Assembly (NCBI RefSeq): GCF_008477545.1
Contig: NZ_VORA01000002.1
Location: 868,001-932,000 of the forward strand
Direction: 5' to 3'
Source of the DNA: Roseibium aestuarii
Lineage (GTDB): Bacteria > Pseudomonadota > Alphaproteobacteria > Rhizobiales > Stappiaceae
DNA length: 64,000 bases
The stretch's first letter is position 1. Each line of letters starts with the position of its first letter. The position numbers and the translations under genes are program-made. The notes beneath the pieces were generated by a model. The model had not been told where the DNA came from. It searched no databases and saw nothing but the letters and a program-made list of their open reading frames with translations. Of this stretch, positions 1-64,000 are shown piece by piece.

Positions 1-122
1 GCCATGGCGGGGAAGACACCCTTCGGGCGCTGAAGAGCCTCGACGACTACCACACCGACTTCCAAACCCATGCGGCCGAACGGACCCCCGTCCCCGCCGC
101 AAACGGGATCAAGGCAAGATGA
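1..122 (+). CDS. C-terminal end of an unidentified upstream gene (partial)
   Basis: An open frame enters from the left edge (first full codon at base 3) and ends at TGA 120-122, giving about 39 residues ending in GIKAR. Its stop overlaps the ATG of the following aminotransferase by 4 bp (ATGA), which strongly suggests translational coupling and that this is the end of a real gene in the same operon. Too little is visible to assign a family; I do not recognise it. Confidence 0.6.
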   Translation, partial: HGGEDTLRALKSLDDYHTDFQTHAAERTPVPAANGIKAR

Positions 123-1456
123 CCCACCTTCTCCATCGCTCCATTCACGCCACCCTGCCGGTCGCCGTCTCCGGCGCCGGGATCGAGATCACGGACCAGA
201 CCGGCAAGCGCTACATCGACGCCAGCGGTGGCGCCGCGGTCTCCTGCCTGGGTCACGGCCACCCGGATGTGCTGGCCGCCCTGCACGAGCAGCTGGACCG
301 GATGGCCTATGCCCATACCGGCTTCTTCACCACCGAAGTCGCCGAGCGCCTGGCCGACATGCTGGTCGAAGCAGCCCCTGAAGGCCTGGACCACGTCTAT
401 CTGGTGAGCGGCGGATCGGAAGCGGTCGAGGCCGCGCTCAAAATGGCGCGCCAGTATTTCGTCGAGACCGGCCAGCCCCAGCGTCGCCACGTGATCGCCC
501 GTCGCCAGAGCTACCACGGCAACACCCTGGGCGCGCTGGCCGCCGGCGGCAACGAATGGCGCCGCACCCAGTTCAGCCCGCTGCTGATCGAGACCCACCA
601 TATCGCCCCCTGCTATGCCTACCGCGAGCAGAAGGACGGCGAGAGCCTGGAGGACTACGGTCTGCGGGCAGCCCAGGAACTGGAGGACAAGATCCTCGAG
701 CTCGGCGCCGAAGAGGTCATGGCCTTCGTGGCGGAGCCGGTCGTCGGCGCCACCGCTGGTGCCATTCCCCCCGCACCCGGCTATTTCCGCCGCATCCGCG
801 AGATCTGCGACAAGTACGGCGTGCTGCTGATCCTCGACGAGGTCATGTGCGGCATGGGGCGGACCGGCAGCCTCTACGCCTGCGAGCAGGACGACATCGT
901 CCCGGATCTGCTCAGCATCGCCAAGGGCCTCGGCGGCGGCTATCAGCCGATCGGCGCGACCCTGCTCAGCCGCCGCATCTTCGAGGCCTTCGCCAATGGC
1001 ACCGGCTTCTTCCAGCATGGCCACACCTACATGGGCCACCCGATGGCAGCTGCCGCCGGCGTGGCCGTGCAGACCGTGATCCGCCGCGACCACCTGCTCG
1101 ACAACGTGCGCGCCATGGGCAATTTCCTCTCCGCACAGCTCCACGAACAGCTCGGCCAGAACCCGCATGTGGGTGACATTCGCGGCCGGGGCCTCTTCAT
1201 GGGCGTCGAGCTGGTGCGTGACCGCGAGACGAAGGAACCCTTCGACCCGGCCCTGAAACTGCATGCCCGCATCAAGCGCGAAGCCATGGAGCGGGGCCTG
1301 ATGGTTTACCCGATGGGCGGCACGATCAACGGACGCAGCGGCGATCACATCCTGCTCGCGCCGCCCTTCATCGTGACCGAAAAAGACGTGGAAACCATCG
1401 TGAACCGCCTTGGACAAGCGATTGGTGCGGCTCTAAGTACGATTTCTTCGAACTAG
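119..1456 (+). CDS. class III (omega-type) pyridoxal-phosphate aminotransferase
   Basis: 445-residue fold-type I PLP enzyme of the class III aminotransferase family, the usual length. Visible landmarks are the GxGHP segment near residue 45, SGGSEAVE at 97-104 (phosphate-binding loop region), SYHGNTLGA at 131-139, the cofactor aspartate in LILDEVMCGMGRTG (D240) and the Schiff-base lysine in SIAKG (K269). Such enzymes move an amino group from an omega-amino acid, amine or amino alcohol to pyruvate or 2-oxoglutarate in the cytoplasm. The start overlaps the previous stop (ATGA). It lies just upstream of a TAXI-TRAP importer, so the imported compound or its breakdown product may be the substrate; that is inference. 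Exact substrate unknown. Confidence 0.9.
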   Translation: MTHLLHRSIHATLPVAVSGAGIEITDQTGKRYIDASGGAAVSCLGHGHPDVLAALHEQLDRMAYAHTGFFTTEVAERLADMLVEAAPEGLDHVYLVSGGSEAVEAALKMARQYFVETGQPQRRHVIARRQSYHGNTLGALAAGGNEWRRTQFSPLLIETHHIAPCYAYREQKDGESLEDYGLRAAQELEDKILELGAEEVMAFVAEPVVGATAGAIPPAPGYFRRIREICDKYGVLLILDEVMCGMGRTGSLYACEQDDIVPDLLSIAKGLGGGYQPIGATLLSRRIFEAFANGTGFFQHGHTYMGHPMAAAAGVAVQTVIRRDHLLDNVRAMGNFLSAQLHEQLGQNPHVGDIRGRGLFMGVELVRDRETKEPFDPALKLHARIKREAMERGLMVYPMGGTINGRSGDHILLAPPFIVTEKDVETIVNRLGQAIGAALSTISSN

Positions 1457-1468
1457 CGGGACAGGACA

Positions 1469-1500
1469 GGCCGATCGGCCACACGTCGGCCCGTCTTTTC
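1469..1500 (+). terminator. weak candidate intrinsic terminator after the aminotransferase
   Basis: GGCCGA (1469-1474) can pair with TCGGCC (1486-1491), followed by a short T-rich run (CGTCTTTTC). The stem is only 6 bp and an alternative self-complementary GGCCGATCGGCC overlaps it, so this may only partly stop transcription into the TAXI gene. Confidence 0.35.
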
Positions 1501-1588
1501 TCCCTTCACACCTTCACCGACCAGCTGGTCTGTGTTTGACTGGGGTTCTGGACCTGATCCAGCACCCTTCACCAACAGGGGAACGACA

Positions 1589-2551
1589 ATGAAGTTCATG
1601 AAGTCCGCCATGCTTGGCGCATTCGCCCTCGGCATGACCGCTTCCGCGGCCTCCGCCGACCAGTTCATCTCCATCGGCACCGGTGGCGTCACCGGCGTGT
1701 ACTACCCGACCGGTGGTGCAATCTGCCGTCTGGTGAACAAGGACCGCAAGGAACACGGCATCCGTTGCTCCGCAGAATCCACCGGCGGTTCTGTCTACAA
1801 CATCAACACCGTTCGCGCTGGCGAGCTGGAATTCGGCGTGGCCCAGTCCGACTGGCAGTACCATGCCTATCACGGCACCTCCCAGTTCGCTGAACAGGGC
1901 GCCTTCGAAAAGGAACGCGCTGTCTTCTCCGTCCATCCGGAGCCGTTCACCCTCATCGTCCTGAAGGGCTCGGGCATTGCCAAGTTCGAAGACCTGAAGG
2001 GCAAGAAGGTCAACGTGGGCAACGCCGGTTCCGGCATGCGCGCCACCACCGAAGTCGTCATGGATGCCTTCGGCATGAAGATGGAAGACTTCGCGCTGGC
2101 CGCCGAGCTGAAGGGCGCCGAAATGGCCCAGGCCCTGTGCGACGGCAAGATCGACGCCATGATCTACACCGTGGGTCACCCGGCCGCTGCCGTGACCGAA
2201 GCCGCAACCACCTGTGACGTCGAGCTGGTTTCCGTGACCGGCGCGCCGATCGACAAGCTGGTCGCCGAGAACCCCTACTACCGCGTCGCCACCATTCCGG
2301 GCGGCATGTACAAGGGCACCGACGCCGACGTCACCACCTTCGGCGTGGGCGCGACCTTCATCACCTCCGCCGACGTGTCTGACGAAGTCGTCTACACCGT
2401 CGTGAAGGCCGTCTTCGACAACTTCGACGCCTTCAAGAAGCTGCACCCGGCCTTCTCCAACCTGAAGGAAGAAGAGATGATCAAGGACGGTCTCTCTGCT
2501 CCGCTTCATCCGGGCGCCGTGAAGTACTACAAGGAACGCGGCTGGATGTAA
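1589..2551 (+). CDS. TAXI-family TRAP transporter solute-binding protein
   Basis: 320-residue periplasmic receptor of the TAXI subgroup of TRAP transporters. It opens with a Sec signal peptide ([20 protein letters not shown], cleavage near ASA/DQ) followed by the family's typical first strand with [21 protein letters not shown], then STGGSVYNI and a [10 protein letters not shown] segment. TAXI proteins bind small organic anions such as 2-oxoglutarate or glutamate and hand them to a fused permease, using an ion gradient rather than ATP. I chose ATG 1589 because AGGGGA sits 8 bases upstream and it yields a clean signal peptide. The permease gene follows after a strong hairpin region, so the two are probably co-transcribed with the binding protein in excess. 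Confidence 0.93.
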
Positions 2552-2565
2552 GTCCACCCGCTTGG

Positions 2566-2595
2566 AAAGGCCGGGCACCCGCTGCCCGGCCTTTT
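2566..2595 (+). terminator. strong hairpin with T-run after the TAXI gene (terminator or attenuator)
   Basis: Perfect 9-bp stem GGCCGGGCA (2569-2577) / TGCCCGGCC (2583-2591), loop CCCGC, preceded by AAA and followed by TTTT. It has full rho-independent terminator form. Because the permease of the same transporter lies just downstream with no obvious strong promoter, it probably lets part of the transcription through. Confidence 0.8.
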
Positions 2596-2643
2596 CCTGT
2601 TTTTCAGCCATGAAATCAGCGCATCGCCCCTGGTCCCGGTATC

Positions 2644-2761
2644 TTCAACCGGACGTGGACGGGGCGGTTGAAACACGTCAAACTCCTTAACAGGTGGTAA
2701 TGCTGGGCGCTCTCCCGCAGGAGAGGCCGGGCCTCATCCGGACGAAAGGCCCGTCCGGATG
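2644..2761 (+). promoter_or_regulatory. three further inverted repeats in the TRAP intercistronic region
   Basis: Between the terminator and the permease start I see TTCAACCG/CGGTTGAA (2644-2651 with 2665-2672), GAGGC/GCCTC (2723-2727 with 2731-2735) and a perfect 10-bp repeat CATCCGGACG/CGTCCGGATG (2735-2744 with 2752-2761, 7-base loop). The last one ends 27 bases before the permease ATG. They could protect the upstream mRNA end or control permease translation; the role is not shown by the sequence. Confidence 0.55.
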
Positions 2762-2788
2762 CCATGAGGGGTATTGAGGGGAACACGC

Positions 2789-5425
2789 ATGTCGGTCGCA
2801 AACGATCACTCACAAACTCAGAAATCCAATGTCGACGTCGACATGATGGTCGCCGAGGTGGAAACCGGTGCGCGCAGCGCGGCAGGCATGGTAGGCAAGT
2901 TCATCCTCGCCCTCGCCTTCGTCTGGTCCGCCTTCCAGCTCTACATCGCGTCGGATCTTCCCTTCGTCCTGACCCAGTCCCTGGGGCTGAACCTGGTCTT
3001 CAACAACCAGGAATCCCGCCAGATCCACCTGGCCTTCGCCCTTGTCCTGGCGATGCTCGCCTATCCGCTGTTCAAGTCGAGCCCGCGCAACCGCGTGCCC
3101 TGGTATGACTGGATTCTCGCGATCCTCGGCGCTGCAAGCTGCCTCTACCTGCTGTTCTTCAAGGATGCGATCGCCCAGCGTGCAGGTCTGCCCACCACCG
3201 CAGACATTGCCATCTCCGCCATCGGCATGATCTCGCTGGCCATCGCAGTCTATCGCGCCCTCGGCCTGCCGCTGGTCATCGTCGCCAGCATCTTCGTCTT
3301 CTACGTCTTCTTCGGCCACCTCTCCTTCATGCCGGAAGCCATCCAGTGGAAGGGCGCATCCCTCGGCAAGGCCATGTGGCACTACTGGATGCAGACCGAA
3401 GGGGTCTTCGGCGTGGCGCTCGGCGTTTCCGCCTCCATGATCTTCCTCTTCGTGCTCTTCGGCGCCCTGCTGGAAAAGGCCGGCGCGGGCAACTACTTCA
3501 TCAAGCTGGCCTTCGCCCTGCTCGGCCACCTGCGCGGTGGCCCCGCCAAGGCCGCCGTCGTCGCCTCCGCGCTCTCGGGCCTCTATTCCGGTTCGTCGAT
3601 TGCCAACGTGGTGACCACCGGCACCTTCACCATTCCCCTGATGAAGCGCACCGGCTTCAAGCCGGAAAAGGCCGGCGCCGTCGAGGTGGCCTCCTCCACC
3701 AACGGCCAGCTGACCCCGCCGGTCATGGGGGCAGCCGCCTTTCTCATCTCCGAGTTCACCGGCGTCTCCTATCCGGAGCTGATCAAGCACGCGTTCCTGC
3801 CGGCGATCATTTCCTACATCGCCCTGGTCTACATCGTGCATCTGGAGGCCCTGAAGCTGGGCCTCAAGGGCCTGAAGCGTCCGTCCGTCACCGCATCGAT
3901 CGCCAGCCGCCTCTCGGGCGTGCTGCTCGGCTTCATCCTGATGGCAGCCCTCGCCGCCGTGGTCTACTACGGCCTCGGCTGGATCAAGGTCGCCTTCCCG
4001 GGCCTCACCTTCACCGCAGCGGCCCTGACCTTCCTCGTGGCCTACGTGGTCCTGCTGGCCGTGGCGGCCCGCCATCCCGATCTGGAGATGGATGACCCCA
4101 ACGCCCCCATTGACGAGCTGCCGCGCGCCTGGGACGTGGCCATCACCGGCTTCTACTTCCTGCTGCCGATCGTTGTCCTGATCTGGTCGATCCTGGTCGA
4201 GCGCCTGTCGCCGATGACCTCCGCCTACTGGGCCACCGTCGCGATGATCTTCATCGTCCTGACCCAGCACCCGCTGAAGTCCATGCTGCGCAAGACCGGG
4301 TCCACCATGTCGCAGAGCATCCGGCAGGGCTTCGTCGACTTCGGCAACGGCATGGTCGCCGGTGCAAGGTCCATGATCGGCATTGGCGTGGCCACCGGCG
4401 CAGCCGGCATCATCGTCGGCACCGTGTCCCTCACCGGCGCCCATCAGGTCATCGGCGAGTTCGTCGAGTTCCTGTCCGGCGGCAACCTGATGGTCATGCT
4501 GCTGCTCGTTGCCGTCATGAGCCTCGTTCTCGGCATGGGCCTTCCCACCACGGCCAACTACATCGTGGTGTCGTCCCTGATGGCCCCGGTCATCGTGACG
4601 GTCGGCGCCCAGTCCGGCCTGATCGTTCCGCTGGTCGCCGTCCACCTCTTCGTGTTCTACTTCGGCATTCTCGCCGACGACACGCCTCCTGTGGGTCTGG
4701 CAGCCTTTGCCGCGGCCGCCATTTCCGGCGGGGATCCGATCAAGACGGGTATCCAGGGCTTTGCCTATGACATCCGCACCGCCCTGCTGCCCTTCCTGTT
4801 CCTCTTCAACACCGAGCTGCTGCTCATCGACGTGACGCCGCTGAAGGCCGTCTTCGTCTTCGGCGTGGCGGTGGTGGCCATGATGCTCTTCGCAGCGGCG
4901 ACCCAGGGCTACTTCCTGGCGAAAAGCAGGATCTGGGAAACCGCAGCCCTGCTCGTGGTGGCCTTCACCCTGTTCCGCCCGGGCTTCTGGCTCGACTATG
5001 TCCAGCCACCCTTCATCGACCGTCCGGGCACCGATGTGGTGGCTCTCGCCGCCGAGGCTCCCGAAAACGCGACGCTGCGCATTGTCGTCTCCGGCCCCGA
5101 CTTCGACAAGCCGGACCAGATCGACGAGCTGACCATGATGGTCGAGCTGGGCCCGATTGCCGATGGCGAGACCCGTCTTGCCAACGTGGGCCTGACCGTC
5201 ATGGAAGATGGCGACAAGATGCTGCTGGAAGAACCTTTCCCCGGCACCCGCTACTTCTCCGACCTGCAGGGCTACGACTATTACGCCGATGAAAGCGTGG
5301 TGATCGCCAAGGTGCAGATGCCGGCGGAACGGATGCCGAAGGAAGTCTTCTACATCCCCGCCTTGCTGCTGCTCGGCCTCGTGGTCGCCATGCAGCGCCG
5401 CCGCCAGACCGTTCCTGCCTTCTGA
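2789..5425 (+). CDS. fused TRAP transporter permease (DctQ-DctM, TAXI type) with C-terminal DUF3394
   Basis: 878-residue polytopic membrane protein combining the small (4-TM) and large (12-TM) TRAP subunits, as is normal for TAXI systems. After a cytoplasmic N-terminus the helices start near residue 35. The DctM core shows GLYSGSSIANVVTTG (about 265-280) and NGQLTPPVMGAAAFL, and a second repeat GLPTTANYIVV plus DDTPPVGLA. The last about 170 residues match the DUF3394 extension: a helix, a soluble acidic portion, and a final helix. It drives uptake of the ligand of the TAXI protein with a cation gradient. I prefer ATG 2789 over an upstream TTG (2774) because of the AGGGGA ribosome site. A UspA gene follows 18 bases later. 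Confidence 0.93.
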   Translation: MSVANDHSQTQKSNVDVDMMVAEVETGARSAAGMVGKFILALAFVWSAFQLYIASDLPFVLTQSLGLNLVFNNQESRQIHLAFALVLAMLAYPLFKSSPRNRVPWYDWILAILGAASCLYLLFFKDAIAQRAGLPTTADIAISAIGMISLAIAVYRALGLPLVIVASIFVFYVFFGHLSFMPEAIQWKGASLGKAMWHYWMQTEGVFGVALGVSASMIFLFVLFGALLEKAGAGNYFIKLAFALLGHLRGGPAKAAVVASALSGLYSGSSIANVVTTGTFTIPLMKRTGFKPEKAGAVEVASSTNGQLTPPVMGAAAFLISEFTGVSYPELIKHAFLPAIISYIALVYIVHLEALKLGLKGLKRPSVTASIASRLSGVLLGFILMAALAAVVYYGLGWIKVAFPGLTFTAAALTFLVAYVVLLAVAARHPDLEMDDPNAPIDELPRAWDVAITGFYFLLPIVVLIWSILVERLSPMTSAYWATVAMIFIVLTQHPLKSMLRKTGSTMSQSIRQGFVDFGNGMVAGARSMIGIGVATGAAGIIVGTVSLTGAHQVIGEFVEFLSGGNLMVMLLLVAVMSLVLGMGLPTTANYIVVSSLMAPVIVTVGAQSGLIVPLVAVHLFVFYFGILADDTPPVGLAAFAAAAISGGDPIKTGIQGFAYDIRTALLPFLFLFNTELLLIDVTPLKAVFVFGVAVVAMMLFAAATQGYFLAKSRIWETAALLVVAFTLFRPGFWLDYVQPPFIDRPGTDVVALAAEAPENATLRIVVSGPDFDKPDQIDELTMMVELGPIADGETRLANVGLTVMEDGDKMLLEEPFPGTRYFSDLQGYDYYADESVVIAKVQMPAERMPKEVFYIPALLLLGLVVAMQRRRQTVPAF

Positions 5426-5443
5426 GCCCTGGAGACCTGACCC

Positions 5444-5881
5444 ATGACAAAGAGAGTCCTTCTGGCGCTGGACATCGCGGACGAGGCTTCGGCCGTCCAC
5501 CTGCTGAAGGTGGCGGAGGCTCAGGCCTCCCTGCTTTCGGCTGAACTCCATGCCCTTCTGGTAGTGCCCACCTACAACATGCCTATTGTCGGATCCTACT
5601 TCCGTCCGGCCGATGAAAAGGGCGTGCTGGAGCGCGCGCGGGATGCCCTGCGCGACTTCCTCGGCACCCATGCGGCCGATCCCTCGGGCGTGAAGGGCCA
5701 CATCGCCCACGGCACGATTTATGACGAGATCATGTCCGTGGCCAACCGCATCGACAGCCATGTGATCGTGCTCGGCGCCCATCGGCCGGAGCTGAGCGAC
5801 TATCTGCTCGGCCCCAACGCCGCCCGCGTCGTGCGCCACGCCCGCCAGTCCGTCTATGTGGTGCGCCCCGACACGGACTAA
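5444..5881 (+). CDS. UspA-family universal stress protein linked to the TRAP transporter
   Basis: 145-residue single UspA domain, beginning RVLLALDIADEAS and ending with the family pattern ARVVRHARQSVYVVRP. In ATP-binding Usp proteins the last loop reads Gx2Gx9G(S/T); here it is GAHRPELSDYLLGPN, missing the second glycine and the final Ser/Thr, so nucleotide binding may be weak or altered. Usp proteins encoded directly after TRAP permeases are known (TeaD next to TeaABC in Halomonas modulates transport), and this gene has the same position, 18 bases after the permease with a GGAGA ribosome site. It is probably a cytoplasmic modulator of the transporter. Confidence 0.85.
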   Translation: MTKRVLLALDIADEASAVHLLKVAEAQASLLSAELHALLVVPTYNMPIVGSYFRPADEKGVLERARDALRDFLGTHAADPSGVKGHIAHGTIYDEIMSVANRIDSHVIVLGAHRPELSDYLLGPNAARVVRHARQSVYVVRPDTD

Positions 5882-5906
5882 CACCGCGTCACGCCCTGAG
5901 ATGCAG

Positions 5907-5940
5907 GAAGCCCCGGTCCATGACCGGGGCTTCTTTCGTT
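5907..5940 (+). terminator. intrinsic terminator of the TRAP operon
   Basis: Perfect 12-bp stem GAAGCCCCGGTC (5907-5918) / GACCGGGGCTTC (5922-5933) with a 3-base loop, followed by TTTCGTTT. It ends the aminotransferase-TRAP-Usp unit and also separates it from the convergent amidohydrolase. Confidence 0.88.
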
Positions 5941-5978
5941 TCACAGGGTCAGGCAAAGCGGGAACAAGGCCGGGCGGT

Positions 5979-7640
5979 TCACGCCTGATAGGTGATGCGC
6001 CCGCCTGCGATGGTGGTGATGCAGCGCGCCTGCGTGATCTCGGCTGCCGGCAGGTTCTCCAGGTCGTGGGACATGACGGCGATATCGGCCATCATCCCGG
6101 GCATCAGCTTGCCCTTCCGCTCCTCGTTGAACTCCACCCAGGCATTCATCGCCGTGTAGCTTTCCAGCGTGTCATGGAGAGACTGGGTCTGATCCCGCCA
6201 GGGAGAACCGAGATCCACCGGCGCGATGGCCGCCTTGATGGTCGGCATGACCTCCACGCCGATCACCGGCCAGTCGGTGGAGAAGATCACCGGCGTGCCG
6301 GTGGCGCGGATATCCTGCCAGGCATAGGCGGTCGAGATCTGGCGCGGATGCAGCATCTTCGCCACCCCACCCGGCGGGAAGACGCCGCCAAAGGGCGCGT
6401 GCCCCGGCTGGATGGAGGCGACGACTCCGAGATCCTTGAACCGGGGCAGGTCATCAGGATGCAGGATCTCGATATGCTCGATCCGATGACGGCTGTCCCG
6501 CGCGCCATTGGTCTTGCGCGCCAGCTCATAGGCATCCAGCGTCCAGCGGATCCCTGCATCGCCGATGGCGTGAACCGCGAGCTGGAAGCCGAGCTCGTCG
6601 GCCTTGACCACGGCCGCATTGAAATGCTCCTGGGTGAAGACCGCATCCCCATAGGTTTCGAGCCCGGGATAGGGCTCGAGCATGAGCGCCGTGGAGCTTT
6701 CCACCACCCCGTCGATGAACATCTTCACCCGGTTGCACCAGACCCAGTCGCCCTGATAGCGGCGCCGCATCTCGACGGCTTCCTCGAACCGCTCGATCTT
6801 GTCGAAATTCTTGAAGTGGAACGGAATTTCCGTGCGGCAGAGCAATTCGCCCTCAGCTTCCAGCTCGCTGAGAAGCTCCAGCTGGTAGAAGTTGCCATCC
6901 ATGTTGTGCAGGCCGGTAATGCCCTGCGCCGCACAATGCTTCAGCCCGTAGATGAGCGCCGCCTTGTCCAGCGCTCTCTGGGCCGGGGTCGCCGGCGGCA
7001 CCGGATCCGAGCCGCTGACCATGCCGAGCAGCTCCCGCCCGCCGAAGCGCGTCAACGCCAGCACCGGACCATAGGCCGCCGGTTCGCGCAGCTCTCCCGT
7101 GGCCGTGCCGTCGGCGGCCATCATGATCTCCGAACCCTGGTCCACCTGCGCCCCATGCAGGAAACCGACAAGTTCCAGCGCGCGGGTATTGGCCCACATG
7201 GTGTGATGGTCGGGGGCAAACATGGCGAAGGGCCGGTCCGGCATCACCTGATCCAGCGCCTGACGGGTGGTCGCCACCCCGTCGCCGAGGATCGTGTAGT
7301 CCGCCTGGACCGCAAAGACGACCTTGTCATCCGGGCACTCGGCCGCCCAGGCGCGCACCCGCGCGGTCAGAGTGTCGAGACCCCGCACCCCGTAGAGGTT
7401 GAGATAATCGAGCTCCACCGACCCGCCGAAGAGATGCACGTGGCTGTCGATGAATCCGGGCAGCACCGTGCCGCCGGCCGCATCCACATAGCGCGTCGCC
7501 GGACCGGCCAGAAGGCGCATCTCCGCCGTGTCGCCGACCGCGAGGATCCGCCCGTCGCGGATGGCCAGTGCCGAGGCCGTGGGGCGATTGCGATCGAACG
7601 TCACAAGACGTCCGTTGAGAATGATCAGGTCGGCAGACAT
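5979..7640 (-). CDS. YtcJ-like metal-dependent amidohydrolase
   Basis: 553-residue amidohydrolase of the YtcJ/amidohydro_3 group (N-substituted formamide deformylase-like), normal length. N-terminal composite beta domain, then the metal site: SHVHLFGG (about residue 64), HAIGDAGIR, RIEHIEIL and STDWPV (metal aspartate), C-terminal strand ITTIAGGRITYQ. These enzymes hydrolyse C-N bonds of amides, cyclic amides or formamides in the cytoplasm. It is the last gene after a polyamine-type ABC importer on the same strand, 115 bases past the binding-protein stop with a terminator-like hairpin between, so it may act on the imported amine derivative, for example an N-acyl or formyl polyamine (inference). 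Substrate not determinable. Confidence 0.88.
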   Translation of the reverse strand: MSADLIILNGRLVTFDRNRPTASALAIRDGRILAVGDTAEMRLLAGPATRYVDAAGGTVLPGFIDSHVHLFGGSVELDYLNLYGVRGLDTLTARVRAWAAECPDDKVVFAVQADYTILGDGVATTRQALDQVMPDRPFAMFAPDHHTMWANTRALELVGFLHGAQVDQGSEIMMAADGTATGELREPAAYGPVLALTRFGGRELLGMVSGSDPVPPATPAQRALDKAALIYGLKHCAAQGITGLHNMDGNFYQLELLSELEAEGELLCRTEIPFHFKNFDKIERFEEAVEMRRRYQGDWVWCNRVKMFIDGVVESSTALMLEPYPGLETYGDAVFTQEHFNAAVVKADELGFQLAVHAIGDAGIRWTLDAYELARKTNGARDSRHRIEHIEILHPDDLPRFKDLGVVASIQPGHAPFGGVFPPGGVAKMLHPRQISTAYAWQDIRATGTPVIFSTDWPVIGVEVMPTIKAAIAPVDLGSPWRDQTQSLHDTLESYTAMNAWVEFNEERKGKLMPGMMADIAVMSHDLENLPAAEITQARCITTIAGGRITYQA

Positions 7641-7717
7641 GAGAGCCCCGTGCGGTCAGGGAAAGGGAAGAAAGGAGGCCGCACCCGGGCCCTGCGGCCG
7701 AAGTGCGGAAGGACAAG

Positions 7718-7740
7718 GCGCGCCGGAGCCCCCGGCGCGC
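7718..7740 (-). terminator. terminator-like hairpin after the polyamine binding-protein gene
   Basis: Read on the minus strand, GCGCGCCGG pairs perfectly with CCGGCGCGC (plus positions 7718-7726 with 7732-7740) around a 5-base loop, followed by CTTGTCCTT. The T-run is poor, so it may be a partial terminator or mRNA-end stabiliser before the amidohydrolase. Confidence 0.6.
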
Positions 7741-7755
7741 TTCTGATCGGTCGGC

Positions 7756-8787
7756 TTACTTCTGCAGTTCGGTCCAGATCATCGTGTAGATCTTGCGGAC
7801 TTCCGGCGAGCAGGTCTCGGTCATGAAGCCGGCGGCCTTCAGGTCGTCCGGAATGATGACTTCCGGCGCGGAGGCCATGACCGGATCCATGAACTCTTCC
7901 GACCCCTTGATGCCATTGGCATAGCGGGCAAAGTTGGAGATCATCGCGGCGTTTTCCGGCTCCATGATGAAGTTCAGGAAGGCCTTCGCGTTATCCACGT
8001 TCTTGGCGTCAGCGAGAATCGCCGCATTGTCCATCCAGATCGGATAGCCGGTCTGCGGATAGCCGAAGGCAATGTCCTCGTTCTGCAGGCGCGAGCGCAG
8101 GGACGAGCCGTTCCAGTTCACCCCGGCGGCATAGTCACCCTTCACGTATTTCTCGATGGTGCCATATTCGAGCGAGAGCCAGTCCTTCTTTGCCTCGACC
8201 AGCTTGTCGCGCACCTTCTTCAGCAGCTCTTTGTCCTCGGTGCACTGCTCGCCGCCCAGATACTTGATGGTGGTCTTCATGACATCCATCATTTCCGGCA
8301 CGACGGAAATCTTGCCCTTCAGCTCCTCCGGCGGGTCCAGGAAGATGGCGGCGGTGTTGATGTCACCCTTGTAGACGGAGGTGTTGACCGTCACGCCCAC
8401 CGTGCCCCACTGCCAGGGAACCGTGTAGTTGCGGCCCGGATCGAAGCCCACATCGACCCACTGGGGATCCATGTGCTTAAAGTTCTCCATCTCGTTGGGC
8501 TTGGATTCCATCAGCAGGCCTTCGGAGATGAAGATCGGCACATAGGTGCCCGACGGAACGACGATGTCGAAGCCGTGCCCCCCGGCCTTGATCTTGGCCA
8601 GCGCGGTGTCGTTGCTGTCATAGTCCGTGACCGTGACCTTCACATCGAAGGCCTTCTCGAACTTCTCGATCATCTCGGGGCTGGTGTAATTGCCCCAGTT
8701 GTAGATGTTCAGCTCGCCGGCTGCATGGGCGGGCACGCTCACCATGAGCGCGGCAAGGGCCGTCATCGTTCTTCCGAAAGGCGTCAT
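7756..8787 (-). CDS. polyamine-type ABC transporter periplasmic binding protein (PotD/PotF family)
   Basis: 343 residues with a signal peptide ([22 protein letters not shown], cleavage after AHA) and the PotD/PotF opening [23 protein letters not shown]. The mature part keeps GTYVPIF, NWNGSS and [14 protein letters not shown] segments. This family captures putrescine, spermidine or related amino compounds and delivers them to the PotHI-like permease encoded just upstream. Here the binding-protein gene is last of the four transport genes (ATPase, permease, permease, binding protein), a common alphaproteobacterial order. Ligand specificity cannot be read with certainty. Confidence 0.9.
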
Positions 8788-8837
8788 CTCGATCTCCTGT
8801 TGCTGCTGTCTGTCCTCTGGTCTGAAGGCTTCCCCGC

Positions 8838-9638
8838 TTATTTTCTGCTCTTGCTGAGGAAGAAGAACGCCACCACCATGACAACCGAAATGCCGAGAAG
8901 CACGGTCGCGATGGCATTGACTTCCGGGGTCACGACCCGCCGCAGCTGACCCAGCATGTAGGTGGGCAGCGTGTCCTGACCTGCGGATTTCACGAATTCG
9001 GTAATCACCACGTCATCCAGCGAGATGACGAAGGCAAGCATGGCCCCGGCCAGAATACCGGGCCAGAGCTGCGGCAGGGTGATGCGCAGGAACACCCGGA
9101 ACGGGGTTCCGTAAAGATCCTGCCCCGCCTGTTCCAGCGCCCGGTCCATGCCGGCCAGCCGCGCCTTGATGGGCATGTAGGCAAAGGGAATGCAAAAGGC
9201 CGAATGGGCGAGGATCAGATAGCCCATGCCCGTGTAGCCGGTGGCAACCTTGACCGCCGCAAAGACGATCAGCAGCGCCACGGCAGTGACGATTTCCGGC
9301 ACCATGAGCGGCTGGTTGATCAACCCGAAGATCAGCCCCTGCCCCTTGAAGCGGCCGGGCCGGGCCATGGCAAGAGCGGCCGGCACGGCACAGGCCGTCG
9401 CCAGAACCGTGGCCGAAAGCGCCAGGATGAGCGAGCGCACGGTCGCGGCCCGCACCTGATCATTCTCCCAGGCCGAGGCATACCAGCGCCAGGAGAACCC
9501 TTCCCAAACGGCCACCGACGACCCGGCGTTGAAGGAATAGGCCACCAGCAGGATGATCGGCAGGTAGAGCAGGATGAAGCAGGCCATGGCAATGGCCGGG
9601 AAGCCGGTCTGCCGGCGAATGTCGAAGGTTCTAGCCAT
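8838..9638 (-). CDS. polyamine-type ABC transporter permease 2 (PotI-like)
   Basis: 266 residues, about six membrane helices, with the importer EAA-loop signature [23 protein letters not shown] near residue 150. It forms the inner-membrane channel with the PotH-like partner. I set the start at 9638 (MARTFDIRR), which has GGAGGAG about 8 bases upstream and overlaps the partner's stop by 8 bp; a longer reading frame from 9671 lacks support. Ends in FFLSKSRK. Confidence 0.9.
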
Positions 9639-10542
9639 GCCCGTTCTCCTCCGTTCCTGCGGCCCGCACATAGACGAAGAGCGCGATCATCACGATCGCG
9701 AGCAGGGTCAGCGAGAGCGCTGCGCCCAGCGGCCAGTTGCGCCCCTGCCCGAACTGCAACTCGATCAGGTTGCCGAGCATCAGCTGCTTGCCGCCGCCCA
9801 GAACGCGCGGCGTGACATAGGCGCCCAGTGACGGCACGAAGACGAGGATCGATCCGGCGATCACCCCCGGCTTGGCGAGCGGGAAGATGATGCGCTTCAG
9901 CACCTGCCAGCGGGTGGCGTAGAGATCATAGCCCGCCTCCACCAGCCGGAAGTCCAGCCGCTCCAGCGAGGCATAGATCGGCAGCACCATGAGCGGCAGA
10001 TAGACATAGGCCATGCCGAAGAGCACGGCGAACTCGGTGAAGAGCATCTGGATCGGCGTGTCGATGATGCCGAGCCACAGGAGCACAAGATTGACCGTTC
10101 CCTCCGCACGGATCAGCTCCATGATCGCAAAGGTGCGGATCAGCAGGTTGGTCCAGAAGGGAATGATGATCAACAGCATCCAGATGTCGCGCTGCCGCTT
10201 CGGCCGGGTCGCGATGAAATAGGCGGTCGGAAAGCCGATCAGGAACGTGATCACCGCCGTCAGCAAAGACAGTTTCACCGAGCGCCAGAAGATCGACAGA
10301 TGGGCATCCGCGAAGGTCAGCTCCTCGGAGAAGAAATCCCGTTGCAGCAGAACGGAGAACCATCCGTCGATGGAGAAACTCCACTCCACCCCGCCATAAG
10401 GGCCGGCGGTGAGGAAGGAATAGAGCATCACGATCAGGAGCGGCCCGGAGGCCGCGATGAAGAGAACGACCAGCGCCGGGGTCAGCAGCATCCAGCGGCT
10501 GCGGCGTTCCTTCTGGACATGGACAAGAGCGGCATCTGTCAT
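9631..10542 (-). CDS. polyamine-type ABC transporter permease 1 (PotH-like)
   Basis: 303 residues with six predicted helices and the EAA loop LVEAGYDLYATRWQVLKRIIFPL. A first helix (WMLLTPALVVLFIAASGPLLI) follows a short basic N-terminus. Together with the downstream permease it makes the translocation pore. It starts 4 bases after the ATPase stop, consistent with one polycistronic mRNA ordered ATPase-PotH-PotI-binding protein. Confidence 0.92.
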   Translation of the reverse strand: MTDAALVHVQKERRSRWMLLTPALVVLFIAASGPLLIVMLYSFLTAGPYGGVEWSFSIDGWFSVLLQRDFFSEELTFADAHLSIFWRSVKLSLLTAVITFLIGFPTAYFIATRPKRQRDIWMLLIIIPFWTNLLIRTFAIMELIRAEGTVNLVLLWLGIIDTPIQMLFTEFAVLFGMAYVYLPLMVLPIYASLERLDFRLVEAGYDLYATRWQVLKRIIFPLAKPGVIAGSILVFVPSLGAYVTPRVLGGGKQLMLGNLIELQFGQGRNWPLGAALSLTLLAIVMIALFVYVRAAGTEENGHG

Positions 10543-10546
10543 GGGC

Positions 10547-11641
10547 TCAGTCCCTCAGGATCTGGCCGACACCCCGGCCGAGCGACAGTCCGACCCGGTC
10601 GCCGACGCTCATGTCGGACCGCTGTCCCGGCTGGTTCTGCTGCCGCAGCACGAAGAGACCGCCATCATCCAGCGCCACGTGGAAATGAGTGTCCGTGCCG
10701 AAATAGACGACATTCTCCAGCGCCCCCTTCAGCAGCCCCTGCGGCTCGTCCACCAGGATCGCATGTTCGGGGCGGATGGCGAGGGTCACCGGACCATTGG
10801 ACATGGCGCTCGCCAGATCGCTCGAGGGGGCCTGCACGTGGGTCTCGACCCCGCCGGCGAGCCGCACCCGCACGAGGCCCGATCCGTCCCCTTCCACGCC
10901 GACCAGATCGGCGGTGATGAAATTGGTCTCGCCAATGAAATCGGCCACGAAGCGTTCGGACGGCTGGTCGTAGATCTCGCGCGGCGAGCCGATCTGGCGC
11001 ACGGTGCCCGCGTTCATCACCGCGATGCGGTCCGACATGGTCAGCGCTTCTTCCTGGTCGTGGGTGACGAAGATGAAGGTGATGCCCGTTTCCGCCTGCA
11101 GGCGCTTCAGCTCCAGCTGCATGTCCTTGCGCAGCTTGTAGTCCAGCGCAGAAAGCGGCTCATCCAGCAGCAGCACCTTCGGCCGGGGCGCCAGGGCCCG
11201 CGCCAGCGCCACGCGCTGTTGCTGGCCACCGGAAATCTCGGAGGTCTTGCGGTCCGCCATGGGCGTCATGCGCACCAGGTCCAGCATGTCCGCCACCGTC
11301 TTGCGAATTTCGGCCTTCGGCTTGTTCAGCATCTCAAGACCGAAGGCGATGTTCTCCGCCACGCTCATGTGCGGGAACAGGGCATAGGACTGGAAGACCG
11401 TGTTGACCGGACGCCGGTAGGGCGGCTGGGCCAGCAGGTCCTTTCCATCCAGAAGCACGGATCCGCTGGTGGGGTATTCAAAGCCCGCAATCACCCGAAG
11501 CAGGGTCGTCTTGCCGCAGCCTGAAGGGCCGAGCAAGGTGAAGAATTCATTATCCTGAACCGTGAGCGACACACCGCCAAGCGCGGTGAAATCCATGTCC
11601 GGCCCCGGGAAGACCTTCGTGACCCCAATAACTTCGATCAT
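10547..11641 (-). CDS. polyamine-type ABC transporter ATP-binding protein (PotG/PotA family)
   Basis: 364-residue importer ATPase: Walker [13 protein letters not shown] (about residue 38), Q-loop [10 protein letters not shown], signature [15 protein letters not shown], Walker [13 protein letters not shown], switch histidine in VTHDQEEA, and a C-terminal TOBE regulatory domain (last about 120 residues) as in PotA/PotG. It energises the PotHI-like permease. First gene of the operon. I chose ATG 11641 ([11 protein letters not shown]) because it aligns with the family start; a GTG at 11662 is in frame and possible. A palindrome (11671-11684) lies directly upstream. Confidence 0.92.
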
Positions 11642-11670
11642 GATCGGACCAGACCCTTTCACAATGGCAA

Positions 11671-11684
11671 GTGATCATGATCAC
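11671..11684. promoter_or_regulatory. palindrome GTGATCATGATCAC upstream of the polyamine importer operon
   Basis: A perfect 14-bp palindrome ending 30 bases before the ATPase start. It has the GTGA-N6-TCAC form of CRP/FNR-superfamily sites but also fits GntR-type operators. A related palindrome occurs at 11980-11995. It is a good operator candidate for the importer; the protein that binds it is unknown. Confidence 0.55.
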
Positions 11685-11979
11685 AAGTCCGCATGAAAAA
11701 AATTGCAAGGGTGAAAATTCAGTAGCTGTCGCTCAATTGCTCGGCACATCCATGAATTGGGCAGCAGGTTCAGCATGCGGCAACGCCGCATCATCTGTGC
11801 TCCCCGAAGAGATAGCCAGCACGAAATCCGGCCTCACTTTGGCGAACATGTCACCGAAATCAGCACGGTTCTGCGAGATCTGGCCGGCATGGTCTCGCGT
11901 GCTGCAGGGCGGTTGCAGGTGCGAAAGGAGGCGTCGGTGCCGCCGGCACGACACAAGCCCCGATAAGCAGGGAATAAAA
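11685..11979. other. 295-bp gap between divergent units, no convincing gene
   Basis: Short frames occur on both strands but none has a ribosome site, a recognisable domain or the coding texture of the neighbours. The A-rich part near 11690-11720 is the least GC-rich stretch here and probably carries promoter elements for the minus-strand importer operon. Confidence 0.5.
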
Positions 11980-11995
11980 ATTTGTGATCACAAAT
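11980..11995. promoter_or_regulatory. perfect 16-bp palindrome ATTTGTGATCACAAAT
   Basis: Self-complementary over 16 bases, in an AT-rich patch directly ahead of the plus-strand DUF2946/PepSY genes. It shares the core TGATCA and the GTGA/TCAC arms with the palindrome at 11671-11684 about 300 bp away, so one regulator may bind both and could loop the gap. The half-site resembles both GntR (FadR subgroup) and CRP-like operators. Confidence 0.55.
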
Positions 11996-11996
11996 A

Positions 11997-12575
11997 ATGC
12001 ACTTCCCTGCACGGCAAGGGCACGTCAGGCACGCCGGAGCCCCCGGATCAGCCGCACGCCACACCCGCAATGCCCCGCGACATCGCGGCCATTGCCCGTC
12101 CGCATGCGCTTCGCTACAACAAAGGTCAGGTGACGGGGCAAGACAACTGGGACAGACACCGCTCAGCACGCAGCACAGGGGAACGGGCCGCAGGATCCTG
12201 ACGGCCCTGCTGACCCTTGCCGTTCTGGTGGCCGCCTTGCTGCCGCCCGGCGTGATGCCCGGTCGTGCCTCTGACGGGGTGATCTCTCTGGTGCTGTGTA
12301 CTTCTGACGGACTGCACACGCTCTACCTCGACGCCGAAGGGCGGCAGGTCGAGGACCCCGCGACCCCGGCGCCCGAAGACGACCGCCAGACCAAGAAGAG
12401 CATCTGCCTCTTCGGCTCAGGCCTCACGGCCAACCTCACATCCGGGATTCCGCCCCTCGGCCATCCCGGACCGATCCGTTCGCCCGCGGCCCGCGCCTTT
12501 GCCGAGCTTCTGCTCGCCCGCGCGCAGCATCTGCCTCTGGGCGCCCGCGCGCCCCCTTTCCCGCTCCACGCCTGA
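11997..12575 (+). CDS. DUF2946-like small membrane/exported protein (start uncertain)
   Basis: The reliable part is about 12190-12575: a hydrophobic segment (ILTALLTLAVLVAALLPPGVMP) followed by GVISLVLCTSDGLHTLYLD and a Pro-rich tail, the pattern of DUF2946 proteins (PxGxMP, then LCT.DG). Function of the family is unknown; members often sit beside metal-uptake or PepSY genes, as here. The only upstream ATG (11997) lies 1 base after a palindrome without a ribosome site, and its first about 60 codons look non-coding, so the true start is probably a non-ATG codon near 12200. A PepSY gene follows about 100 bases later. Confidence 0.55.
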   Translation: MHFPARQGHVRHAGAPGSAARHTRNAPRHRGHCPSACASLQQRSGDGARQLGQTPLSTQHRGTGRRILTALLTLAVLVAALLPPGVMPGRASDGVISLVLCTSDGLHTLYLDAEGRQVEDPATPAPEDDRQTKKSICLFGSGLTANLTSGIPPLGHPGPIRSPAARAFAELLLARAQHLPLGARAPPFPLHA

Positions 12576-12680
12576 GTTCAATTCCGATCAATCACTCTGA
12601 TGAAGCAAACGCGCCCCTGCGGCCGCCGATTTGCGCCCGCAGATCTGCCCGCGCGTGTTTGCCAGGACTGGAGCCTTTCA

Positions 12681-14099
12681 ATGTCCCTTTCCACCGCGTC
12701 CACCGACGCAACCCTGTCGCGCGGCCTCGACCGCCGCTTTTATCTCGCAGCCTGGCGCTGGCACTTCTATGCCGGGCTTTTCGTCGCCCCTTTCATGATC
12801 ATCCTCGCCATCACCGGCATGATGATGATGCTCATCGGCTATTTCGACGGCCGGGAGGGCGAGAAGATCACCATCTCCGTGCCTCAGGCCGCACAGGCCC
12901 TTTCGCTGGAAGACCAGTCCGCCCTCGCCCTGCAGGATTTCCCCGGCGCCACTCTGGTGGAATGGATCAAGGCCCCTGCCCCCGACCGGGTGAACGTCTT
13001 CCGCATCAAGCAGGCAGAAGGTGGCCAGACCATGGTCGCGCTCGATCCCTATACGGGTGAAATCGTCGAGACCTGGCGCCGCCGCGACGGCTGGTATGAC
13101 CTTGCCGATACCATCCATGGCGACCTTCTGCTCGGCACCCCCGGCGACCGCATCCTGGAGATCGCCGCAGGCTTCGGCATCATTCTCATCCTCACCGGAC
13201 TTTACATGTGGTGGCCTAGAGAACGCAGCCTTCTCGCAAGCCTCACACCGTTCTTGCGCGGTCCGACCCGTGAGGTCCTAAAGAGCCTCCACGTCACCAT
13301 CGGCGCGGCGCTCTCCATCGTGCTCCTCCTCTTCCTCCTGTCCGGCATGTCCTGGACCGGTGTCTGGGGCAGCAAGCTGGTTCAGGCCTGGAGCACCTTC
13401 CCGGCACAGAAATGGGACAACGTGCCACTGTCCGACGAAACCCATGCAGCCATGAACCACGAAGGGCACAAGGACATGCCCTGGGCGCTGGAACAGACCC
13501 CGCTTCCGGCCTCTGGTTCCGATCTGGGCACCGCAGGCACTCTGGAAGGCGAGCCGGTCACCCTCGATACGATCGCAGCCCTGGGCGACCGGCTGGGCTT
13601 CACCAGCCGCTATCGGATCGCCTTCCCCAAGGGGGCGACCGGGGTATGGACCCTCAACCAGGACACCATGAGCGCGGATGCGGAAAACCCCTTTGCCGAC
13701 AAGACCGTCCATGTCGACCAGTACACGGGCAAGGTTCTGGTGGATGTGCGCTTTGCCGACTACTCGCTGGCGGGCAAGACCATGGCCGTCTCCGTTCCCC
13801 TGCACATGGGGCTGGTGAGCGTGTGGAATCTCGCCTTCAACACGCTCTTCTGCCTCGCAATGGTCTTCCTCAGCCTCTCGGGTGTCGCCATGTGGTGGCT
13901 GCGCCGGCCGAAGAAGATGGCCGCCCGCCTCTTCGCCCCGCAAGTGCCCGCCGACATGCCCCACTGGAAGAACGCGATGCTGCTCATGCTGATCGTGTCG
14001 CTAGCCTTCCCTCTGGTGGGTCTGACCCTGATCAGCCTGCTCGTGCTGGATGTTCTGGTCTTCGCAAGGATCCCCGGCCTGCGCCGGCTCTATGCCTGA
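12681..14099 (+). CDS. PepSY-associated transmembrane protein
   Basis: 472 residues with the PepSY_TM layout: an N-terminal helix (FYAGLFVAPFMIILAITGMMMML) preceded by the WRWHFYAG motif, a periplasmic PepSY domain, a central helix pair (ILILTGLYMWWPR), another periplasmic region rich in His/Met (ETHAAMNHEGHKDMPW), and C-terminal helices with VAMWWLRRP. Relatives are found with siderophore/iron or copper uptake and are proposed to reduce or handle metals at the inner membrane. I set the start at ATG 12681 with GGAG 9 bases upstream. Pairing with the DUF2946-like gene suggests a metal-related two-gene unit (inference). Confidence 0.82.
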   Translation: MSLSTASTDATLSRGLDRRFYLAAWRWHFYAGLFVAPFMIILAITGMMMMLIGYFDGREGEKITISVPQAAQALSLEDQSALALQDFPGATLVEWIKAPAPDRVNVFRIKQAEGGQTMVALDPYTGEIVETWRRRDGWYDLADTIHGDLLLGTPGDRILEIAAGFGIILILTGLYMWWPRERSLLASLTPFLRGPTREVLKSLHVTIGAALSIVLLLFLLSGMSWTGVWGSKLVQAWSTFPAQKWDNVPLSDETHAAMNHEGHKDMPWALEQTPLPASGSDLGTAGTLEGEPVTLDTIAALGDRLGFTSRYRIAFPKGATGVWTLNQDTMSADAENPFADKTVHVDQYTGKVLVDVRFADYSLAGKTMAVSVPLHMGLVSVWNLAFNTLFCLAMVFLSLSGVAMWWLRRPKKMAARLFAPQVPADMPHWKNAMLLMLIVSLAFPLVGLTLISLLVLDVLVFARIPGLRRLYA

Positions 14100-14134
14100 A
14101 CGCCCGCGCCGCTCGGCGCATGGCTCACACTCGT

Positions 14135-14162
14135 CACGGCCCGGCGCTTGCGTTGGGCCGTG
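14135..14162. terminator. hairpin between convergent PepSY and soxG genes
   Basis: CACGGCCC (14135-14142) pairs with GGGCCGTG (14155-14162) around a 12-base loop. It lies in the 78-bp space between converging genes and could serve both directions, but neither side has a clear T-run. Confidence 0.4.
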
Positions 14163-14177
14163 TGCCTTTGTCCGCCG

Positions 14178-14729
14178 TCAGCCTGCGGCGAGTTCGCGGC
14201 AACCGGTGAGCAGCAGATCGAGCACATGGGGCGCAAAGGAACGCCAGACGTCGAGACGCCACTGCGTCTCCCCATCGCGCCATATGACCACCGTGACACC
14301 GTCGAACACCGTTCGCCGCGCCGTGCCCACGGCAACACTTTGCGGATCACGCGGCCAGCCCAGGGTCAGCAGTTCCGTGGCCCTGGACCCGGAAACCATG
14401 ACCGTCAGCTCCCGGTCGGAGAGATCCACGAGCGCATGCGGCACGCTTGCTGCCAGCGTCGCAACGCCCTGCTCGATCACAGCCCTGTCCGCGTCATCGC
14501 AGACCACCAGCCATTCGTCGGGCCCGAGGCAGACCACCTCGCGCGACCCGGCCGCCTGACGCGCGCCGATGCGCGTCGGCAGGCGGAAGCCCAGAACCTC
14601 GCCAGCCGGATCAGTCCCCTCCGGCATCAGCCGTAGGGAAAACCGGCCACGAAGAGGCATCAGCGACACCGACAGGTCAGGCGTTTCCGACAGCACGCCG
14701 GCCACAAGCTCATGAGGAACGACAGTCAT
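14178..14729 (-). CDS. soxG: sarcosine oxidase gamma subunit
   Basis: 183-residue SoxG family protein (GCV_T-like fold), normal size. Recognisable are RLPTRIGARQAAG, CLGPDEWLVV and the conserved SDRELTVMVSGSRATELLTLGWPRD region with the terminal WRSFAPHVLDLLL. It is the fourth subunit of heterotetrameric sarcosine oxidase, contacting the folate domain of the alpha subunit. Last gene of soxBDAG, 16 bases after soxA. Confidence 0.92.
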   Translation of the reverse strand: MTVVPHELVAGVLSETPDLSVSLMPLRGRFSLRLMPEGTDPAGEVLGFRLPTRIGARQAAGSREVVCLGPDEWLVVCDDADRAVIEQGVATLAASVPHALVDLSDRELTVMVSGSRATELLTLGWPRDPQSVAVGTARRTVFDGVTVVIWRDGETQWRLDVWRSFAPHVLDLLLTGCRELAAG

Positions 14730-14745
14730 CGTCTGGTCTCTCCCG

Positions 14746-17700
14746 TCACATCTTCAACCGGTCGCCGGCCGGATCCAGGAAGACCGTTCCCGTGATCCGT
14801 GCCGCCAGGGTGCGATCTTCCATCGGCACATGCACCAAGTCCCCCATCCGCCCGAAACCGCCTTCGACCAGCGCCAGGGCAATCGGCCGCCCGAGCGCCT
14901 GCGAGTGATAGGAGGAGGTGACATGCCCGACCATCTTCATCGGGATCGGCTGGGAGGGATCGAGGACGATCTGCGCCCCTTCCTCCAGCTTCGAATGATC
15001 TTCCGTCAGCAGCCCGACCAATTGCTTGCGGCTTTCCACCAGCATGTCGGGACGGCTCAGCGAGCGCTTGCCGACGAAATCAGGCTTCGCCTTGCCGATG
15101 GCCCAGCCAAGCCCCGCATCCTGCGGCGTCACCGTGCCATCCGTGTCCTGACCGACGATGATGTAGCCCTTCTCCGCCCGCAGCACATGCATGGTCTCCG
15201 TGCCATAGGCACAGACGCCGTGGGCCTGACCGGCCTGCCACAGGATCTCCCAGAGTTCCCTGCCGTGCCGGGCGGGCACGTTGATCTCGAACCCCAGCTC
15301 ACCGGTGAAGCTGACCCGCCAGAGCCGGGCCGGGAAGCCCGCGACCGTGCAGGTGCCATTGGCCATGTGGGGAAAGGCTTCCGGCGTCAGATCCAGTCCC
15401 TCAACGAAGGGTTCCAGCAGCGCACGTGCCTTCGGACCATTGAGGGCGATGGTCGCCCATTGCTCGGTGACCGAGGTCAGCCAGACCTTCAGATGCGGCC
15501 ATTCCGTCTGGAGATAATCCTCCATCATCGCCAGCACCCGCGCCGCGCCACCGGTGGTGGTGGTCACATGGAAGCGGTCCTGGGCCAGACGGGCAATCAC
15601 CCCGTCGTCCCGGATGAAGCCGTCCTCGCCCAGCAGCAGGCCATAGCGGCACCGGTCGGGCGCCAGCTTGCTCCACGGGTTGGTGTACATGCGCTCCAGG
15701 AACGCGGCCGCGTCCGGTCCGACGATCTCGATCTTCCCGAGGGTCGAGGCGTCGAACATGCCCACCGCGCTCCGGGTCGTCAGGCATTCCCGCGCCACCG
15801 CCGTGTCCATGTCTTCACCGGGTTTGGGGAAATAGCGGGCGCGCCGCCACTGGCCCACCGGCTCGAACACCGCGCCCTGCGCCTCCGCCCAGGGATCGAT
15901 GGGCGTCTTGCGGGTCAGGTCGAAGTGATCGCCCCGGTGATAGCCGCAAAGCGCACCGAAACTGGTCGGCGTATAGGGCGGCCGGAAGGTGGTCAGCCCC
16001 ACCTGCGGCGCGGGCTTGCCGAGCGCATCGGCGGCAATGATCAGGCCGTTGATGTTGGACATCTTGCCCTGATCGGTCGCCATTCCGTTGGTGGTGTAGC
16101 GCTTCACGTGCTCGATGGAGCGCATGCCCTCGCGCACCGCCAGCCGGAGATCCTTGGCGGTCACGTCATTCTGGAAATCGACGAAGGCGCGGGTGGAGGT
16201 CAGGTCCTTGAGGGTCGGCAACTCTTTCTTTGCGACACCGCTGCCCGTGCGGTCACGTTCCACCGCATGGCTGCGCGCAAGCACGCGCGCGCCCAGGGCC
16301 TCGGCCGCCCTTGCGCCCATGGCAGACCCGTCGGCCAGCGCGGCCTCGATCCCCCAGAGACCGCGACCGGCGCCGGCAATCTGGCAATCCTCCCGGGTTT
16401 CGAAAGGCAGGAAGGTCTTGCCCTCCTCGTCCCACTCCAGCTTGCCCTGAGTGTGGGAGAAGAGATGCAGCGTCGGCGTCCAGCCGCCGGACATCAGGAC
16501 GCAGTCGCAAGCTATGTTCCGCCCAGCACCCACTGCACCAGACTGAACCGGATTGACCGTGATGGCACTGACCCGCAGCCGGCCGGCGGTCCCCGTGACC
16601 GTATGGCCGCGCAGCACCTCGATGCCCAGCGCATGGGCGCGCCCCAGAAGATCCTCGCGCAGCTCGGCGCGCGTATCGACGATGGCCGCGATGGAGGTCC
16701 CGACGGCGGCGAGGTCAAAGGCGGCAGACCAGGCACTGTCATGGCTGGTCACCACCACCGCCGTCTGTCCCACCCGCACGCCATAGCGGTTCAGATAGGT
16801 CTGGGCCGACCCCGCCAGCATCACCCCCGGACGATCATTGCCGTCGAAAATCAGCGGCTTTTCCAGCGCGCCCTGTGCCAGCACGACCTGACGGGCGCGG
16901 ACACGCCACAGCCTCTCGCGCGGCAAGGCCGGGTCCGGCTCCGCCAGATGATCGGTCACCCGCTCGACGAGGCCGATCATGTTCTGGTGGTAATAGCCGA
17001 TGGCCGTGGTGCGCGGCATGAGCTTCACCCCGAGTGCAGCCAGTGCGGCCACTTCCCCGGCGAGCCAGTCCCAGGCGGGCGTACCATCGATCACGACATC
17101 CGGCTCGGACAGCAGACTGCCGCCGATCTCGCTGCTCTCGTCCACCAGCGTGACCCGAAGTCCCGCCTCGGCGGCTGCGCGCGCAGCCGCCAGGCCAGCC
17201 GGTCCGCCACCGACCACCAGCACATCCGTGTGCAGATAGCGCGAGGCATAGCTGTCAGGATCCGGTGCATCGGGGGACCTGCCGAGGCCGGCGGCCGCGC
17301 GGATGAAGGGTTCGTAGACCTTGTCCCAGAAGCTCTTCGGCCACATGAAGGTCTTGTAGTAGAAGCCGGCCGGCAGAAGCTTGTGGAACCCGTCGTTGAC
17401 CGCCCCCACATCGAAGCCCAGCGACGGCCAGCGGTTCTGACTGACCGCCTCCAGTCCCTCGCGCAGCTCAGCCATGGTGGCGCGGGTGTTGGGCTCCACG
17501 CGCCCCTCGCTCCGATCGATGCCGCGGCGCGTCTCGATCAGCGCATTCGGCTCCTCCGACCCTGCCGTCACCGGACCACGCGGCCGGTGATACTTGAAGG
17601 ACCGGCCCATCAGGTGAACCCCGTGGGCCAGAAGGGCAGAAGCAACCGTGTCACCCTCCAGCCCCTCGAAGGGCGTGCCGTCGAAGCGGAAGCCGACCTT

Positions 17701-17748
17701 GCGGCCGTGGTTCACCCGGCCCTTGCCGTGGACACGGAACGCGCTCAT
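14746..17748 (-). CDS. soxA: sarcosine oxidase alpha subunit
   Basis: 1000 residues, the usual SoxA size. Order of domains: N-terminal ferredoxin-like segment (GDTVASALLAHGVHLMGRSFKYHRPRG, about 30-60), a FAD/NAD Rossmann domain (DVLVVGGGPAGLAAARAAAEAG near 170), a second nucleotide-binding part, and a C-terminal aminomethyltransferase (GCV_T) domain from about 600 (GMFDASTLGKIEIVGPDAAAFL to the end). With SoxB it oxidises sarcosine to glycine, H2O2 and 5,10-methylene-tetrahydrofolate; the GCV_T part binds the folate. Start set at ATG 17748, overlapping the soxD stop by 4 bp; a longer frame to 17859 overlaps soxD heavily and is not credible. Confidence 0.95.
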   Translation of the reverse strand: MSAFRVHGKGRVNHGRKVGFRFDGTPFEGLEGDTVASALLAHGVHLMGRSFKYHRPRGPVTAGSEEPNALIETRRGIDRSEGRVEPNTRATMAELREGLEAVSQNRWPSLGFDVGAVNDGFHKLLPAGFYYKTFMWPKSFWDKVYEPFIRAAAGLGRSPDAPDPDSYASRYLHTDVLVVGGGPAGLAAARAAAEAGLRVTLVDESSEIGGSLLSEPDVVIDGTPAWDWLAGEVAALAALGVKLMPRTTAIGYYHQNMIGLVERVTDHLAEPDPALPRERLWRVRARQVVLAQGALEKPLIFDGNDRPGVMLAGSAQTYLNRYGVRVGQTAVVVTSHDSAWSAAFDLAAVGTSIAAIVDTRAELREDLLGRAHALGIEVLRGHTVTGTAGRLRVSAITVNPVQSGAVGAGRNIACDCVLMSGGWTPTLHLFSHTQGKLEWDEEGKTFLPFETREDCQIAGAGRGLWGIEAALADGSAMGARAAEALGARVLARSHAVERDRTGSGVAKKELPTLKDLTSTRAFVDFQNDVTAKDLRLAVREGMRSIEHVKRYTTNGMATDQGKMSNINGLIIAADALGKPAPQVGLTTFRPPYTPTSFGALCGYHRGDHFDLTRKTPIDPWAEAQGAVFEPVGQWRRARYFPKPGEDMDTAVARECLTTRSAVGMFDASTLGKIEIVGPDAAAFLERMYTNPWSKLAPDRCRYGLLLGEDGFIRDDGVIARLAQDRFHVTTTTGGAARVLAMMEDYLQTEWPHLKVWLTSVTEQWATIALNGPKARALLEPFVEGLDLTPEAFPHMANGTCTVAGFPARLWRVSFTGELGFEINVPARHGRELWEILWQAGQAHGVCAYGTETMHVLRAEKGYIIVGQDTDGTVTPQDAGLGWAIGKAKPDFVGKRSLSRPDMLVESRKQLVGLLTEDHSKLEEGAQIVLDPSQPIPMKMVGHVTSSYHSQALGRPIALALVEGGFGRMGDLVHVPMEDRTLAARITGTVFLDPAGDRLKM

Positions 17749-18047
17749 TTCGCCTCTCCCGTCAGGGTCGCCAGATCCGGTTTCGGCTCCCCCGCCTTGT
17801 AGGTGGTCAGGAAGCGATCGCTCACCGTGTCGCGCACCGCATTGAAGAAACGGCCGCAACCATGCAGATGCCGCCAGCGCTCGAAATGCGGGCCCTTCGG
17901 ATTGGTGCGGATGAAGAGGAAGTCACGCCAGGCCTCGTCAGACACCTGAGAAGGGTCCTCCGGCCGGGCGATATGGGCTTCGCCCGCATAGACGAATTCG
18001 GCCTCGGGAAGGGTTTCCTGGCAATAGGGGCAAGTGATGAGCAGCAT
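17745..18047 (-). CDS. soxD: sarcosine oxidase delta subunit
   Basis: 100-residue zinc-binding SoxD. The CPYC pair near residue 6 and the downstream HGCGRFFN motif are the expected zinc ligands, and HIARP and FERWRHLHGCGRFF are family hallmarks. Structural subunit of the tetrameric oxidase. Its stop overlaps the soxA start (ATGA). Confidence 0.94.
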   Translation of the reverse strand: MLLITCPYCQETLPEAEFVYAGEAHIARPEDPSQVSDEAWRDFLFIRTNPKGPHFERWRHLHGCGRFFNAVRDTVSDRFLTTYKAGEPKPDLATLTGEAK

Positions 18048-18085
18048 GTCGGACCCTCAAGGTGCCGGATCAATGGGAAAGCGGA

Positions 18086-19339
18086 TCAGTGAGCCACGGC
18101 GGCAGCCGCCGCCTCGTCGATCAGGCGTCCGGTGGTAAAACGTTCCAGAGTGAAGGGGGCGTTGGCCGCATGGGGCTCGTCCCTGGCGACCGTCCAGGCC
18201 AGCGTGTGACCGGCCCCGGGCGTGGCCTTGAAGCCGCCCGTGCCCCAGCCGCAATTGACATAGAGACCCGTGACCGGCGTCTTGCCGAGGATGGCCGAGC
18301 GGTCCGGCGTCACGTCGACGATGCCACCCCACTTGCGCAGCATGCGCATGCGGTTGAACAGGGGGAAGATCTCGCAGATCGCCGCCACCGTGTGCTCGAT
18401 CAGCGGCAACCCGCCCCGCTGCGAATAGCTCGTGTACTGGTCCGTGCCCGATCCGATCACCAGCTCGCCCTTGTCCGACTGGGAAATATAGGCATGCACC
18501 GTGTTGGACATGACGACACAGGGGATCACCGGCTTGACCGGTTCGCTGACAAGCGCCTGCAGCGGGAAGCTTTCCAGCGGCAGACGCACCCCCGCGCTCT
18601 CCATGACGACGGACGTGTGTCCGGCCGCCGACACCGCCACCTTCTTCGCCGCGATGAAGCCGCGCGCGGTCTCCACTCCGGTCACCGCCCCGTCCGGGCC
18701 GCGCCGGATCGCCGTGACCGGGCAGTTCTGGATGATGTCGACGCCGAGCTTCGTCGCCGCCCGTGCATAGCCCCAGGCCACCGCGTCATGCCGCGCCGTA
18801 CCCGCGCGCCGCTGCAGGGCAGCGCCGAGGATGGGATAGCGCGCCCGCGGATCGATGCTGAGCGGCGGGCAATAGGCCTTCGCCTCTTCCGGGGTCAGCC
18901 AGGCATTGTCGACCCCGTTCAGCCGGTTGGCATGGATGTGCCGCTTGAAGCTCTGCACGTCGCCCGTGGTGTGGGCCAGCATCATCACCCCGCGCTGGGA
19001 GTACATGACGTTGTAATTGAGCTCCTGCGACAGGCCGTCCCAAAGATCCAGCGCATGGTCATAGAGCTTGGCGCTCTCGTCATAGAGATAGTTGGACCGG
19101 ATGATGGTGGTGTTGCGCCCGGTGTTGCCACCGCCGAGCCACCCCTTGTCGATCACCGCGACGTTGCGGATCCCGTGTTCCTTGGCAAGGTAGTAGGCAC
19201 AGGCGAGCCCGTGTCCGCCAGCACCCACGACGATCACGTCATAGGCGGGTTTCGGCTCCTTGTCGGGCCATTGCTCCGGCCAGTTCCTGTGCCCGCTGAA
19301 GGCATTCGCAAGCAGGGACAGGGCAGAAAATTTCGTCAT
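18086..19339 (-). CDS. soxB: sarcosine oxidase beta subunit (FAD/FMN)
   Basis: 417 residues, D-amino-acid-oxidase-type flavoprotein. FAD dinucleotide motif [21 protein letters not shown] at 33-53, then [21 protein letters not shown]. The segment RHDAVAW at 183-189 carries a histidine (H184) that probably corresponds to the covalent-FMN histidine of characterised beta subunits (alignment not run). C-terminal [14 protein letters not shown] is also typical. It performs the sarcosine dehydrogenation and passes electrons to FMN and oxygen. First gene of soxBDAG, divergent from a GlxA regulator with shared upstream repeats. Confidence 0.95.
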
Positions 19340-19405
19340 GGCGCAACCCGCAAGGTCAACAGGACATCCGGCACATGCTACTGCGGTTGCGCTTGGCAGG
19401 ATTGT

Positions 19406-19440
19406 AGATTTGCGACACTATCCCTGCAGATTTGCGTCAC
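19406..19440. promoter_or_regulatory. 22-bp-period direct repeat, likely AraC/GlxA operator
   Basis: AGATTTGCGACAC (19406-19418) recurs as AGATTTGCGTCAC (19428-19440): 12 of 13 bases identical, spaced exactly 22 bp, i.e. two helical turns. Paired direct half-sites are the normal target of AraC-family activators. The pair lies in the 117-bp gap between soxB and the GlxA-type gene, ending 16 bases before the regulator's ATG, so it probably mediates autoregulation and/or sox control. Confidence 0.7.
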
Positions 19441-19456
19441 GCCCGGAAGTTCCCAC

Positions 19457-20479
19457 ATGTCCCGAGCCGCCTCCCCTGCGCCGCACCGCAGCCGTGCGCC
19501 CTCCACGCCAAGGCTGCGCGTTGGTTTCCTGCTCGCCAGTCAGTTCACCCTGTCGGCCTTCGCCAACTTCGTCGACGTGCTGCGGCTGGCCGCCGACGAG
19601 GGCGACCGGTCCCGTCCTATCCACTGCGACTGGCATGTGCTCTCCTCCGACATGAAGCCGATCCGCGCCTCCTGCGGTCTCAGCATCCATCCCGACACCC
19701 GCCTGGGCGACCCGCGATCCTATGACTACATCGTGGTCGTGGGCGGACTGCTGGATGAGGTCGCCCCCCTGCCACCGGAGGCCATGCGCTTCCTCAAGGA
19801 CGCAGCCGCAGCGGATGTGGGCCTTGTCGGCGTCTGCACCGGGGCCTTCCTGCTGCATCAGGCCGGACTGATGGACGGCTATCGCTGCTGCGTCAGCTGG
19901 TTCCATCACGAAGACTTCCTCGATCGCTTCGATGGTCTGACCCCGATCTCCGACCAGATCTTCGTGGTCGACCGCAACCGGCTCACCTGCTCCGGCGGGG
20001 TTAGCTCCGCCCATCTGGCCGCCTTCCTCGTCGACCGGCACGTGGGCGCGGCCGCGGCCCAGAAGAGCCTGCACATCATGATCATCGATGCCCAGCACCA
20101 GGGAGAGACGCCCCAGCCCGGACTGCCGCTCGAACTCTCGACCCGCGACCCCCTGGTGCGCGGGGCTCTGGTCCGCCTGCAACATGCCTTGCACGCCCCG
20201 CCCTCCGTCCAGCAGATCGCAGACGGGCTGGGCGTGAGCCGGCGCAAGCTCGAACGCCACTTTCAGGCAAGCCTGAACCTGTCTCCGGCCGCCGCCGGCA
20301 CCCGCCTGCGGCTGGCCCATGCCAAGCTTCTCCTGCGCGAACCGCGCCTCGCCCAGTCGGAAATTGCAGCCCGCTCGGGCTTCGCCGACGCTTCCCACCT
20401 GCAGCGCGTCTTCCGCGCGCACGAGGGGCTGACGCCCTCCCAGTTCCGCCAGCGCGCCCTGTCGCAGGAAGAGGTCTGA
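19457..20479 (+). CDS. GlxA-family (DJ-1/PfpI + AraC HTH) transcriptional regulator
   Basis: 340 residues: an N-terminal DJ-1/PfpI-like ligand domain (about 20-195) with the nucleophile-elbow equivalent VGVCTGAF (C127) and SCSGGVSSAHLAAFLV-type segment, then a C-terminal AraC helix-turn-helix pair (about 235-335) with DGLGVSRRKLERHF and GFADASHLQRVFRAHEGLTPSQFR. In proteobacteria such proteins (GbdR, SouR) sense glycine betaine, dimethylglycine or sarcosine. Position divergent to soxBDAG makes it the likely sarcosine-pathway regulator (inference). Much longer upstream frame is antisense to soxB and ignored; ATG 19457 matches the domain start. Confidence 0.9.
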   Translation: MSRAASPAPHRSRAPSTPRLRVGFLLASQFTLSAFANFVDVLRLAADEGDRSRPIHCDWHVLSSDMKPIRASCGLSIHPDTRLGDPRSYDYIVVVGGLLDEVAPLPPEAMRFLKDAAAADVGLVGVCTGAFLLHQAGLMDGYRCCVSWFHHEDFLDRFDGLTPISDQIFVVDRNRLTCSGGVSSAHLAAFLVDRHVGAAAAQKSLHIMIIDAQHQGETPQPGLPLELSTRDPLVRGALVRLQHALHAPPSVQQIADGLGVSRRKLERHFQASLNLSPAAAGTRLRLAHAKLLLREPRLAQSEIAARSGFADASHLQRVFRAHEGLTPSQFRQRALSQEEV

Positions 20480-20632
20480 CCAGCGGCCCCCGCAGCCAGT
20501 CTCGCGCTTTTCCCCCGCCCTTTCCCCCGGCCGCCGCCGCTTTCCTCTTTCCCCTGCGGCCGGTTCGTGCCACAAGGCGGCCGTTTGTGCGTAACGTCGG
20601 CCCCGGGCCGGCCCTCAGCGAAAGGCCCTGCC

Positions 20633-22015
20633 ATGACTCACTCCCTGCGCAACCGGTTCCTGCTGGCCAGCGGCTTCCATGCCCCCGTCTGCGGTGAGGC
20701 CGAAGCCTTTCGCAATCGGCTGATCGAACTGGATGGCGACGGACGCATCATGGCCACCTGGGAAGACGGCACTGCCGATCATGCCCGCCTCGTGGCGGAG
20801 GCCGAACAGAGCGGGCGCCTGACCCGCCTGCCGGAGGGCCAGTTCCTCCTGCCCGGCTTCGTCGACCTGCATATCCATGCGCCGCAATATCCGCAGCTCG
20901 GCACGGCCCTCGACCAGCCCCTTGACGTCTGGCTGAAAACCTACACCTTCCCCCTGGAAGCCCGCTACCGGGACGAGGCCTTCGCCGCCCGCGCCTATGC
21001 CATGCTGGTGGAAGACCTGATCGCCAACGGCACCACGACGGCGCTCTATTTCGGCACCATCCACCCGGGCGCCAACCGGCTGCTCGCAGATATCTGCCTG
21101 GAAAAGGGCCAGCGCGCCCTGATCGGCAAGGTGGCAATGGACCACAAGGATCTCTGCCCGGACGACTACCGCGACGCCTCCGTCGACGCGGCACTCAAGG
21201 GCACGCAGGACCTGATCGACTACATCACCCACCACCCGGACAATGGCGAAGGCCGTGTGAAGCCGGTGATCACCCCGCGCTTCATTCCCGCCTGCACCGA
21301 TGACCTGCTGCACGAGCTGGGCGCGATGGCCGCCGACACCTGCTGCCACATCCAGACCCACGCTTCGGAAGGAGACTGGGAGCACAACCACGTGCTCGAC
21401 CGTCACGGCATGAGCGACACGGAAAGCCTCGACCGGTTCGGCCTCCTGCGCGAACACACGGTTCTTGCGCATGGCAATTTCATCTCGCTGGATGACATGG
21501 AAAAGATCGCGCTGCGCAAGGCAGCGGTCGCCCATTGCCCCCTGTCGAACGCCTATTTCGCCGACGCGATCTTCCCCCTCGCCCAGGCACTGGAAAAGGG
21601 CGTCCGGGTCGGCCTCGGCACGGATATCTCGGCAGGCCCCTCTGCCAGCCTCGCCAATTCCCTGCGCAGTGCGCTCTGGTCCGGCCGCCTGCTGGAAAGC
21701 GGGACGGATCCCGCCCTTGCCGCCGGTGAGCGCTCCGCCCGTGCCGGACAGCGCGTCGACGTGCCCACCGCCTTCCATGTGGCGACCGCCGGCGGCGCGC
21801 GGGCCCTCGGCCTGCCCGTCGGCACCTTCGAGCCGGGCAAGATCTTCGATGCCATTCTGGTGGATCCGGAGGCCGCCGGCGCGCCGATCCGCCTGTGGCC
21901 GGAACTCTATTCCGGCGACGACGAGATCCTGGAAAAGCTCATCTATGGGGTGACCCGGGCCAATATTTCCCGGGTCTGGATCGGCGGAGAGCTGTGCAGC
22001 GGTGCAGCCCTCTGA
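20633..22015 (+). CDS. guaD: guanine deaminase
   Basis: 460-residue zinc amidohydrolase that converts guanine to xanthine and ammonia. Diagnostic is DLHIHAPQYPQLG at 78-90 (zinc histidines H80 and H82, HAPQY being typical of guanine deaminases), followed by HASEGDWEHNHV (zinc His), AHGNFIS, and GTDISAGPSASL (zinc Asp). The start at ATG 20633 gives the normal length. It follows the GlxA gene by about 150 bases with no terminator seen; whether sarcosine and purine catabolism share a transcript is open. Confidence 0.93.
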   Translation: MTHSLRNRFLLASGFHAPVCGEAEAFRNRLIELDGDGRIMATWEDGTADHARLVAEAEQSGRLTRLPEGQFLLPGFVDLHIHAPQYPQLGTALDQPLDVWLKTYTFPLEARYRDEAFAARAYAMLVEDLIANGTTTALYFGTIHPGANRLLADICLEKGQRALIGKVAMDHKDLCPDDYRDASVDAALKGTQDLIDYITHHPDNGEGRVKPVITPRFIPACTDDLLHELGAMAADTCCHIQTHASEGDWEHNHVLDRHGMSDTESLDRFGLLREHTVLAHGNFISLDDMEKIALRKAAVAHCPLSNAYFADAIFPLAQALEKGVRVGLGTDISAGPSASLANSLRSALWSGRLLESGTDPALAAGERSARAGQRVDVPTAFHVATAGGARALGLPVGTFEPGKIFDAILVDPEAAGAPIRLWPELYSGDDEILEKLIYGVTRANISRVWIGGELCSGAAL

Positions 22016-22036
22016 TCGCGCCGCCCGCGCCCCACA

Positions 22037-22786
22037 TCACGAATAGTCCGGCCAGGGCGCCTGGGAGAAGACGCCGCCGTCCACATGGAGGGTCTGGCCG
22101 GTGATGAAGCTGGCCTGCGGCGACGCGAGGAACCAGACGGCGTTTGCGATATCCTCCGGCGTTCCCACCCGGCGCAGGGGCGTGATGCGCGACCACTTGC
22201 CCGCATAGTCGCCGGCTTCCGCCCGGGTGCGCTCGGTCTCGATGGCCCCCGGCGCGACGCAATTCACCCGGATGCCGTGGGGCCCCAGTTCCAGGGCGGC
22301 CACCTTGGTGAACTGCTCGATGCCCCCCTTCGAGGCGGTGTAGTCGACCAGCCTCGGGAAGGCGACCTTGTTGCAACCCGACCCCAGATTGACGATGGCG
22401 CCCGAGGTCACGCCCGCATCGATCATGGCCTGAGCCCCGATCCGCGTGTTCAGGAAGCACCCCTTCAGATTGGTGGCGATCACCCGGTCCCAGTCCTGCG
22501 TGCTCAGCTCCAGCAGCGACGCCCAGGTCTGGATGCCCGCATTGTTGACGAGCACCGACGGAGCCGTGCCGAAGGTCTCGCGCAGCCCATCGAAAAGTGC
22601 CTGAACCTCAGCTTCCAAGGCCGCATCGCAAGCGCGCGGAACCAGCCCCTCCGGCAGGACAAAAGTCGCCGGATCCATCGTGGGCGGATGGGTCACCACC
22701 ACCGTGAACCCCTCCCTCACGAGGCGTTCGGCCATCGCAAGACCCAGTCCCGATACACCGCCCGTCACCACCGCCAGCCTGGTCAT
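22037..22786 (-). CDS. short-chain dehydrogenase/reductase (SDR)
   Basis: 249-residue classical SDR: cofactor motif TGGVSGLG at 8-15, NNAG at 81-84, catalytic Ser136 and Y149-x3-K153 (YTASK), C-terminal GQTLHVDGGV. It oxidises or reduces a secondary alcohol/ketone with NAD(P). The N-terminus is unusual in having a THPPTMDPATF loop instead of an acidic NAD-selecting residue, giving no clear cofactor preference. It converges on guaD with 21 bp between them and is divergent from the PadR gene; substrate unknown. Confidence 0.9.
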   Translation of the reverse strand: MTRLAVVTGGVSGLGLAMAERLVREGFTVVVTHPPTMDPATFVLPEGLVPRACDAALEAEVQALFDGLRETFGTAPSVLVNNAGIQTWASLLELSTQDWDRVIATNLKGCFLNTRIGAQAMIDAGVTSGAIVNLGSGCNKVAFPRLVDYTASKGGIEQFTKVAALELGPHGIRVNCVAPGAIETERTRAEAGDYAGKWSRITPLRRVGTPEDIANAVWFLASPQASFITGQTLHVDGGVFSQAPWPDYS

Positions 22787-22898
22787 CCGCGTCTCCTCCT
22801 GCTGCGCATAGGCACGTCAAATAGCTGAAAACGCAAAGGAATGCGAGCGCCGCGAGGCGGTCTCGGCAGACCTCGGCACTCCGGCACCAAAGAAACTC

Positions 22899-22928
22899 TA
22901 CGATATATCTTGAATTACGATATATCTT
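22899..22928. promoter_or_regulatory. tandem TACGATATATCTT repeat, likely PadR operator
   Basis: The 13-mer TACGATATATCTT appears exactly twice, at 22899-22911 and 22916-22928 (17-bp period), ending 17 bases before the PadR start. It is strikingly AT-rich in a GC-rich region. PadR-family repressors commonly bind such ATAT-containing sites in their own promoter, so autoregulation and control of the divergent SDR are likely. Confidence 0.7.
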
Positions 22929-22945
22929 AGACCATCTTTTGCGAC

Positions 22946-23710
22946 ATGAGACATCGCTACAATCGCGGCAGAGGCCGCTTTGGTCGGGACGTCGAGAGCA
23001 ATTCCGACGCCTTTGCCTATCCCTTCCGCAGCCGGGGACCCGAAGACCATGACAACGGCCCGCGTGGGCGCGGACGTCCGGAAGGCCGGCCAGAAGGTCG
23101 CGTCTCCGGTCGCTCCTCCGGTCGCGAGAGTGAGGATATCTTCTCCGACGACCTGACGGACGGCCGGGGCGGTCGCGGCAGAGGCCGCATGGGTGGCGGC
23201 CCGGGTGGGAGAATCGGTGGCAGAATGGGCGGCCGAAGAGGTGGCCGTCGCATGTTCGACTATGGCGAACTGCGTCACCTTCTGCTCCTCCTCATCCGCG
23301 ACAAGCCGAGCCACGGCTATGAACTGATCAAGGACATCGAGGAACGCTTCGGCGGCAGCTACAGCCCGAGCCCCGGCGTGATCTACCCGACGCTGACCTG
23401 GCTGAACGACATGGGCTATGCCGATGTCACGGAGACCACCGGCGGCCGCAAGAGCTACACCATCACCGAGGCCGGCCAGTCCTTCCTCGAGGCGAACGGC
23501 CCGGTCGGCGAGGCCCTGCTCGGACGACTGGGCGGCGGCGCGGATGGCGACAGCCGCAACGGCCCGCCCCTGCCCATCCTGCGGGCCATGGAAAATCTGA
23601 AATTCGCCCTGCGCCTGCGCCTCAAGGATGGCGAGGCGAGCCGCGAGACCATCGCCGCCATGGCGGCTGTGCTCGATGAAGCCACCCGCAAGCTGGAGAC
23701 CCTGGAATGA
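22946..23710 (+). CDS. PadR-family regulator with Arg/Gly-rich N-terminal extension
   Basis: 254 residues. The first about 100 are low-complexity, dominated by RG/GR/GGR repeats (residues 7-12, 38-60, 73-102). From MFDYGELRHLLLLLI (103) a PadR winged helix follows: KPSHGYELIKDIEERFGGSYSPSPGVIYPTLTWLNDMGYADV, then a C-terminal helical domain ending TRKLETLE. PadR proteins are ligand-responsive repressors. The RG tail could bind nucleic acid nonspecifically. It overlaps the DUF2218 gene by 4 bp (ATGA), and a tandem AT-rich repeat precedes it. Confidence 0.88.
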   Translation: MRHRYNRGRGRFGRDVESNSDAFAYPFRSRGPEDHDNGPRGRGRPEGRPEGRVSGRSSGRESEDIFSDDLTDGRGGRGRGRMGGGPGGRIGGRMGGRRGGRRMFDYGELRHLLLLLIRDKPSHGYELIKDIEERFGGSYSPSPGVIYPTLTWLNDMGYADVTETTGGRKSYTITEAGQSFLEANGPVGEALLGRLGGGADGDSRNGPPLPILRAMENLKFALRLRLKDGEASRETIAAMAAVLDEATRKLETLE

Positions 23711-24006
23711 GCCTGACCGAAACCCCGCCCCTGCTGGCAAGGACCACCATCGAGACGGCCCATGCCTCGAAATATCTCCAGCAGCTCTGCAAGCATTTCG
23801 CCCACAAGCGGCCGGTGACCTCCACGCCCGAAGAGGGCAGCATCACTTTCGGGGTCGGCACCTGCCGTCTGACCGCTGCCGGTTCGGCGCTCCGGATCGA
23901 TCTGGAAAGCACCTCGGAAACGGATCTGGAACAGCTCAAAGATGTGGTGATCCGGCATCTTGTCCGTTTCGCCTTCCGGGAAGAGCTGTTGCCGGTCTGG
24001 AGCTGA
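23707..24006 (+). CDS. DUF2218 domain protein
   Basis: 99-residue protein entirely made of the DUF2218 domain: ARTTIETAHASKYLQQLCKHFAHKRPVT, the G-rich strand FGVGTCRLTA, and RHLVRFAFREELLPVW at the end. The biochemical role is unknown; family members are often near PadR regulators and siderophore-interacting reductases in alphaproteobacteria. Translationally coupled to the PadR gene. No siderophore reductase is present beside it here. Confidence 0.85.
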   Translation: MSLTETPPLLARTTIETAHASKYLQQLCKHFAHKRPVTSTPEEGSITFGVGTCRLTAAGSALRIDLESTSETDLEQLKDVVIRHLVRFAFREELLPVWS

Positions 24007-24026
24007 AACGCCCCTGACCCGACGGA

Positions 24027-24743
24027 TCAGGTGGCGGGCTGTCTGCGGCCCGCCACAATGACCCGACGCATGGCCTCCGAGGCCTCGTCGGGGGCCCCCG
24101 CCTCGATGGCCCGGACCACGGCCCGGTGCCGGTCGAGGAAGGCGACCGTCTCGCTGTCGCTGCGCTCCTGCGCCTCTTCCACGAAAAGCGAATAAAGCGC
24201 TGCCTGCACCAGATCGCCGAGCGATTGCAGGAACCGGTTGCCCGACAGCCGCAGCACCATCTTGTGGAACTCCAGATCGGCCACGGCCACCGCCGCCCGG
24301 TCCCGACCGGTCGCCAGATTGTCGCAAAGCTCGGACAGGGCGGCGCAATCGGCGGCATTGGCGCGCGCCGCCGCCTTGCTGGCAGCCGCCGGCTCGAAGA
24401 TCAGCCGGATCTCGAACAGCTCCTCCAGGAACACGCCCGCATTGCGCAGGTTGGCATGCCAGCGCAGCACGTCCGGATCGAACATGTTCCACTGCTCGGG
24501 CGGGCGCACATGGGTGCCCACCTTCGCCTTGGACTGGATCAGTCCCTTGCCGATCAGCGTCTTCTTGGCTTCCCGGACCACCGTGCGCGAGACGTTGAAC
24601 ATCTCCTCGATGTCCGGATCGAGCGGGATCATCGTCTCGGGCGGATATTCTCCGGCCACGATCGCGCGCCCCAGCTGTTCCACCACCTGACTGGTGTGGT
24701 TGCCGATCCGGTTGCCCAGCTCTCCGGAGGTTACGAAGGTCAT
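24027..24743 (-). CDS. GntR-family (FadR subgroup, FCD domain) regulator of the ytf-like importer
   Basis: 238 residues: winged helix at about 5-75 (NHTSQVVEQLGRAIVAGEYPPETMIP, FNVSRTVVREAKKTLIGKGLI) and an all-helical FCD ligand domain (about 90-230) with the expected metal-ligand pattern including EFHKMVLRLSGN. Such proteins repress sugar-acid or sugar catabolic operons and release DNA on ligand binding. It is the last gene of the importer operon: its ATG shares one base with the permease stop (TGATG). Start at 24743 chosen from this coupling. Confidence 0.9.
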   Translation of the reverse strand: MTFVTSGELGNRIGNHTSQVVEQLGRAIVAGEYPPETMIPLDPDIEEMFNVSRTVVREAKKTLIGKGLIQSKAKVGTHVRPPEQWNMFDPDVLRWHANLRNAGVFLEELFEIRLIFEPAAASKAAARANAADCAALSELCDNLATGRDRAAVAVADLEFHKMVLRLSGNRFLQSLGDLVQAALYSLFVEEAQERSDSETVAFLDRHRAVVRAIEAGAPDEASEAMRRVIVAGRRQPAT

Positions 24744-25732
24744 CAGGGCGCGGCGAAATCGATCAGTGGTTTTCTGCGCGCTGTCGTTGCCCAAGTCAGA
24801 CCCTTTTGCAGCAGGATGAATGCGAAGAGGAGACCGCCGATCACGATCTTGGTCCACCAGCTCGACAATGTCCCGTCAAACACGATGTAGGTTTGTATCA
24901 AGCCCATGATCAAAATGCCAAAGAATGTGCCTGCGACGAAGCCGCTCCCCCCGGAAAGCAGCGTGCCGCCGATGACCACGGCCGCAATCGCATCGAGTTC
25001 CACCCCCACCGTCGCCAGCGAGTAGCCGGCAGAGGTGTAGAGCGAGAAGACGATTCCGGCCAGTCCGGCGAGGCCACCGGAAAGCGCATAGATGCCGATG
25101 GTTGTGCTCGCCAGCGGCACGCCCATCAGCCGGGCCGTCTGCGCCCCGCCGCCAAGCGCATAGACGTTCTGACCGAAGCGGGTGCGATGGGCCACCACCA
25201 TGCCGATGATGAAGGTCGCCAGCATCACCATGCCGGTGAGCCGGAACCGCCCTCCCCCCGGCGCCTTCCAGTAGAGGGACTGGAGCACGTCATAGAACTC
25301 GTGAGTGATGGGCACGCTGTCCGTCGACAGCACATAGGCGAGGCCGCGCGCCAGGAACATGCCCGCCAGCGTGACGATGAAGGCTGGCATGTCGAGATAA
25401 TGGATGATCGCGCCCATCGCCGCCCCGAAGGCGATGGTCATGGCCAGCACCAGGGCAAAGGCCGCCAGCGGATGGATCGACGTGTCCCGCAGGATGACCG
25501 CCAGAAACACCCCGGTGAAGGCGATGACCGAGCCCACCGACAGATCGATGCCCCCGGACAGGATGACGAAGGTCATGCCCACGGCGACGATGCCGAGGAA
25601 GGCATTGTCGGTGAGCAGATTGGCCACGACCCGCGTCGACATCATCGCCGGATACTGGCCCGAGCAGAGCACGAAGGCCGCCAGGAAGGTGAGGATGGTC
25701 ACCACCAGCGGCAGGTGGGTGGAGCGGATCAT
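24743..25732 (-). CDS. sugar ABC transporter permease (YjfF-like)
   Basis: 329 residues, RbsC-type permease with eight to ten helices. Contains GMTFVILSGGIDLSVGS (about 62-78), the family hallmark, plus YALGGGAQTARLMG and AIAAVVIGGTLLSGG. In E. coli the galactofuranose importer has two different permeases, YtfT and YjfF; this one matches the YjfF position and opening (LPLVVTILTF, NLLTDNAFLGIVAVG). Overlaps the upstream permease by 4 bp at ATG 25732. Confidence 0.88.
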   Translation of the reverse strand: MIRSTHLPLVVTILTFLAAFVLCSGQYPAMMSTRVVANLLTDNAFLGIVAVGMTFVILSGGIDLSVGSVIAFTGVFLAVILRDTSIHPLAAFALVLAMTIAFGAAMGAIIHYLDMPAFIVTLAGMFLARGLAYVLSTDSVPITHEFYDVLQSLYWKAPGGGRFRLTGMVMLATFIIGMVVAHRTRFGQNVYALGGGAQTARLMGVPLASTTIGIYALSGGLAGLAGIVFSLYTSAGYSLATVGVELDAIAAVVIGGTLLSGGSGFVAGTFFGILIMGLIQTYIVFDGTLSSWWTKIVIGGLLFAFILLQKGLTWATTARRKPLIDFAAP

Positions 25733-26793
25733 CGGGCGGTCTCCGTGGACTTGGCAAGCGGCGCGGATGCAGAGGCGGCAGGCGTGTCGACACCCGCACT
25801 TTCCGCCGAGGCCCGCAGGATGTAGAGCGCGTGTTTCACCGTGGGCGACTGGATGACCAGGATCGCGATGATGATCAGCGCCTTGATCACCAGATTGAAC
25901 TCCGGCGGCAGGCCCGAAAGCAGGATCACCGAATTCACCGACTGGATGATCAGCGCCCCGATCAGCGAAGCGACGATGGAGAACCGTCCGCCGAGCAGCG
26001 AGTTGCCGCCGATAACCACCGCAAGGATGGCATCCAGCTCCAGCCAGAGACCGGCATTGTTGGCATCGGCCCCCTTGATGTCGGCAGCGACGATGACTCC
26101 GGCAAGCGCGGCGCAGAAGCCGGTGACCAGATAGACGCAGATCAGCAGCACCCGGCTGTTGATGCCGGCCAGCCGCGACGAGCTCTCGTTGATGCCGATG
26201 GCCTCGACCAGCATGCCCAGCGCGGTGCGCCGGACGCCGAGTGTGATCAGCGCGCCAAGCCCGATCCAGATGAGGATGGGCGTGGGAACGCCGAGCACGG
26301 TCCCCGCCCCCAGATGGATGAGCCCGGGATTGACGAAGGTGAGAATGGTGCCTTCCGTGATGAGCTGGGCAATGCCCCGCCCGGCCACCATCAGCACCAG
26401 CGTCGCGACAATCGGCTGGATCCGCAGCACGGCGACAAGCACGCCGTTCCACAGCCCGCAGAGCACGCCGACCGCCAGAGCCCCGAGCAGGGCCGTCACC
26501 CAGCCGCTGCCGTCGGCGACGAGCGAGGCCGCTGTGGCCCCGGCGATGGCCATCACCGCACCGACCGATAGGTCGATGCCGCGGGTGGCGATCACCAGCG
26601 TCATTCCGATGCACAGGAGCGCGGTGGGAGCCCCGCGATTGAACACATCCACCAGATTGCCGAAGAGGCGGCCGTTCTGGAATTCGATGCGGAAGAAGTC
26701 CGGGAAGACGATGACATTGAGCAGCAGCACCGCCGCAAGGATCATCAGCTGCGGCGCCACCCGCCGCAGGGTCGCTTGAAGGCCATGGGTCAT
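25729..26793 (-). CDS. sugar ABC transporter permease (YtfT-like)
   Basis: 354-residue RbsC-type permease with GMTLVIATRGIDLSVGA (about 60) and LDAILAVVIGGNSLLGG. Partner of the YjfF-like permease in a heteromeric channel. Its C-terminus carries an Ala/Pro-rich cytoplasmic tail of about 30 residues (VDTPAASASAPLAK). Start ATG 26793 shares one base with the ATPase stop (TGATG), showing tight coupling. Confidence 0.88.
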   Translation of the reverse strand: MTHGLQATLRRVAPQLMILAAVLLLNVIVFPDFFRIEFQNGRLFGNLVDVFNRGAPTALLCIGMTLVIATRGIDLSVGAVMAIAGATAASLVADGSGWVTALLGALAVGVLCGLWNGVLVAVLRIQPIVATLVLMVAGRGIAQLITEGTILTFVNPGLIHLGAGTVLGVPTPILIWIGLGALITLGVRRTALGMLVEAIGINESSSRLAGINSRVLLICVYLVTGFCAALAGVIVAADIKGADANNAGLWLELDAILAVVIGGNSLLGGRFSIVASLIGALIIQSVNSVILLSGLPPEFNLVIKALIIIAILVIQSPTVKHALYILRASAESAGVDTPAASASAPLAKSTETAR

Positions 26794-28307
26794 CAGGCCA
26801 CCTCCTCGAGATGGCCTTGCGCGATGGCGGCCACGATGTTGCGGGTGGAGATGTCCTCGCCGTGCAGCTCGCACACCTGTCGCCGGTCGCGCAGCACCAC
26901 GACGCGCGTCGAATAGGCAACGAGTTCCTCGAGCTCCGAGGAGGCAACGAGAAGCGCCATGCCCTTCTCCCGCAGCCCCTCGATCAGGGCGATGATCTCC
27001 GCATGGGCCCCCACGTCGATGCCCCGGGTCGGTTCGTCGAGAATGAGGAAGTCCGGATTTGTGGCGAGCCAGCGGGCGAGAAGCGCCTTCTGCTGATTGC
27101 CGCCGGACAGGAAGCGAATGGGCATGTCGAGGGAGGCCAGCCGGATGTCCAGCGCCTTCACATAGGCCTCGGCCAGCTCGTTGACCTTGGCCTTGTTGAG
27201 CGGCCGGAACCAGCCCTGCCGCGCCTGCAATGCCAGGATGATGTTCTCCCGCACCGACAGGTCGCCGACAATCCCGTCGGTCTTGCGATCCTCGGGGCAC
27301 AGGCCGAAACGATGGCGGATGGCGTCACGCGGCGAGGTCAGGGCGATCTTCTGATCCCGCAGCCACGCCTCGCCCTGATCCGCCGGCACCGCACCGAAGA
27401 TCAGGTTCGCGGTTTCCGTGCGCCCCGAGCCCAGAAGCCCGGCCAGACCCACGACCTCGCCCTCGCGGATCGCCAGATCGAAGGGCTCCAGCATGCCCTT
27501 TCGGCCGATCCCCTTGAATTCGAGAAGTGTCTTCCCCGCCGTCTGGGGCGCGCGGTCCTGAACCCTGCTCTCCAGCTGACGGCCGAGCATCAGATGCACC
27601 ACATCCGTCTGGCTGGAATGGGCAAGTTCACGCGTGCCCACCACCCGGCCATTGCGCAGCACGGTCGCCCGGTCACAGATCTCGAAGACCTGATCGAGGA
27701 AATGGGTGATGAAGACGATGGCCAGTCCGCGTTCTTTCAGCTGGCGGATGACCTTGAACAGCATCTCCACCTCGTCCCGGTCGAGACTGGCGGTGGGTTC
27801 GTCCAGAATGAGCACCTTGCCCGAGAGCTCGACGGCACGCGCGATGGCCACAACCTGCTGCACGGCGACCGAGAAGGTCGAGAGCGGCTCGGCGGGATGG
27901 ATCCTCAGGCCGTAACCCCCGAGGATCCTCCGCGCTTCCCGCTGCATCCGGCGCTGGGAGACGAAGCCGAAACGCAGCGGCTGTCGACCGAGAAAGAGGT
28001 TCTCGGCAACACTCAGATTGGGAAGGAGATTGACCTCCTGATAGACCGTTCCGATCCCGTGAACCTGGCTCTCCTGGGTGCTCGTCGGGGAAATTTCCTC
28101 GCCGTCGAGCTGGATCGAGCCCGCATCACGGCGGTAGGCTCCGGTCAGGCACTTAATGAGGGTGGACTTGCCTGCTCCGTTCTCACCGAGGAGCGCATGA
28201 ACCTCCCCCGGGTAGAGCGTGAGATCCACACTGTCCAGCGCGATGGCGCCGGGAAAAAACTTCGAGATGCCGGTCGCGCTCAGCACCGGCCGCGTGTCCT
28301 CGGACAT
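26793..28307 (-). CDS. sugar ABC transporter ATP-binding protein, two ATPase domains (YtfR-like)
   Basis: 504 residues with tandem nucleotide-binding domains, as in RbsA/MglA/YtfR. First domain: GENGAGKSTLIK (about 41), LSTFSVAVQQVVAIARA in place of a canonical signature, VLILDEPTASLD. Second domain begins around 260: LLGSGRTETANLIFG (degenerate Walker A, normal for the family), LSGGNQQKALLARWL and LILDEPTRGIDVGAH. It energises sugar import by the two following permeases. The binding-protein gene lies upstream across a hairpin. Confidence 0.92.
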   Translation of the reverse strand: MSEDTRPVLSATGISKFFPGAIALDSVDLTLYPGEVHALLGENGAGKSTLIKCLTGAYRRDAGSIQLDGEEISPTSTQESQVHGIGTVYQEVNLLPNLSVAENLFLGRQPLRFGFVSQRRMQREARRILGGYGLRIHPAEPLSTFSVAVQQVVAIARAVELSGKVLILDEPTASLDRDEVEMLFKVIRQLKERGLAIVFITHFLDQVFEICDRATVLRNGRVVGTRELAHSSQTDVVHLMLGRQLESRVQDRAPQTAGKTLLEFKGIGRKGMLEPFDLAIREGEVVGLAGLLGSGRTETANLIFGAVPADQGEAWLRDQKIALTSPRDAIRHRFGLCPEDRKTDGIVGDLSVRENIILALQARQGWFRPLNKAKVNELAEAYVKALDIRLASLDMPIRFLSGGNQQKALLARWLATNPDFLILDEPTRGIDVGAHAEIIALIEGLREKGMALLVASSELEELVAYSTRVVVLRDRRQVCELHGEDISTRNIVAAIAQGHLEEVA

Positions 28308-28425
28308 GGTTTTCCTTCCCCCCGGCCGCCCTCACTGACGACCTGCAGTCCTCCGGGCCCAAAGACCCTGATCCGGTTCGCCCCCATGACACCTGTCGAT
28401 CAGCGCCTTGCGCCCCGCAGGGGTC

Positions 28426-28450
28426 GTCCCGGGCGTGTACCGCCCGGGAC
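28426..28450 (-). other. intercistronic hairpin between binding-protein and ATPase genes
   Basis: GTCCCGGGCG (28426-28435) and CGCCCGGGAC (28441-28450) form a perfect 10-bp stem with a 5-base loop, 18 bases after the binding-protein stop. No T-run follows on the minus strand, so it probably protects the binding-protein mRNA from 3' decay rather than ending transcription. Confidence 0.65.
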
Positions 28451-28468
28451 AGGGTGCGTCATTCCGGA

Positions 28469-29422
28469 TCAGTAGCCCAGACCCTTCTTCGCTTCATAGA
28501 CGGCCTGGTTGTCGTCCTTCAGCGTATAGAGACGGGATTCGGTCTGGATCCACTTCGGCGGGGTGGTGCCGCTGGAGAGATAGGCTTCAAGTGCGTCGAG
28601 CGCCGGGCCGGCCATATTAGGGGTCAGCTCGATGGTGGCATTGGCTTCGCCGGCGGCCATGGCCAAGTGGATGTCCGGCACGGAGTCGATGGACACGATC
28701 TTGATGTCCTGACCCGGCTTGAGACCGGCTTCCTTGATCGCCTGGATGGCGCCGACGGCCATGTCGTCATTATGGGCGTAGAGGGCGCAGATGTTCGCGC
28801 CGCCTTCGGCCTTGAGGAAGCTCTCCATCACGACCTTGCCCTGACTGCGGGTGAAGTCGCCGGTCTGGCTGCGGATGATCTTCAGGTTGTCATGACCTGC
28901 GATGCCCTGCTCGAAGCCCTTCTTGCGGTCGATGGCCGGAGACGAACCGGTCGTGCCCTGAAGCTCGACAACGTTGCACGGCTTGCCGGCCATTTCCTCG
29001 ACCAGCCACTTGCCCGCGACTTCGCCTTCGTGAACCAGATCGGAGGTCACGGCGGTCAGATAGAGATCTTCCGAGGCATCGACGGTGCGGTCGAGCAGGA
29101 GCACGGGGATTTCCGCGTCCTTGGCTTCTTCCAGCACTTCGTCCCAGCCGGTTGCCACGACGGGCGCCAGCAGGATCGCATCGACGTCCTGGGCAATGAA
29201 CGAACGGATCGCCTTGATCTGGTTTTCCTGCTTCTGCTGGGCATCAGCAAACTTCAGATCGATCCCGCGCTTCTCGGCTTCCTGCTTGGTGACGGTGGTT
29301 TCCGCCGCACGCCAGCCGGACTCGGAGCCGATCTGGGAAAAGCCGATGGTGAGATCCGCAGCCATGACGGATGCGGGCGCAAGCATCATCGCACTCGCGA
29401 TGAGCAGGGACTTGAGCTTCAT
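28469..29422 (-). CDS. sugar ABC transporter periplasmic binding protein (YtfQ-like, galactofuranose type)
   Basis: 317 residues with a signal peptide (MKLKSLLIASAMMLAPASVMA, cleavage after AMA-type site before ADLTIG). The mature protein starts TIGFSQIGSESGWRAAET, nearly the YtfQ pattern, and keeps LLLDRTVD, ELQGTTGSSPAIDRKKGF and YAHNDDMAVGAIQA. In E. coli YtfQ binds galactofuranose; a related furanose is the likely ligand. ATG 29422 chosen for the GGAGGA ribosome site and signal peptide. First gene of the operon, transcribed away from purU. Confidence 0.9.
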   Translation of the reverse strand: MKLKSLLIASAMMLAPASVMAADLTIGFSQIGSESGWRAAETTVTKQEAEKRGIDLKFADAQQKQENQIKAIRSFIAQDVDAILLAPVVATGWDEVLEEAKDAEIPVLLLDRTVDASEDLYLTAVTSDLVHEGEVAGKWLVEEMAGKPCNVVELQGTTGSSPAIDRKKGFEQGIAGHDNLKIIRSQTGDFTRSQGKVVMESFLKAEGGANICALYAHNDDMAVGAIQAIKEAGLKPGQDIKIVSIDSVPDIHLAMAAGEANATIELTPNMAGPALDALEAYLSSGTTPPKWIQTESRLYTLKDDNQAVYEAKKGLGY

Positions 29423-29550
29423 GATTTCCTCCACTTGAAACACGACCGGCCCCCCAAGTGCCCGCTTCTGCCCTTCTCCAGGACCAAGGGCGGACTGTCC
29501 TCCTCCGGACACCGGTCACGATGGTGCGATTTCCTCCTCGCCCGGACATT

Positions 29551-29575
29551 AAGTATTACTTTATTACTTTTGTAA
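29551..29575. promoter_or_regulatory. AT-rich inverted repeats upstream of the ytfQ-like gene
   Basis: AAGTATTACTT (29551-29561, inverted around a central base) and TTAC-TTTT-GTAA (29564-29575) lie side by side in the only AT-rich patch of the divergent region. Read on the minus strand the patch also offers a -35-like TTTACA. They are candidate operators for the GntR regulator encoded at the end of the importer operon. Confidence 0.5.
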
Positions 29576-29801
29576 AGCGCCCTCCGCAAAATCCTCAGCG
29601 TCAGCTGGGCGAGTGCGGCGGCGGACGTTGTCGAAAGGTATCGCCCGGATCAGCCGCGCCAGCCGGTTCGCGCTCGGGTTCATGGCGGAAAAACAGGCGC
29701 GAAATCGCTGAAAACCGTCGCTTGCGACCAGAAAGCACTTGCAGCCCCGCGCCCGATCTCCCATGAGGAATGCCGTTTGTCCGAGAAATGAGCCAAAACC
29801 C
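29576..29801. other. rest of the ytfQ/purU divergent region
   Basis: Together with 29423-29550 this is a 379-bp non-coding space. Apart from the AT-rich repeats I see no recognisable RNA element, riboswitch or small gene in it; it should hold both promoters. Confidence 0.4.
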
Positions 29802-30713
29802 ATGTCCGCTGCCCTGACTGCCACCGCTGCCCCGCAATATGCCCTGACCGTCTCCTGCCCCACCGCCCGTGGCATCGTGGCGGCGATTGCCGGTTTCCTG
29901 GCCCAGAAGGGGTGCAACATTCTCGACAGCCAGCAGTTCGACGACGTGCACACCGGCCGCTTCTTCATGCGCATCAGCTTCGAGAGCCAGGAGGGCGAGA
30001 GCCTGCAGGCCCTGAAGCTGGCCTTCACGCCCATCGGCGAGAGCCTGAACGCGGCCTTCGACTTCCACGACCTGTCCCGCAAGATGAAGGTCGTGCTGAT
30101 GGTCTCCCGCTTCGGCCATTGCCTGAACGACATGCTCTACCGCTGGCGCATCGGCGCCCTGCCCATCGACATCGTGGCGGTTATTTCCAACCACCTCGAC
30201 TACCAGAAGCTGGTGGTCAACCACGACATCCCCTTCCACTACATCAAGGTGACGAAGGAGACGAAGGCTGCGGCCGAAGCCCAGCAGATGCAGGTGATCG
30301 TCGACAGCGGCGCGGAACTGGTCGTTCTCGCCCGCTACATGCAGGTTCTCTCCGACGAAATGTGCCAGAAGATGGCCGGGCGGATCATCAACATCCACCA
30401 CTCGTTCCTGCCGAGCTTCAAGGGCGCCAACCCCTACAAGCAGGCCTATGAGCGCGGCGTGAAGCTGATCGGCGCCACCGCGCATTATGTCACGGCGGAT
30501 CTGGACGAAGGCCCGATCATCGAGCAGGACACCGTGCGCGTCACCCACGCCCAGTCGCCGGAGGACTATGTCTCTCTCGGCCGCGACGTGGAAGCACAGG
30601 TTCTGTCACGCGCCGTCCATGCCCATATCCACCAGCGCGTCTTCATCAACGGATCGCGCACCGTGGTCTTCCCGGCCTCGCCGGGAAGCTATGCCTCCGA
30701 ACGCATGGGCTGA
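29802..30713 (+). CDS. purU: formyltetrahydrofolate deformylase
   Basis: 303 residues: an N-terminal ACT domain (about 12-90, YALTVSCPTARGIVAAIAGFLAQ) and a formyl-transferase domain (from about 100, KVVLMVSRFGHCLNDMLYRW) with the INIHHSFLPSFKGA active-site segment and DEGPIIEQD. PurU hydrolyses 10-formyl-THF to formate and THF. In many alphaproteobacteria it is linked to sarcosine oxidase and recycles the one-carbon unit made there; here it is about 10 kb from soxB. Start: ATG 29802 fits the family; ATGs at 29763 and 29739 would add residues with no similarity. Confidence 0.93.
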   Translation: MSAALTATAAPQYALTVSCPTARGIVAAIAGFLAQKGCNILDSQQFDDVHTGRFFMRISFESQEGESLQALKLAFTPIGESLNAAFDFHDLSRKMKVVLMVSRFGHCLNDMLYRWRIGALPIDIVAVISNHLDYQKLVVNHDIPFHYIKVTKETKAAAEAQQMQVIVDSGAELVVLARYMQVLSDEMCQKMAGRIINIHHSFLPSFKGANPYKQAYERGVKLIGATAHYVTADLDEGPIIEQDTVRVTHAQSPEDYVSLGRDVEAQVLSRAVHAHIHQRVFINGSRTVVFPASPGSYASERMG

Positions 30714-30732
30714 GCCCGGCCGGATCGGCAGG

Positions 30733-30757
30733 AAAAAGCGCCGGGCACGCCCGGCGC
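30733..30757 (-). terminator. intrinsic terminator for the acyltransferase/enolase operon
   Basis: On the minus strand GCGCCGGG pairs with CCCGGCGC (plus 30738-30745 and 30750-30757, 4-base loop) and is followed by TTTTT. It lies 5 bases past the GNAT stop and faces purU, which it may also help terminate. Confidence 0.8.
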
Positions 30758-30761
30758 ACTC

Positions 30762-31499
30762 TCACGACAGATGATAGGTCGCCGTCGTCCGGTCGAAACC
30801 GAAGATGGACAGGCCGCGTCCAAAAGCCTCGTGCAGCTGCGCCCGCAGGGCGAGACGTGCCGCCAGTCCTGCGTCCGGGTCTGCCGCAAGCAGGGCGGGA
30901 AAGTCCTGCGGAATGGAAATCGTCTCACCGGCGTCGGTCACATCGGCTCTCGGCGCAACCGTTTCGCCGCGGGCCCGTGCCACCACACCCGGCGCGTCCA
31001 GATGCCATTCCGCCATCACCCGGTCGGATGGGACGCCCTTGTTGATGCCTTCCATCGGACCGTAATAGTCGTCCAGATAGACATTGGCCGTCGCGCCGAG
31101 TGCGGCAATGTTCAGGCTCGCATTGACCTTGCGGATCGGATCATAGGTCCAGCGGATGCGCGTGATGCCCCGCGCCAGGCACCAGTCGCGCTGATACCAC
31201 TTGAGCCGCGACCCGAGCCGCAGACCGCGTGCATCCGGGTGCACCGCCAGCCGGTGCGAATGCTGCACCTTCGGATCGAGGGTCGGGAAACTGAGGACGA
31301 AGGCCACCATGCGCCCGCCCTCGAAGGCGCCCGCCACGCAGGCTCCCTCGCTCTGCAGGGCGAAGAGGATATCCGCATTGTCGGGAATGTCGTCCTCGCC
31401 CCATGTGGCCCGCTGCAACACTTCCGCCTGCTTGAACTCGGCCAGAGAGGCGAGGTCCCGCAGCACCAGATCGCCGGAGACGCCGCTCTCGCCGCTCAC
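30762..31499 (-). CDS. GNAT-fold N-acyltransferase linked to the enolase
   Basis: 245 residues. A GNAT acetyl-CoA-type fold is visible at about 1-150: LRDLASLAEFKQAEVLQRATWG, then LAVHPDARGLRLGSRLKWYQRDWCLARG, which is the CoA-pyrophosphate loop region (R-x2-x-G-x-G/S variant), and IRWTYDPIRKVNASLNIAALGA. It starts at GTG 31499, overlapping the enolase stop by 4 bp. Family members beside N-succinylamino acid racemases have been shown to act as succinyl-CoA:D-amino acid N-succinyltransferases (Geobacillus), so N-acylation of an amino acid or amine is the best guess. Exact substrate unknown. Confidence 0.78.
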   Translation of the reverse strand: MSGESGVSGDLVLRDLASLAEFKQAEVLQRATWGEDDIPDNADILFALQSEGACVAGAFEGGRMVAFVLSFPTLDPKVQHSHRLAVHPDARGLRLGSRLKWYQRDWCLARGITRIRWTYDPIRKVNASLNIAALGATANVYLDDYYGPMEGINKGVPSDRVMAEWHLDAPGVVARARGETVAPRADVTDAGETISIPQDFPALLAADPDAGLAARLALRAQLHEAFGRGLSIFGFDRTTATYHLS

Positions 31500-32617
31500 G
31501 GGCGCATCTCCTGCACCAGCGTGCTGACCGTTTCCAGATAGGGACGGTCGAGCGTGACCCCGATGCCGGCCCCGTTGCGCGGCACCGGCATGCGTCCGCC
31601 CACCGCTTCCAGCGGCTCGTTGACGATGTCGCGGGCGAAATAGCGGCTTGCGCTGGAGGTGTCGCCCGGCTTGGTGAAATTCGGCAGTGTCGCCAGATGA
31701 ATGTTGTGGGCCCGGCCGATGCCGGCTTCCAGCATGCCGCCGCACCAGACCGGCGCGCCGAAGGCCGCCGACACGTCGTGAATGGCACGTGCCTCCCGGT
31801 GCCCGCCGACCCGGCCGACCTTGATGTTGATCACCCGGCCGGCACGCGATTCCAGCGCCTTGCGCGCATCCACGGCCGTGCGGATGCTCTCGTCCAGACA
31901 GATCGCCGTCTTCAGCGCCGCCTGCACCTGGGCGTGATCGTGAATGTCGTCGAAGGCGAGCGGCTGCTCGATATAGTCGAGATTGAAATCGTCCAGCGCC
32001 CGCAGGACCGGCAGATCAACCAGTCCATAGTCGGTATTGGCGTCCACGGTCAGCTTGGCATGGGGGAAGGCTGCGCGCACGGCGGCGACCATCTCCACGT
32101 CATGACCCTGGCGGATCTTCAGCTTGACCCGCTTGTAACCCGCCTCGACGGAGGCCGCGACCCGTTCCAGCGTCGTCTCGATGGAGGCAATGCCGAGGCT
32201 CACGCCCACGTCGATCGCATCGCCGCGCCCGCCGAGCACCGCCTGCAGCGGCTGGTCGAGGCTCTTGGCCCAGAGATCCCAGAAAGCCATTTCCACGGCC
32301 GCACGTGCCATGCGGTTGCCGCGCCAGGGCGCCAGCACCGGCTCCAGATCCGCCGGCGAGGCAAAGCGTTTGCCCACCACCTGCGGCAGCAGATAGGTGG
32401 TCATGAAGTCCAGCGTGCCGGCGACCGTTTCTTCCAGATAATCGGGAAGAACATCCATCACGCCTTCGGAAATGCCTTCCAGACCGCCCGACTTCAGCAC
32501 GAGCAGCGGAAAGACCTTCTCCGTCATCGTGCCAGTGGAAATGACGAAGGGGGTGAGCAGAGGCAGGCGGACGAGGCGAAGCTCGGCGGCATCGATGAGC
32601 AGACCGGAGGAGGACAT
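31496..32617 (-). CDS. enolase-superfamily enzyme, N-acylamino acid racemase / o-succinylbenzoate synthase type
   Basis: 373 residues with the capping domain first (PLLTPFVISTGTMTEKVFPLLVL) and a TIM barrel carrying the NSAR/OSBS catalytic set: KLKIRQG (KxK), TVDANTDY (metal Asp), YIEQPLAFDD (metal Glu), CLDESI (metal Asp) and INIKVGRVGG (opposing Lys). No menaquinone genes are near, so racemisation of an N-acyl (N-succinyl) amino acid is more plausible than menaquinone synthesis. Coupled by a 4-bp overlap to the GNAT gene and preceded by an amino-acid binding protein gene. No desuccinylase/deacylase is visible in the cluster. Confidence 0.85.
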   Translation of the reverse strand: MSSSGLLIDAAELRLVRLPLLTPFVISTGTMTEKVFPLLVLKSGGLEGISEGVMDVLPDYLEETVAGTLDFMTTYLLPQVVGKRFASPADLEPVLAPWRGNRMARAAVEMAFWDLWAKSLDQPLQAVLGGRGDAIDVGVSLGIASIETTLERVAASVEAGYKRVKLKIRQGHDVEMVAAVRAAFPHAKLTVDANTDYGLVDLPVLRALDDFNLDYIEQPLAFDDIHDHAQVQAALKTAICLDESIRTAVDARKALESRAGRVINIKVGRVGGHREARAIHDVSAAFGAPVWCGGMLEAGIGRAHNIHLATLPNFTKPGDTSSASRYFARDIVNEPLEAVGGRMPVPRNGAGIGVTLDRPYLETVSTLVQEMRP

Positions 32618-32680
32618 GACGGTTCTTTCAAGCGGGAAGCGCCTCAGGCGCGATCACGGCGACCGGCCGTGAGGAAGGCC

Positions 32681-32706
32681 CGGCAGGGTCGCGAGCGACC
32701 CTGCCG
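32681..32706 (-). other. strong intercistronic hairpin between binding protein and enolase genes
   Basis: CGGCAGGGTCG (32681-32691) and CGACCCTGCCG (32696-32706) form a perfect 11-bp stem with a 4-base loop, 28 bases after the binding-protein stop. Without a T-run on the minus strand it likely stabilises or attenuates the transcript between a highly expressed binding protein and two enzymes. Confidence 0.65.
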
Positions 32707-32734
32707 GAGGAACGGACACGAAGGTCTGCCCCAC

Positions 32735-33514
32735 TCATTTCATCGTATAGACGTCGATGCTGAAGTACTTGTCGTTGATGGCCTTGTAGGTGCCGTCTTC
32801 GCGGATTTCCTTCAGGGCAGCGTTCATGCGCTCGCGCAGGTCGCCATCTTCCTTGCGCACGGCGATACCGACGCCGTCACCGACGAACTTGCGCTCGGTG
32901 ATCGGTTCGCCGGCCAGCTCGCAGCAGCTGCCGTCGTCGGACTTGGTCACCCAGTCCAGCATCGGCAGCATGTCGCCGACCTGCATGTCGAGGCGGCCGT
33001 TGGCCAGATCCAGGTTGGCTTCGTCCTGGGTCGGATAGAACTTGATCTCTGCATCCGGATAGGTCGCATCAATGTAGTCGGCCTGCGTGGTGCCGCCCTG
33101 TGCGCCGATCACCTTGCCCTTGAGGGCTTCATTGGTGAACTCGGTGATGTCCGAGCCCTTCGGCACGACATGGGTCATGGCCGCCAGGTAGTAGGGGTCG
33201 GTGAAGTCGACGACTTCCTTGCGCTCGTCGGTGATGAACATCGAAGCGATGATGAAGTCGTACTTCTTGGCCAAAAGGCCCGGGATGATGCCGTCCCAAT
33301 CCTGGGTGACGATCTCGCACTCGACGCCCATCTTCGCGCAAAGCGCCAGGCCGATCTCGATGTCGAAGCCGGCCACGGTGCCGTCGGCTTCCATGTAGTT
33401 GAAGGGAGGATAGGCGCCTTCGGTGCCCAGCTTCAGGGTCTCGGCAGACGCCGCGGACCACATGGACCCGGCCAGCAGAACCCCGGCAATTGCGGATTTC
33501 ATCAGGGATTTCAT
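32735..33514 (-). CDS. amino-acid ABC transporter periplasmic binding protein (family 3)
   Basis: 259 residues with a signal peptide (MKSLMKSAIAGVLLAGSMWSAASA) and the HisJ/ArgT-type fold: LKLGTEGAYPPFNYMEADGTVAGFDIEIGLALC, then DWDGIIPGLLAKKYDFIIASM and VDFTDPYY. These bind lysine/arginine/ornithine/histidine or opines. No permease or ATPase is adjacent, so it must share them with another system or act as an orphan. It sits between the RpiR gene (37 bases upstream) and the enolase, suggesting the ligand is related to the enzymes' substrate. Confidence 0.9.
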   Translation of the reverse strand: MKSLMKSAIAGVLLAGSMWSAASAETLKLGTEGAYPPFNYMEADGTVAGFDIEIGLALCAKMGVECEIVTQDWDGIIPGLLAKKYDFIIASMFITDERKEVVDFTDPYYLAAMTHVVPKGSDITEFTNEALKGKVIGAQGGTTQADYIDATYPDAEIKFYPTQDEANLDLANGRLDMQVGDMLPMLDWVTKSDDGSCCELAGEPITERKFVGDGVGIAVRKEDGDLRERMNAALKEIREDGTYKAINDKYFSIDVYTMK

Positions 33515-33551
33515 GTCGTTCTACTCCAGTTGGAAGGCTGTTGAACCTTGT

Positions 33552-34430
33552 TCATTTTGCAAGATGGCTGAGCGGATTGCCCACATGCCCGGTGAAACGG
33601 CCATAGAGTTCGGAGGTGCGGCGCACACGCTCCTCCACCCCTTCGCCTAAGGCCGTGAAGACGGAATTGATCAGAAGATTGCCCAGGCATCCCATGTGGG
33701 CGGTCGAATCCCAGAACTGGTTGAACTGGGTCGCCACCGCAAAGACCTCATTGCAGAGGGACGGCCCCCAGTCGCAATAGCGATCCGTAATCAGGGTCAC
33801 CGGAACCCCTTGCGCCCGCGCGGCCTCGGCCAAAAGGCGGGCGTGACGGGCATAGTGCCGCGCCTCGAACAGCACGAGGGCACGCTCCCCCTCCCCCAGC
33901 AGGACTTCGGCGAAATTGCCCGCCGACAGGTCGACGAGCTGCACCCCGTCGCGAAGATAGGTCAGCTGATTGGCAAAATACTGGGCATGGCCGCGCTCGG
34001 TCTGGAACCCGGCCACGAAGATGCGCGGCACGCTGGCCAGCCGCGCCACGACCTCGGCCCACTGCGGGCTGCGCGCCTGCTCGTAGACGGCCACGATCCC
34101 GGCGATCTCGAGTTCGAGCCCGCGGGAAAGCTGCGGTTCGCTCTCGCGGGCCTTCTGACGGAATTCATCGAGCCGGTCGCGGATCAGCCAGGGATGATCG
34201 CCGATGTCGTCGCGCAGGCTTTCCTTCAGATGGCGGAAGCTGTGATAGCCCAGCGCCCGGCAGAAACGCCCGACCGTGGGTTCGCTGACCCCGACGCTCA
34301 AGGCAAGGCTCGCCGCGGTTTCAAAGGGAAGACGGGACAGGGACGACAGCATGTAGCCCGCGAGCGCCCGTTCCGCCCGGGAGCCGTCCTTCTGAAAGCC
34401 CAGCAATTTTTCGCGCAGGTCGTCAGCCAT
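33552..34430 (-). CDS. RpiR-family transcriptional regulator (HTH + SIS)
   Basis: 292 residues: N-terminal HTH_6 domain (about 1-80, AASLALSVGVSEPTVGRFCRALGYHSFRHLKESL) and a C-terminal SIS domain (about 125-260, IFVAGFQTERGHAQYFANQLTYL, VLFEARHYARHARLLAEAARAQG). RpiR proteins usually sense phosphosugars; members next to amino-acid genes are also known. First gene of the unit with the binding protein, enolase and GNAT, so it is probably their regulator. A short GAAA-AC-TTTC inverted repeat at 34463-34472 upstream is a possible operator. Confidence 0.88.
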   Translation of the reverse strand: MADDLREKLLGFQKDGSRAERALAGYMLSSLSRLPFETAASLALSVGVSEPTVGRFCRALGYHSFRHLKESLRDDIGDHPWLIRDRLDEFRQKARESEPQLSRGLELEIAGIVAVYEQARSPQWAEVVARLASVPRIFVAGFQTERGHAQYFANQLTYLRDGVQLVDLSAGNFAEVLLGEGERALVLFEARHYARHARLLAEAARAQGVPVTLITDRYCDWGPSLCNEVFAVATQFNQFWDSTAHMGCLGNLLINSVFTALGEGVEERVRRTSELYGRFTGHVGNPLSHLAK

Positions 34431-34535
34431 CGGGAGCCATCCTCAATGCACTGAAGCTGTAAGAAAACTTTCAAAACGTCAATGAATTAATTTAGCTGTC
34501 AAAAACCGTGATCGCCACTGACCCTGCGCCAGGCT

Positions 34536-34994
34536 TCAGAGCGGCAGGGCACTTTCGCGCTTCACCTCTTCCATGACCGTGAAGGACCGGGTCTCGCGAA
34601 CCCCCGGCAAGGCGGGAATGACCTCCCCCAGGAAGGTGCGATAGGACACCATGTCCGGCAGCCGCGCCTTGAGCAGGTAGTCGAACCCGCCGGCGATCAG
34701 ATGGCACTCGTGGATGCGCGGCTCTTTCGCCACCGCCGCGCCGAACCGCTCGAATCCGTCTGCCCCCGACTTGTCGAGAAGCACTTCCACGAAGACCAGG
34801 ATACCGAAGCCCAGAAGATTGGGATCAAGCGAGGCATGATACCCGGTGATGAAACCGCTCTTTTGCAGACGCTTCACCCGGTCGCTCATCGAGGTCGCGG
34901 CCAGCCCGACCTGCTCGGCCAGCGCCGCGTTCGACAATCGCCCGTTCTCCTGCAAGGCCATGAGAATCTGCCGGTCGATCTGGTCGATTTTCAT
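34536..34994 (-). CDS. Lrp/AsnC-family transcriptional regulator
   Basis: 152 residues, a complete Lrp: HTH at about 4-60 (DQIDRQILMALQENGRLSNAALAEQVGLAATSMSDRVKRLQKSGFI) and RAM ligand domain (about 70-145, ECHLIAGGFDYLLKARLPDMVSYRTFLGEVIPALPGVRETRSF). Start at ATG 34994 gives the family length; a longer frame to 35285 adds unrelated sequence. It is not clearly tied to a neighbour: the RpiR gene is downstream on the same strand and a transglutaminase operon is divergent. It senses an amino acid, identity unknown. Confidence 0.92.
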   Translation of the reverse strand: MKIDQIDRQILMALQENGRLSNAALAEQVGLAATSMSDRVKRLQKSGFITGYHASLDPNLLGFGILVFVEVLLDKSGADGFERFGAAVAKEPRIHECHLIAGGFDYLLKARLPDMVSYRTFLGEVIPALPGVRETRSFTVMEEVKRESALPL

Positions 34995-35353
34995 CCCGCG
35001 TTTCCTGTCACCGTTGGAGAGGCCCGCAAAGCGGCCACTCTGACCCGAGACGACAATCTTACAGCGAAACCACAATTCGAACGGACCATTGACGGTCACT
35101 GGAAAGACGATCCGTCCGTATTGCCTGAAAAAATCAGCCCAACCGGAAGCCGCATCCTCTTCGCGTCGCGGCAGGAACCGCTCCGGACCCGCCGGACATC
35201 TTGCAGGAAGGCGCAAGAGACCGGAGCACCGCCCAGCGAAACAGCCACTTGCCCAATTTCGAGGCAACGCAGAAAACCCATGCAAAAAGCCCTAGTGCGG
35301 TGTCGCCATTTGTGAAACCCTTGGGCCATTGCGACTTTTACCCGGGCGGGGCC
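34995..35353. other. 359-bp divergent intergenic region (lrp / DUF2126 operon)
   Basis: No gene on either strand is convincing here; frames extend in from both neighbours but lack similarity or ribosome sites. I see no strong hairpin with a T-run and no recognisable RNA. It must contain the two divergent promoters. Confidence 0.45.
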
Positions 35354-38300
35354 ATGACCAACAAAGCCAGCATCTACCATCTCACCCATTACAAGTATGA
35401 TCGCCCGGTCACCCTCAGCCCTCAGATCATCCGGCTCCGCCCCGCCCCGCACAGCCGCACCAAGGTGCTCTCTCACAGCCTCAAGGTCGGCCCCCAGCCC
35501 CATTTCGTGAACCACCAGCAGGACCCTTACGGCAACTGGCTATCCCGGTTCGTCTTCCCCGAGCCGGTGCGTGAACTGAAGATCGAGGTCGATCTGGTCG
35601 CCGACATGTCGGTCTACAATCCCTTCGACTTCTTCGTGGAGGAAGCGGCCGAGACCTGGCCCTTCACCTATGAGGAGGATCTGCGCCGCGACCTGTCGAT
35701 CTACACCCACGTGGAGCCGGTCGGCCCGGACTTCGAGGCCTTCATGGGCACGGTGTCCCGGGCCGAGATGGGCACGGTCGACTTCCTTGTCGCCCTCAAC
35801 ACGCATCTCTCCCAGGAGATCAGCTACATCATCCGCATGGAGCCGGGCGTCCAGACCCCGGACGAGACCCTGCGCTACAAGAAGGGCTCCTGCCGCGACA
35901 CGAGCTGGCTTCTGGTGCAGGTGCTGCGCCGCCTGGGCTTTGCCGCGCGATTCGTCTCCGGCTACCTGATCCAACTGAAGCCGGACCTGGAGGCCCTCGA
36001 CGGCCCCTCCGGCACCGACCACGACTTCACCGACCTCCACGCCTGGGCAGAGGTCTATCTGCCCGGCGCTGGCTGGATCGGGCTCGACCCCACCTCCGGC
36101 CTGCTGACGGGCGAGAGCCACATTCCCCTGTCGGCGACCCCGCATTACCGCAGCGCCGCGCCACTCTCGGGCATGGCGAGCCCGGCGGAGGTGGACTTCA
36201 ACTTCCACATGGAGGTGAAGCGCGTGGCGGAACACCCGCGCATCACCATGCCCTTCTCCGACGACTCCTGGCGCGATCTCAACGCCCTCGGCCACAAGGT
36301 GGATGAGGTGCTGTCGGCAGAAGACGTGCGCCTCACCATGGGAGGCGAACCGACCTTCGTGTCCATCGACGATTTCGAAAGCCCCGAGTGGAATACGGAG
36401 GCCGTCGGCCCGACCAAGCGCCAGAAGGCGGACGACCTGATCCGCCGCCTGCGCAAGCGTTTTGCCCCCGGCGGGTTCCTCCATTACGGCCAAGGCAAGT
36501 GGTATCCCGGCGAGACCCTGCCGCGATGGACCTTCTCCCTCTACTGGCGCAACGACGGCAAGCCGATCTGGCGCAACGCGGACCTGGTGGCGGAAGAAGG
36601 CGCGCGCACCGGTGCCGATCCGGACAAGGCCCGCGCCCTGCTGCAGACCATCGCCGAGACCCTGGACCTGGCTCCCGACTATGTGGTGCCGGCCTTCGAG
36701 GATCCAGCCGAATGGATGCTCAAGGAGCATCGCCTGCCTGAGAACGTCACACCAAAGAACTCCAAGCTGGAAGATGCCGAGACACGGCACCGCATGGCCC
36801 GCGTCTTCGACCGGGGCCTGACCACGCCTGCTGGCTTCGTCCTGCCGGTCCAGCGCTGGCAGTCCCAGGCAAAGCCGTCCGGCACCCGCTGGCGCTCGGA
36901 AAAGTGGAAGCTGCGTCGAGAGGAACTGTTCCTCATTCCCGGCGACAGCCCGGTCGGCTTCCGCCTTCCGCTCGACAGCCTGCCCCACATTCCCCCGGCC
37001 CAGTACCCTTACATCAACGTCGCCGACCCCACCCTGCCGAAGGAGCCTCTTCCGGAGTTCCCCGTCGGCGAGACGGCAGAGCGTGTCCAGCCCACCGCCG
37101 GCTTCCGCGCGGCAGGCAAGACCCAGGACATCAGCGAGCAGGTGCTCGAGGAAGGCTGGTCCGTGCGCACCGCGATCGCGGTGGAACCCCGCGACGGACG
37201 CCTGTGCATCTTCATGCCGCCGGTCGAGCGCCTGGAGGACTATCTGGAACTGATCGCAGCCGCCGAGACGGCCGCCGCCGCCCTGAACCTGCCGATCCAC
37301 ATCGAAGGCTATGCCCCGCCGACCGATCCGCGCATCAACGTCATCCGCGTGGCCCCGGACCCGGGCGTGATCGAGGTCAACATTCACCCGGCCTCCAGCT
37401 GGGATGACTGCGTTGCCACCACCGAGGCGATCTACGAGGAGGCCCGCCAGAGCCGTCTCGGCGCCGACAAGTTCATGATCGACGGCAAGCACACAGGCAC
37501 CGGCGGCGGGAACCACGTAGTCGTGGGCGGCGCGACGCCCCTCGACAGCCCGTTCCTGCGCCGTCCGGACCTTCTGCGCAGCCTCATCCTCTACTGGCAG
37601 CGCCATCCGAGCCTGTCCTATCTCTTCTCCGGCCTGTTCATCGGCCCGACCTCCCAGGCCCCGCGCGTCGACGAGGGCCGCGCCGATGCGCTCTACGAGC
37701 TCGAGATCGCGCTGTCCCAGATCAAGGCGCCGGACGAGGGACAGACCCCCTTCCCCTGGCTGGTGGACCGGCTGCTGCGCAACCTGATGGTGGACGTGAC
37801 CGGCAACACCCACCGCGCCGAGATCTGCATCGACAAGCTCTATTCGCCCGACGGCCCGACCGGCCGCCTCGGCCTGATCGAGTTCCGCGGCTTCGAGATG
37901 CCGCCCGATCCGCGCATGAGCCTGGCCCAGCAGCTGCTGATCCGCGCCATCATCGCCCGCATGTGGAAGGCCCCGCTGAAGGGCAGCCTTACCCGCTGGG
38001 GCACCGCTCTTCATGATCGGTTTATGCTGCCGCACTATCTTTGGATGGATTTTCAGGAGGTGCTGGCGGATCTGCGCGAGCACGGCTATCCCTTCCGCGC
38101 CGACTGGTTCGTAGCCCAGGCCGAGTTCCGCTTCCCCTTCTACGGCGAGACCGAGGTAGAGGGGACACGGCTGGAGCTGCGGCAGGCGCTGGAACCCTGG
38201 CATGTGATGGGCGAGACCGGCGCCATTGGCGGCACGGTGCGCTACACGGACAGTTCGACGGAGAGATTGCAGGTGAAACTGACCACCTCGGATCCGGATC

Positions 38301-38680
38301 GCTACCTCGTCACCTGCAACGGGCGGCAGGTGCCCTTGCAGAAGACGACGGAAAACGGCGTCTCCGTCGCCGGCGTGCGCTTCAAGGCCTGGCAGCCGGC
38401 CATGGCCCTGCATCCCGTTCACCCGGTTGATGCGCCCCTGACCCTCGACATCTTCGACCAGTGGAGCGGCCGCGCGGTCGGCGGCTGCGTCTATCATGTG
38501 GCCCATCCGGGCGGGCGCAACTACGAGACCTTCCCCGTCAATGGCAACGAGGCCCAGGCCCGCCGGCTGGCGCGGTTTGAGCCCCATGGCCACCGCCCCG
38601 GCGCATACCGTCCGGTTCCCGAGACCCCGCATCCGCAGTTCCCCATGACCCTCGACCTGCGTCGCCCGGCCGGATTGTAA
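35354..38680 (+). CDS. transglutaminase-like protein fused to DUF2126
   Basis: 1108 residues. Residues 5-90 form the bacterial transglutaminase N-domain, then a papain-like transglutaminase core with the catalytic triad visible: C180 (GSCRDTSW), H229 ([10 protein letters not shown]) and D245 (GLDPTSG). From about 295 to the end is the large DUF2126 domain ([67 protein letters not shown]). No signal peptide. The architecture is known from the amidoligase/ATP-grasp literature, where these operons were predicted to make or process peptide-like products, but its reaction is undemonstrated. ATG 35354 chosen as the start of the N-domain. The ATP-grasp gene follows after 4 bases. Confidence 0.9.
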
Positions 38681-38684
38681 GCGC

Positions 38685-41096
38685 ATGAACGTGCCCCTGA
38701 CCCCGCATGTGGACAAGGCGACCTTCGGCGATCTGCTCACCCGCTATCACCCCGCACCGGGGACCGCGGACGAGCTGCTCGATGCCGAGGGCCGTGTCCG
38801 CCCGGTCTGGGGACCGTTCCTGAAATATCTGGCGAGCTTGTCGCCCGAGGAGACTGCCCAGCGCTTTGCCCGCGGCACCCAGTATCTCAACGATGCCGGC
38901 GTCTTCTTCCGGTACTACGACGAAGCAGGGCCCTCGGAGCGGACCTGGCCGCTGAGCCACATTCCGATCCTCATCGACCAGTCGGACTGGCAGTCGATCT
39001 GCGATGGCCTGATCCAGCGCGCCGAGCTGCTGGAGGACGTGGTCGCCGACCTTTACGGCGACAACGAGCTGGTCGCGGGCGGACATCTTCCCGCCGGCCT
39101 GATCGCCCGCAACGCCGAATGGCTGCGGCCCATGGTCGGCCTGGAACCCCGCTCCGGCCACTTCCTGCATTTCCTCGCCTTCGAGCTCGGGCGCGGCCCG
39201 GATGGCACCTGGTGGGTTCTGGGCGACCGGGCACAGGCTCCTTCCGGCGCCGGCTTTGCTCTGGAGAACCGGGTGGCCACCACACGGATCTTCTCTGATT
39301 TCTACCCCAAGGCCCATGTTCACCGCCTCGCCGGCTTCTTCCGCCGCTTCCGCGAGACCTTGCTGAACCTGCGCGGCGAGACCGACAGCCGGGTGGCGAT
39401 CCTCACCCCCGGGCTGATGAACGACACCTATTTCGAGCATGCCTATATCGCCCGCTACCTGGGCTTCATGCTGCTCGACGGCGAAGACCTGATGGTCACG
39501 GACGGCAAGCTGATGGTGCGCACCATCGCCGGACCGCGGCCGATCAGCGTGCTCTGGCGCCGGCTGGACGCCAACTGGGCCGACCCGCTGGAACTGGACG
39601 AACAGTCACAAATCGGCACGCCGGGCATGGTCGAGGCCCTGCGCAACGGCTCGCTGACCATGATCAACGCCCTCGGCTCCGGCGTGCTGGAAACCCGCGC
39701 CTTGCTGGCCTTCCTGCCGCGCATCTGCGAGCACCTGCGCGGCGAACCGCTGAAGCTGCCCAACATCGCTACCTGGTGGTGCGGCGACGAGGCGGCGCGG
39801 GCCTATGTGGGCGACAATCTCGAGCGGATGATGATCAGCCGGTCGCTTTCCACCGGCCTGCCCTTCACCGTCGGCCCCAACGATGTGCTCGGCGGCTGTC
39901 TCGACCGCGCCAATGACAGCGACTTCCGCAAGTGGCTGGAGACGGAGGGCGAGGCCCTTGTCGGCCAGGAGGCCGTGACCCTTTCCACCACGCCGGCCCA
40001 TGTGGACGGCCAACTGGTCCCGCGCCCCATGAGCCTGCGCGTTTTCCTCGCCCGCACGGAAAAGGGCTGGGAAGTCATGTCCGGAGGCTTTGCCCGCATC
40101 GGTGGCTCCGACGAGGTCGGCGCCCTTGCCATGCAGTCGGGCGGCCGCGCGGCAGACGTCTGGATCGTGGGCGGCGCCCCCGAAAAGCCTGAGTCCCTGC
40201 TGCCCAAGGCCAATGCGCCCTATGTGCGCAGCCGCCCCAGCCTGCTGCCCGCCCGCGCCGCCGACAACCTGTTCTGGCTGGGCCGCTATGTGGAGCGGGC
40301 CGAAGGGGCCGTGCGCCTGTTGCGCGCCTATCACGCCCGTCTTGCCGAGACCGGAGACCCGGACGGCCCCGTCACCGCCGCGATCGCAGACCATCTGGAA
40401 ACCCTCGGCCTCGAACTCAAGACACCCATTCCGGAGGGCCTTCAGATGAACGTCAATGCGGCCTTGGCCAGCGCGGCCAAGGTGCGCGACCGTTTCTCCA
40501 TCGATGGCTGGCTTGCCCTCAATGACCTCTCCCGGTCCCTTACCGAGATCCGCGCCCGGCCACGCCTCGACAGCGAGGACGCCACCCTCGCCATGGGCGG
40601 GGTCCTGCGCCAGATCACCGGCTTCTCCGGCCTTGTGCACGAGAACATGTACCGCTTCGTCGGCTGGCGGTTCCTCAGCATCGGCCGCTCGCTCGAGCGG
40701 GCGCTGGCCATGTGCGCGCTCCTCGCCCGTTTCGGGGCCGACGATGCGCCCGAAGGCGCGCTCGACCTGCTGCTGGAAGTGGGCGACAGCACCCTGTCCC
40801 TGAACCAGCGCTATGCGGTGACGCTCAGCCGTGCGCCGGTTCTCGATCTGCTCGGACTGGACACCTACAATCCGCGCTCCGTACTCTATCAGCTGGAGCA
40901 TCTGCGCGATCACATCGAGGCCCTGCCGGGCGCCGACCACAATGGCCAGCCCTCGCCGCTCGCGCGCTCGGTCCTTGCCCTTTACGCCAGCCTTGCGGTC
41001 AAGACCCCGGACGACCTGTCGACCGAGGATCTGGATGACCTGAGCCTGCGAATTCGCAATCTTTCCGACGGACTGTTCTCGACCTACACCCGCTAG
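38685..41096 (+). CDS. circularly permuted ATP-grasp domain fused to alpha-E domain
   Basis: 803 residues. The first about 480 match the circularly permuted ATP-grasp type 2 family (RYYDEAGPSERTWPLSHIPILID, VEPR-type GLEPRSGHFLHFLAFELGRGPDGTWWVLGDRAQAP, YLGFMLLDGEDLMV, NALGSGVLETRALLAFLP, GRPMSLRVFL). From about 520 (ADNLFWLGRYVERAEG) to the end is the helical alpha-E domain, which many genomes encode separately; here it is a natural fusion. ATP-grasp enzymes join a carboxylate to an amine through an acyl phosphate, so a peptide or amide ligase is predicted. Between two transglutaminase-like genes in one operon. Confidence 0.9.
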   Translation: MNVPLTPHVDKATFGDLLTRYHPAPGTADELLDAEGRVRPVWGPFLKYLASLSPEETAQRFARGTQYLNDAGVFFRYYDEAGPSERTWPLSHIPILIDQSDWQSICDGLIQRAELLEDVVADLYGDNELVAGGHLPAGLIARNAEWLRPMVGLEPRSGHFLHFLAFELGRGPDGTWWVLGDRAQAPSGAGFALENRVATTRIFSDFYPKAHVHRLAGFFRRFRETLLNLRGETDSRVAILTPGLMNDTYFEHAYIARYLGFMLLDGEDLMVTDGKLMVRTIAGPRPISVLWRRLDANWADPLELDEQSQIGTPGMVEALRNGSLTMINALGSGVLETRALLAFLPRICEHLRGEPLKLPNIATWWCGDEAARAYVGDNLERMMISRSLSTGLPFTVGPNDVLGGCLDRANDSDFRKWLETEGEALVGQEAVTLSTTPAHVDGQLVPRPMSLRVFLARTEKGWEVMSGGFARIGGSDEVGALAMQSGGRAADVWIVGGAPEKPESLLPKANAPYVRSRPSLLPARAADNLFWLGRYVERAEGAVRLLRAYHARLAETGDPDGPVTAAIADHLETLGLELKTPIPEGLQMNVNAALASAAKVRDRFSIDGWLALNDLSRSLTEIRARPRLDSEDATLAMGGVLRQITGFSGLVHENMYRFVGWRFLSIGRSLERALAMCALLARFGADDAPEGALDLLLEVGDSTLSLNQRYAVTLSRAPVLDLLGLDTYNPRSVLYQLEHLRDHIEALPGADHNGQPSPLARSVLALYASLAVKTPDDLSTEDLDDLSLRIRNLSDGLFSTYTR

Positions 41097-41104
41097 AGGC
41101 TGCC

Positions 41105-41989
41105 GTGCTCTACGACATCACCCTTTCCATCCGCTACGACTATGTGGTCCCGGCGGATTCCGGACGGCAGATCCTGCGCCTTGCGCCGCGCCACCTGCCC
41201 GGGGTGCAGCATGTCCACGCCCATCACCTCGCCGTGGAACCCGATGCGGACGAGCGCTACGAGCAGGTGGACTTCTTCGGCAACCGCCAGTGCGACGTGG
41301 TCTTCCACTCGCCCCATTCCCATCTCTGTTACCGGCTGGCCGCCCGGGTGGAACGTTACGGGGGCGGCCCGAGCCTCGATTTCTCCCCCGCCCTCGATCG
41401 ACTGGCCAGCGAACTCTCGGCCATTCGCCAGATGGACGGCGACCAGCCGATCCATTTCCTCGGCCCGTCCCAGCGCGTCCCCGCCGATCCGGTCTTCCGC
41501 GACTATGCGGCCGGGTGCCTGCGCCCGGGAATGAGTGTCCAGCAGGCCGTTCTGGCCATCGGCGCGGCCCTCAACCGGGACATGACCTTCGATGCGGAAG
41601 CGACCGATGTGAGCACGCCGGTGCGCCACGCCTTCGACCAGCGCAAGGGCGTCTGCCAGGACTTCTCCCACATGATGATCGCCTGCCTGCGCAGCCTCGG
41701 CATCCCGGCCGGATATGTCAGCGGCTTCCTGCGCACCCTGCCGCCCGAAGGCAAGGAGCGTCTGGAAGGCGCGGACGCCATGCACGCCTGGGTACGCGCC
41801 TGGTGCGGACAGGAGGCCGGCTGGGTGGAATACGATCCGACCAACGCCCTCATGGTCGATCAGGACCACATCGTCGTCGCCTATGGCCGGGATTATTCCG
41901 ACGTGGCTCCGGTGAAGGGCGTGCTGCGCTCCTCGGGCAGTCAGGCCACCAGCCACGCCGTCGACGTGATCCCTCTCAAGAACGTCTGA
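41105..41989 (+). CDS. transglutaminase-like cysteine peptidase family protein
   Basis: 294 residues: N-terminal bacterial transglutaminase beta domain (1-95) and a core with C184 (GVCQDFSH), H227 (AMHAWV) and D244 (EYDPTN) forming the triad. It starts at GTG 41105 with GAGG 6 bases upstream and 8 bases after the ATP-grasp stop. No signal peptide, so cytoplasmic. Third member of the conserved operon; expected to cleave or transfer an amide bond in the product of the ATP-grasp ligase (inference from the family). Confidence 0.9.
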   Translation: MLYDITLSIRYDYVVPADSGRQILRLAPRHLPGVQHVHAHHLAVEPDADERYEQVDFFGNRQCDVVFHSPHSHLCYRLAARVERYGGGPSLDFSPALDRLASELSAIRQMDGDQPIHFLGPSQRVPADPVFRDYAAGCLRPGMSVQQAVLAIGAALNRDMTFDAEATDVSTPVRHAFDQRKGVCQDFSHMMIACLRSLGIPAGYVSGFLRTLPPEGKERLEGADAMHAWVRAWCGQEAGWVEYDPTNALMVDQDHIVVAYGRDYSDVAPVKGVLRSSGSQATSHAVDVIPLKNV

Positions 41990-42004
41990 TCGATCACGCT
42001 CCGG

Positions 42005-42634
42005 TCAGTGCGCGACGTACCAGTCCTTGCGGTGATTGAGCGCGATGATGACGTTGAGCACGAGCGCGCCGAAAAGCGAAGCCGCCACCGCCATCGGCGC
42101 CAGCACCAGGAAACTGGCGGCAAAGATGCACAGATCCACCCCCAGCTGCACCCAGCCTGCCCGGAACCCGGTTCGGTCCTGAATATAGAGCGCCAGGATG
42201 CCGAGCCCGCCCGCACTCGCCCCGTGCCGGAACAGGGCGATCAACCCGACGCCGGACGTGGCGCCGGCCAGCAATGCGGCTACGAAGATGTTCAGATGGG
42301 AATAGGCGATCACCTGCGGCGCGAAATCGGCCAGGATCGAGATCATCGTCGCCGAAATGAGCGACCGCAGGGTGAAGCCCGGTCCCATGCGCATCCAGGC
42401 GAAGAGGTAGAAGGGGATGTTGATCAGGAAGAAGACGATCCCGAAGCTGTATCCGGTCGAATAGGAGATCAGCAGGGACATGCCCGCCGTCTGGCCGGTC
42501 ACCAGTCCGGCGGCCCGCAGCAACGTGACGCCGAAGGCTGTCATCAGGATGCCGAAAGCCTGCCCTTGCAGATTGTCCAGAAGCGTGTGGGTGGGCTTGC
42601 GCGGCTCCAGATCCGGGCGGTCGGAAACAGACAT
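42005..42634 (-). CDS. YitT-family membrane protein
   Basis: 209 residues with five to six helices and the YitT features GVTLLRAAGLVTGQTAGMSLLISYSTGYSFGIVFFLINIPFY and FRHGASAGGLGILALYIQDRTGFRAG. The C-terminal DUF2179 domain of Bacillus YitT is absent, as is common in proteobacteria. Function unknown; a transport role is usually guessed. It ends 15 bp from the convergent transglutaminase gene. Start ATG 42634 chosen at MSVSDRP; the longer frame to 42835 would run into the LacI gene. Confidence 0.85.
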   Translation of the reverse strand: MSVSDRPDLEPRKPTHTLLDNLQGQAFGILMTAFGVTLLRAAGLVTGQTAGMSLLISYSTGYSFGIVFFLINIPFYLFAWMRMGPGFTLRSLISATMISILADFAPQVIAYSHLNIFVAALLAGATSGVGLIALFRHGASAGGLGILALYIQDRTGFRAGWVQLGVDLCIFAASFLVLAPMAVAASLFGALVLNVIIALNHRKDWYVAH

Positions 42635-42794
42635 GATCAAGGCTCTCGGTCTCGAGCGGCGGCGCCGTGTGCCGGGCAGCCAGCCGCAGGGGAATGCGGA
42701 AGCTCCTCCAGTAGAAAGCCCGCGCCCATCCCGCAAGAGGGCAGCGCTGCTTTTCCCGCCTGCTCGGTCAGGCGTCGGCCCTGGGTCGCAGGGA

Positions 42795-43844
42795 TCAGGC
42801 CACGATCGGCGGGCAGGTGCTGTCGCGCACCACAAGCTCCACCCCGAGCGTGACCACCTCGCTGTCGCAGGCAGCGCGCCCTCCGGCGAATGGGCCGCTT
42901 GCCCCGAGCCGGTCGAGCAGCATGCGCGCCGCGGATTCCCCGAGCCGGCGCCGGTCCTGGCGGATGGTGGTCAGGGCCGGGACGTAATAGGCCGACAACT
43001 CGATATCGTCGAAGCCGATGACGGAGAGATCTTCCGGCACCCGCACGCCGCCAGCCTGAAGCGCCGAGATCAGACCGAAGGCCACCTGATCGGAGGCGCA
43101 GAAGACCGCGCTCGGCCGCTCCCGCATCTCCAGGATGCGCGCCGCCGCATGGGCGCCGGACCTGAGCGAGAAGTCTCCCCGGATGATCCATTCGTCCCGC
43201 GTCGGCAGGTTCAGTCGCGCCCGCTCCTCCAGCATCCCCTGACGCCGCATGTGGGTAAGCACGTTGTCTTCAGGCCCGGTGACATGGGCGATTCTCCGGT
43301 GCCCGAGATCATGCAGGTGACGGACGGCAAGCCGCGCCCCTTCCAGATTGTCGCTGCGCACCGAAGGCAGATGGGCATCGCGCACCCATTCGCAGGCAAA
43401 GACGATCCGCCCCTCCCCGCCCCGACTGGCCAGGGTGCGCAGATCCCGGACGCACATGCTGCCATCCAGGGAGATCATGCCGTCGACCCGGCTGTCCCGG
43501 AAGGCATCGAGCAGCGCCGGATCCTCGTGGGTCTCGCCCTTGGTGTCGGTGATGAGCACGGAATAATCCGCCTCCCCCATGACCGCGCTCAAGCCGGCCA
43601 GGATCTCTGAGAAGAAGGGGTTGCCGAGATTGGGCACGAGCACGAGAACCGCACGTGCTTCCTGCCGCCGCAGGGAGCGTGCGGCCCGGTTCACCCGGTA
43701 GCCGGTGGCGCGAATGGCCTCCAGAACCGCATCGCGAGTCCCCTCGCTGAGCAGCGCCGGATTGCTCAAGGCACGACTTACGGTTGCAGTGGATACACCC
43801 GCAGCTTTTGCAACATCCTGAATTCTAACGGGCTTTTCGACCAC
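42795..43844 (-). CDS. LacI-family regulator of the xyloside cluster
   Basis: About 350 residues: N-terminal LacI HTH (VRIQDVAKAAGVSTATVSRALSNP) with hinge helix (YRVNRAARSLRRQEARAVLVLVPNLGNPFFSE), then a periplasmic-binding-like sugar domain (LITDTKGETHEDPALLDAF to VPALTTIRQDRRRLGESAARML). Two in-frame GTGs are possible: 43850 and 43844; the GGAAGG site at 43854-43859 is better spaced for 43844. Divergent from the ABC/GH43 operon, with two LacI-type operators in between, so it is almost certainly that operon's repressor. Confidence 0.92.
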   Translation of the reverse strand: MVEKPVRIQDVAKAAGVSTATVSRALSNPALLSEGTRDAVLEAIRATGYRVNRAARSLRRQEARAVLVLVPNLGNPFFSEILAGLSAVMGEADYSVLITDTKGETHEDPALLDAFRDSRVDGMISLDGSMCVRDLRTLASRGGEGRIVFACEWVRDAHLPSVRSDNLEGARLAVRHLHDLGHRRIAHVTGPEDNVLTHMRRQGMLEERARLNLPTRDEWIIRGDFSLRSGAHAAARILEMRERPSAVFCASDQVAFGLISALQAGGVRVPEDLSVIGFDDIELSAYYVPALTTIRQDRRRLGESAARMLLDRLGASGPFAGGRAACDSEVVTLGVELVVRDSTCPPIVA

Positions 43845-43919
43845 TCGCACTCACCTTCCGATCATCCGATCAATTGCCCATTCTGTGACTTGACTCAAAC
43901 GCTTTCCGCGCAAATGATG

Positions 43920-43937
43920 CATGTAATCGTTTACATG
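43920..43937. promoter_or_regulatory. LacI-type operator 1, CATGTAATCGTTTACATG
   Basis: An 18-bp inverted repeat (CATGTAA-TCGT-TTACATG) with the central CG typical of LacI-family sites; only the middle four bases break symmetry. It lies between the LacI gene and the sugar-binding-protein gene. Confidence 0.8.
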
Positions 43938-43966
43938 ATCAAACCCGAAGAAATCAGAATGGTCAA

Positions 43967-43980
43967 TGTAATCGATTTCA
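43967..43980. promoter_or_regulatory. LacI-type operator 2, TGTAATCGATTTCA
   Basis: Second, weaker copy of the same core (TGTAATCG identical; right arm TTTCA instead of TTACA), starting 45 bp from the core of operator 1. Two operators suggest cooperative binding or a small loop over the promoter. Confidence 0.6.
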
Positions 43981-44098
43981 CTGTCCGGTCGAGGAGGAGC
44001 GGACATGGAAGGCGTCCGCACCGGATGGAGGAGATCCGGTCAGGGCGTGGAGGATCCGGCCATCCGACTGAACACGGGTGGTCACCAGGGAGGAAATC

Positions 44099-45331
44099 AT
44101 GAAATCCATTCGCACGACGCTTGTCGCGGCGACGGCCCTTTGCGGCGTCTCCGTGGCCCATGCCACAGATCTGGAAGTCACCCATTGGTGGACCTCGGGC
44201 GGTGAAGCCGCTGCTGTGGCCGAATTCGCCAAGGCCTTCGATGCCACCGGCAACAAGTGGGTCGACGGCGCCATCGCCGGTTCCGGCGGCACCGCGCGGC
44301 CGATCATGATCAGCCGCATCACCGGCGGCGACCCGATGGGCGCCACCCAGTTCAACCACGGCCGTCAGGCCGAGGAGCTGGTCGAGGCCGGCCTGATGCG
44401 CGACCTCACCGAGATTGCCGAGAAGAACAATTGGAAGGACATCGTCCGTCCCGCCAGCCTGCTCGACAGCTGCACCCTCGACGGCAAGATCTACTGCGTG
44501 CCCGTCAACATCCATTCCCAGCAGTGGCTCTGGCTGAACAACTCGGTCTTTGAAAAGGCCGGTGTCGCCGTGCCGACCAACTGGGACGAATTCGCCGCCG
44601 CCGCCCCCAAGCTTGAGGCCGCAGGCGTCGTGCCGCTGGCGCTGGGCCAGCAGCCCTGGCAGACCACCCTGGCCTTCCAGGTCCTGCTCGTCGCCCTCGC
44701 CGGCCCCGATGCCTACACCAAGGTCTTCGGCGACAAGGATGCGGAATTCGCCGCAGGCCCGGACATGGCCCGCGTCTTCCAGGCCGCCGCCACCGCCCGC
44801 GACATGGCCAAGAATTCCAACGTCCAGAACTGGAACGACGCCACCACCATGGTCATCACCGGCAAGGCCGCCGGCCAGATCATGGGCGACTGGGCGCAAG
44901 GGGAATTCCAGGTGGCCGGACAGGTCGCCGGCAAGGATTACACCTGTCTGCCGGGTCTCGGCGTGAACGAGGTGATCCAGACCGGCGGTGACGCCTTCTA
45001 CTTCCCGAAGGTGGATGACGCTGCCATCACCGAAGCCCAGGGCGTCCTCGCCGAGGTGATGATGTCGCCGGAAACCCAGGTCGCCTTCAACCTGAAGAAG
45101 GGCTCCCTGCCCGTGCGCGGCGACGTAGACCTGAATGCGGCCAACGACTGCATGCGCAAGGGCCTCGACATCCTGGCCAAGGGCAACGTCATCCCGTCCC
45201 CTGACCAGCTCATGTCCGCCGACAGTCTGACCCTCGTGAACGATCTCTTCGTGGAGTTCTTCAACACCCCGTCCCTGACGGCGGAAGAGGCCCAGACCCG
45301 TTTCGCCTCCATCGTGGAAGAAGCCGACTGA
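44099..45331 (+). CDS. sugar ABC transporter periplasmic binding protein (CUT1 family)
   Basis: 410 residues, signal peptide MKSIRTTLVAATALCGVSVAHA and a mature start LEVTHWWTSGGEAAAV typical of family 1 (MalE/UgpB-like) sugar receptors. GDWAQGEF, FPKVDD and GSLPVRGDVD are conserved parts. It captures an oligosaccharide or glycoside for the MalFGK-type transporter that follows. ATG 44099 has a strong GGGAGGAAATC ribosome site. The GH43 gene downstream suggests xylo-oligosaccharides or xylosides as ligand (inference). Confidence 0.92.
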   Translation: MKSIRTTLVAATALCGVSVAHATDLEVTHWWTSGGEAAAVAEFAKAFDATGNKWVDGAIAGSGGTARPIMISRITGGDPMGATQFNHGRQAEELVEAGLMRDLTEIAEKNNWKDIVRPASLLDSCTLDGKIYCVPVNIHSQQWLWLNNSVFEKAGVAVPTNWDEFAAAAPKLEAAGVVPLALGQQPWQTTLAFQVLLVALAGPDAYTKVFGDKDAEFAAGPDMARVFQAAATARDMAKNSNVQNWNDATTMVITGKAAGQIMGDWAQGEFQVAGQVAGKDYTCLPGLGVNEVIQTGGDAFYFPKVDDAAITEAQGVLAEVMMSPETQVAFNLKKGSLPVRGDVDLNAANDCMRKGLDILAKGNVIPSPDQLMSADSLTLVNDLFVEFFNTPSLTAEEAQTRFASIVEEAD

Positions 45332-45360
45332 GCTGACGTCCAGCACTGACCGGACCGGCG

Positions 45361-45390
45361 CCCGCGCTCCTCCTCACCCGAGGGCGCGGG
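45361..45390 (+). other. intercistronic hairpin after the binding-protein gene
   Basis: CCCGCGC (45361-45367) pairs with GCGCGGG (45384-45390), extended by G-T and C-G pairs; no T-run. A second GC-rich repeat follows at about 45396-45416. Placed in the 213-bp space before the permease genes, it probably raises binding-protein levels relative to the permeases. Confidence 0.5.
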
Positions 45391-45544
45391 AACCGGTCCG
45401 GGCCTGGGCCCGGCCTCTGCCTGAGGGCTCCCTTGCCATCCCGGCGTGCGCCCCGGTCGCCTTGCGACCGCGCATGGGGAACTGCGCCATCCGGCTCGGG
45501 AAAGAGGCTTCCGGCGTCACGACAACCCGCAAAAGGTCTTCCGC

Positions 45545-46435
45545 ATGGCTGCAATGGCTCGCCCCGCAAGGTGGCACAGGAACATCAGCGCCAAGGTCGC
45601 CGCGATCCCCATGATCGCGACCGCCCTGTGCATCTTCATCGGCGGCACGGCCTGGACGGTGGTCTACTCCTTCACCAACTCCAAGCTCCTGCCGAAGGAA
45701 AGCTTCGTGGGCCTGCGCCAGTACGAGCGTCTCTGGGGCAGCAGCAAGTGGCTGACTTCCATCGAGAACCTGGCGATCTACGGGGCGTTCTCCCTGATCT
45801 TCGCGCTGGTCATCGGCTTCCTGCTCGCGGCCCTGCTCGACCAGAAGATCCGTTTCGAGGACACGTTCCGCACCATCCTGCTCTATCCTTTCGCCCTGAG
45901 TTTCATCGTCACCGGCCTCGCCTGGCAGTGGATCCTCAACCCGGACTTCGGCGTGCAGGCCGTGGTGCGCGGCCTGGGCTGGGAGAGCTTCACCTTCGAC
46001 CCGCTCTACAATCCGGACATCGTGATCTACGGGGTTCTGATCGCTGGTCTCTGGCATGAGACAGGGCTGATCATGTGCCTGATGCTGGCCGGCCTGCGCG
46101 GCATCGACGAGGACATCTGGAAGGCCGCACGCATCGACGGCATTCCGACCTGGAAGACCTATCTCTTCATCGTCATTCCCATGATGCGCGGCATCTTCAT
46201 CACCGCCATCGTGCTCATCGCCTCGGGCATCATCAAGGTCTACGACCTCGTCGTCGCCCAGACCGGCGGCGGCCCGGGCATCGCCTCGGAAGTCCCCGCG
46301 AAATACGTCTATGACGCCATGTTCCTGTCCCAGAACCTCGGTCAGGGCTTCGCCGCCTCGACCATGATGCTGCTCACGGTGGTGATCATCGTCGTGCCCT
46401 GGGCCTATCTCGAATTCGGAGGCAAGCGCAAATGA
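45545..46435 (+). CDS. sugar ABC transporter permease 1 (MalF-like)
   Basis: 296 residues, six helices, with the EAA loop EDIWKAARIDGIPTWKTYLFIVIPMM (about 190-215). First helix AAIPMIATALCIFIGGTAWTVVYSF. It forms the CUT1 channel with the next gene product. ATG 45545 is supported by AAAGG 8 bases upstream; a second ATG at 45554 is possible. Overlaps the next gene by 4 bp. Confidence 0.9.
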   Translation: MAAMARPARWHRNISAKVAAIPMIATALCIFIGGTAWTVVYSFTNSKLLPKESFVGLRQYERLWGSSKWLTSIENLAIYGAFSLIFALVIGFLLAALLDQKIRFEDTFRTILLYPFALSFIVTGLAWQWILNPDFGVQAVVRGLGWESFTFDPLYNPDIVIYGVLIAGLWHETGLIMCLMLAGLRGIDEDIWKAARIDGIPTWKTYLFIVIPMMRGIFITAIVLIASGIIKVYDLVVAQTGGGPGIASEVPAKYVYDAMFLSQNLGQGFAASTMMLLTVVIIVVPWAYLEFGGKRK

Positions 46436-47442
46436 CCAAGACGCCCCACCTCCTGAAGAACTCCCTGAAGTTCCCGCAGCCCGAGCTGGAGCCTGTCGAC
46501 ACCACCGTTGCCGTCGCTACCGCTGCGACCCCGACGCCAAGCGGCACGCGATCCGATCTCGAACCTGGCCCGCGCGGACGCAAGCCGGCACGCCGCTTCT
46601 CGCGCCGCAATCTCTTCATCTATGGCACGCTGACCCTTGTCGCCCTCTACTATCTCCTGCCCCTCTACGTGATGGTCGTCACCTCGCTGAAAGGCATGCC
46701 GGAGATCCGCCTCGGCAACATCTTCGCGCCCCCGCTCGAAATCACCTTCGAGCCCTGGGTGAAGGCCTGGTCGGAGGCCTGCACCGGGCTGAACTGCGAC
46801 GGCCTGTCCCGCGGTTTCTGGAACTCGGTGCGCATCCTTGTTCCCTCGGTGATCCTGTCCATCGCCATCGCCTCGGTGAATGGCTACGCGCTGGCCAACT
46901 GGCGCTTCAAGGGGGCGGAGCTCTTCTTCACCATCCTGATCGTCGGCGCCTTCATCCCCTATCAGGTGATGATCTATCCGATCGTGATCATGCTGCGGGA
47001 AGTGGGGCTCTACGGCAGCCTGACCGGTCTGGTGCTGGTGCACTCGGTCTTCGGCATGCCGATCCTGACCCTGCTGTTCCGCAACTACTTCGCCTCGGTG
47101 CCGGAAGAACTCTTCAAGGCCGCACGGGTGGACGGCGCCGGTTTCTGGGCGATCTACTTCAAGATCATGCTGCCCATGAGCCTGCCGATCTTCGTGGTCG
47201 CGATCATCCTGCAGGTCACCGGCATCTGGAACGACTTCCTCTTCGGCGTGATCTACACCAAGCCGGACCTCTATCCCATGACCGTGCAGCTCAACAACAT
47301 CGTGAACTCCACGCAAGGGGTGAAGGAATACAACGTCAACATGGCGGCGACCATCCTCACCGGCCTCGTTCCCCTCTCCATCTACTTCCTCTCTGGCAAG
47401 CTCTTCGTTCGCGGTATCGCGGCGGGCGCCGTCAAAGGCTGA
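46432..47442 (+). CDS. sugar ABC transporter permease 2 (MalG-like)
   Basis: 336 residues. The first about 58 form an unusual hydrophilic, Pro/Thr/Arg-rich cytoplasmic tail before the first helix (FIYGTLTLVALYYLLPLYVMVVTSL); MalG homologues normally have about 20 to 30. EAA loop EELFKAARVDGAGFWAIYFKIMLPMSLP (about 225-250). Start coupled to the preceding stop (ATGA), so the long tail seems genuine. Confidence 0.9.
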   Translation: MTKTPHLLKNSLKFPQPELEPVDTTVAVATAATPTPSGTRSDLEPGPRGRKPARRFSRRNLFIYGTLTLVALYYLLPLYVMVVTSLKGMPEIRLGNIFAPPLEITFEPWVKAWSEACTGLNCDGLSRGFWNSVRILVPSVILSIAIASVNGYALANWRFKGAELFFTILIVGAFIPYQVMIYPIVIMLREVGLYGSLTGLVLVHSVFGMPILTLLFRNYFASVPEELFKAARVDGAGFWAIYFKIMLPMSLPIFVVAIILQVTGIWNDFLFGVIYTKPDLYPMTVQLNNIVNSTQGVKEYNVNMAATILTGLVPLSIYFLSGKLFVRGIAAGAVKG

Positions 47443-47454
47443 AGGATCACGCTC

Positions 47455-48546
47455 ATGGAACCCAGCATTTCCATCCGCAACCTCTCCCTCGACTTCGGCT
47501 CCCTTAGAGTGCTGAAGGATCTGGACCTGAATGTCGGCCAGGGCGAGTTTCTCGTCCTGCTCGGGTCGTCGGGCTGCGGCAAGTCCACCCTGCTCAACTG
47601 CATCGCCGGCCTTCTGGAAATCTCCGAGGGTCAGATCTTCATCGGCGGGCGCAACGTGACCTGGGAGGAACCGTCGCAGCGCGGCATCGGCATGGTCTTC
47701 CAGTCCTACGCGCTCTACCCGCAAATGACGGTGGCCGGAAACCTCAGCTTCGGCCTGAAGAACGCCGGGCTGCCCAAGGCGGAAATCGCCGCCCGCGTGG
47801 ACCGGGCCGCGAAGATCCTGCAGATCGAGCCCCTGCTCGACCGCAAGCCCGCAGCCCTCTCCGGCGGCCAGCGCCAGCGGGCCGCCATCGGCCGGGCGCT
47901 GGTGCGCGACGCGGATGTCTTCCTGTTCGACGAGCCGCTCTCCAATCTGGACGCCAAGCTGCGGGCCGACCTGAGGGTGGAGATCAAGCAGCTCCATTCC
48001 AAGCTGAAGAACACGATGATCTACGTCACCCATGACCAGATCGAGGCCATGACCCTGGCCGACCGCATCGCCATCATGCGCGGCGGCTCGATCCTCCAGC
48101 TCGACACGCCGGAAGAGATCTACCTGCGCCCGAACTGCCGCTATGTGGCGAATTTCATCGGCTCGCCGTCCATGAACTTCTTCGACGGACGCATCGAGGG
48201 CGGCGATCATCTGCGGTTCGTGTCCGGCAGCCTCAACCTGCCGCTTGCCGGCTATGCCTTTGCCGACCCGCAGGGCGCGCGCCCCGGCCCGGCGACCCTC
48301 GGCATCCGGCCCGAGCACATCGTGTCCGGCGCAGAGGCAGAAGCCGCCGCCATATCCCTCACCGCCGAGGTGGACCTGATCGAGCCTCTGGGCTCGGACA
48401 CCTTCGCCCGGGTCACCCTCGACGGCAGCAACCTCTGGATCCGCCTCGACGGCCAGGCCCGCACCCGCCCCGGCGACCGTCTGGTGATCGGCTTCGCCCC
48501 GGAACGCGCCCATCTTTTCGACCTCGATACCGAACTTCGTCTTTGA
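47455..48546 (+). CDS. sugar ABC transporter ATP-binding protein (MalK/UgpC-like)
   Basis: 363 residues: Walker A GSSGCGKSTLLN (about 38), Q-loop FQSYALYPQM, signature LSGGQRQRAAIGRAL, Walker B VFLFDEPLSNLDAKL, VTHDQIEAMTLADR, then a MalK-type C-terminal OB/TOBE domain from about 235 (NFIGSPSMNFFDG, LGIRPEHI). It powers the preceding permeases. Starts 12 bases after them. Confidence 0.93.
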   Translation: MEPSISIRNLSLDFGSLRVLKDLDLNVGQGEFLVLLGSSGCGKSTLLNCIAGLLEISEGQIFIGGRNVTWEEPSQRGIGMVFQSYALYPQMTVAGNLSFGLKNAGLPKAEIAARVDRAAKILQIEPLLDRKPAALSGGQRQRAAIGRALVRDADVFLFDEPLSNLDAKLRADLRVEIKQLHSKLKNTMIYVTHDQIEAMTLADRIAIMRGGSILQLDTPEEIYLRPNCRYVANFIGSPSMNFFDGRIEGGDHLRFVSGSLNLPLAGYAFADPQGARPGPATLGIRPEHIVSGAEAEAAAISLTAEVDLIEPLGSDTFARVTLDGSNLWIRLDGQARTRPGDRLVIGFAPERAHLFDLDTELRL

Positions 48547-48573
48547 CCCGTTGAACCCACAGGAATTTCGGAA

Positions 48574-49320
48574 ATGGAACTGTCCTTCCAGCTTTATTCT
48601 GCCCGCGACTTCACCCCCTGGGACGATGTGCTCGCCACGCTGGCCGGCCTCGGCTACACCCAGGTCGAAGGCTTCGGTGGCAACTACGCCGACCCGGCCG
48701 CCTTCCGCGCCCTGCTCGACAAGCACGGCCTGACCATGCCCTCCGGTCACTTCTTCCCGATGGAACAGTTCGAGGACGACATCGCCAAGGTCATCGCAAC
48801 GGCGAAGACCCTAGGCATGGGCCGCGTCTTCGTGCCCGCCGTGCCGCCGCAACAGCGCTCGGGCGATCCGGCCCACTGGCGCGCCCTGGCGCAACGGCTC
48901 GAGGCGATTGCCGCACCCATGAAGGATGCCGGCCTACGCTTCGGCTGGCACAACCACGATTTCGAATTCAAGCCCTTCGCCGACGGCAGCGTGCCGATGG
49001 ACATCATCCTCGACGCAGCCCCGTCGCTGGAGTGGGAAATGGATGTGGCCTGGGTGGTGCGTGGCAATCACGATCCGCTGGCCTGGATCGAACGGCACAA
49101 GGACCGGATCACCACGGCCCATGTGAAGGACATCGCCCCGGCAGGCAAGTGCACCGACGAGGACGGCTGGGCCGATGTCGGCCACGGCACCATGGACTGG
49201 CCGGCCATCATGAAGGCCCTGCGCGGCATCGGCATCGACCTCTTCGTGATGGAGCACGACAAGCCGTCCGATGCGACCCGCTTCGCCACCCGCTCCATCG
49301 CCACTTTCAAGACCTTCTGA
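48574..49320 (+). CDS. sugar phosphate isomerase/epimerase-type TIM barrel (AP_endonuc_2)
   Basis: 248-residue xylose-isomerase-like barrel: MELSFQLYSARDFTPWDDVLATLAGLGYTQVEGFGG, metal-binding HNHDFEFK, EWEMDVAWVVRGNHDP, TTAHVKDIAP and DVGHGTMDWPAIM. The conserved His/Glu/Asp set fits a divalent-metal site. Such proteins isomerise or epimerise keto-sugars, or cleave 3-keto-glycosides when paired with a Gfo/Idh dehydrogenase, as the next gene is. No signal peptide. Shorter than the second barrel in this operon (53183). Confidence 0.88.
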   Translation: MELSFQLYSARDFTPWDDVLATLAGLGYTQVEGFGGNYADPAAFRALLDKHGLTMPSGHFFPMEQFEDDIAKVIATAKTLGMGRVFVPAVPPQQRSGDPAHWRALAQRLEAIAAPMKDAGLRFGWHNHDFEFKPFADGSVPMDIILDAAPSLEWEMDVAWVVRGNHDPLAWIERHKDRITTAHVKDIAPAGKCTDEDGWADVGHGTMDWPAIMKALRGIGIDLFVMEHDKPSDATRFATRSIATFKTF

Positions 49321-49331
49321 GGATCCCTGTC

Positions 49332-50453
49332 ATGAGCAAGTCCCTGGGCATCGGCATTCTCGGCTGCGGCAACATCTCCGCCGCCTACATGCGCCTCTCC
49401 CCTCTCTTCCGTGGCATCGAGGTGCGCGCCTGCGCCGACCTGAACGAGGCCGCCGCCAAGGCCCGCGCCGAGGAATTCGGCCTGCGGGCGGAGACCGTCG
49501 ACGGCCTGCTGGCCGCCGATGACATCGACATCATCGTCAATCTGACCGTTCCCAACGCCCATTTCACGGTCTCGAAGGCCGTGCTCGAGGCCGGCAAGCA
49601 CGTTTATTCGGAAAAGCCCTTCGTGCTGAGCGTGGACCAGGGTCAGGAGCTGGCACGGATCGCCGAGCCCAGGGGCCTGCGCATCGGCTCCGCGCCCGAC
49701 ACCTTCATGGGCGCGTCCCATCAGCTGGCCCGCGCCCTGATCGACGGGGATGCGGTGGGCAAGGTCACGTCCGGCACCTGCTTCGTCCAGAGCCCGGGCA
49801 TGGAAATGTGGCATCCGAACCCGGACTTCTTCTTCCAGCCCGGCGGCGGCCCGATCCTCGATCTCGGTCCCTATTACATCTCGAACCTGGTGCAGCTGCT
49901 CGGACCCGTGAAGCGGGTGGCGGCCATGAGCTCCATGGGCTCGCCCGAGCGCACCATCACCTCCCAGCCCCGCAACGGCGAGAAGATCAAGGTCGAGACC
50001 CCGACCACGATCCACGCGGTGCTGCAGTTCCACTCCGGCGCCCAGATCACCTATTGCGCAAGCTGGGATGTGTGGCAGCACGGGCATTCCAACATGGAGC
50101 TCTACGGCCGCAAGGGCACGCTGCACGTTCCGGATCCGAACTTCTTCGGCGGGGAAGTGCGCATGACCGAGCAGAATGTCTTCGTCAACATCCTGCGCGA
50201 ATGGGATCACCCCTTCGCCAAGGCCAATGACCGGGGCCACGCCAATTACCGGACCGCAGGCCTTGCAGATATGGCACAGGCCATCCTGGAAAATCGGCCG
50301 CACCGTTGCTCTCTCGAATTTGCACTGCATGTTGTGGAGGTGATGACCGCGATTCTCGCCTCAGGCGAGCGTGGCGCCTTCATCGACATGCAAACGACCT
50401 GCGACCGGCCGCAAGCGCTGGATCCGCAGGCAGCAAGGGGCCTTCTGGCCTGA
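49332..50453 (+). CDS. Gfo/Idh/MocA-family oxidoreductase (1)
   Basis: 373 residues: Rossmann motif GILGCGNISAAYM near residue 8, EKPF lysine motif at about 95 (VYSEKPFVLS), and the C-terminal alpha/beta domain with GGGPILDLGPYYI (catalytic Asp-His/Tyr region). NAD(P)-dependent dehydrogenase of sugars, inositols or glycosides. Note that the usual DxxxH reads DLGPYY: the histidine is replaced by tyrosine, which may alter the substrate. Starts 11 bases after the TIM-barrel stop. Confidence 0.88.
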   Translation: MSKSLGIGILGCGNISAAYMRLSPLFRGIEVRACADLNEAAAKARAEEFGLRAETVDGLLAADDIDIIVNLTVPNAHFTVSKAVLEAGKHVYSEKPFVLSVDQGQELARIAEPRGLRIGSAPDTFMGASHQLARALIDGDAVGKVTSGTCFVQSPGMEMWHPNPDFFFQPGGGPILDLGPYYISNLVQLLGPVKRVAAMSSMGSPERTITSQPRNGEKIKVETPTTIHAVLQFHSGAQITYCASWDVWQHGHSNMELYGRKGTLHVPDPNFFGGEVRMTEQNVFVNILREWDHPFAKANDRGHANYRTAGLADMAQAILENRPHRCSLEFALHVVEVMTAILASGERGAFIDMQTTCDRPQALDPQAARGLLA

Positions 50454-50465
50454 ACGGGAGAGACC

Positions 50466-51512
50466 ATGACCTGGACTGCATCGTCCGCACGCTACGACAA
50501 GATGATCTACCGCCGCTGCGGGAAATCCGGGCTGAAACTACCCGCGATTTCCCTCGGGCTGTGGCACAACTTCGGCGATGACACCCCCCATGCGACCAAG
50601 CGGGCCATTGCCCGCACGGCCTTCGATCTGGGCATCACCCATTTCGATCTGGCCAACAACTACGGGCCGCTGCCGGGGTCGGCGGAGACCGCGTTCGGCG
50701 AGTTGCTGCGCAAGGATTTCGCGCCCTATCGCGACGAGATGATCATTTCGTCAAAGGCTGGCTATGGCATGTGGCCGGGGCCTTATGGCGAATGGGGCAG
50801 CCGCAAGTATCTCATCGCCTCCTGCGACCAGTCCCTGAAGCGCATGGGTCTCGACTATGTCGACATCTTCTATTCCCATCGCTTCGATCCGGACACGCCG
50901 CTGGAAGAGACGATGATGGCGCTGGACCACATCGTCCGGTCGGGGCGCGCGCTCTACGTGGGGATCTCCTCCTACAACTCGAAGCGGACCCGGGAAGCGG
51001 TGGCGATCCTGAAGGAGCTGGGCACCCCCTGCCTGATCCACCAGCCGAGCTATTCGATGATCAACCGCTGGGTGGAAGAGGATGGCCTGCTCGACACTCT
51101 CGAGGATCTGGGCGTCGGCTCCATCGCCTTCTCGCCGCTGGCTCAGGGCATGCTGACCTCGAAATATCTCGGCGAGATCCCGGAAGGCAGCCGGGCGACC
51201 CAGGGCAAGTCCCTGCGGCCGGAATTCCTGAACGAGGAGAACCTCGCCGCCATCCGCGCCCTGAACGAGATCGCCAGGAGCCGCGGCCAGACCCTCGCCC
51301 AGATGGCGATTGCCTGGGTGCTGCGCCACGGTCGCGTCACCACGGCACTCATCGGTGCCAGCCGTCCGGAGCAGGTGATCGACTGTGTCGGCACGCTCGA
51401 GAACCTGGACTTCTCGGACGAGGAACTGCGCCTCATCGAGGACACCACCCGGGAGGCCGACATCAACCTGTGGGCTGCCTCCGCAGAGCGCAAAGGACCG
51501 GCGCGCAAATGA
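50466..51512 (+). CDS. aldo/keto reductase (YghZ-like)
   Basis: 348 residues, AKR14-type, with the catalytic tetrad visible: Asp in THFDLANNYG, Tyr in NNYGP, Lys in ISSKAGYGMWPGPYG, His in FYSHRFDPDTP. The YghZ group in E. coli reduces L-glyceraldehyde-3-phosphate and other aldehydes with NADPH. In this sugar operon it probably reduces an aldose or keto-sugar product (inference). Its stop overlaps the GH43 start (ATGA). Confidence 0.9.
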   Translation: MTWTASSARYDKMIYRRCGKSGLKLPAISLGLWHNFGDDTPHATKRAIARTAFDLGITHFDLANNYGPLPGSAETAFGELLRKDFAPYRDEMIISSKAGYGMWPGPYGEWGSRKYLIASCDQSLKRMGLDYVDIFYSHRFDPDTPLEETMMALDHIVRSGRALYVGISSYNSKRTREAVAILKELGTPCLIHQPSYSMINRWVEEDGLLDTLEDLGVGSIAFSPLAQGMLTSKYLGEIPEGSRATQGKSLRPEFLNEENLAAIRALNEIARSRGQTLAQMAIAWVLRHGRVTTALIGASRPEQVIDCVGTLENLDFSDEELRLIEDTTREADINLWAASAERKGPARK

Positions 51513-53128
51513 TCCGAAATCCCATCCTGCCGGGCTTCAACCCGGATCCCTCGATCTGCCGGGCAGGCGATGACTACTTCATCGCCACCTCGACCTTCGA
51601 ATGGTATCCGGGCGTGCAGATCCACCGCTCCACCGATCTGGTCAACTGGGATCTGGCCTGCCGCCCCCTGTCGCGCGCCTCGCAGCTCGACATGCGCGGC
51701 AATCCGGACAGCGGCGGCATCTGGGCCCCGTGCCTCAGCCATGCCGACGACCGGTTCTGGCTGGTCTACACGGATGTGAAGCGGCTGGATGGGAACTTCA
51801 AGGACGCACACAACTACATCGTCACGGCCCCTTTCATCGAGGGGCCGTGGAGCGATCCCATCTACGTCTGCTCCCACGGTTTCGACCCGTCGCTCTTCCA
51901 TGACGACGACGGCCGGAAGTGGTTCCTGGTGCTCCAGTGGAACCACATCTCCAATTCCGTCGGAGGCCATCCGAAGCACCCGGCCTTCGACGGCATCCTG
52001 CTGCAGGAATGGTCCGAGGGGGAGGGTCTCATCGGCAAGCCGAAGAAGATCTTCTCCGGCAGCCCCCATGGTCTGACCGAGGGCCCCCATCTTTCCAAGC
52101 GCAACGGCTGGTACTACCTGACCGTGGCCGAGGGCGGCACCGGTTATGGCCACGCGGTCACCATGGCCCGATCGCGCCAGATCGACGGCCCCTACGAGCT
52201 GCACCCGGCAACCCACCTGATCACCGCGAAGGATGATCCCGACGCACCGCTGCAGCGCGCCGGCCACGGCCAGATCGTCGAGACGCCGGACGGCCAGACC
52301 TATCACACCCACCTGTGTTCGCGGCCCATTCCCGGGCCCGACGGCACCGGACGCTTCTCGCCGCTTGGCCGCGAGACGGGCATTCAGAAATGCGTCTGGC
52401 GCGACGACTGGCTCTGGCTGGAACAGGGCGGCACAGTGCCCGCGGTCGAGGTTACGGGCCTGACCAATGCTGCGCCCCGACCGGCCGCACCGATCGAACA
52501 CCGCTTTACCGGCGAGGACCTTCCGCCCGAGTTCCAGTGGCTGCGAACCCCGGAACCCCGGCGCCTCTACACGCTCACCGGCTCCGCCCTGCGGCTGATC
52601 GGGCGCGAGAGCATCGGCAGCTGGTACGAGCAGTCGCTGATCGCCCGCCGCCAGGAACACCTCGCCTATCGGGTGGAGACCACCCTCGACGCCTTCGCGC
52701 CGGAAACCTATCAGCAGGCCGCCGGCCTCACGACCTATTACAACCGGCACAAGTTCCACGCCGCCGCCGTGAGCCACACCGAGGCGCTCGGACGCTGCCT
52801 GATGTTGATGTCCTGCCCCGGCGACTGGCCCAACGGCCAGATGCAGTTCCCGGCCGATCCGGTGCCGCTTGCCCCCGGTCCGGTGGAGCTCGCCGTCGAG
52901 GTAGACCATGCCGCGCAGCAATTCTTCTGGCGGCAGGACGGCACCGACTGGCACCCCTTCGGCCCGGCCCTCGACGCGAGCGTCATCTCCGACGAGGGGG
53001 GGCGCGGCGAGCACGGCTCCTTCACCGGTGCCTTCGTCGGCATGATCGCCTTCGATGTGACCGGTCTCGGTCGCACCGCCGACTTCACCCGTTTTCTTTA
53101 CGCCCCGAAAGACGGGCGCAAGGCCTGA
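51509..53128 (+). CDS. glycoside hydrolase family 43 beta-xylosidase
   Basis: 539 residues with two domains: a five-bladed propeller (1-300) and a C-terminal beta-sandwich (about 330-539). The GH43 triad is readable at the positions expected from Selenomonas XylA-type enzymes: D13 (FNPDPSICR) as base, D126 (GFDPSLF) as pKa modulator and E191 (LTEGPHL) as acid. SF11-type length and opening (NPILPGFNPDPSICR). No signal peptide, so it acts on imported xylo-oligosaccharides or xylosides in the cytoplasm, possibly also arabinofuranosides. Confidence 0.93.
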   Translation: MIRNPILPGFNPDPSICRAGDDYFIATSTFEWYPGVQIHRSTDLVNWDLACRPLSRASQLDMRGNPDSGGIWAPCLSHADDRFWLVYTDVKRLDGNFKDAHNYIVTAPFIEGPWSDPIYVCSHGFDPSLFHDDDGRKWFLVLQWNHISNSVGGHPKHPAFDGILLQEWSEGEGLIGKPKKIFSGSPHGLTEGPHLSKRNGWYYLTVAEGGTGYGHAVTMARSRQIDGPYELHPATHLITAKDDPDAPLQRAGHGQIVETPDGQTYHTHLCSRPIPGPDGTGRFSPLGRETGIQKCVWRDDWLWLEQGGTVPAVEVTGLTNAAPRPAAPIEHRFTGEDLPPEFQWLRTPEPRRLYTLTGSALRLIGRESIGSWYEQSLIARRQEHLAYRVETTLDAFAPETYQQAAGLTTYYNRHKFHAAAVSHTEALGRCLMLMSCPGDWPNGQMQFPADPVPLAPGPVELAVEVDHAAQQFFWRQDGTDWHPFGPALDASVISDEGGRGEHGSFTGAFVGMIAFDVTGLGRTADFTRFLYAPKDGRKA

Positions 53129-53182
53129 CCAACCCGGCATTTCCCGCCGACGCAGACACCGCAACAGGAAGAGGAGTTTCTC

Positions 53183-54244
53183 ATGGCAGGACTGATCAAG
53201 GGTCCGGCGCTGTTTCTGGCCCAGTTTGCCGGAGACGAGGCTCCCTTCAATTCCCTCGACGCCATCGCCCGCTGGGCGGCGGGCCTCGGCTACAAGGGGG
53301 TCCAGATCCCCACCTTCGACGCTCGCCTCTTCGACCTGGACAAGGCGGCCGAAAGCCAGACCTACTGCGACGAGATCAAGGGCATCTGCCGCGACGCCGG
53401 GGTCGAGATCACCGAACTCTCCACCCACTTGCAGGGTCAGCTCGTTGCGGTCCATCCAGCCTATGATCTGGCCTTCGACGCCTTCGCGCCGGCAAGCGTC
53501 CACGGCCAGCCGAAAGCGCGGCAGGAGTGGGCGGTGGACCAGATGAAGAAGGCGGCCGTCGCCTCCCGCCGTCTGGGCCTTTCCGCCTCCGTCAGCTTCA
53601 CCGGATCGCTTGCCTTCCCCTACCTCTACCCCTGGCCGCAAAGACCGGCCGGGCTGATCGAGGAAGCCTTCGGCGAACTGGCCAGGCGCTGGAAGCCGAT
53701 CCTCGACGTCTATGACGAGAATGGCGTCGACGTGGGCTACGAGATCCATCCGGGCGAGGATGTCTTCGACGGCGCTACCTTTGAGATGTTCCTGGAAGCG
53801 CTCGGCGGCCACGCCCGCTGCCGGATCAACTACGACCCGTCCCACTTCCTGCTGCAGCAGCTCGATTATCTCTCCTTCATCGACATCTACCACGAGCGCA
53901 TCTGCGCCTTTCACGTGAAGGATGCCGAGTTCAACCCGGATGGACGGCAAGGCGTCTATTCCGGCTATCAGGGTTGGGTCCAGCGCGCAGGCCGCTTCCG
54001 CTCCCTCGGCGACGGCCAGGTCGATTTCTCGGGCATCTTCTCCAAACTCGCCCAGCATGGCTATGACAGCTGGGCGGTGCTGGAATGGGAATGCTGCCTC
54101 AAGTCGCCCGAACAGGGTGCCGCCGAGGGCGCCCCCTTCATCGAGAGCCACATCATTCAGGTAACCGACAAGGCCTTCGACGACTTTGCCGGCGGCACCA
54201 CTGACCGGGCGCAGCTGCGCGCCATGCTGGGGATCGACCGATGA
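53183..54244 (+). CDS. sugar phosphate isomerase/epimerase TIM barrel (2)
   Basis: 353 residues, longer than the first barrel. Shows LGYKGVQIPTFDARLFDLDKA, EIHPGEDVFDGATF, RINYDPSHFLLQQLDYL and FHVKDAEFNPDGRQGVYSGYQGW, with the metal Glu/Asp/His set (EIHPGED, NYDPSHF, HVKDAE). Related proteins pair with Gfo/Idh dehydrogenases in uncharacterised sugar pathways. Overlaps the next Gfo/Idh gene by 4 bp, making an obligate-looking pair. An AGGAAGAGGAG region precedes ATG 53183. Confidence 0.88.
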   Translation: MAGLIKGPALFLAQFAGDEAPFNSLDAIARWAAGLGYKGVQIPTFDARLFDLDKAAESQTYCDEIKGICRDAGVEITELSTHLQGQLVAVHPAYDLAFDAFAPASVHGQPKARQEWAVDQMKKAAVASRRLGLSASVSFTGSLAFPYLYPWPQRPAGLIEEAFGELARRWKPILDVYDENGVDVGYEIHPGEDVFDGATFEMFLEALGGHARCRINYDPSHFLLQQLDYLSFIDIYHERICAFHVKDAEFNPDGRQGVYSGYQGWVQRAGRFRSLGDGQVDFSGIFSKLAQHGYDSWAVLEWECCLKSPEQGAAEGAPFIESHIIQVTDKAFDDFAGGTTDRAQLRAMLGIDR

Positions 54245-55383
54245 GACGCTTGAGACTGGGCATGGTCGGCGGCGGTCAGGGCGCCTTCATCGGCGCCGTC
54301 CACCGCATCGCTGCCCGCATGGACGGTCAGTGGGAACTGGTCGCGGGCGCGCTGTCCTCCGATGCGGAGCGGGCCCGCGCTTCCGCAGCCGAACTCGGCA
54401 TCGAGCCGGACCGTGCCTATACGGACTTCATCGAGATGGCCGCCCGCGAGGCAGCGAGGCGGACCAACGGCGGCGACGGCATCGACGCGGTGGCCATCGT
54501 CACCCCCAACCACATGCACGCCGCCCCGGCCATCGCCTTCCTCGAAGCGGGCATCCACGTGATCTGCGACAAGCCGCTGGCGGCGACCCGCGAAGAGGCC
54601 GACGCCATCGCTAAGGCCGCCGCCCGGTCTCGCGCCCGGTTCATCCTCACCCACAATTACACCGCCTATCCGCTGGTCCGTCAGGCGCGCGAGATGGTGG
54701 CCCGGGGCGATCTGGGCACCATCCGTCTGGTTCAGGCGGAATATGTCCAGGACTGGCTGACGGTCGAGACCCACAACAAGCAGGCGGACTGGCGCACCGA
54801 TCCCGCCCGATCGGGTGCGGGCGGCTGCGTCGGCGACATCGGCACCCATGCCTTCAACCTCGCCTGCTATGTCTCGGGCCTCACGCCGGAGGAGCTTGCT
54901 GCCGATCTCGACAGTTTCGTGCCCGGCCGTCAGGTGGACGACAATGTCCACGTGATGATGCGCTACGAGGGGGGCGCCAAGGGCCTGATCTGGACCTCCC
55001 AGGTCGCCCCGGGCAACGAGAATGGCCTGCGGCTGCGGATCTACGGCGACAAGGCCGGTCTCGACTGGCACCAGGAAAACCCGAACGAGATGCGCTACAC
55101 CCCCTTCGGCGAACCGGCCCGCATCCTCACCCGGGGCGGCAGCGGCACGACGCCGCAAGGCAGCCGCAACCTGCGCACCCCCGGCGGCCATCCGGAAGGC
55201 TATCTCGAGGCCTTCGCCACGCTCTACACGGAAGCGGCCGCCTTGATCCGGGCCGATGCGGCGGGACAGAGCGCCGACCCGGCAGTCCACGCACCGGGGA
55301 TCGAGGACGGGTTGGCCGGCATGCGCTTCATCGCCGCCTGCATCGCCTCCTCGCGCGCCAACGGCCTCTGGACCCGGCTCTGA
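54241..55383 (+). CDS. Gfo/Idh/MocA-family oxidoreductase (2)
   Basis: 380 residues. Rossmann motif [24 protein letters not shown] at 5-28, [13 protein letters not shown] with the catalytic lysine, and [20 protein letters not shown] carrying the DxxxH pair (D-I-G-T-H). This one retains the histidine missing in the first Gfo/Idh of the operon. NAD(P)-dependent oxidation or reduction of a sugar or glycoside. Last gene of the cluster, followed by a strong terminator. Confidence 0.9.
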
Positions 55384-55409
55384 GGCCGCTCCGCTTCCTC
55401 ACCTGACGC

Positions 55410-55450
55410 AACAACGCCGCCCGGATCGCTCCAGGGCGGCGTTGTTCTTG
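55410..55450 (+). terminator. intrinsic terminator of the ABC/GH43 operon
   Basis: Perfect 13-bp stem AACAACGCCGCCC (55410-55422) / GGGCGGCGTTGTT (55434-55446) with an 11-base loop, followed by CTTGTCTC. Also faces the convergent Gfa gene. Confidence 0.85.
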
Positions 55451-55476
55451 TCTCACTCCCTCTCGGCCGTCTGCCC

Positions 55477-56046
55477 TCAGGCGGCGAGCAATCCCTTCTG
55501 CTTGGCCACATGGGTCGCAATCGCGTCCATCAGCGCCGGCGACAGGGCGTCATAGGGTTCCAGCCCCAGCTCGCGCAGGCGGGCGCGGATTGCGGGCATC
55601 TGGGACGGGTCGACCCCGCTTTCGATCACCGACGAGACGAACGCCGCGAATTCCGGCGGCGACCAGCCATCCTGATCGCTGAGTTCCGTGTGAACGAAGT
55701 CGAGGCCGTAGAACGGATGACCGGTGTTCTCGATCCGGCCGAACATGTGCACGCCGCAGTCCTTGCAGGCATAGCGCTGGATCGTGGCGCTGGGATCGAC
55801 GATCTGCAGCTTGTCGCCGTTGGCGGTGACCTTCACATTGTCGCGGCCGACCACGGCGATCTGGGCGAAGGTCGCCCCGGCCGGCTTCCAGCACTTGGTG
55901 CAGCCGCAGGCGTGGTTATGCGCCGTCTGCGCGCTGACCTCGACGCAGACCGGATTGGTGGCACAGTGGCACTTCAACGTGCCGCCGGAAAAGCCGGCCC
56001 TGGCCGGCGAGAAGCCATTGTCGATGGCTGGATGGATACTGACCAT
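55477..56046 (-). CDS. gfa: glutathione-dependent formaldehyde-activating enzyme (Gfa) family protein
   Basis: 189 residues, close to Gfa of Paracoccus denitrificans. Zinc-binding cysteines are in [29 protein letters not shown] and [13 protein letters not shown]. Gfa speeds the combination of formaldehyde with glutathione to S-hydroxymethylglutathione, the entry to formaldehyde detoxification; the enzyme role has been debated and a glutathione carrier role is possible. Start ATG 56046 has GGAGGA upstream; the frame to 56127 is not needed. Sits downstream of a PQQ-associated ABC cluster, consistent with alcohol oxidation making formaldehyde. Confidence 0.88.
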
Positions 56047-56168
56047 GGGGTTTCCTCCGCTTCCTCGGCGATGCAGGGCGCATTCACCTCCCCGGATCAG
56101 CATTGGCTCGAAGGCCTGAGCACACAATACAGCGGAAAGTCGCGGTTTTCGGAGGCCTTCGGGAGGTT

Positions 56169-56963
56169 TCAGCGCACCCGGCGCCGCTGCAGCCCCCTGC
56201 CGGGATCATAGCCCCAGAGCGCACCGCCCATGCAGAGGCAGAAGGTGAGAACGACCCAGCCGAGCGCGGGAAGATTGAGCTGGCCATAGAGCGCGAAGCG
56301 GATCAGCTCGACTGCATGGGTGAAGGGATTGAAGGCACAGACATCGCGCAGGAGCGGCGAGCTTTCCGCCATCTTCCAGAGGGGATAGAGCGCGCTCGAG
56401 AGGAAGAACATGGGAAAGATCACAAAGTTCATCACCCCGGCGAAATTCTCCAGCTGACGGATGGTTGAGGAGAGCAGCAGCCCGAGCGCCCCGAGCATCA
56501 GCCCGGTTGCCACCAGCACCGGCACCAGCAGGGCGAGACCTTCGAGCGGGATCTCCACCCCGAACAGGACCGCAAGCGCCAGGAAGGCCGCGACCTGCAG
56601 GATGGAGACGAGAACGCCTGCCAGCAACTTCGACAGAAGCAGCCACCAGCGCGGATAGGGCGAGGTCAGGAGCAGCCGCATGGACCCCATTTCCTGATCA
56701 TAGACCAGGGACAGGGAAGACTGCATGCCGTTGAACAGCTGGATCATGCCGCACAGGCCCGGAATGATGTAGACCTCATAGGTGATGTAGGTCTGATAGG
56801 GCGGGATGATCGACAGGCCCAGTGCCGCCCGGAAACCTGCCGCAAAGACCAGCAACCAGACGAGCGGACGGACGAGGGCTGCGAGAAAGCGGCCCCGCTG
56901 GGACAGGAACCGCCGGGCCTCGCGCAGGCAGATCACCCGCATCGCCACCATCCATCCGCTCAT
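56169..56963 (-). CDS. ABC-2 type permease of the PQQ-associated (PedC / LutF-like) system
   Basis: 264 residues with six helices and an ABC-2 core: [99 protein letters not shown]. This architecture matches the permease of PQQ-dependent alcohol dehydrogenase-associated ABC systems. Overlaps the ATPase by 4 bp (ATGA). Its role (import or export, substrate) is not settled; links to lanthanide transport are discussed in the findings. Confidence 0.87.
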
Positions 56964-57766
56964 TCGGCTGCCTCCCCGGCCCTTCCAGTTGCGCCCTCTC
57001 CCACCGGGCCGGCCGCGCCGGACGCCCCTTCCCGCTCCTCCCCGGTCATGGCCAGGAACCGCTGCGCCAGCGTGGTCTCGCCGGCCAGATCGCGAGCATC
57101 GCCCTGCGCCAGAACCTTGCCCCGGTGCAGGATCACCACTTGGTCCGCCGGGCGGATCTCGTCGACCAGATGGCTCGCCCAGAGCACCGCCGGGCGATGA
57201 CCGTCCAAACCGTGCGCGGCGAGATCATGCACATGATCGGTGATCGCCGCCCGCGACGCCGCATCCAGCCCCACGGTGGCCTCGTCCAGAAGCAGCACCG
57301 CGGGACGGTGGATCAGCGCCCGCGCGATTTCCATGCGCCGCCGATGACCTCCATTGAGATTGCGCACCGGTTCCCCGGCCCGCTCCCGCATGCTCAGCCG
57401 GTCAAGCGCCGCCTCGATGGCGCACCTCGCCTTGCGACCGGAGAGCCCGTGCAGTCCGGCGAAATAGGTCAGGTTGCTCCAGACGCTCATGTCCAAATCC
57501 AGCGTCGGTTGCTGGAACACCACGCCGATGGCGGCCAGCGCCGCGCGCGGATGGCGGGCAAGGTCGTGTCCGGCCACCTCGATCCGGCCCGCACGCGCCA
57601 CAACCAGCCGGGTGAGCAAGGCAAAGAGCGTGGACTTGCCCGCCCCATTGGGGCCAAGCAGCGCGCAGAAGACACCGGGCTCCACCCGGAAGCTCACATC
57701 CTCAAGCGCCGCCGGGCCCTTTGCGGCGTAGCGAAACGTGATGCCGTCCACCTGAAGCCCGCTCAT
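56960..57766 (-). CDS. ABC ATPase of the PQQ-associated (LutE-like) system
   Basis: 268 residues: Walker A GPNGAGKSTLFA (about 38), signature LNGGHRRRMEIARAL in place of LSGGQ, Walker B VLLLDEATVGLDAAS, switch His in WASHLVDE. The LNGGH variant is the mark of the PQQ_ABC_ATP family. Ends with a Gly/Ala-rich tail of about 30 residues. Pairs with the ABC-2 permease encoded immediately downstream, and overlaps the preceding SsuB-like ATPase stop by 4 bp. Confidence 0.88.
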   Translation of the reverse strand: MSGLQVDGITFRYAAKGPAALEDVSFRVEPGVFCALLGPNGAGKSTLFALLTRLVVARAGRIEVAGHDLARHPRAALAAIGVVFQQPTLDLDMSVWSNLTYFAGLHGLSGRKARCAIEAALDRLSMRERAGEPVRNLNGGHRRRMEIARALIHRPAVLLLDEATVGLDAASRAAITDHVHDLAAHGLDGHRPAVLWASHLVDEIRPADQVVILHRGKVLAQGDARDLAGETTLAQRFLAMTGEEREGASGAAGPVGEGATGRAGEAAE

Positions 57767-58395
57767 GCCAGCGCCTCCCGTTCCCGCGGCCTGAACGGCC
57801 GCTCTTCCACCAGCCGCGCCGGAGACCCGTCAAGCCGCATCACCCGGTTGGCCAGAGAACGTGCCTCCGCCTCCGAATGGGTGACGAGCAATGTTGCGGG
57901 CGCGTGCTCGCGCAGGAGATCTCGGGTGAGCGACAGCATCTCGGCAGCCGTCGCCTCATCCAGCGAGACATAGGGCTCGTCGAGGATGAGAAGCTCCGGC
58001 CGTCCGGCAAAGGCCCGGGCAAGGGCAAGACGGCGCTGCTGGCCAAGCGAAAGCTGCCCTGGAAAGACCCCGGCCTTGTCCTCCAACCCGACCCGGCGGA
58101 GCAGGTCCATCGCCTGCGCCTCGGTCAGGTCTGGATGCACCAGCGTGAGATTTTGCAGGCATGTGCGCCAGGGCAGCAGCACTGGTTCCTGAAAGACCAT
58201 GGCCAACCGCTCCGGTCGCCGGACCCGGCCCTCGAAATCCGGATCCAGCCCGGCAACGATCCGCAGCAGCGTTGACTTTCCCACCCCTGACGGCCCGAGG
58301 ATCGCCAGTGTCTGCCCCGGCGCGACCGTGAAGCGGATATCGCCCAGAACCTCGAGCGAGCCGAAGGCCTTGCGCTGCACATGAACCGCCGTCAT
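57763..58395 (-). CDS. NitT/TauT-type ABC transporter ATP-binding protein
   Basis: 210 residues, SsuB/TauB-like: GPSGVGKSTLLR (Walker A, about 38), signature LSLGQQRRLALARAF (third residue L instead of G), Walker B LLILDEPYVSLDEAT, VTHSEAEA. Shorter than typical SsuB (about 250), lacking part of the C-terminal tail. Together with the permease (58392) and binding protein (59182) it forms a complete importer placed inside the PQQ-associated cluster. Starts at ATG 58395, overlapping the permease by 4 bp. Confidence 0.88.
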   Translation of the reverse strand: MTAVHVQRKAFGSLEVLGDIRFTVAPGQTLAILGPSGVGKSTLLRIVAGLDPDFEGRVRRPERLAMVFQEPVLLPWRTCLQNLTLVHPDLTEAQAMDLLRRVGLEDKAGVFPGQLSLGQQRRLALARAFAGRPELLILDEPYVSLDEATAAEMLSLTRDLLREHAPATLLVTHSEAEARSLANRVMRLDGSPARLVEERPFRPREREALA

Positions 58396-59189
58396 GCCGC
58401 CCTCCATCGCCGCACCCGCCGCTCCACAGGCTGGAGAACCAGCCCTTCGACCGCAAGCATGACCAGAATGAAGGAAAAGGCATAGACCAGCACCATCGCC
58501 ACATCGAACTGCTGGAAATGAAGGTGGATCTGGAAGCCGATGCCGTTCGAGCGCCCGAGAAACTCCACCACCAGCACGATCTTCCAGATGACCGCCAGAC
58601 CCGAGCGCGCTGCCGCCGTGATAAAGGGAGCCAGCTGCGGAAGAAGAATGTGGCGCAGACGGGTCAGGGGCGAGAGACGATAGACCCGCGCCATGGCATC
58701 GACCTGCGGGTCGAGCGCCCGTGCGCCCTCCCGGATCAGCGCCGCCACATTGGGGATCTTGTTGAGCACCACCGCCGCGATCGCCGCCGTCTCGTTGAGG
58801 CCGATCCAGAGATAGCACAGCACGATCAGCACCAGCGCCGGCAGGTTGAGGAAGATGACCAGCCAGGGGTCGAGCCACCGGTCAACCCGCTCGGAGCGCC
58901 CCATCGCAAAGCCGATGAGACCGCCAAGCGCCATGGCCAGGCAGAAGGACCAGGCGACCCGCCACAGGGTCATGCCCAGATGAAAGGGCAAGGCTCCACT
59001 GGCCAGCTCCTTTGCCGCAGGGGCCACCATTTCCCAGGGCGCCGGCAGCACCGTGGGATCTCCCGTCAACTCTGCCGCGACCAGCCACAGCACCAGCAGC
59101 GCGCCAAGCGACGCCAACCGCTCGAGCGGCAGCCGGAAGACCGGCAGAAAGGCGGCATGGGGTCGGGGGGCGTGTCGGATGTCAGTCAA
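58392..59189 (-). CDS. NitT/TauT-type ABC transporter permease
   Basis: About 265 residues with six helices and the SsuC/TauC loop AALIREGARALDPQVDAMARVYRLSPLTRLRHILLPQLAPF. No in-frame ATG exists near the expected start; I chose TTG 59189, which overlaps the binding-protein stop by 8 bp, but the exact start is uncertain. Channel of the embedded importer. Confidence 0.82.
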   Translation of the reverse strand: MTDIRHAPRPHAAFLPVFRLPLERLASLGALLVLWLVAAELTGDPTVLPAPWEMVAPAAKELASGALPFHLGMTLWRVAWSFCLAMALGGLIGFAMGRSERVDRWLDPWLVIFLNLPALVLIVLCYLWIGLNETAAIAAVVLNKIPNVAALIREGARALDPQVDAMARVYRLSPLTRLRHILLPQLAPFITAAARSGLAVIWKIVLVVEFLGRSNGIGFQIHLHFQQFDVAMVLVYAFSFILVMLAVEGLVLQPVERRVRRWRAA

Positions 59190-60186
59190 GGTGAAGGAAC
59201 AACCCCTCCGGCAGCTGCGTCGCCGTGCCGACAAGCTCTTCGCCGCCCAGCTCCGCCATGATCTTCAGGAACCGGTCTGCCGCCGCTTCATCCACCGGGC
59301 GATCCGCCGGGATGCCCTCCAGATATCCTGCCTTCAGCGCCTCGAATTCCGCATCGCTCTTCGCCCCCATGGCAGGTTTCAGGGCGTCCCATGCGGCCTC
59401 ATCGCTCTGCAGCAGGGCCTTGGCGGCGCGCGAGGCCTTTGCCAGCCCCTTGACCGCGTCCGGATGGGCCCGGACGAACTCCTCCTTCAGCACATAGCCG
59501 AGAAGCGGCGTATCAAGATCGAGCCCCAGCTCCTGCGCCGCATCGGAAACGGAGACAAGCTCGGTCATGCCTGCGGCCTTCATCTTCGCGAGGAAATGCC
59601 AGAAGTTGATCGCCCCCGCCGTCTCGCCGGTCAGCGCCGACTTGAAGATCAGCGGCGGCGCGCCGAACACCTGCTCGGTCTCGCCCTTCAGGTCGAAGCC
59701 GTATTTGCGGGTCGCATAGGCCCGCAGGATCAGCCAGGACTTGTCGAGCGGTCCTCCGGCAATGCCGATCTGCTTGCCCGCCAGATCCGGCAGCTCCTCG
59801 ACACCGCTGTCCGGCTTGACGACGATCCCGCCCACCGCGCGCGAATAGGGCAGGAAGACATAGGCCTTGCCGGCCGCCCGCTGGCGCGCCGCCCAGATCC
59901 AGTCGGCCACGACCACATCCGCCTCGCCGCCTTCCAGGGCGATGCGGGTGGCCGCATTGTCCGCATAGTCCTGCACCGCGAACTCGAAGCCGTTCGCCTT
60001 GTCCAGGCCATTGGCCCGGATGGTGGAAATCTCCCAGTTCACCGTTCCGGTGGCCAGCATGGCGCCCCGGATCTTCGGCAGGTCCTGCGCCTGAAGCGGC
60101 GCGACCAGAGCCGCAAGCCCCGCGCAGACGCCCAGCGCAAGGCCGGTCAGGGTCTTTGCGAATGCATGTGTGATCAGGCTTCTCAT
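59182..60186 (-). CDS. NitT/TauT-type ABC transporter substrate-binding protein
   Basis: 334 residues with a signal peptide (HAFAKTLTGLALGVCAGLAALVAPLQA) and an SsuA/TauA-type mature part: RGAMLATGTVNWEISTIRANGLDKANGFEF, GEADVVVADWIWAARQRAAG, GIAGGPLDKSWLILRAYATRKYG. Family members bind nitrate, taurine, sulfonates, bicarbonate or thiamine precursors. The ligand here is unknown; the position inside a PQQ-linked cluster points to something used by that system, for example a cofactor, metal complex or alcohol-derived acid (inference). Confidence 0.88.
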   Translation of the reverse strand: MRSLITHAFAKTLTGLALGVCAGLAALVAPLQAQDLPKIRGAMLATGTVNWEISTIRANGLDKANGFEFAVQDYADNAATRIALEGGEADVVVADWIWAARQRAAGKAYVFLPYSRAVGGIVVKPDSGVEELPDLAGKQIGIAGGPLDKSWLILRAYATRKYGFDLKGETEQVFGAPPLIFKSALTGETAGAINFWHFLAKMKAAGMTELVSVSDAAQELGLDLDTPLLGYVLKEEFVRAHPDAVKGLAKASRAAKALLQSDEAAWDALKPAMGAKSDAEFEALKAGYLEGIPADRPVDEAAADRFLKIMAELGGEELVGTATQLPEGLFLHLD

Positions 60187-60251
60187 CTCTGCCTCCCTCC
60201 CCCGGAGCAGAACGCCGCGCCTCCCATCGGAGAGACGCGGCGTCTTTCAAG

Positions 60252-60746
60252 CTACTGGATCGAAATCGTCACCTTCTGCGCATCCCCATGACTGTCGGGG
60301 ATCTTGAGCTCGTAGGAGCCCGGTTTGATGGCGATGAAGGACAGGCGCGCCTCGCCCTCGTCGTCGAACTCCAGACTGTCGATCGCCATCGGACGGATCT
60401 CGATGTCGTTGATCACCACCTCGTTCATCCAGATGGCGCGGAAGAATTCAGGCCCGGTAATGGCCAGCTCCGCCGTGCCGTCGGCGACGAAATTGATCAC
60501 GTAATAGGCCCCGGATTGCAGCACCGCGTCCTCGCCCAGCGGCTTGCCCGAGGCAAGCGTCAGGGTGATCGGTTCGCCCCGGTTGCACTTGGCGAGCAAC
60601 CCGGCAAAGCCGAGGTCGTCACACAGGGGGGCCGCACTCGCGGCCACCGAAAGCCCGAGCGCGCCTGCAAGAGCTCCGGCAAGAGCTCCGACAAGCCCGG
60701 CAGCCCGGCGAGCGGCCCGGCCTTTCGCGCGATTATGTTGTCTCAT
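60252..60746 (-). CDS. exported hypothetical protein, possibly cupredoxin-like beta-sandwich
   Basis: 164 residues with an Arg-rich start and a hydrophobic signal region (GLVGALAGALAGALGLSVAASA). The mature part is beta-rich with two cysteines (C42 and C54) probably forming a disulphide, a YYVINFVAD strand, an acidic EFDDEGEARLSFIAI stretch and a GSYELKIPDSHG end. I do not recognise a defined family; the C-terminal PGSYEL segment resembles cupredoxin-type strands but copper ligands (Cys/His/Met set) are not all present. Lies between the beta-propeller and the binding protein, so probably part of the same periplasmic system. Confidence 0.75.
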   Translation of the reverse strand: MRQHNRAKGRAARRAAGLVGALAGALAGALGLSVAASAAPLCDDLGFAGLLAKCNRGEPITLTLASGKPLGEDAVLQSGAYYVINFVADGTAELAITGPEFFRAIWMNEVVINDIEIRPMAIDSLEFDDEGEARLSFIAIKPGSYELKIPDSHGDAQKVTISIQ

Positions 60747-60756
60747 GATCGTCCTC

Positions 60757-60801
60757 CCGGGCCGTCATCTTTGATGATGGTCTCCCCCGATCACGGCCCG
60801 G
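60757..60801 (-). other. hairpin in the spacer before the exported hypothetical gene
   Basis: CCGGGCCGT (60757-60765) pairs with ACGGCCCGG (60793-60801) and the 27-base loop contains a smaller CATC/GATG stem. It lies in the 150-bp space between the beta-propeller and the next gene and may control the relative expression of the two parts of the cluster. Confidence 0.4.
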
Positions 60802-60896
60802 ATCGACTTGGAAGCCCTTGCCTCTGGAGCGGACCGTTGCATTGCCGGTCTCTTGCTCCGTTTCTTTCTCTGGCGATTGTTCCGCTGCAGCACCCG

Positions 60897-61868
60897 TCAC
60901 TCCGGCGCGACCACCACCCCCCAGGGCTGCTCGCCCACCTGGACAGACCGGATGACCTTTTCGGCCTTCACGTCGATGATGCTCACGTCATTGGAATTGC
61001 CGTTGGTGGTAATCAGGAAGGCCTCGTCCGGGGTGAAGGCCATCTGCCACACCCGCTGGCCGACCAGCAGATAGTCCGAGACTTCATCGGTCTTGCCGTC
61101 GATCACCGCGACCCGATTGGCCGGCCCCAACGCCACGAAGACCCGGGACGCGTCCTCCGTGATGCGGATGCCGACCGGCTGCAGCCATTCCGGCAACACG
61201 CCGGGCACCTGGAAGGCGATCTTGTGCACGATGGAGGGCTCTCCGGCGGCCGTGTCGATCACCGACACCGTGCCGCCGATTTCCGCACTCACATAGAGCT
61301 TGGACCCGTCGGCGGTGAATTCCGCATAACGCGGCCTCTGGTCCACCAGCACGTTGTGGGTGATGTCATAGCTCTCTGCATCGATGAAATGCGCCATGTT
61401 CGTCGTCTCGGAGGTGTTGACGATGTACTGGCCGTCCGGCCGGATCGCCATGCCTTCCGGCTCCACCCCCACCGGCACTTCCGCCAGAACCTGACGGGTC
61501 TTCACATCCACCACGGTGACCAGATTGTCGTCCTCATTGGCGATGTAAAGCGGATTGCCCGAAGGATGCAGCACGAAGAGCTCCGGATCAGGCCCTGAGG
61601 GAAGCGTGTGCAGCTCCTCATAGGTGTGCGGATCGAAGACCCGCACCACATCGTCGTCGGAAGCGCAGACATAAAGCTCCTTGCCGTCCGGGCTGATGGT
61701 GATGCCACGGGGCCGATTGCCCGCCGGAAACTCGCCGATCACCTCCCAGCTGGCGCTGTCCAGAACGGTGACAGTGTTGCCTCGTTCGTTGGTCACGAAG
61801 ACCTTGTTGGCGAGCGCCGGAGGCGCAATCAGGAGGCTCGCCAGAACGAGCAGGCCGGGGCGGATCAT
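60897..61868 (-). CDS. PQQ-associated YVTN beta-propeller protein (LutD-like)
   Basis: 323 residues: signal peptide (MIRPGLLVLASLLIAPPALA) and seven-bladed-type YVTN repeats (VFVTNERGNTVTVLDSASW, LYIANEDDNLVTVVDVKT, LYVSAEIGGTVSVIDTAAG, VFVALGPANRVAVIDGKT, LITTNGNSNDVSIIDVKA). Matches the beta-propeller of the PQQ-dependent alcohol dehydrogenase-associated ABC systems. Periplasmic. Start ATG 61868 overlaps the preceding binding-protein stop by 4 bp. Confidence 0.9.
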   Translation of the reverse strand: MIRPGLLVLASLLIAPPALANKVFVTNERGNTVTVLDSASWEVIGEFPAGNRPRGITISPDGKELYVCASDDDVVRVFDPHTYEELHTLPSGPDPELFVLHPSGNPLYIANEDDNLVTVVDVKTRQVLAEVPVGVEPEGMAIRPDGQYIVNTSETTNMAHFIDAESYDITHNVLVDQRPRYAEFTADGSKLYVSAEIGGTVSVIDTAAGEPSIVHKIAFQVPGVLPEWLQPVGIRITEDASRVFVALGPANRVAVIDGKTDEVSDYLLVGQRVWQMAFTPDEAFLITTNGNSNDVSIIDVKAEKVIRSVQVGEQPWGVVVAPE

Positions 61869-63082
61869 GGGCGGATCTCCTTGAAGGCCGTGCAACCGGA
61901 TTCCGGCCGGTCCAGCCCGAGCGTGTCGAGGGGCGATGTCTGATGCAGGAACCCGTCCTGCGGCGAGACAGACACCGTGAGATGCAGGTTGGTCAGAAGG
62001 ATCGGCTGGCGCATCTGGCCATTCCAGGGCCGGAAGGTCACCTTCTGCCCCTTGAAGGCGGCAAGCTCGAACCCGTCCGACAACACATAGTCGCGCAGCC
62101 GCGCCGGGTCGTTCGATCCGGTCCGCGTCACCGCTTCGCCGATCACCCGCATGGCAAGCCAGGCCTGATAGTCCTGCGGGCGCATGGGCCGGCCGTTGAG
62201 CTTCTCGAACCGCCGCTGGAACTGGGTGGCGCCCCAGGCCTCATGGGCCCAGGTCCAACTCACCGGCGTGAGGCCCGCCGATCCCGCCACCGGGCGCGGG
62301 TCCCAGGTGTGATAGGGCAGATAGGGCGCAAAGACGTCGCTCTCGTCGGCGGCAACGACAACATCATGATCTTCCGCGCGCTGGGTGAAGACAGGGATCT
62401 GCCGCTGCACCAGCACATGACCGGAATCCGTGCGCCGCGCCCCACCCGTATCCTCGAACACCCGTTCCTCGACGATCTTCGCACCGAACTTGCGCGCGGC
62501 CCGTCGGTAGCTCTCCGCCAGGGCCAGATCTGCCGGATGCGACCCGTGGATCAGGAAGATGCGAGGCCACTTTTTCCAGACGAGAAACTGGACCAGCGCA
62601 TCGGCCAGCATCGCCCGGCTGGGGGCCACGTGCAGGAGATTGGCCGCGCAAGCCTCGCTGCGCAGGTCGTCATCCGGCGCGCTGGCATTCAGGATCACGG
62701 CCCGCTCGCCCGCACGGCGCGCCAGCTCGGCAACCGTCGCCCCGTCCGCCATGACGGCGACCAGCCCGATGCCCTGCCCCAGCAACTCGTCCAGCGCCTC
62801 GACGGCGGCCTCCGGCGCAACCACGCGGGTTTCCAGGGTGTAGGTCGTGTCGGTGAAGCGGCCGGTGGTCTGATTGTCTTCCGTACCAAGCCGGCCCCCG
62901 GCAATCCCCAGATCTTCCGGGGGCAGATCAAGACGGGAAATCGGCAGGGAGCCCGTGGTGTCCACCCGCAGCAGCGCCGCCCGCACCTCGAGGGCCAAAG
63001 CAGTATTCGCGGAAAATGCTGCAAGGCAAAAAAGTAATGCGCCGCAGCAAAGGATCCGATGAGACCCTTTCGTGACAGACAT
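61865..63082 (-). CDS. PQQ-associated ABC transporter periplasmic binding protein (LutA-like)
   Basis: 405 residues, signal peptide MSVTKGSHRILCCGALLFCLAAFSANTALA then a branched-chain-amino-acid-receptor-like fold: VRAALLRVDTTGSLPISRLDLPPEDLGIAGGRLGTEDNQTTGRF, NASAPDDDLRSEACAANLLHVAPSRAMLADALVQFLVWKKWPR, SWTWAHEAWGATQFQRRFEKLNGRPMRPQDYQAWLAMRVIGEAVTR. This is the binding component of PQQ-dependent alcohol dehydrogenase ABC systems. First gene of the minus-strand cluster, divergent from the SRPBCC gene. In Methylorubrum the corresponding family member (LutA) is implicated in lanthanide use. Confidence 0.9.
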   Translation of the reverse strand: MSVTKGSHRILCCGALLFCLAAFSANTALALEVRAALLRVDTTGSLPISRLDLPPEDLGIAGGRLGTEDNQTTGRFTDTTYTLETRVVAPEAAVEALDELLGQGIGLVAVMADGATVAELARRAGERAVILNASAPDDDLRSEACAANLLHVAPSRAMLADALVQFLVWKKWPRIFLIHGSHPADLALAESYRRAARKFGAKIVEERVFEDTGGARRTDSGHVLVQRQIPVFTQRAEDHDVVVAADESDVFAPYLPYHTWDPRPVAGSAGLTPVSWTWAHEAWGATQFQRRFEKLNGRPMRPQDYQAWLAMRVIGEAVTRTGSNDPARLRDYVLSDGFELAAFKGQKVTFRPWNGQMRQPILLTNLHLTVSVSPQDGFLHQTSPLDTLGLDRPESGCTAFKEIRP

Positions 63083-63266
63083 TGCTGGTTTCCTCCCACG
63101 TGCCCCAGCTTCAATTTTAAGTAGAATGTCACCCTCGACTTAGAACAAAAACCGAGACCTAAGGATTATTGCCGTTGCGCCCTTGCCCAATAGGCTGAAA
63201 CCCATCGCCTTGCGGCAAAGACCGGCCCTTCTCGCGCGTCAGCGCGCCCTGCACGGACATGACGAC

Positions 63267-63836
63267 ATGACCTCCACCTCCTCGTTTTCCGCCTTCCGCA
63301 ATTTCTCCCTCGGTGTGGGGCTGGCGGGCCTTGCCCTGGCCGTGCTGGCCAGCCCCGTGGAGGCCCACGGCCCCACCCGCCAGAAGGTGACGCTTTCCAC
63401 CGAAGTGGCCGCCACGCCCGACAAGGTCTGGGCGGTCGTCGGCAATTTCCAGGACATGAGCTGGCATCCGGCGGTGCACAGTTCCACCGGAACCGGCGAC
63501 AATGCACCCGGTGCCACCCGCGTGCTCACCCTCGGCGAAGAGGGCGGCCCGACCATCTCCGAAGAGCTCTACAAGTATGACGCGGCGAAGATGACCTATT
63601 CCTACCGGATCACCGACGTGAAGGTGGAGGTGCTGCCGGTCACGAACTACTCCTCCCATCTGACGGTGAAGCCGGTGGGCAGCGACCGGTCCCTGATCGA
63701 GTGGCGCGGCGCCTTCTATCGCGGCTATCCCAACAACGATCCGCCCGCGAACCTCAACGACGAGGCCGCCGTTGCCGCCGTGAGCGGCGTGTATCAGGGA
63801 GGGCTCGACGCCCTGAAGGCCCGGTTCGGTGACTAG
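63267..63836 (+). CDS. SRPBCC-family exported protein (MxaD-like)
   Basis: 189 residues: signal peptide (FSLGVGLAGLALAVLASPVEA) followed by a START/SRPBCC fold (KVTLSTEVAATPDKVWAVVGNFQDMSWHPAVHSSTGTG, ISEELYKYDAAKMTYSYRI, LIEWRGAFYR, VSGVYQGGLDALKARF). MxaD in methylotrophs is such a periplasmic protein and helps methanol dehydrogenase-cytochrome interaction; I infer a similar partner role with a PQQ dehydrogenase outside the window. ATG 63267 chosen to include the signal peptide. Overlaps the next gene by 8 bp. Confidence 0.85.
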   Translation: MTSTSSFSAFRNFSLGVGLAGLALAVLASPVEAHGPTRQKVTLSTEVAATPDKVWAVVGNFQDMSWHPAVHSSTGTGDNAPGATRVLTLGEEGGPTISEELYKYDAAKMTYSYRITDVKVEVLPVTNYSSHLTVKPVGSDRSLIEWRGAFYRGYPNNDPPANLNDEAAVAAVSGVYQGGLDALKARFGD

Positions 63837-64000
63837 AACGGTCAGGCGGCCCGCGCATCCCGGCGCAGGGTCCCGTACGTTGGTGGCGGCGGGCCTGATG
63901 ATCCTCGCCGTCACGTTTTCCTGCGCCCCCGCCTCGTCGGAAACCCTGATCATCACCAATCAGGGCAGCAATGACATCAGCGTGCTCGATCCGATGGATC
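63829..64000 (+). CDS. exported YVTN beta-propeller protein (partial, runs off the window)
   Basis: The frame opens at GTG 63829, overlapping the SRPBCC stop by 8 bp, and continues to the edge (57 residues). It has a basic start, a signal segment (VAAGLMILAVTFSCAPASS) and the first propeller repeat ETLIITNQGSNDISVLDPM. A second beta-propeller gene next to a PQQ-associated cluster is typical of alcohol-dehydrogenase loci. Rest unseen. Confidence 0.75.
   Translation, partial: MTRTVRRPAHPGAGSRTLVAAGLMILAVTFSCAPASSETLIITNQGSNDISVLDPMD

Follow-up and report, generated by a model that had tools for sequence, protein, structure and literature searches.

Operon layout and transglutaminase domains

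The window, a stretch of 64,000 nucleotides from Roseibium aestuarii, contains a compact operon with the following genes and domains:

35354..38680, + strand: gene 1, transglutaminase-like/DUF2126 (putative amidoligase) fusion protein, 1108 aa (Pfam)
35369..35602, + strand: Bact_transglu_N, gene 1 residues 6-83 (Pfam, 96.6 bits)
35759..36091, + strand: Transglut_core, gene 1 residues 136-246, with C180, H229 and D245 (Pfam; fold match to 3isr)
36182..38662, + strand: DUF2126 domain, gene 1 residues 277-1103, proposed ligase (Pfam, 1340.6 bits)
38685..41096, + strand: gene 2, circularly permuted (CP) ATP-grasp fused to Alpha-E, 803 aa (Pfam)
38964..40100, + strand: CP-ATP-grasp (CP_ATPgrasp_2), gene 2 residues 94-472 (Pfam; fold match to 3n6x)
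39222..39236, + strand: GDRAQ, gene 2 residues 180-184, at the position of E-D-N-x-R (presumed Mg-binding motif) in standalone paralogues (alignment)
40245..41087, + strand: Alpha-E helical domain, gene 2 residues 521-801 (Pfam, 192.2 bits)
41105..41989, + strand: gene 3, stand-alone transglutaminase-like protein, C184/H227/D244, 294 aa, GTG start (Pfam)
Gene 3 residues 3-83, + strand: Bact_transglu_N (Pfam)
Gene 3 residues 133-245, + strand: Transglut_core (Pfam)

Pfam matches and coordinates bear out the three-gene operon described in the initial annotation, including the fusion of ATP-grasp to Alpha-E in one ORF and the gaps of 4 and 8 bases, which are too small for a further gene. The same three genes occur in the same order in 71 of 80 named loci; thus, the gene neighborhood is conserved, and the arrangement is more than chance. 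The proteins appear to be cytoplasmic, with no sign of export. As had been proposed, signal peptides seem to be lacking, since the N-termini of all three proteins are not hydrophobic (maximum 19-residue Kyte-Doolittle mean of 0.43 over the first 60 residues), and no membrane helix is evident.

Judging from the alignments, the Cys-His-Asp triads that had been assigned to the two transglutaminases are intact and conserved. In gene 1, C180, H229 and D245 are each present in 129/129 aligned relatives; in gene 3, C184 and H227 are present in 117/117 and D244 in 115/117.

Iyer et al. are said to have predicted in 2009, by comparative genomics, a system composed of CP-ATP-grasp, Alpha-E, transglutaminase, Anbu and TGase-DUF2126. 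Inactive ATP-grasp forms fused to Alpha-E, as well as the DUF2126 fusion, were reportedly already pointed out in that work, as the Pfam text relates. All three window architectures belong to this system, including the transglutaminase N-terminal to DUF2126 and the single ORF combining CP-ATP-grasp with Alpha-E. The initial annotation had recognized a known, predicted amide-bond system without a demonstrated product, and our literature search likewise found none. We therefore regard the window operon as a further case of a described system with some added anatomy, conserved and biochemically unsolved.

Candidate ligase domains

Which domain might make the amide bond? The initial annotation had taken ATP-grasp to be the ligase. 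In the structural model of the gene 2 protein (mean pLDDT 90.2), the Alpha-E part consists chiefly of helices, and Foldseek assigned the CP-ATP-grasp part to the glutathione-synthetase-type fold. Both its best fold match (Foldseek E 2.6e-29) and its only sequence match (phmmer E 6.3e-66) in PDB is Mfla_0391 (3n6x), a standalone CP-ATP-grasp protein. The fold is also common to eukaryotic-type (homo)glutathione synthetases and Cp1B (3kal, E 6.5e-13; 2hgs, 4.4e-11; 9cjn, 1.3e-7). Trypanothione synthetase and YjfC are further fold relatives.

In ATP-grasp catalysis, Glu-x-Asn supplies Mg ligands, a Lys serves as the ATP lysine, and a Gly-rich loop takes part. Whereas 3n6x has EDNLR and GSGGYG, gene 2 has GDRAQ and no such Gly loop. 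The same difference was seen between 118 fused relatives (117 distinct) and 27 standalone ones. The motif Glu is present in 2/118 fused forms, the Asn in 0/118, the Arg in 4/118 and the ATP Lys in 10/118 (the alignment being uncertain there), while the Gly-Gly-Tyr-Gly loop is unconserved; in the standalone forms, each of these features is present in 27/27. The residues standing in for the lost motif are conserved in the fused forms (D in 112/118, R in 110/118, Q in 100/118), and the two groups separate cleanly in the tree (support 1.0, two models). These two observations argue for a retained pseudo-enzyme rather than decay, and the fused ATP-grasp is probably a conserved pseudo-ligase.

Alternatively, the fused ATP-grasp could be active, with other residues holding Mg-ATP, the transglutaminases trimming or transferring the product and DUF2126 being a structural appendage. 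Its overall fold is intact, and several pocket residues are kept, namely the Asp of E-D-N (112/118), the Arg of LRPF (116/118), the Arg of LTRV (114/118) and the Asp of KDTW (112/118). However, the motif Glu is gone in 116/118 and the Asn in 118/118, and neither the Lys nor the Gly loop is conserved. Moreover, the presumed equivalent residues are required in Cp1B, a ligase of the same fold: according to the accessible part of the study, Ala at R139, D141, E163 or N165 left significantly reduced activity or none (PMC12568646). The presumed catalytic residues of Cp1B and the glutathione synthetases are missing from the gene 2 protein. We consider an active fused ATP-grasp highly improbable. Across the fused family as sampled, Glu-x-Asn, the Lys and the Gly loop have been lost, which does not fit the view of this domain as the ligase.

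DUF2126 had not been treated as an enzyme, but Pfam labels it "putative amidoligase" and it contains dozens of near-invariant polar residues. E332, Q380, K382 and E387 are present in 129/129 aligned relatives, and E674, N676, H721, R771, E774, H820, R821, E823, E843, R845 and E848 in all 121 whose sequence reaches these columns. Annotation and conservation make DUF2126 a likelier ligase than the fused ATP-grasp. The probable pseudo-ligase status of the latter would make DUF2126 the domain to assay and changes the first protein to purify.

A sequence search of PDB with DUF2126 found no solved relative, and a DUF2126-only profile gave five weak matches (E 0.8-1.5) to lincosamide-resistance and cellulase chains. 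In the gene 1 fold search, transglutaminases alone matched at E < 0.001. We also compared DUF2126 with glutamine synthetase (GS) and GCS2 using hhalign, with profiles built from related genomes and the alignment additionally doubled in tandem to allow for possible circular permutation. The best DUF2126 match, to GS, had E 0.081 and a probability of 0.7%, but the positive control, GS against GCS2, gave just 0.3%, so this test is powerless. None of these searches confirmed a GS-like fold for DUF2126. In the top alignment, which is not significant, EVNIHP and GTGGGNH lie opposite the GS glutamate stretch and GxGxH, which we take to be GS motifs.

A second set elsewhere in the genome

The operon had been read as a predicted amide-bond pathway. 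The same genome also encodes an ATP-grasp/Alpha-E/transglutaminase/Anbu operon at C14:69140-73333, 830 kb from the window operon and with catalytic residues that look intact. Anbu, absent from the window operon, is encoded within this second set (C14:72602-73333). The existence of an intact-looking set with Anbu suggests that the window operon is half of a system and not a self-contained pathway, a reading which predicts that it would be non-functional without the second set. The separation of the DUF2126 half from the active-looking ATP-grasp/Anbu half distinguishes the window operon from the system of Iyer et al., as does an added link to a zinc metallopeptidase.

As far as the accessible parts of two studies go, the Anbu operons of Yersinia, Pseudomonas and others have paralogous ATP-grasp, Alpha-E and transglutaminase families in common with the window operon (PMC6376114, PMC5666114). 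The latter differs in having no Anbu, a degenerate and fused ATP-grasp, and DUF2126 in addition. The Y. bercovieri Anbu-operon ATP-grasp is described, in the portion of the report available, as freeing phosphate from ATP (PMC6376114); this protein is of the Anbu-operon type, like the standalone group here, so the result concerns a relative only. The same portion reports no specific mutual interactions among the Anbu-operon proteins and no detected Anbu peptidase activity. The P. aeruginosa rloABC genes also pair a transglutaminase domain with an ATP-grasp protein, RloC; RloB, in the excerpt at hand, has seven membrane helices and a transglutaminase domain that is inactive (PMC12239564). In the window, by contrast, the transglutaminase triads are intact, membrane helices are not evident, and ATP-grasp is the degenerate part.

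Among 249 genomes of the phylum, DUF2126 was detected in 71 and Alpha-E in 132. Alpha-E is present in 71/71 DUF2126 genomes versus 61/178 others (raw counts that ignore relatedness), and all 71 also have a standalone Alpha-E. Of 48 fetched DUF2126 neighborhoods, 25 also include the standalone ATP-grasp. No fused ORF is seen in 8/71 DUF2126 genomes, four of which may be assembly gaps. At the level of loci, 8 of the 80 have no fused gene adjoining DUF2126; the flanking sequence extends 10 kb both ways in at least four of these. In one genome (G191) the two genes are on separate contigs. Nine genomes, one of them 74% complete with the match on a short contig, have the fused form without detected DUF2126, and in eight of these a transglutaminase adjoins. 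The pseudo-ligase is thus not simply a platform for DUF2126.

The zinc metallopeptidase Peptidase_Mx is statistically tied to the system: 33 of the 34 genomes having it also have Alpha-E. This adds one more gene bearing on the system; a narrow literature search found no paper linking the two. Anbu and Peptidase_Mx were considered as alternatives to each other but are not complementary, since among the 71 DUF2126 genomes 18 have both, 6 only Peptidase_Mx, 24 only Anbu and 23 neither.

Proposed function and nitrogen control

We lean, slightly, toward a reading in which a cytoplasmic system of two parts makes and breaks amide (peptide or isopeptide) bonds, the operon being its accessory half. DUF2126 would be the operon's ATP-dependent ligase, and the pseudo-ATP-grasp/Alpha-E protein a non-catalytic binding platform presenting one of the partners, acyl or amine. 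Via thioester intermediates, both transglutaminase domains would transfer or hydrolyze the amide. The first amide may be supplied or used by the intact ATP-grasp set at C14:69-73 kb, which Anbu and Peptidase_Mx would join as optional hydrolases. A layered amide-handling machine seems unlikely to us; here, the dead ATP-grasp/Alpha-E would present substrate to the DUF2126-transglutaminase, a second ligase with no solved relative. An active glutathione-synthetase-like ligase would be linked to these in trans, as would a zinc-ribbon Peptidase_Mx acting as eraser.

The amide might be a protein tag, that is, a small peptide or amino acid added to proteins by the ligases, with transglutaminases, Anbu and Peptidase_Mx removing the tag or degrading the tagged protein. 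Several unrelated hydrolases do keep company with the ligase families, and for the Anbu/ATP-grasp/Alpha-E set tagging has been predicted in print, according to the accessible text of PMC6376114; the corresponding part of PMC5666114 relates it as a peptide-synthesis system. However, Anbu is undetected in 29/71 DUF2126 genomes, the tested Anbu proteins had no detected peptidase activity (PMC6376114, same part), and no tag gene is evident in the 40 largest neighbor clusters, which comprise ORFs of at least 90 aa, so that a shorter tag would escape. On this evidence, tagging appears rather doubtful.

A small-metabolite pathway, in which the cell makes and cleaves gamma-glutamyl- or polyamine-type amides to scavenge or store nitrogen, is a credible reading, if somewhat short of an even chance. 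The system is widespread, highly conserved and strongly induced under nitrogen limitation in two genera. Expression of B. cenocepacia I35_5080-83 (DUF404/DUF407, DUF403, transglutaminase-like and large transglutaminase-like proteins) depends on ntrC, falling 6.0-9.4 fold in the mutant. In P. putida, PP_2685 and PP_2688 are up on nitrate versus ammonium (log2 4.44 and 3.99), and PP_2686-PP_2688 rise 11-15 fold in the wild type under nitrogen limitation. In addition, marine metagenomes reveal clustering with urea metabolism, and glutathione and trypanothione synthetases and YjfC are fold kin. For the two-part system as well, induction of the related sets in Pseudomonas and Burkholderia would point, by analogy, to an amide for scavenging or storing nitrogen more than to a housekeeping modification. 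On the other hand, the operon itself contains no nitrogen-metabolism gene and has no sigma-54 site, and the P. putida measurements are of Anbu-set genes and not of DUF2126. Moreover, PP_2686-PP_2688 are still induced 14-20 fold in an rpoN mutant, which argues against sigma-54 even there; in the same study PP_2685 (Anbu) changed 1.12 fold in the wild type.

Upstream regions were scored by the sigma-54 -24/-12 consensus and spacing. The 300 bases upstream of 35354 hold no properly spaced GG/GC pair, and we rejected sigma-54 control of the window operon; the best candidate for the Anbu set of this genome scores 7/10 consensus bases. Sites matching at least 9/10 are enriched in relatives: standalone ATP-grasp has one upstream in 7/27 loci against a control of 1.5%, and DUF2126 has one in 9/128 against 1.1%, three of the nine being from one genus. 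The divergent Lrp/AsnC gene, considered and rejected as a dedicated regulator, has apart from itself only three matches among ORFs of the fetched loci, none adjoining the operon. Other common neighbors, named by eye as acyl-CoA dehydrogenase, TadG-like and altronate-dehydratase-like, seem to track taxonomy.

A conserved three-gene operon

The operon at 35354-41989 (plus strand) encodes a transglutaminase-DUF2126 protein (gene 1), an ATP-grasp/Alpha-E fusion (gene 2) and a second transglutaminase (gene 3). Its positions, order, strand, spacing and triads, as described in the initial annotation, were all borne out by gene coordinates, Pfam domains and alignments of relatives. A hydrophobic N-terminus, computed on the N-terminal sequence, is absent from all three proteins. 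The operon is well conserved and belongs to a known, predicted system, for which our literature searches found no demonstrated product; the anatomy found here makes the question of that product more directly testable.

A search with an alignment of 14 DUF2126 sequences returned at least 593 candidate loci. Among the best 80, which are biased to close relatives (titles nearly all Alphaproteobacteria), the same three genes are consecutive and in the same order in 71. The other nine comprise seven with DUF2126 only, one with DUF2126 and an ATP-grasp fragment, and one without the last gene. Contig ends truncate some incomplete loci, yet at least four of the eight lacking the fused gene (L115, L128, L143 and L160) are flanked by 10 kb of sequence on either side. 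Across 131 loci (49 others, these 80 and two from the own genome, with one genome counted twice as L045 and L129), DUF2126 and the fused gene share a strand in 106, with a gap of -40 to 150 bases in 94 of them. A transglutaminase closely follows the fused gene on its 3' side in 116 of the 131, and the two genes are -4 to 25 bases apart in 106 of these.

The operon is flanked by the following genes:
34536-34994, minus strand: Lrp/AsnC regulator, divergent from the operon and not conserved as a neighbour among the fetched loci
31496-34430, minus strand, upstream: mandelate-racemase/enolase-superfamily protein, family-3 solute-binding protein and RpiR-type regulator, which may together serve to take up and convert amino acids
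42005-43850, minus strand, downstream: YitT-family membrane protein and LacI-type regulator, apparently unrelated to the operon

The fused ATP-grasp and DUF2126

The gene 2 protein was modelled with high confidence (mean pLDDT 90.2), and the model's best match in a fold search was 3n6x (Mfla_0391), followed by homoglutathione and glutathione synthetases, the fungal ligase Cp1B and YjfC. We compared 118 fused sequences, one per locus, with 27 standalone paralogues, leaving out of the fused set any stretch no longer than 350 residues and any ORF in which Alpha-E was not matched. All 27 standalone forms keep the Glu and Asn of the presumed Mg-binding E-x-N motif, the motif Arg, a Lys and a Gly-Gly-Tyr-Gly loop, whereas the fused forms have lost the loop and retain the Glu in 2, the Asn in 0, the Arg in 4 and the Lys in 10 of 118 (the alignment is uncertain at the Lys). 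In the fused forms Asn has become Arg in 110 and Arg has become Gln in 100; the Asp after the motif Glu position is kept in 112. The same loss was seen in a smaller sample of 46 fused and 26 standalone sequences, and a tree parted the two forms cleanly at a single branch (support 1.0 under both LG and WAG). In the available text on Cp1B, the enzyme mutated at R139, D141, E163 or N165 was inactive or significantly less active (PMC12568646); structural comparison suggests that E163/N165 may be the counterpart of the E-x-N motif. The initial annotation had assigned the ligase role to the fused ATP-grasp; this assignment is not supported, given the loss of presumed catalytic residues across the 118 fused sequences, and the domain is, judging by sequence, most likely catalytically dead. 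Pfam's description of CP_ATPgrasp_1 reportedly already notes inactive Alpha-E fusions, which makes it probable that the loss as such is known; the residue counts come from this analysis.

The candidate ligase would then be a different domain, DUF2126, which Pfam annotates as a putative amidoligase. In 129 DUF2126 sequences (128 distinct), 62 charged, Asn, Gln, His or Cys positions are kept in at least 99% of the sequences reaching them. E674, N676, H721, R771, E774, H820, R821, E823, E843, R845 and E848 are each present in 121 of 121, eight sequences being gapped. The abstract of a 2009 paper reportedly proposed a glutamine-synthetase-like fold for DUF2126. PDB sequence and fold searches did not confirm this fold, because no solved structure was similar by sequence, and the gene 1 model, of no more than moderate quality (mean pLDDT 73.8), gave five fold matches at E <0.001 that are all transglutaminase-type structures.

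A second set and its distribution

The window (G000:C14:868001-932000) belongs to a genome of 4.35 Mb, which also contains a second set:
C14:69140-73333: standalone ATP-grasp (495 aa ORF), Alpha-E, transglutaminase and Anbu

Among 249 genomes drawn from the phylum, DUF2126 occurs in 71 and Alpha-E in 132, including all 71 with DUF2126 (Fisher p 1e-25, kinship ignored). By our reading of the genome matches, these 71 all have a standalone Alpha-E and 63 a fused one; Anbu was detected in 42. Of 48 DUF2126 neighbourhoods fetched, 25 also include the standalone ATP-grasp, and Anbu falls within 11 of 49 stretches. Nine genomes in which Alpha-E matched twice and DUF2126 not at all (L242-L250) count against a strict partnership of DUF2126 with the fused gene: each carries a long fused pseudo-ATP-grasp/Alpha-E ORF, adjoined by a transglutaminase in eight. 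Among the nine, G149 is only 74% complete and has its match on a 4.3 kb contig. Family f25 (L068, L072 and L074; genome G212) has DUF2126 and Anbu, and no fused pseudo-ATP-grasp was detected there.

The accessible parts of several reports describe the physiology of related sets. Nitrogen limitation raises expression of the Pseudomonas putida Anbu set: log2 values on nitrate versus ammonium are 4.44 for PP_2685 and 3.99 for PP_2688 (PMC8050072). In another study, PP_2686-PP_2688 rose 11-15 fold in the wild type under nitrogen limitation and still 14-20 fold in an rpoN mutant; PP_2685 reached just 1.12 fold in the wild type (PMC7801951). A four-gene cluster of Burkholderia cenocepacia depends on NtrC and sigma-54 (PMC5491218), and its large transglutaminase-like protein is probably DUF2126-type. 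No sigma-54-like site was found at the window operon, and the best match at the own Anbu set was only 7/10. In marine metagenomes, DUF403/404/407 domains cluster with urea metabolism (PMC3597751). The ATP-grasp of the Yersinia bercovieri Anbu operon released phosphate from ATP; the accessible text reports no detected peptidase activity of Anbu and no specific interactions among the operon's proteins (PMC6376114).

Associated hydrolases

A zinc-ribbon protein with a Peptidase_Mx domain (PF10005 and PF15887) occurs within the fetched DUF2126 flanks in 18 of 131 loci, at varying positions and in several families, and adjoins Anbu and the standalone set in two further genomes. Alpha-E is present in 33 of the 34 genomes (of 249) with a Peptidase_Mx match (p 2e-9) and DUF2126 in 24 (p 4e-8), kinship being ignored in both tests; in G200 and G217, two of the 34, the matches are short, with an in-frame stop in the main one. 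At 13 of 15 Peptidase_Mx sites outside DUF2126 loci, including that of the own genome, no other component adjoins, and the link is therefore mostly one of shared presence. A narrow literature search found no paper joining Peptidase_Mx to the system's components. The own-genome copy is:
C20:11439-12659 (L171:5440-6660), minus strand: Peptidase_Mx metallopeptidase, unlinked to the operon

In-frame stops interrupt Peptidase_Mx in G200 and the second Anbu copy in G246, and at the sequence level both hydrolases look losable.
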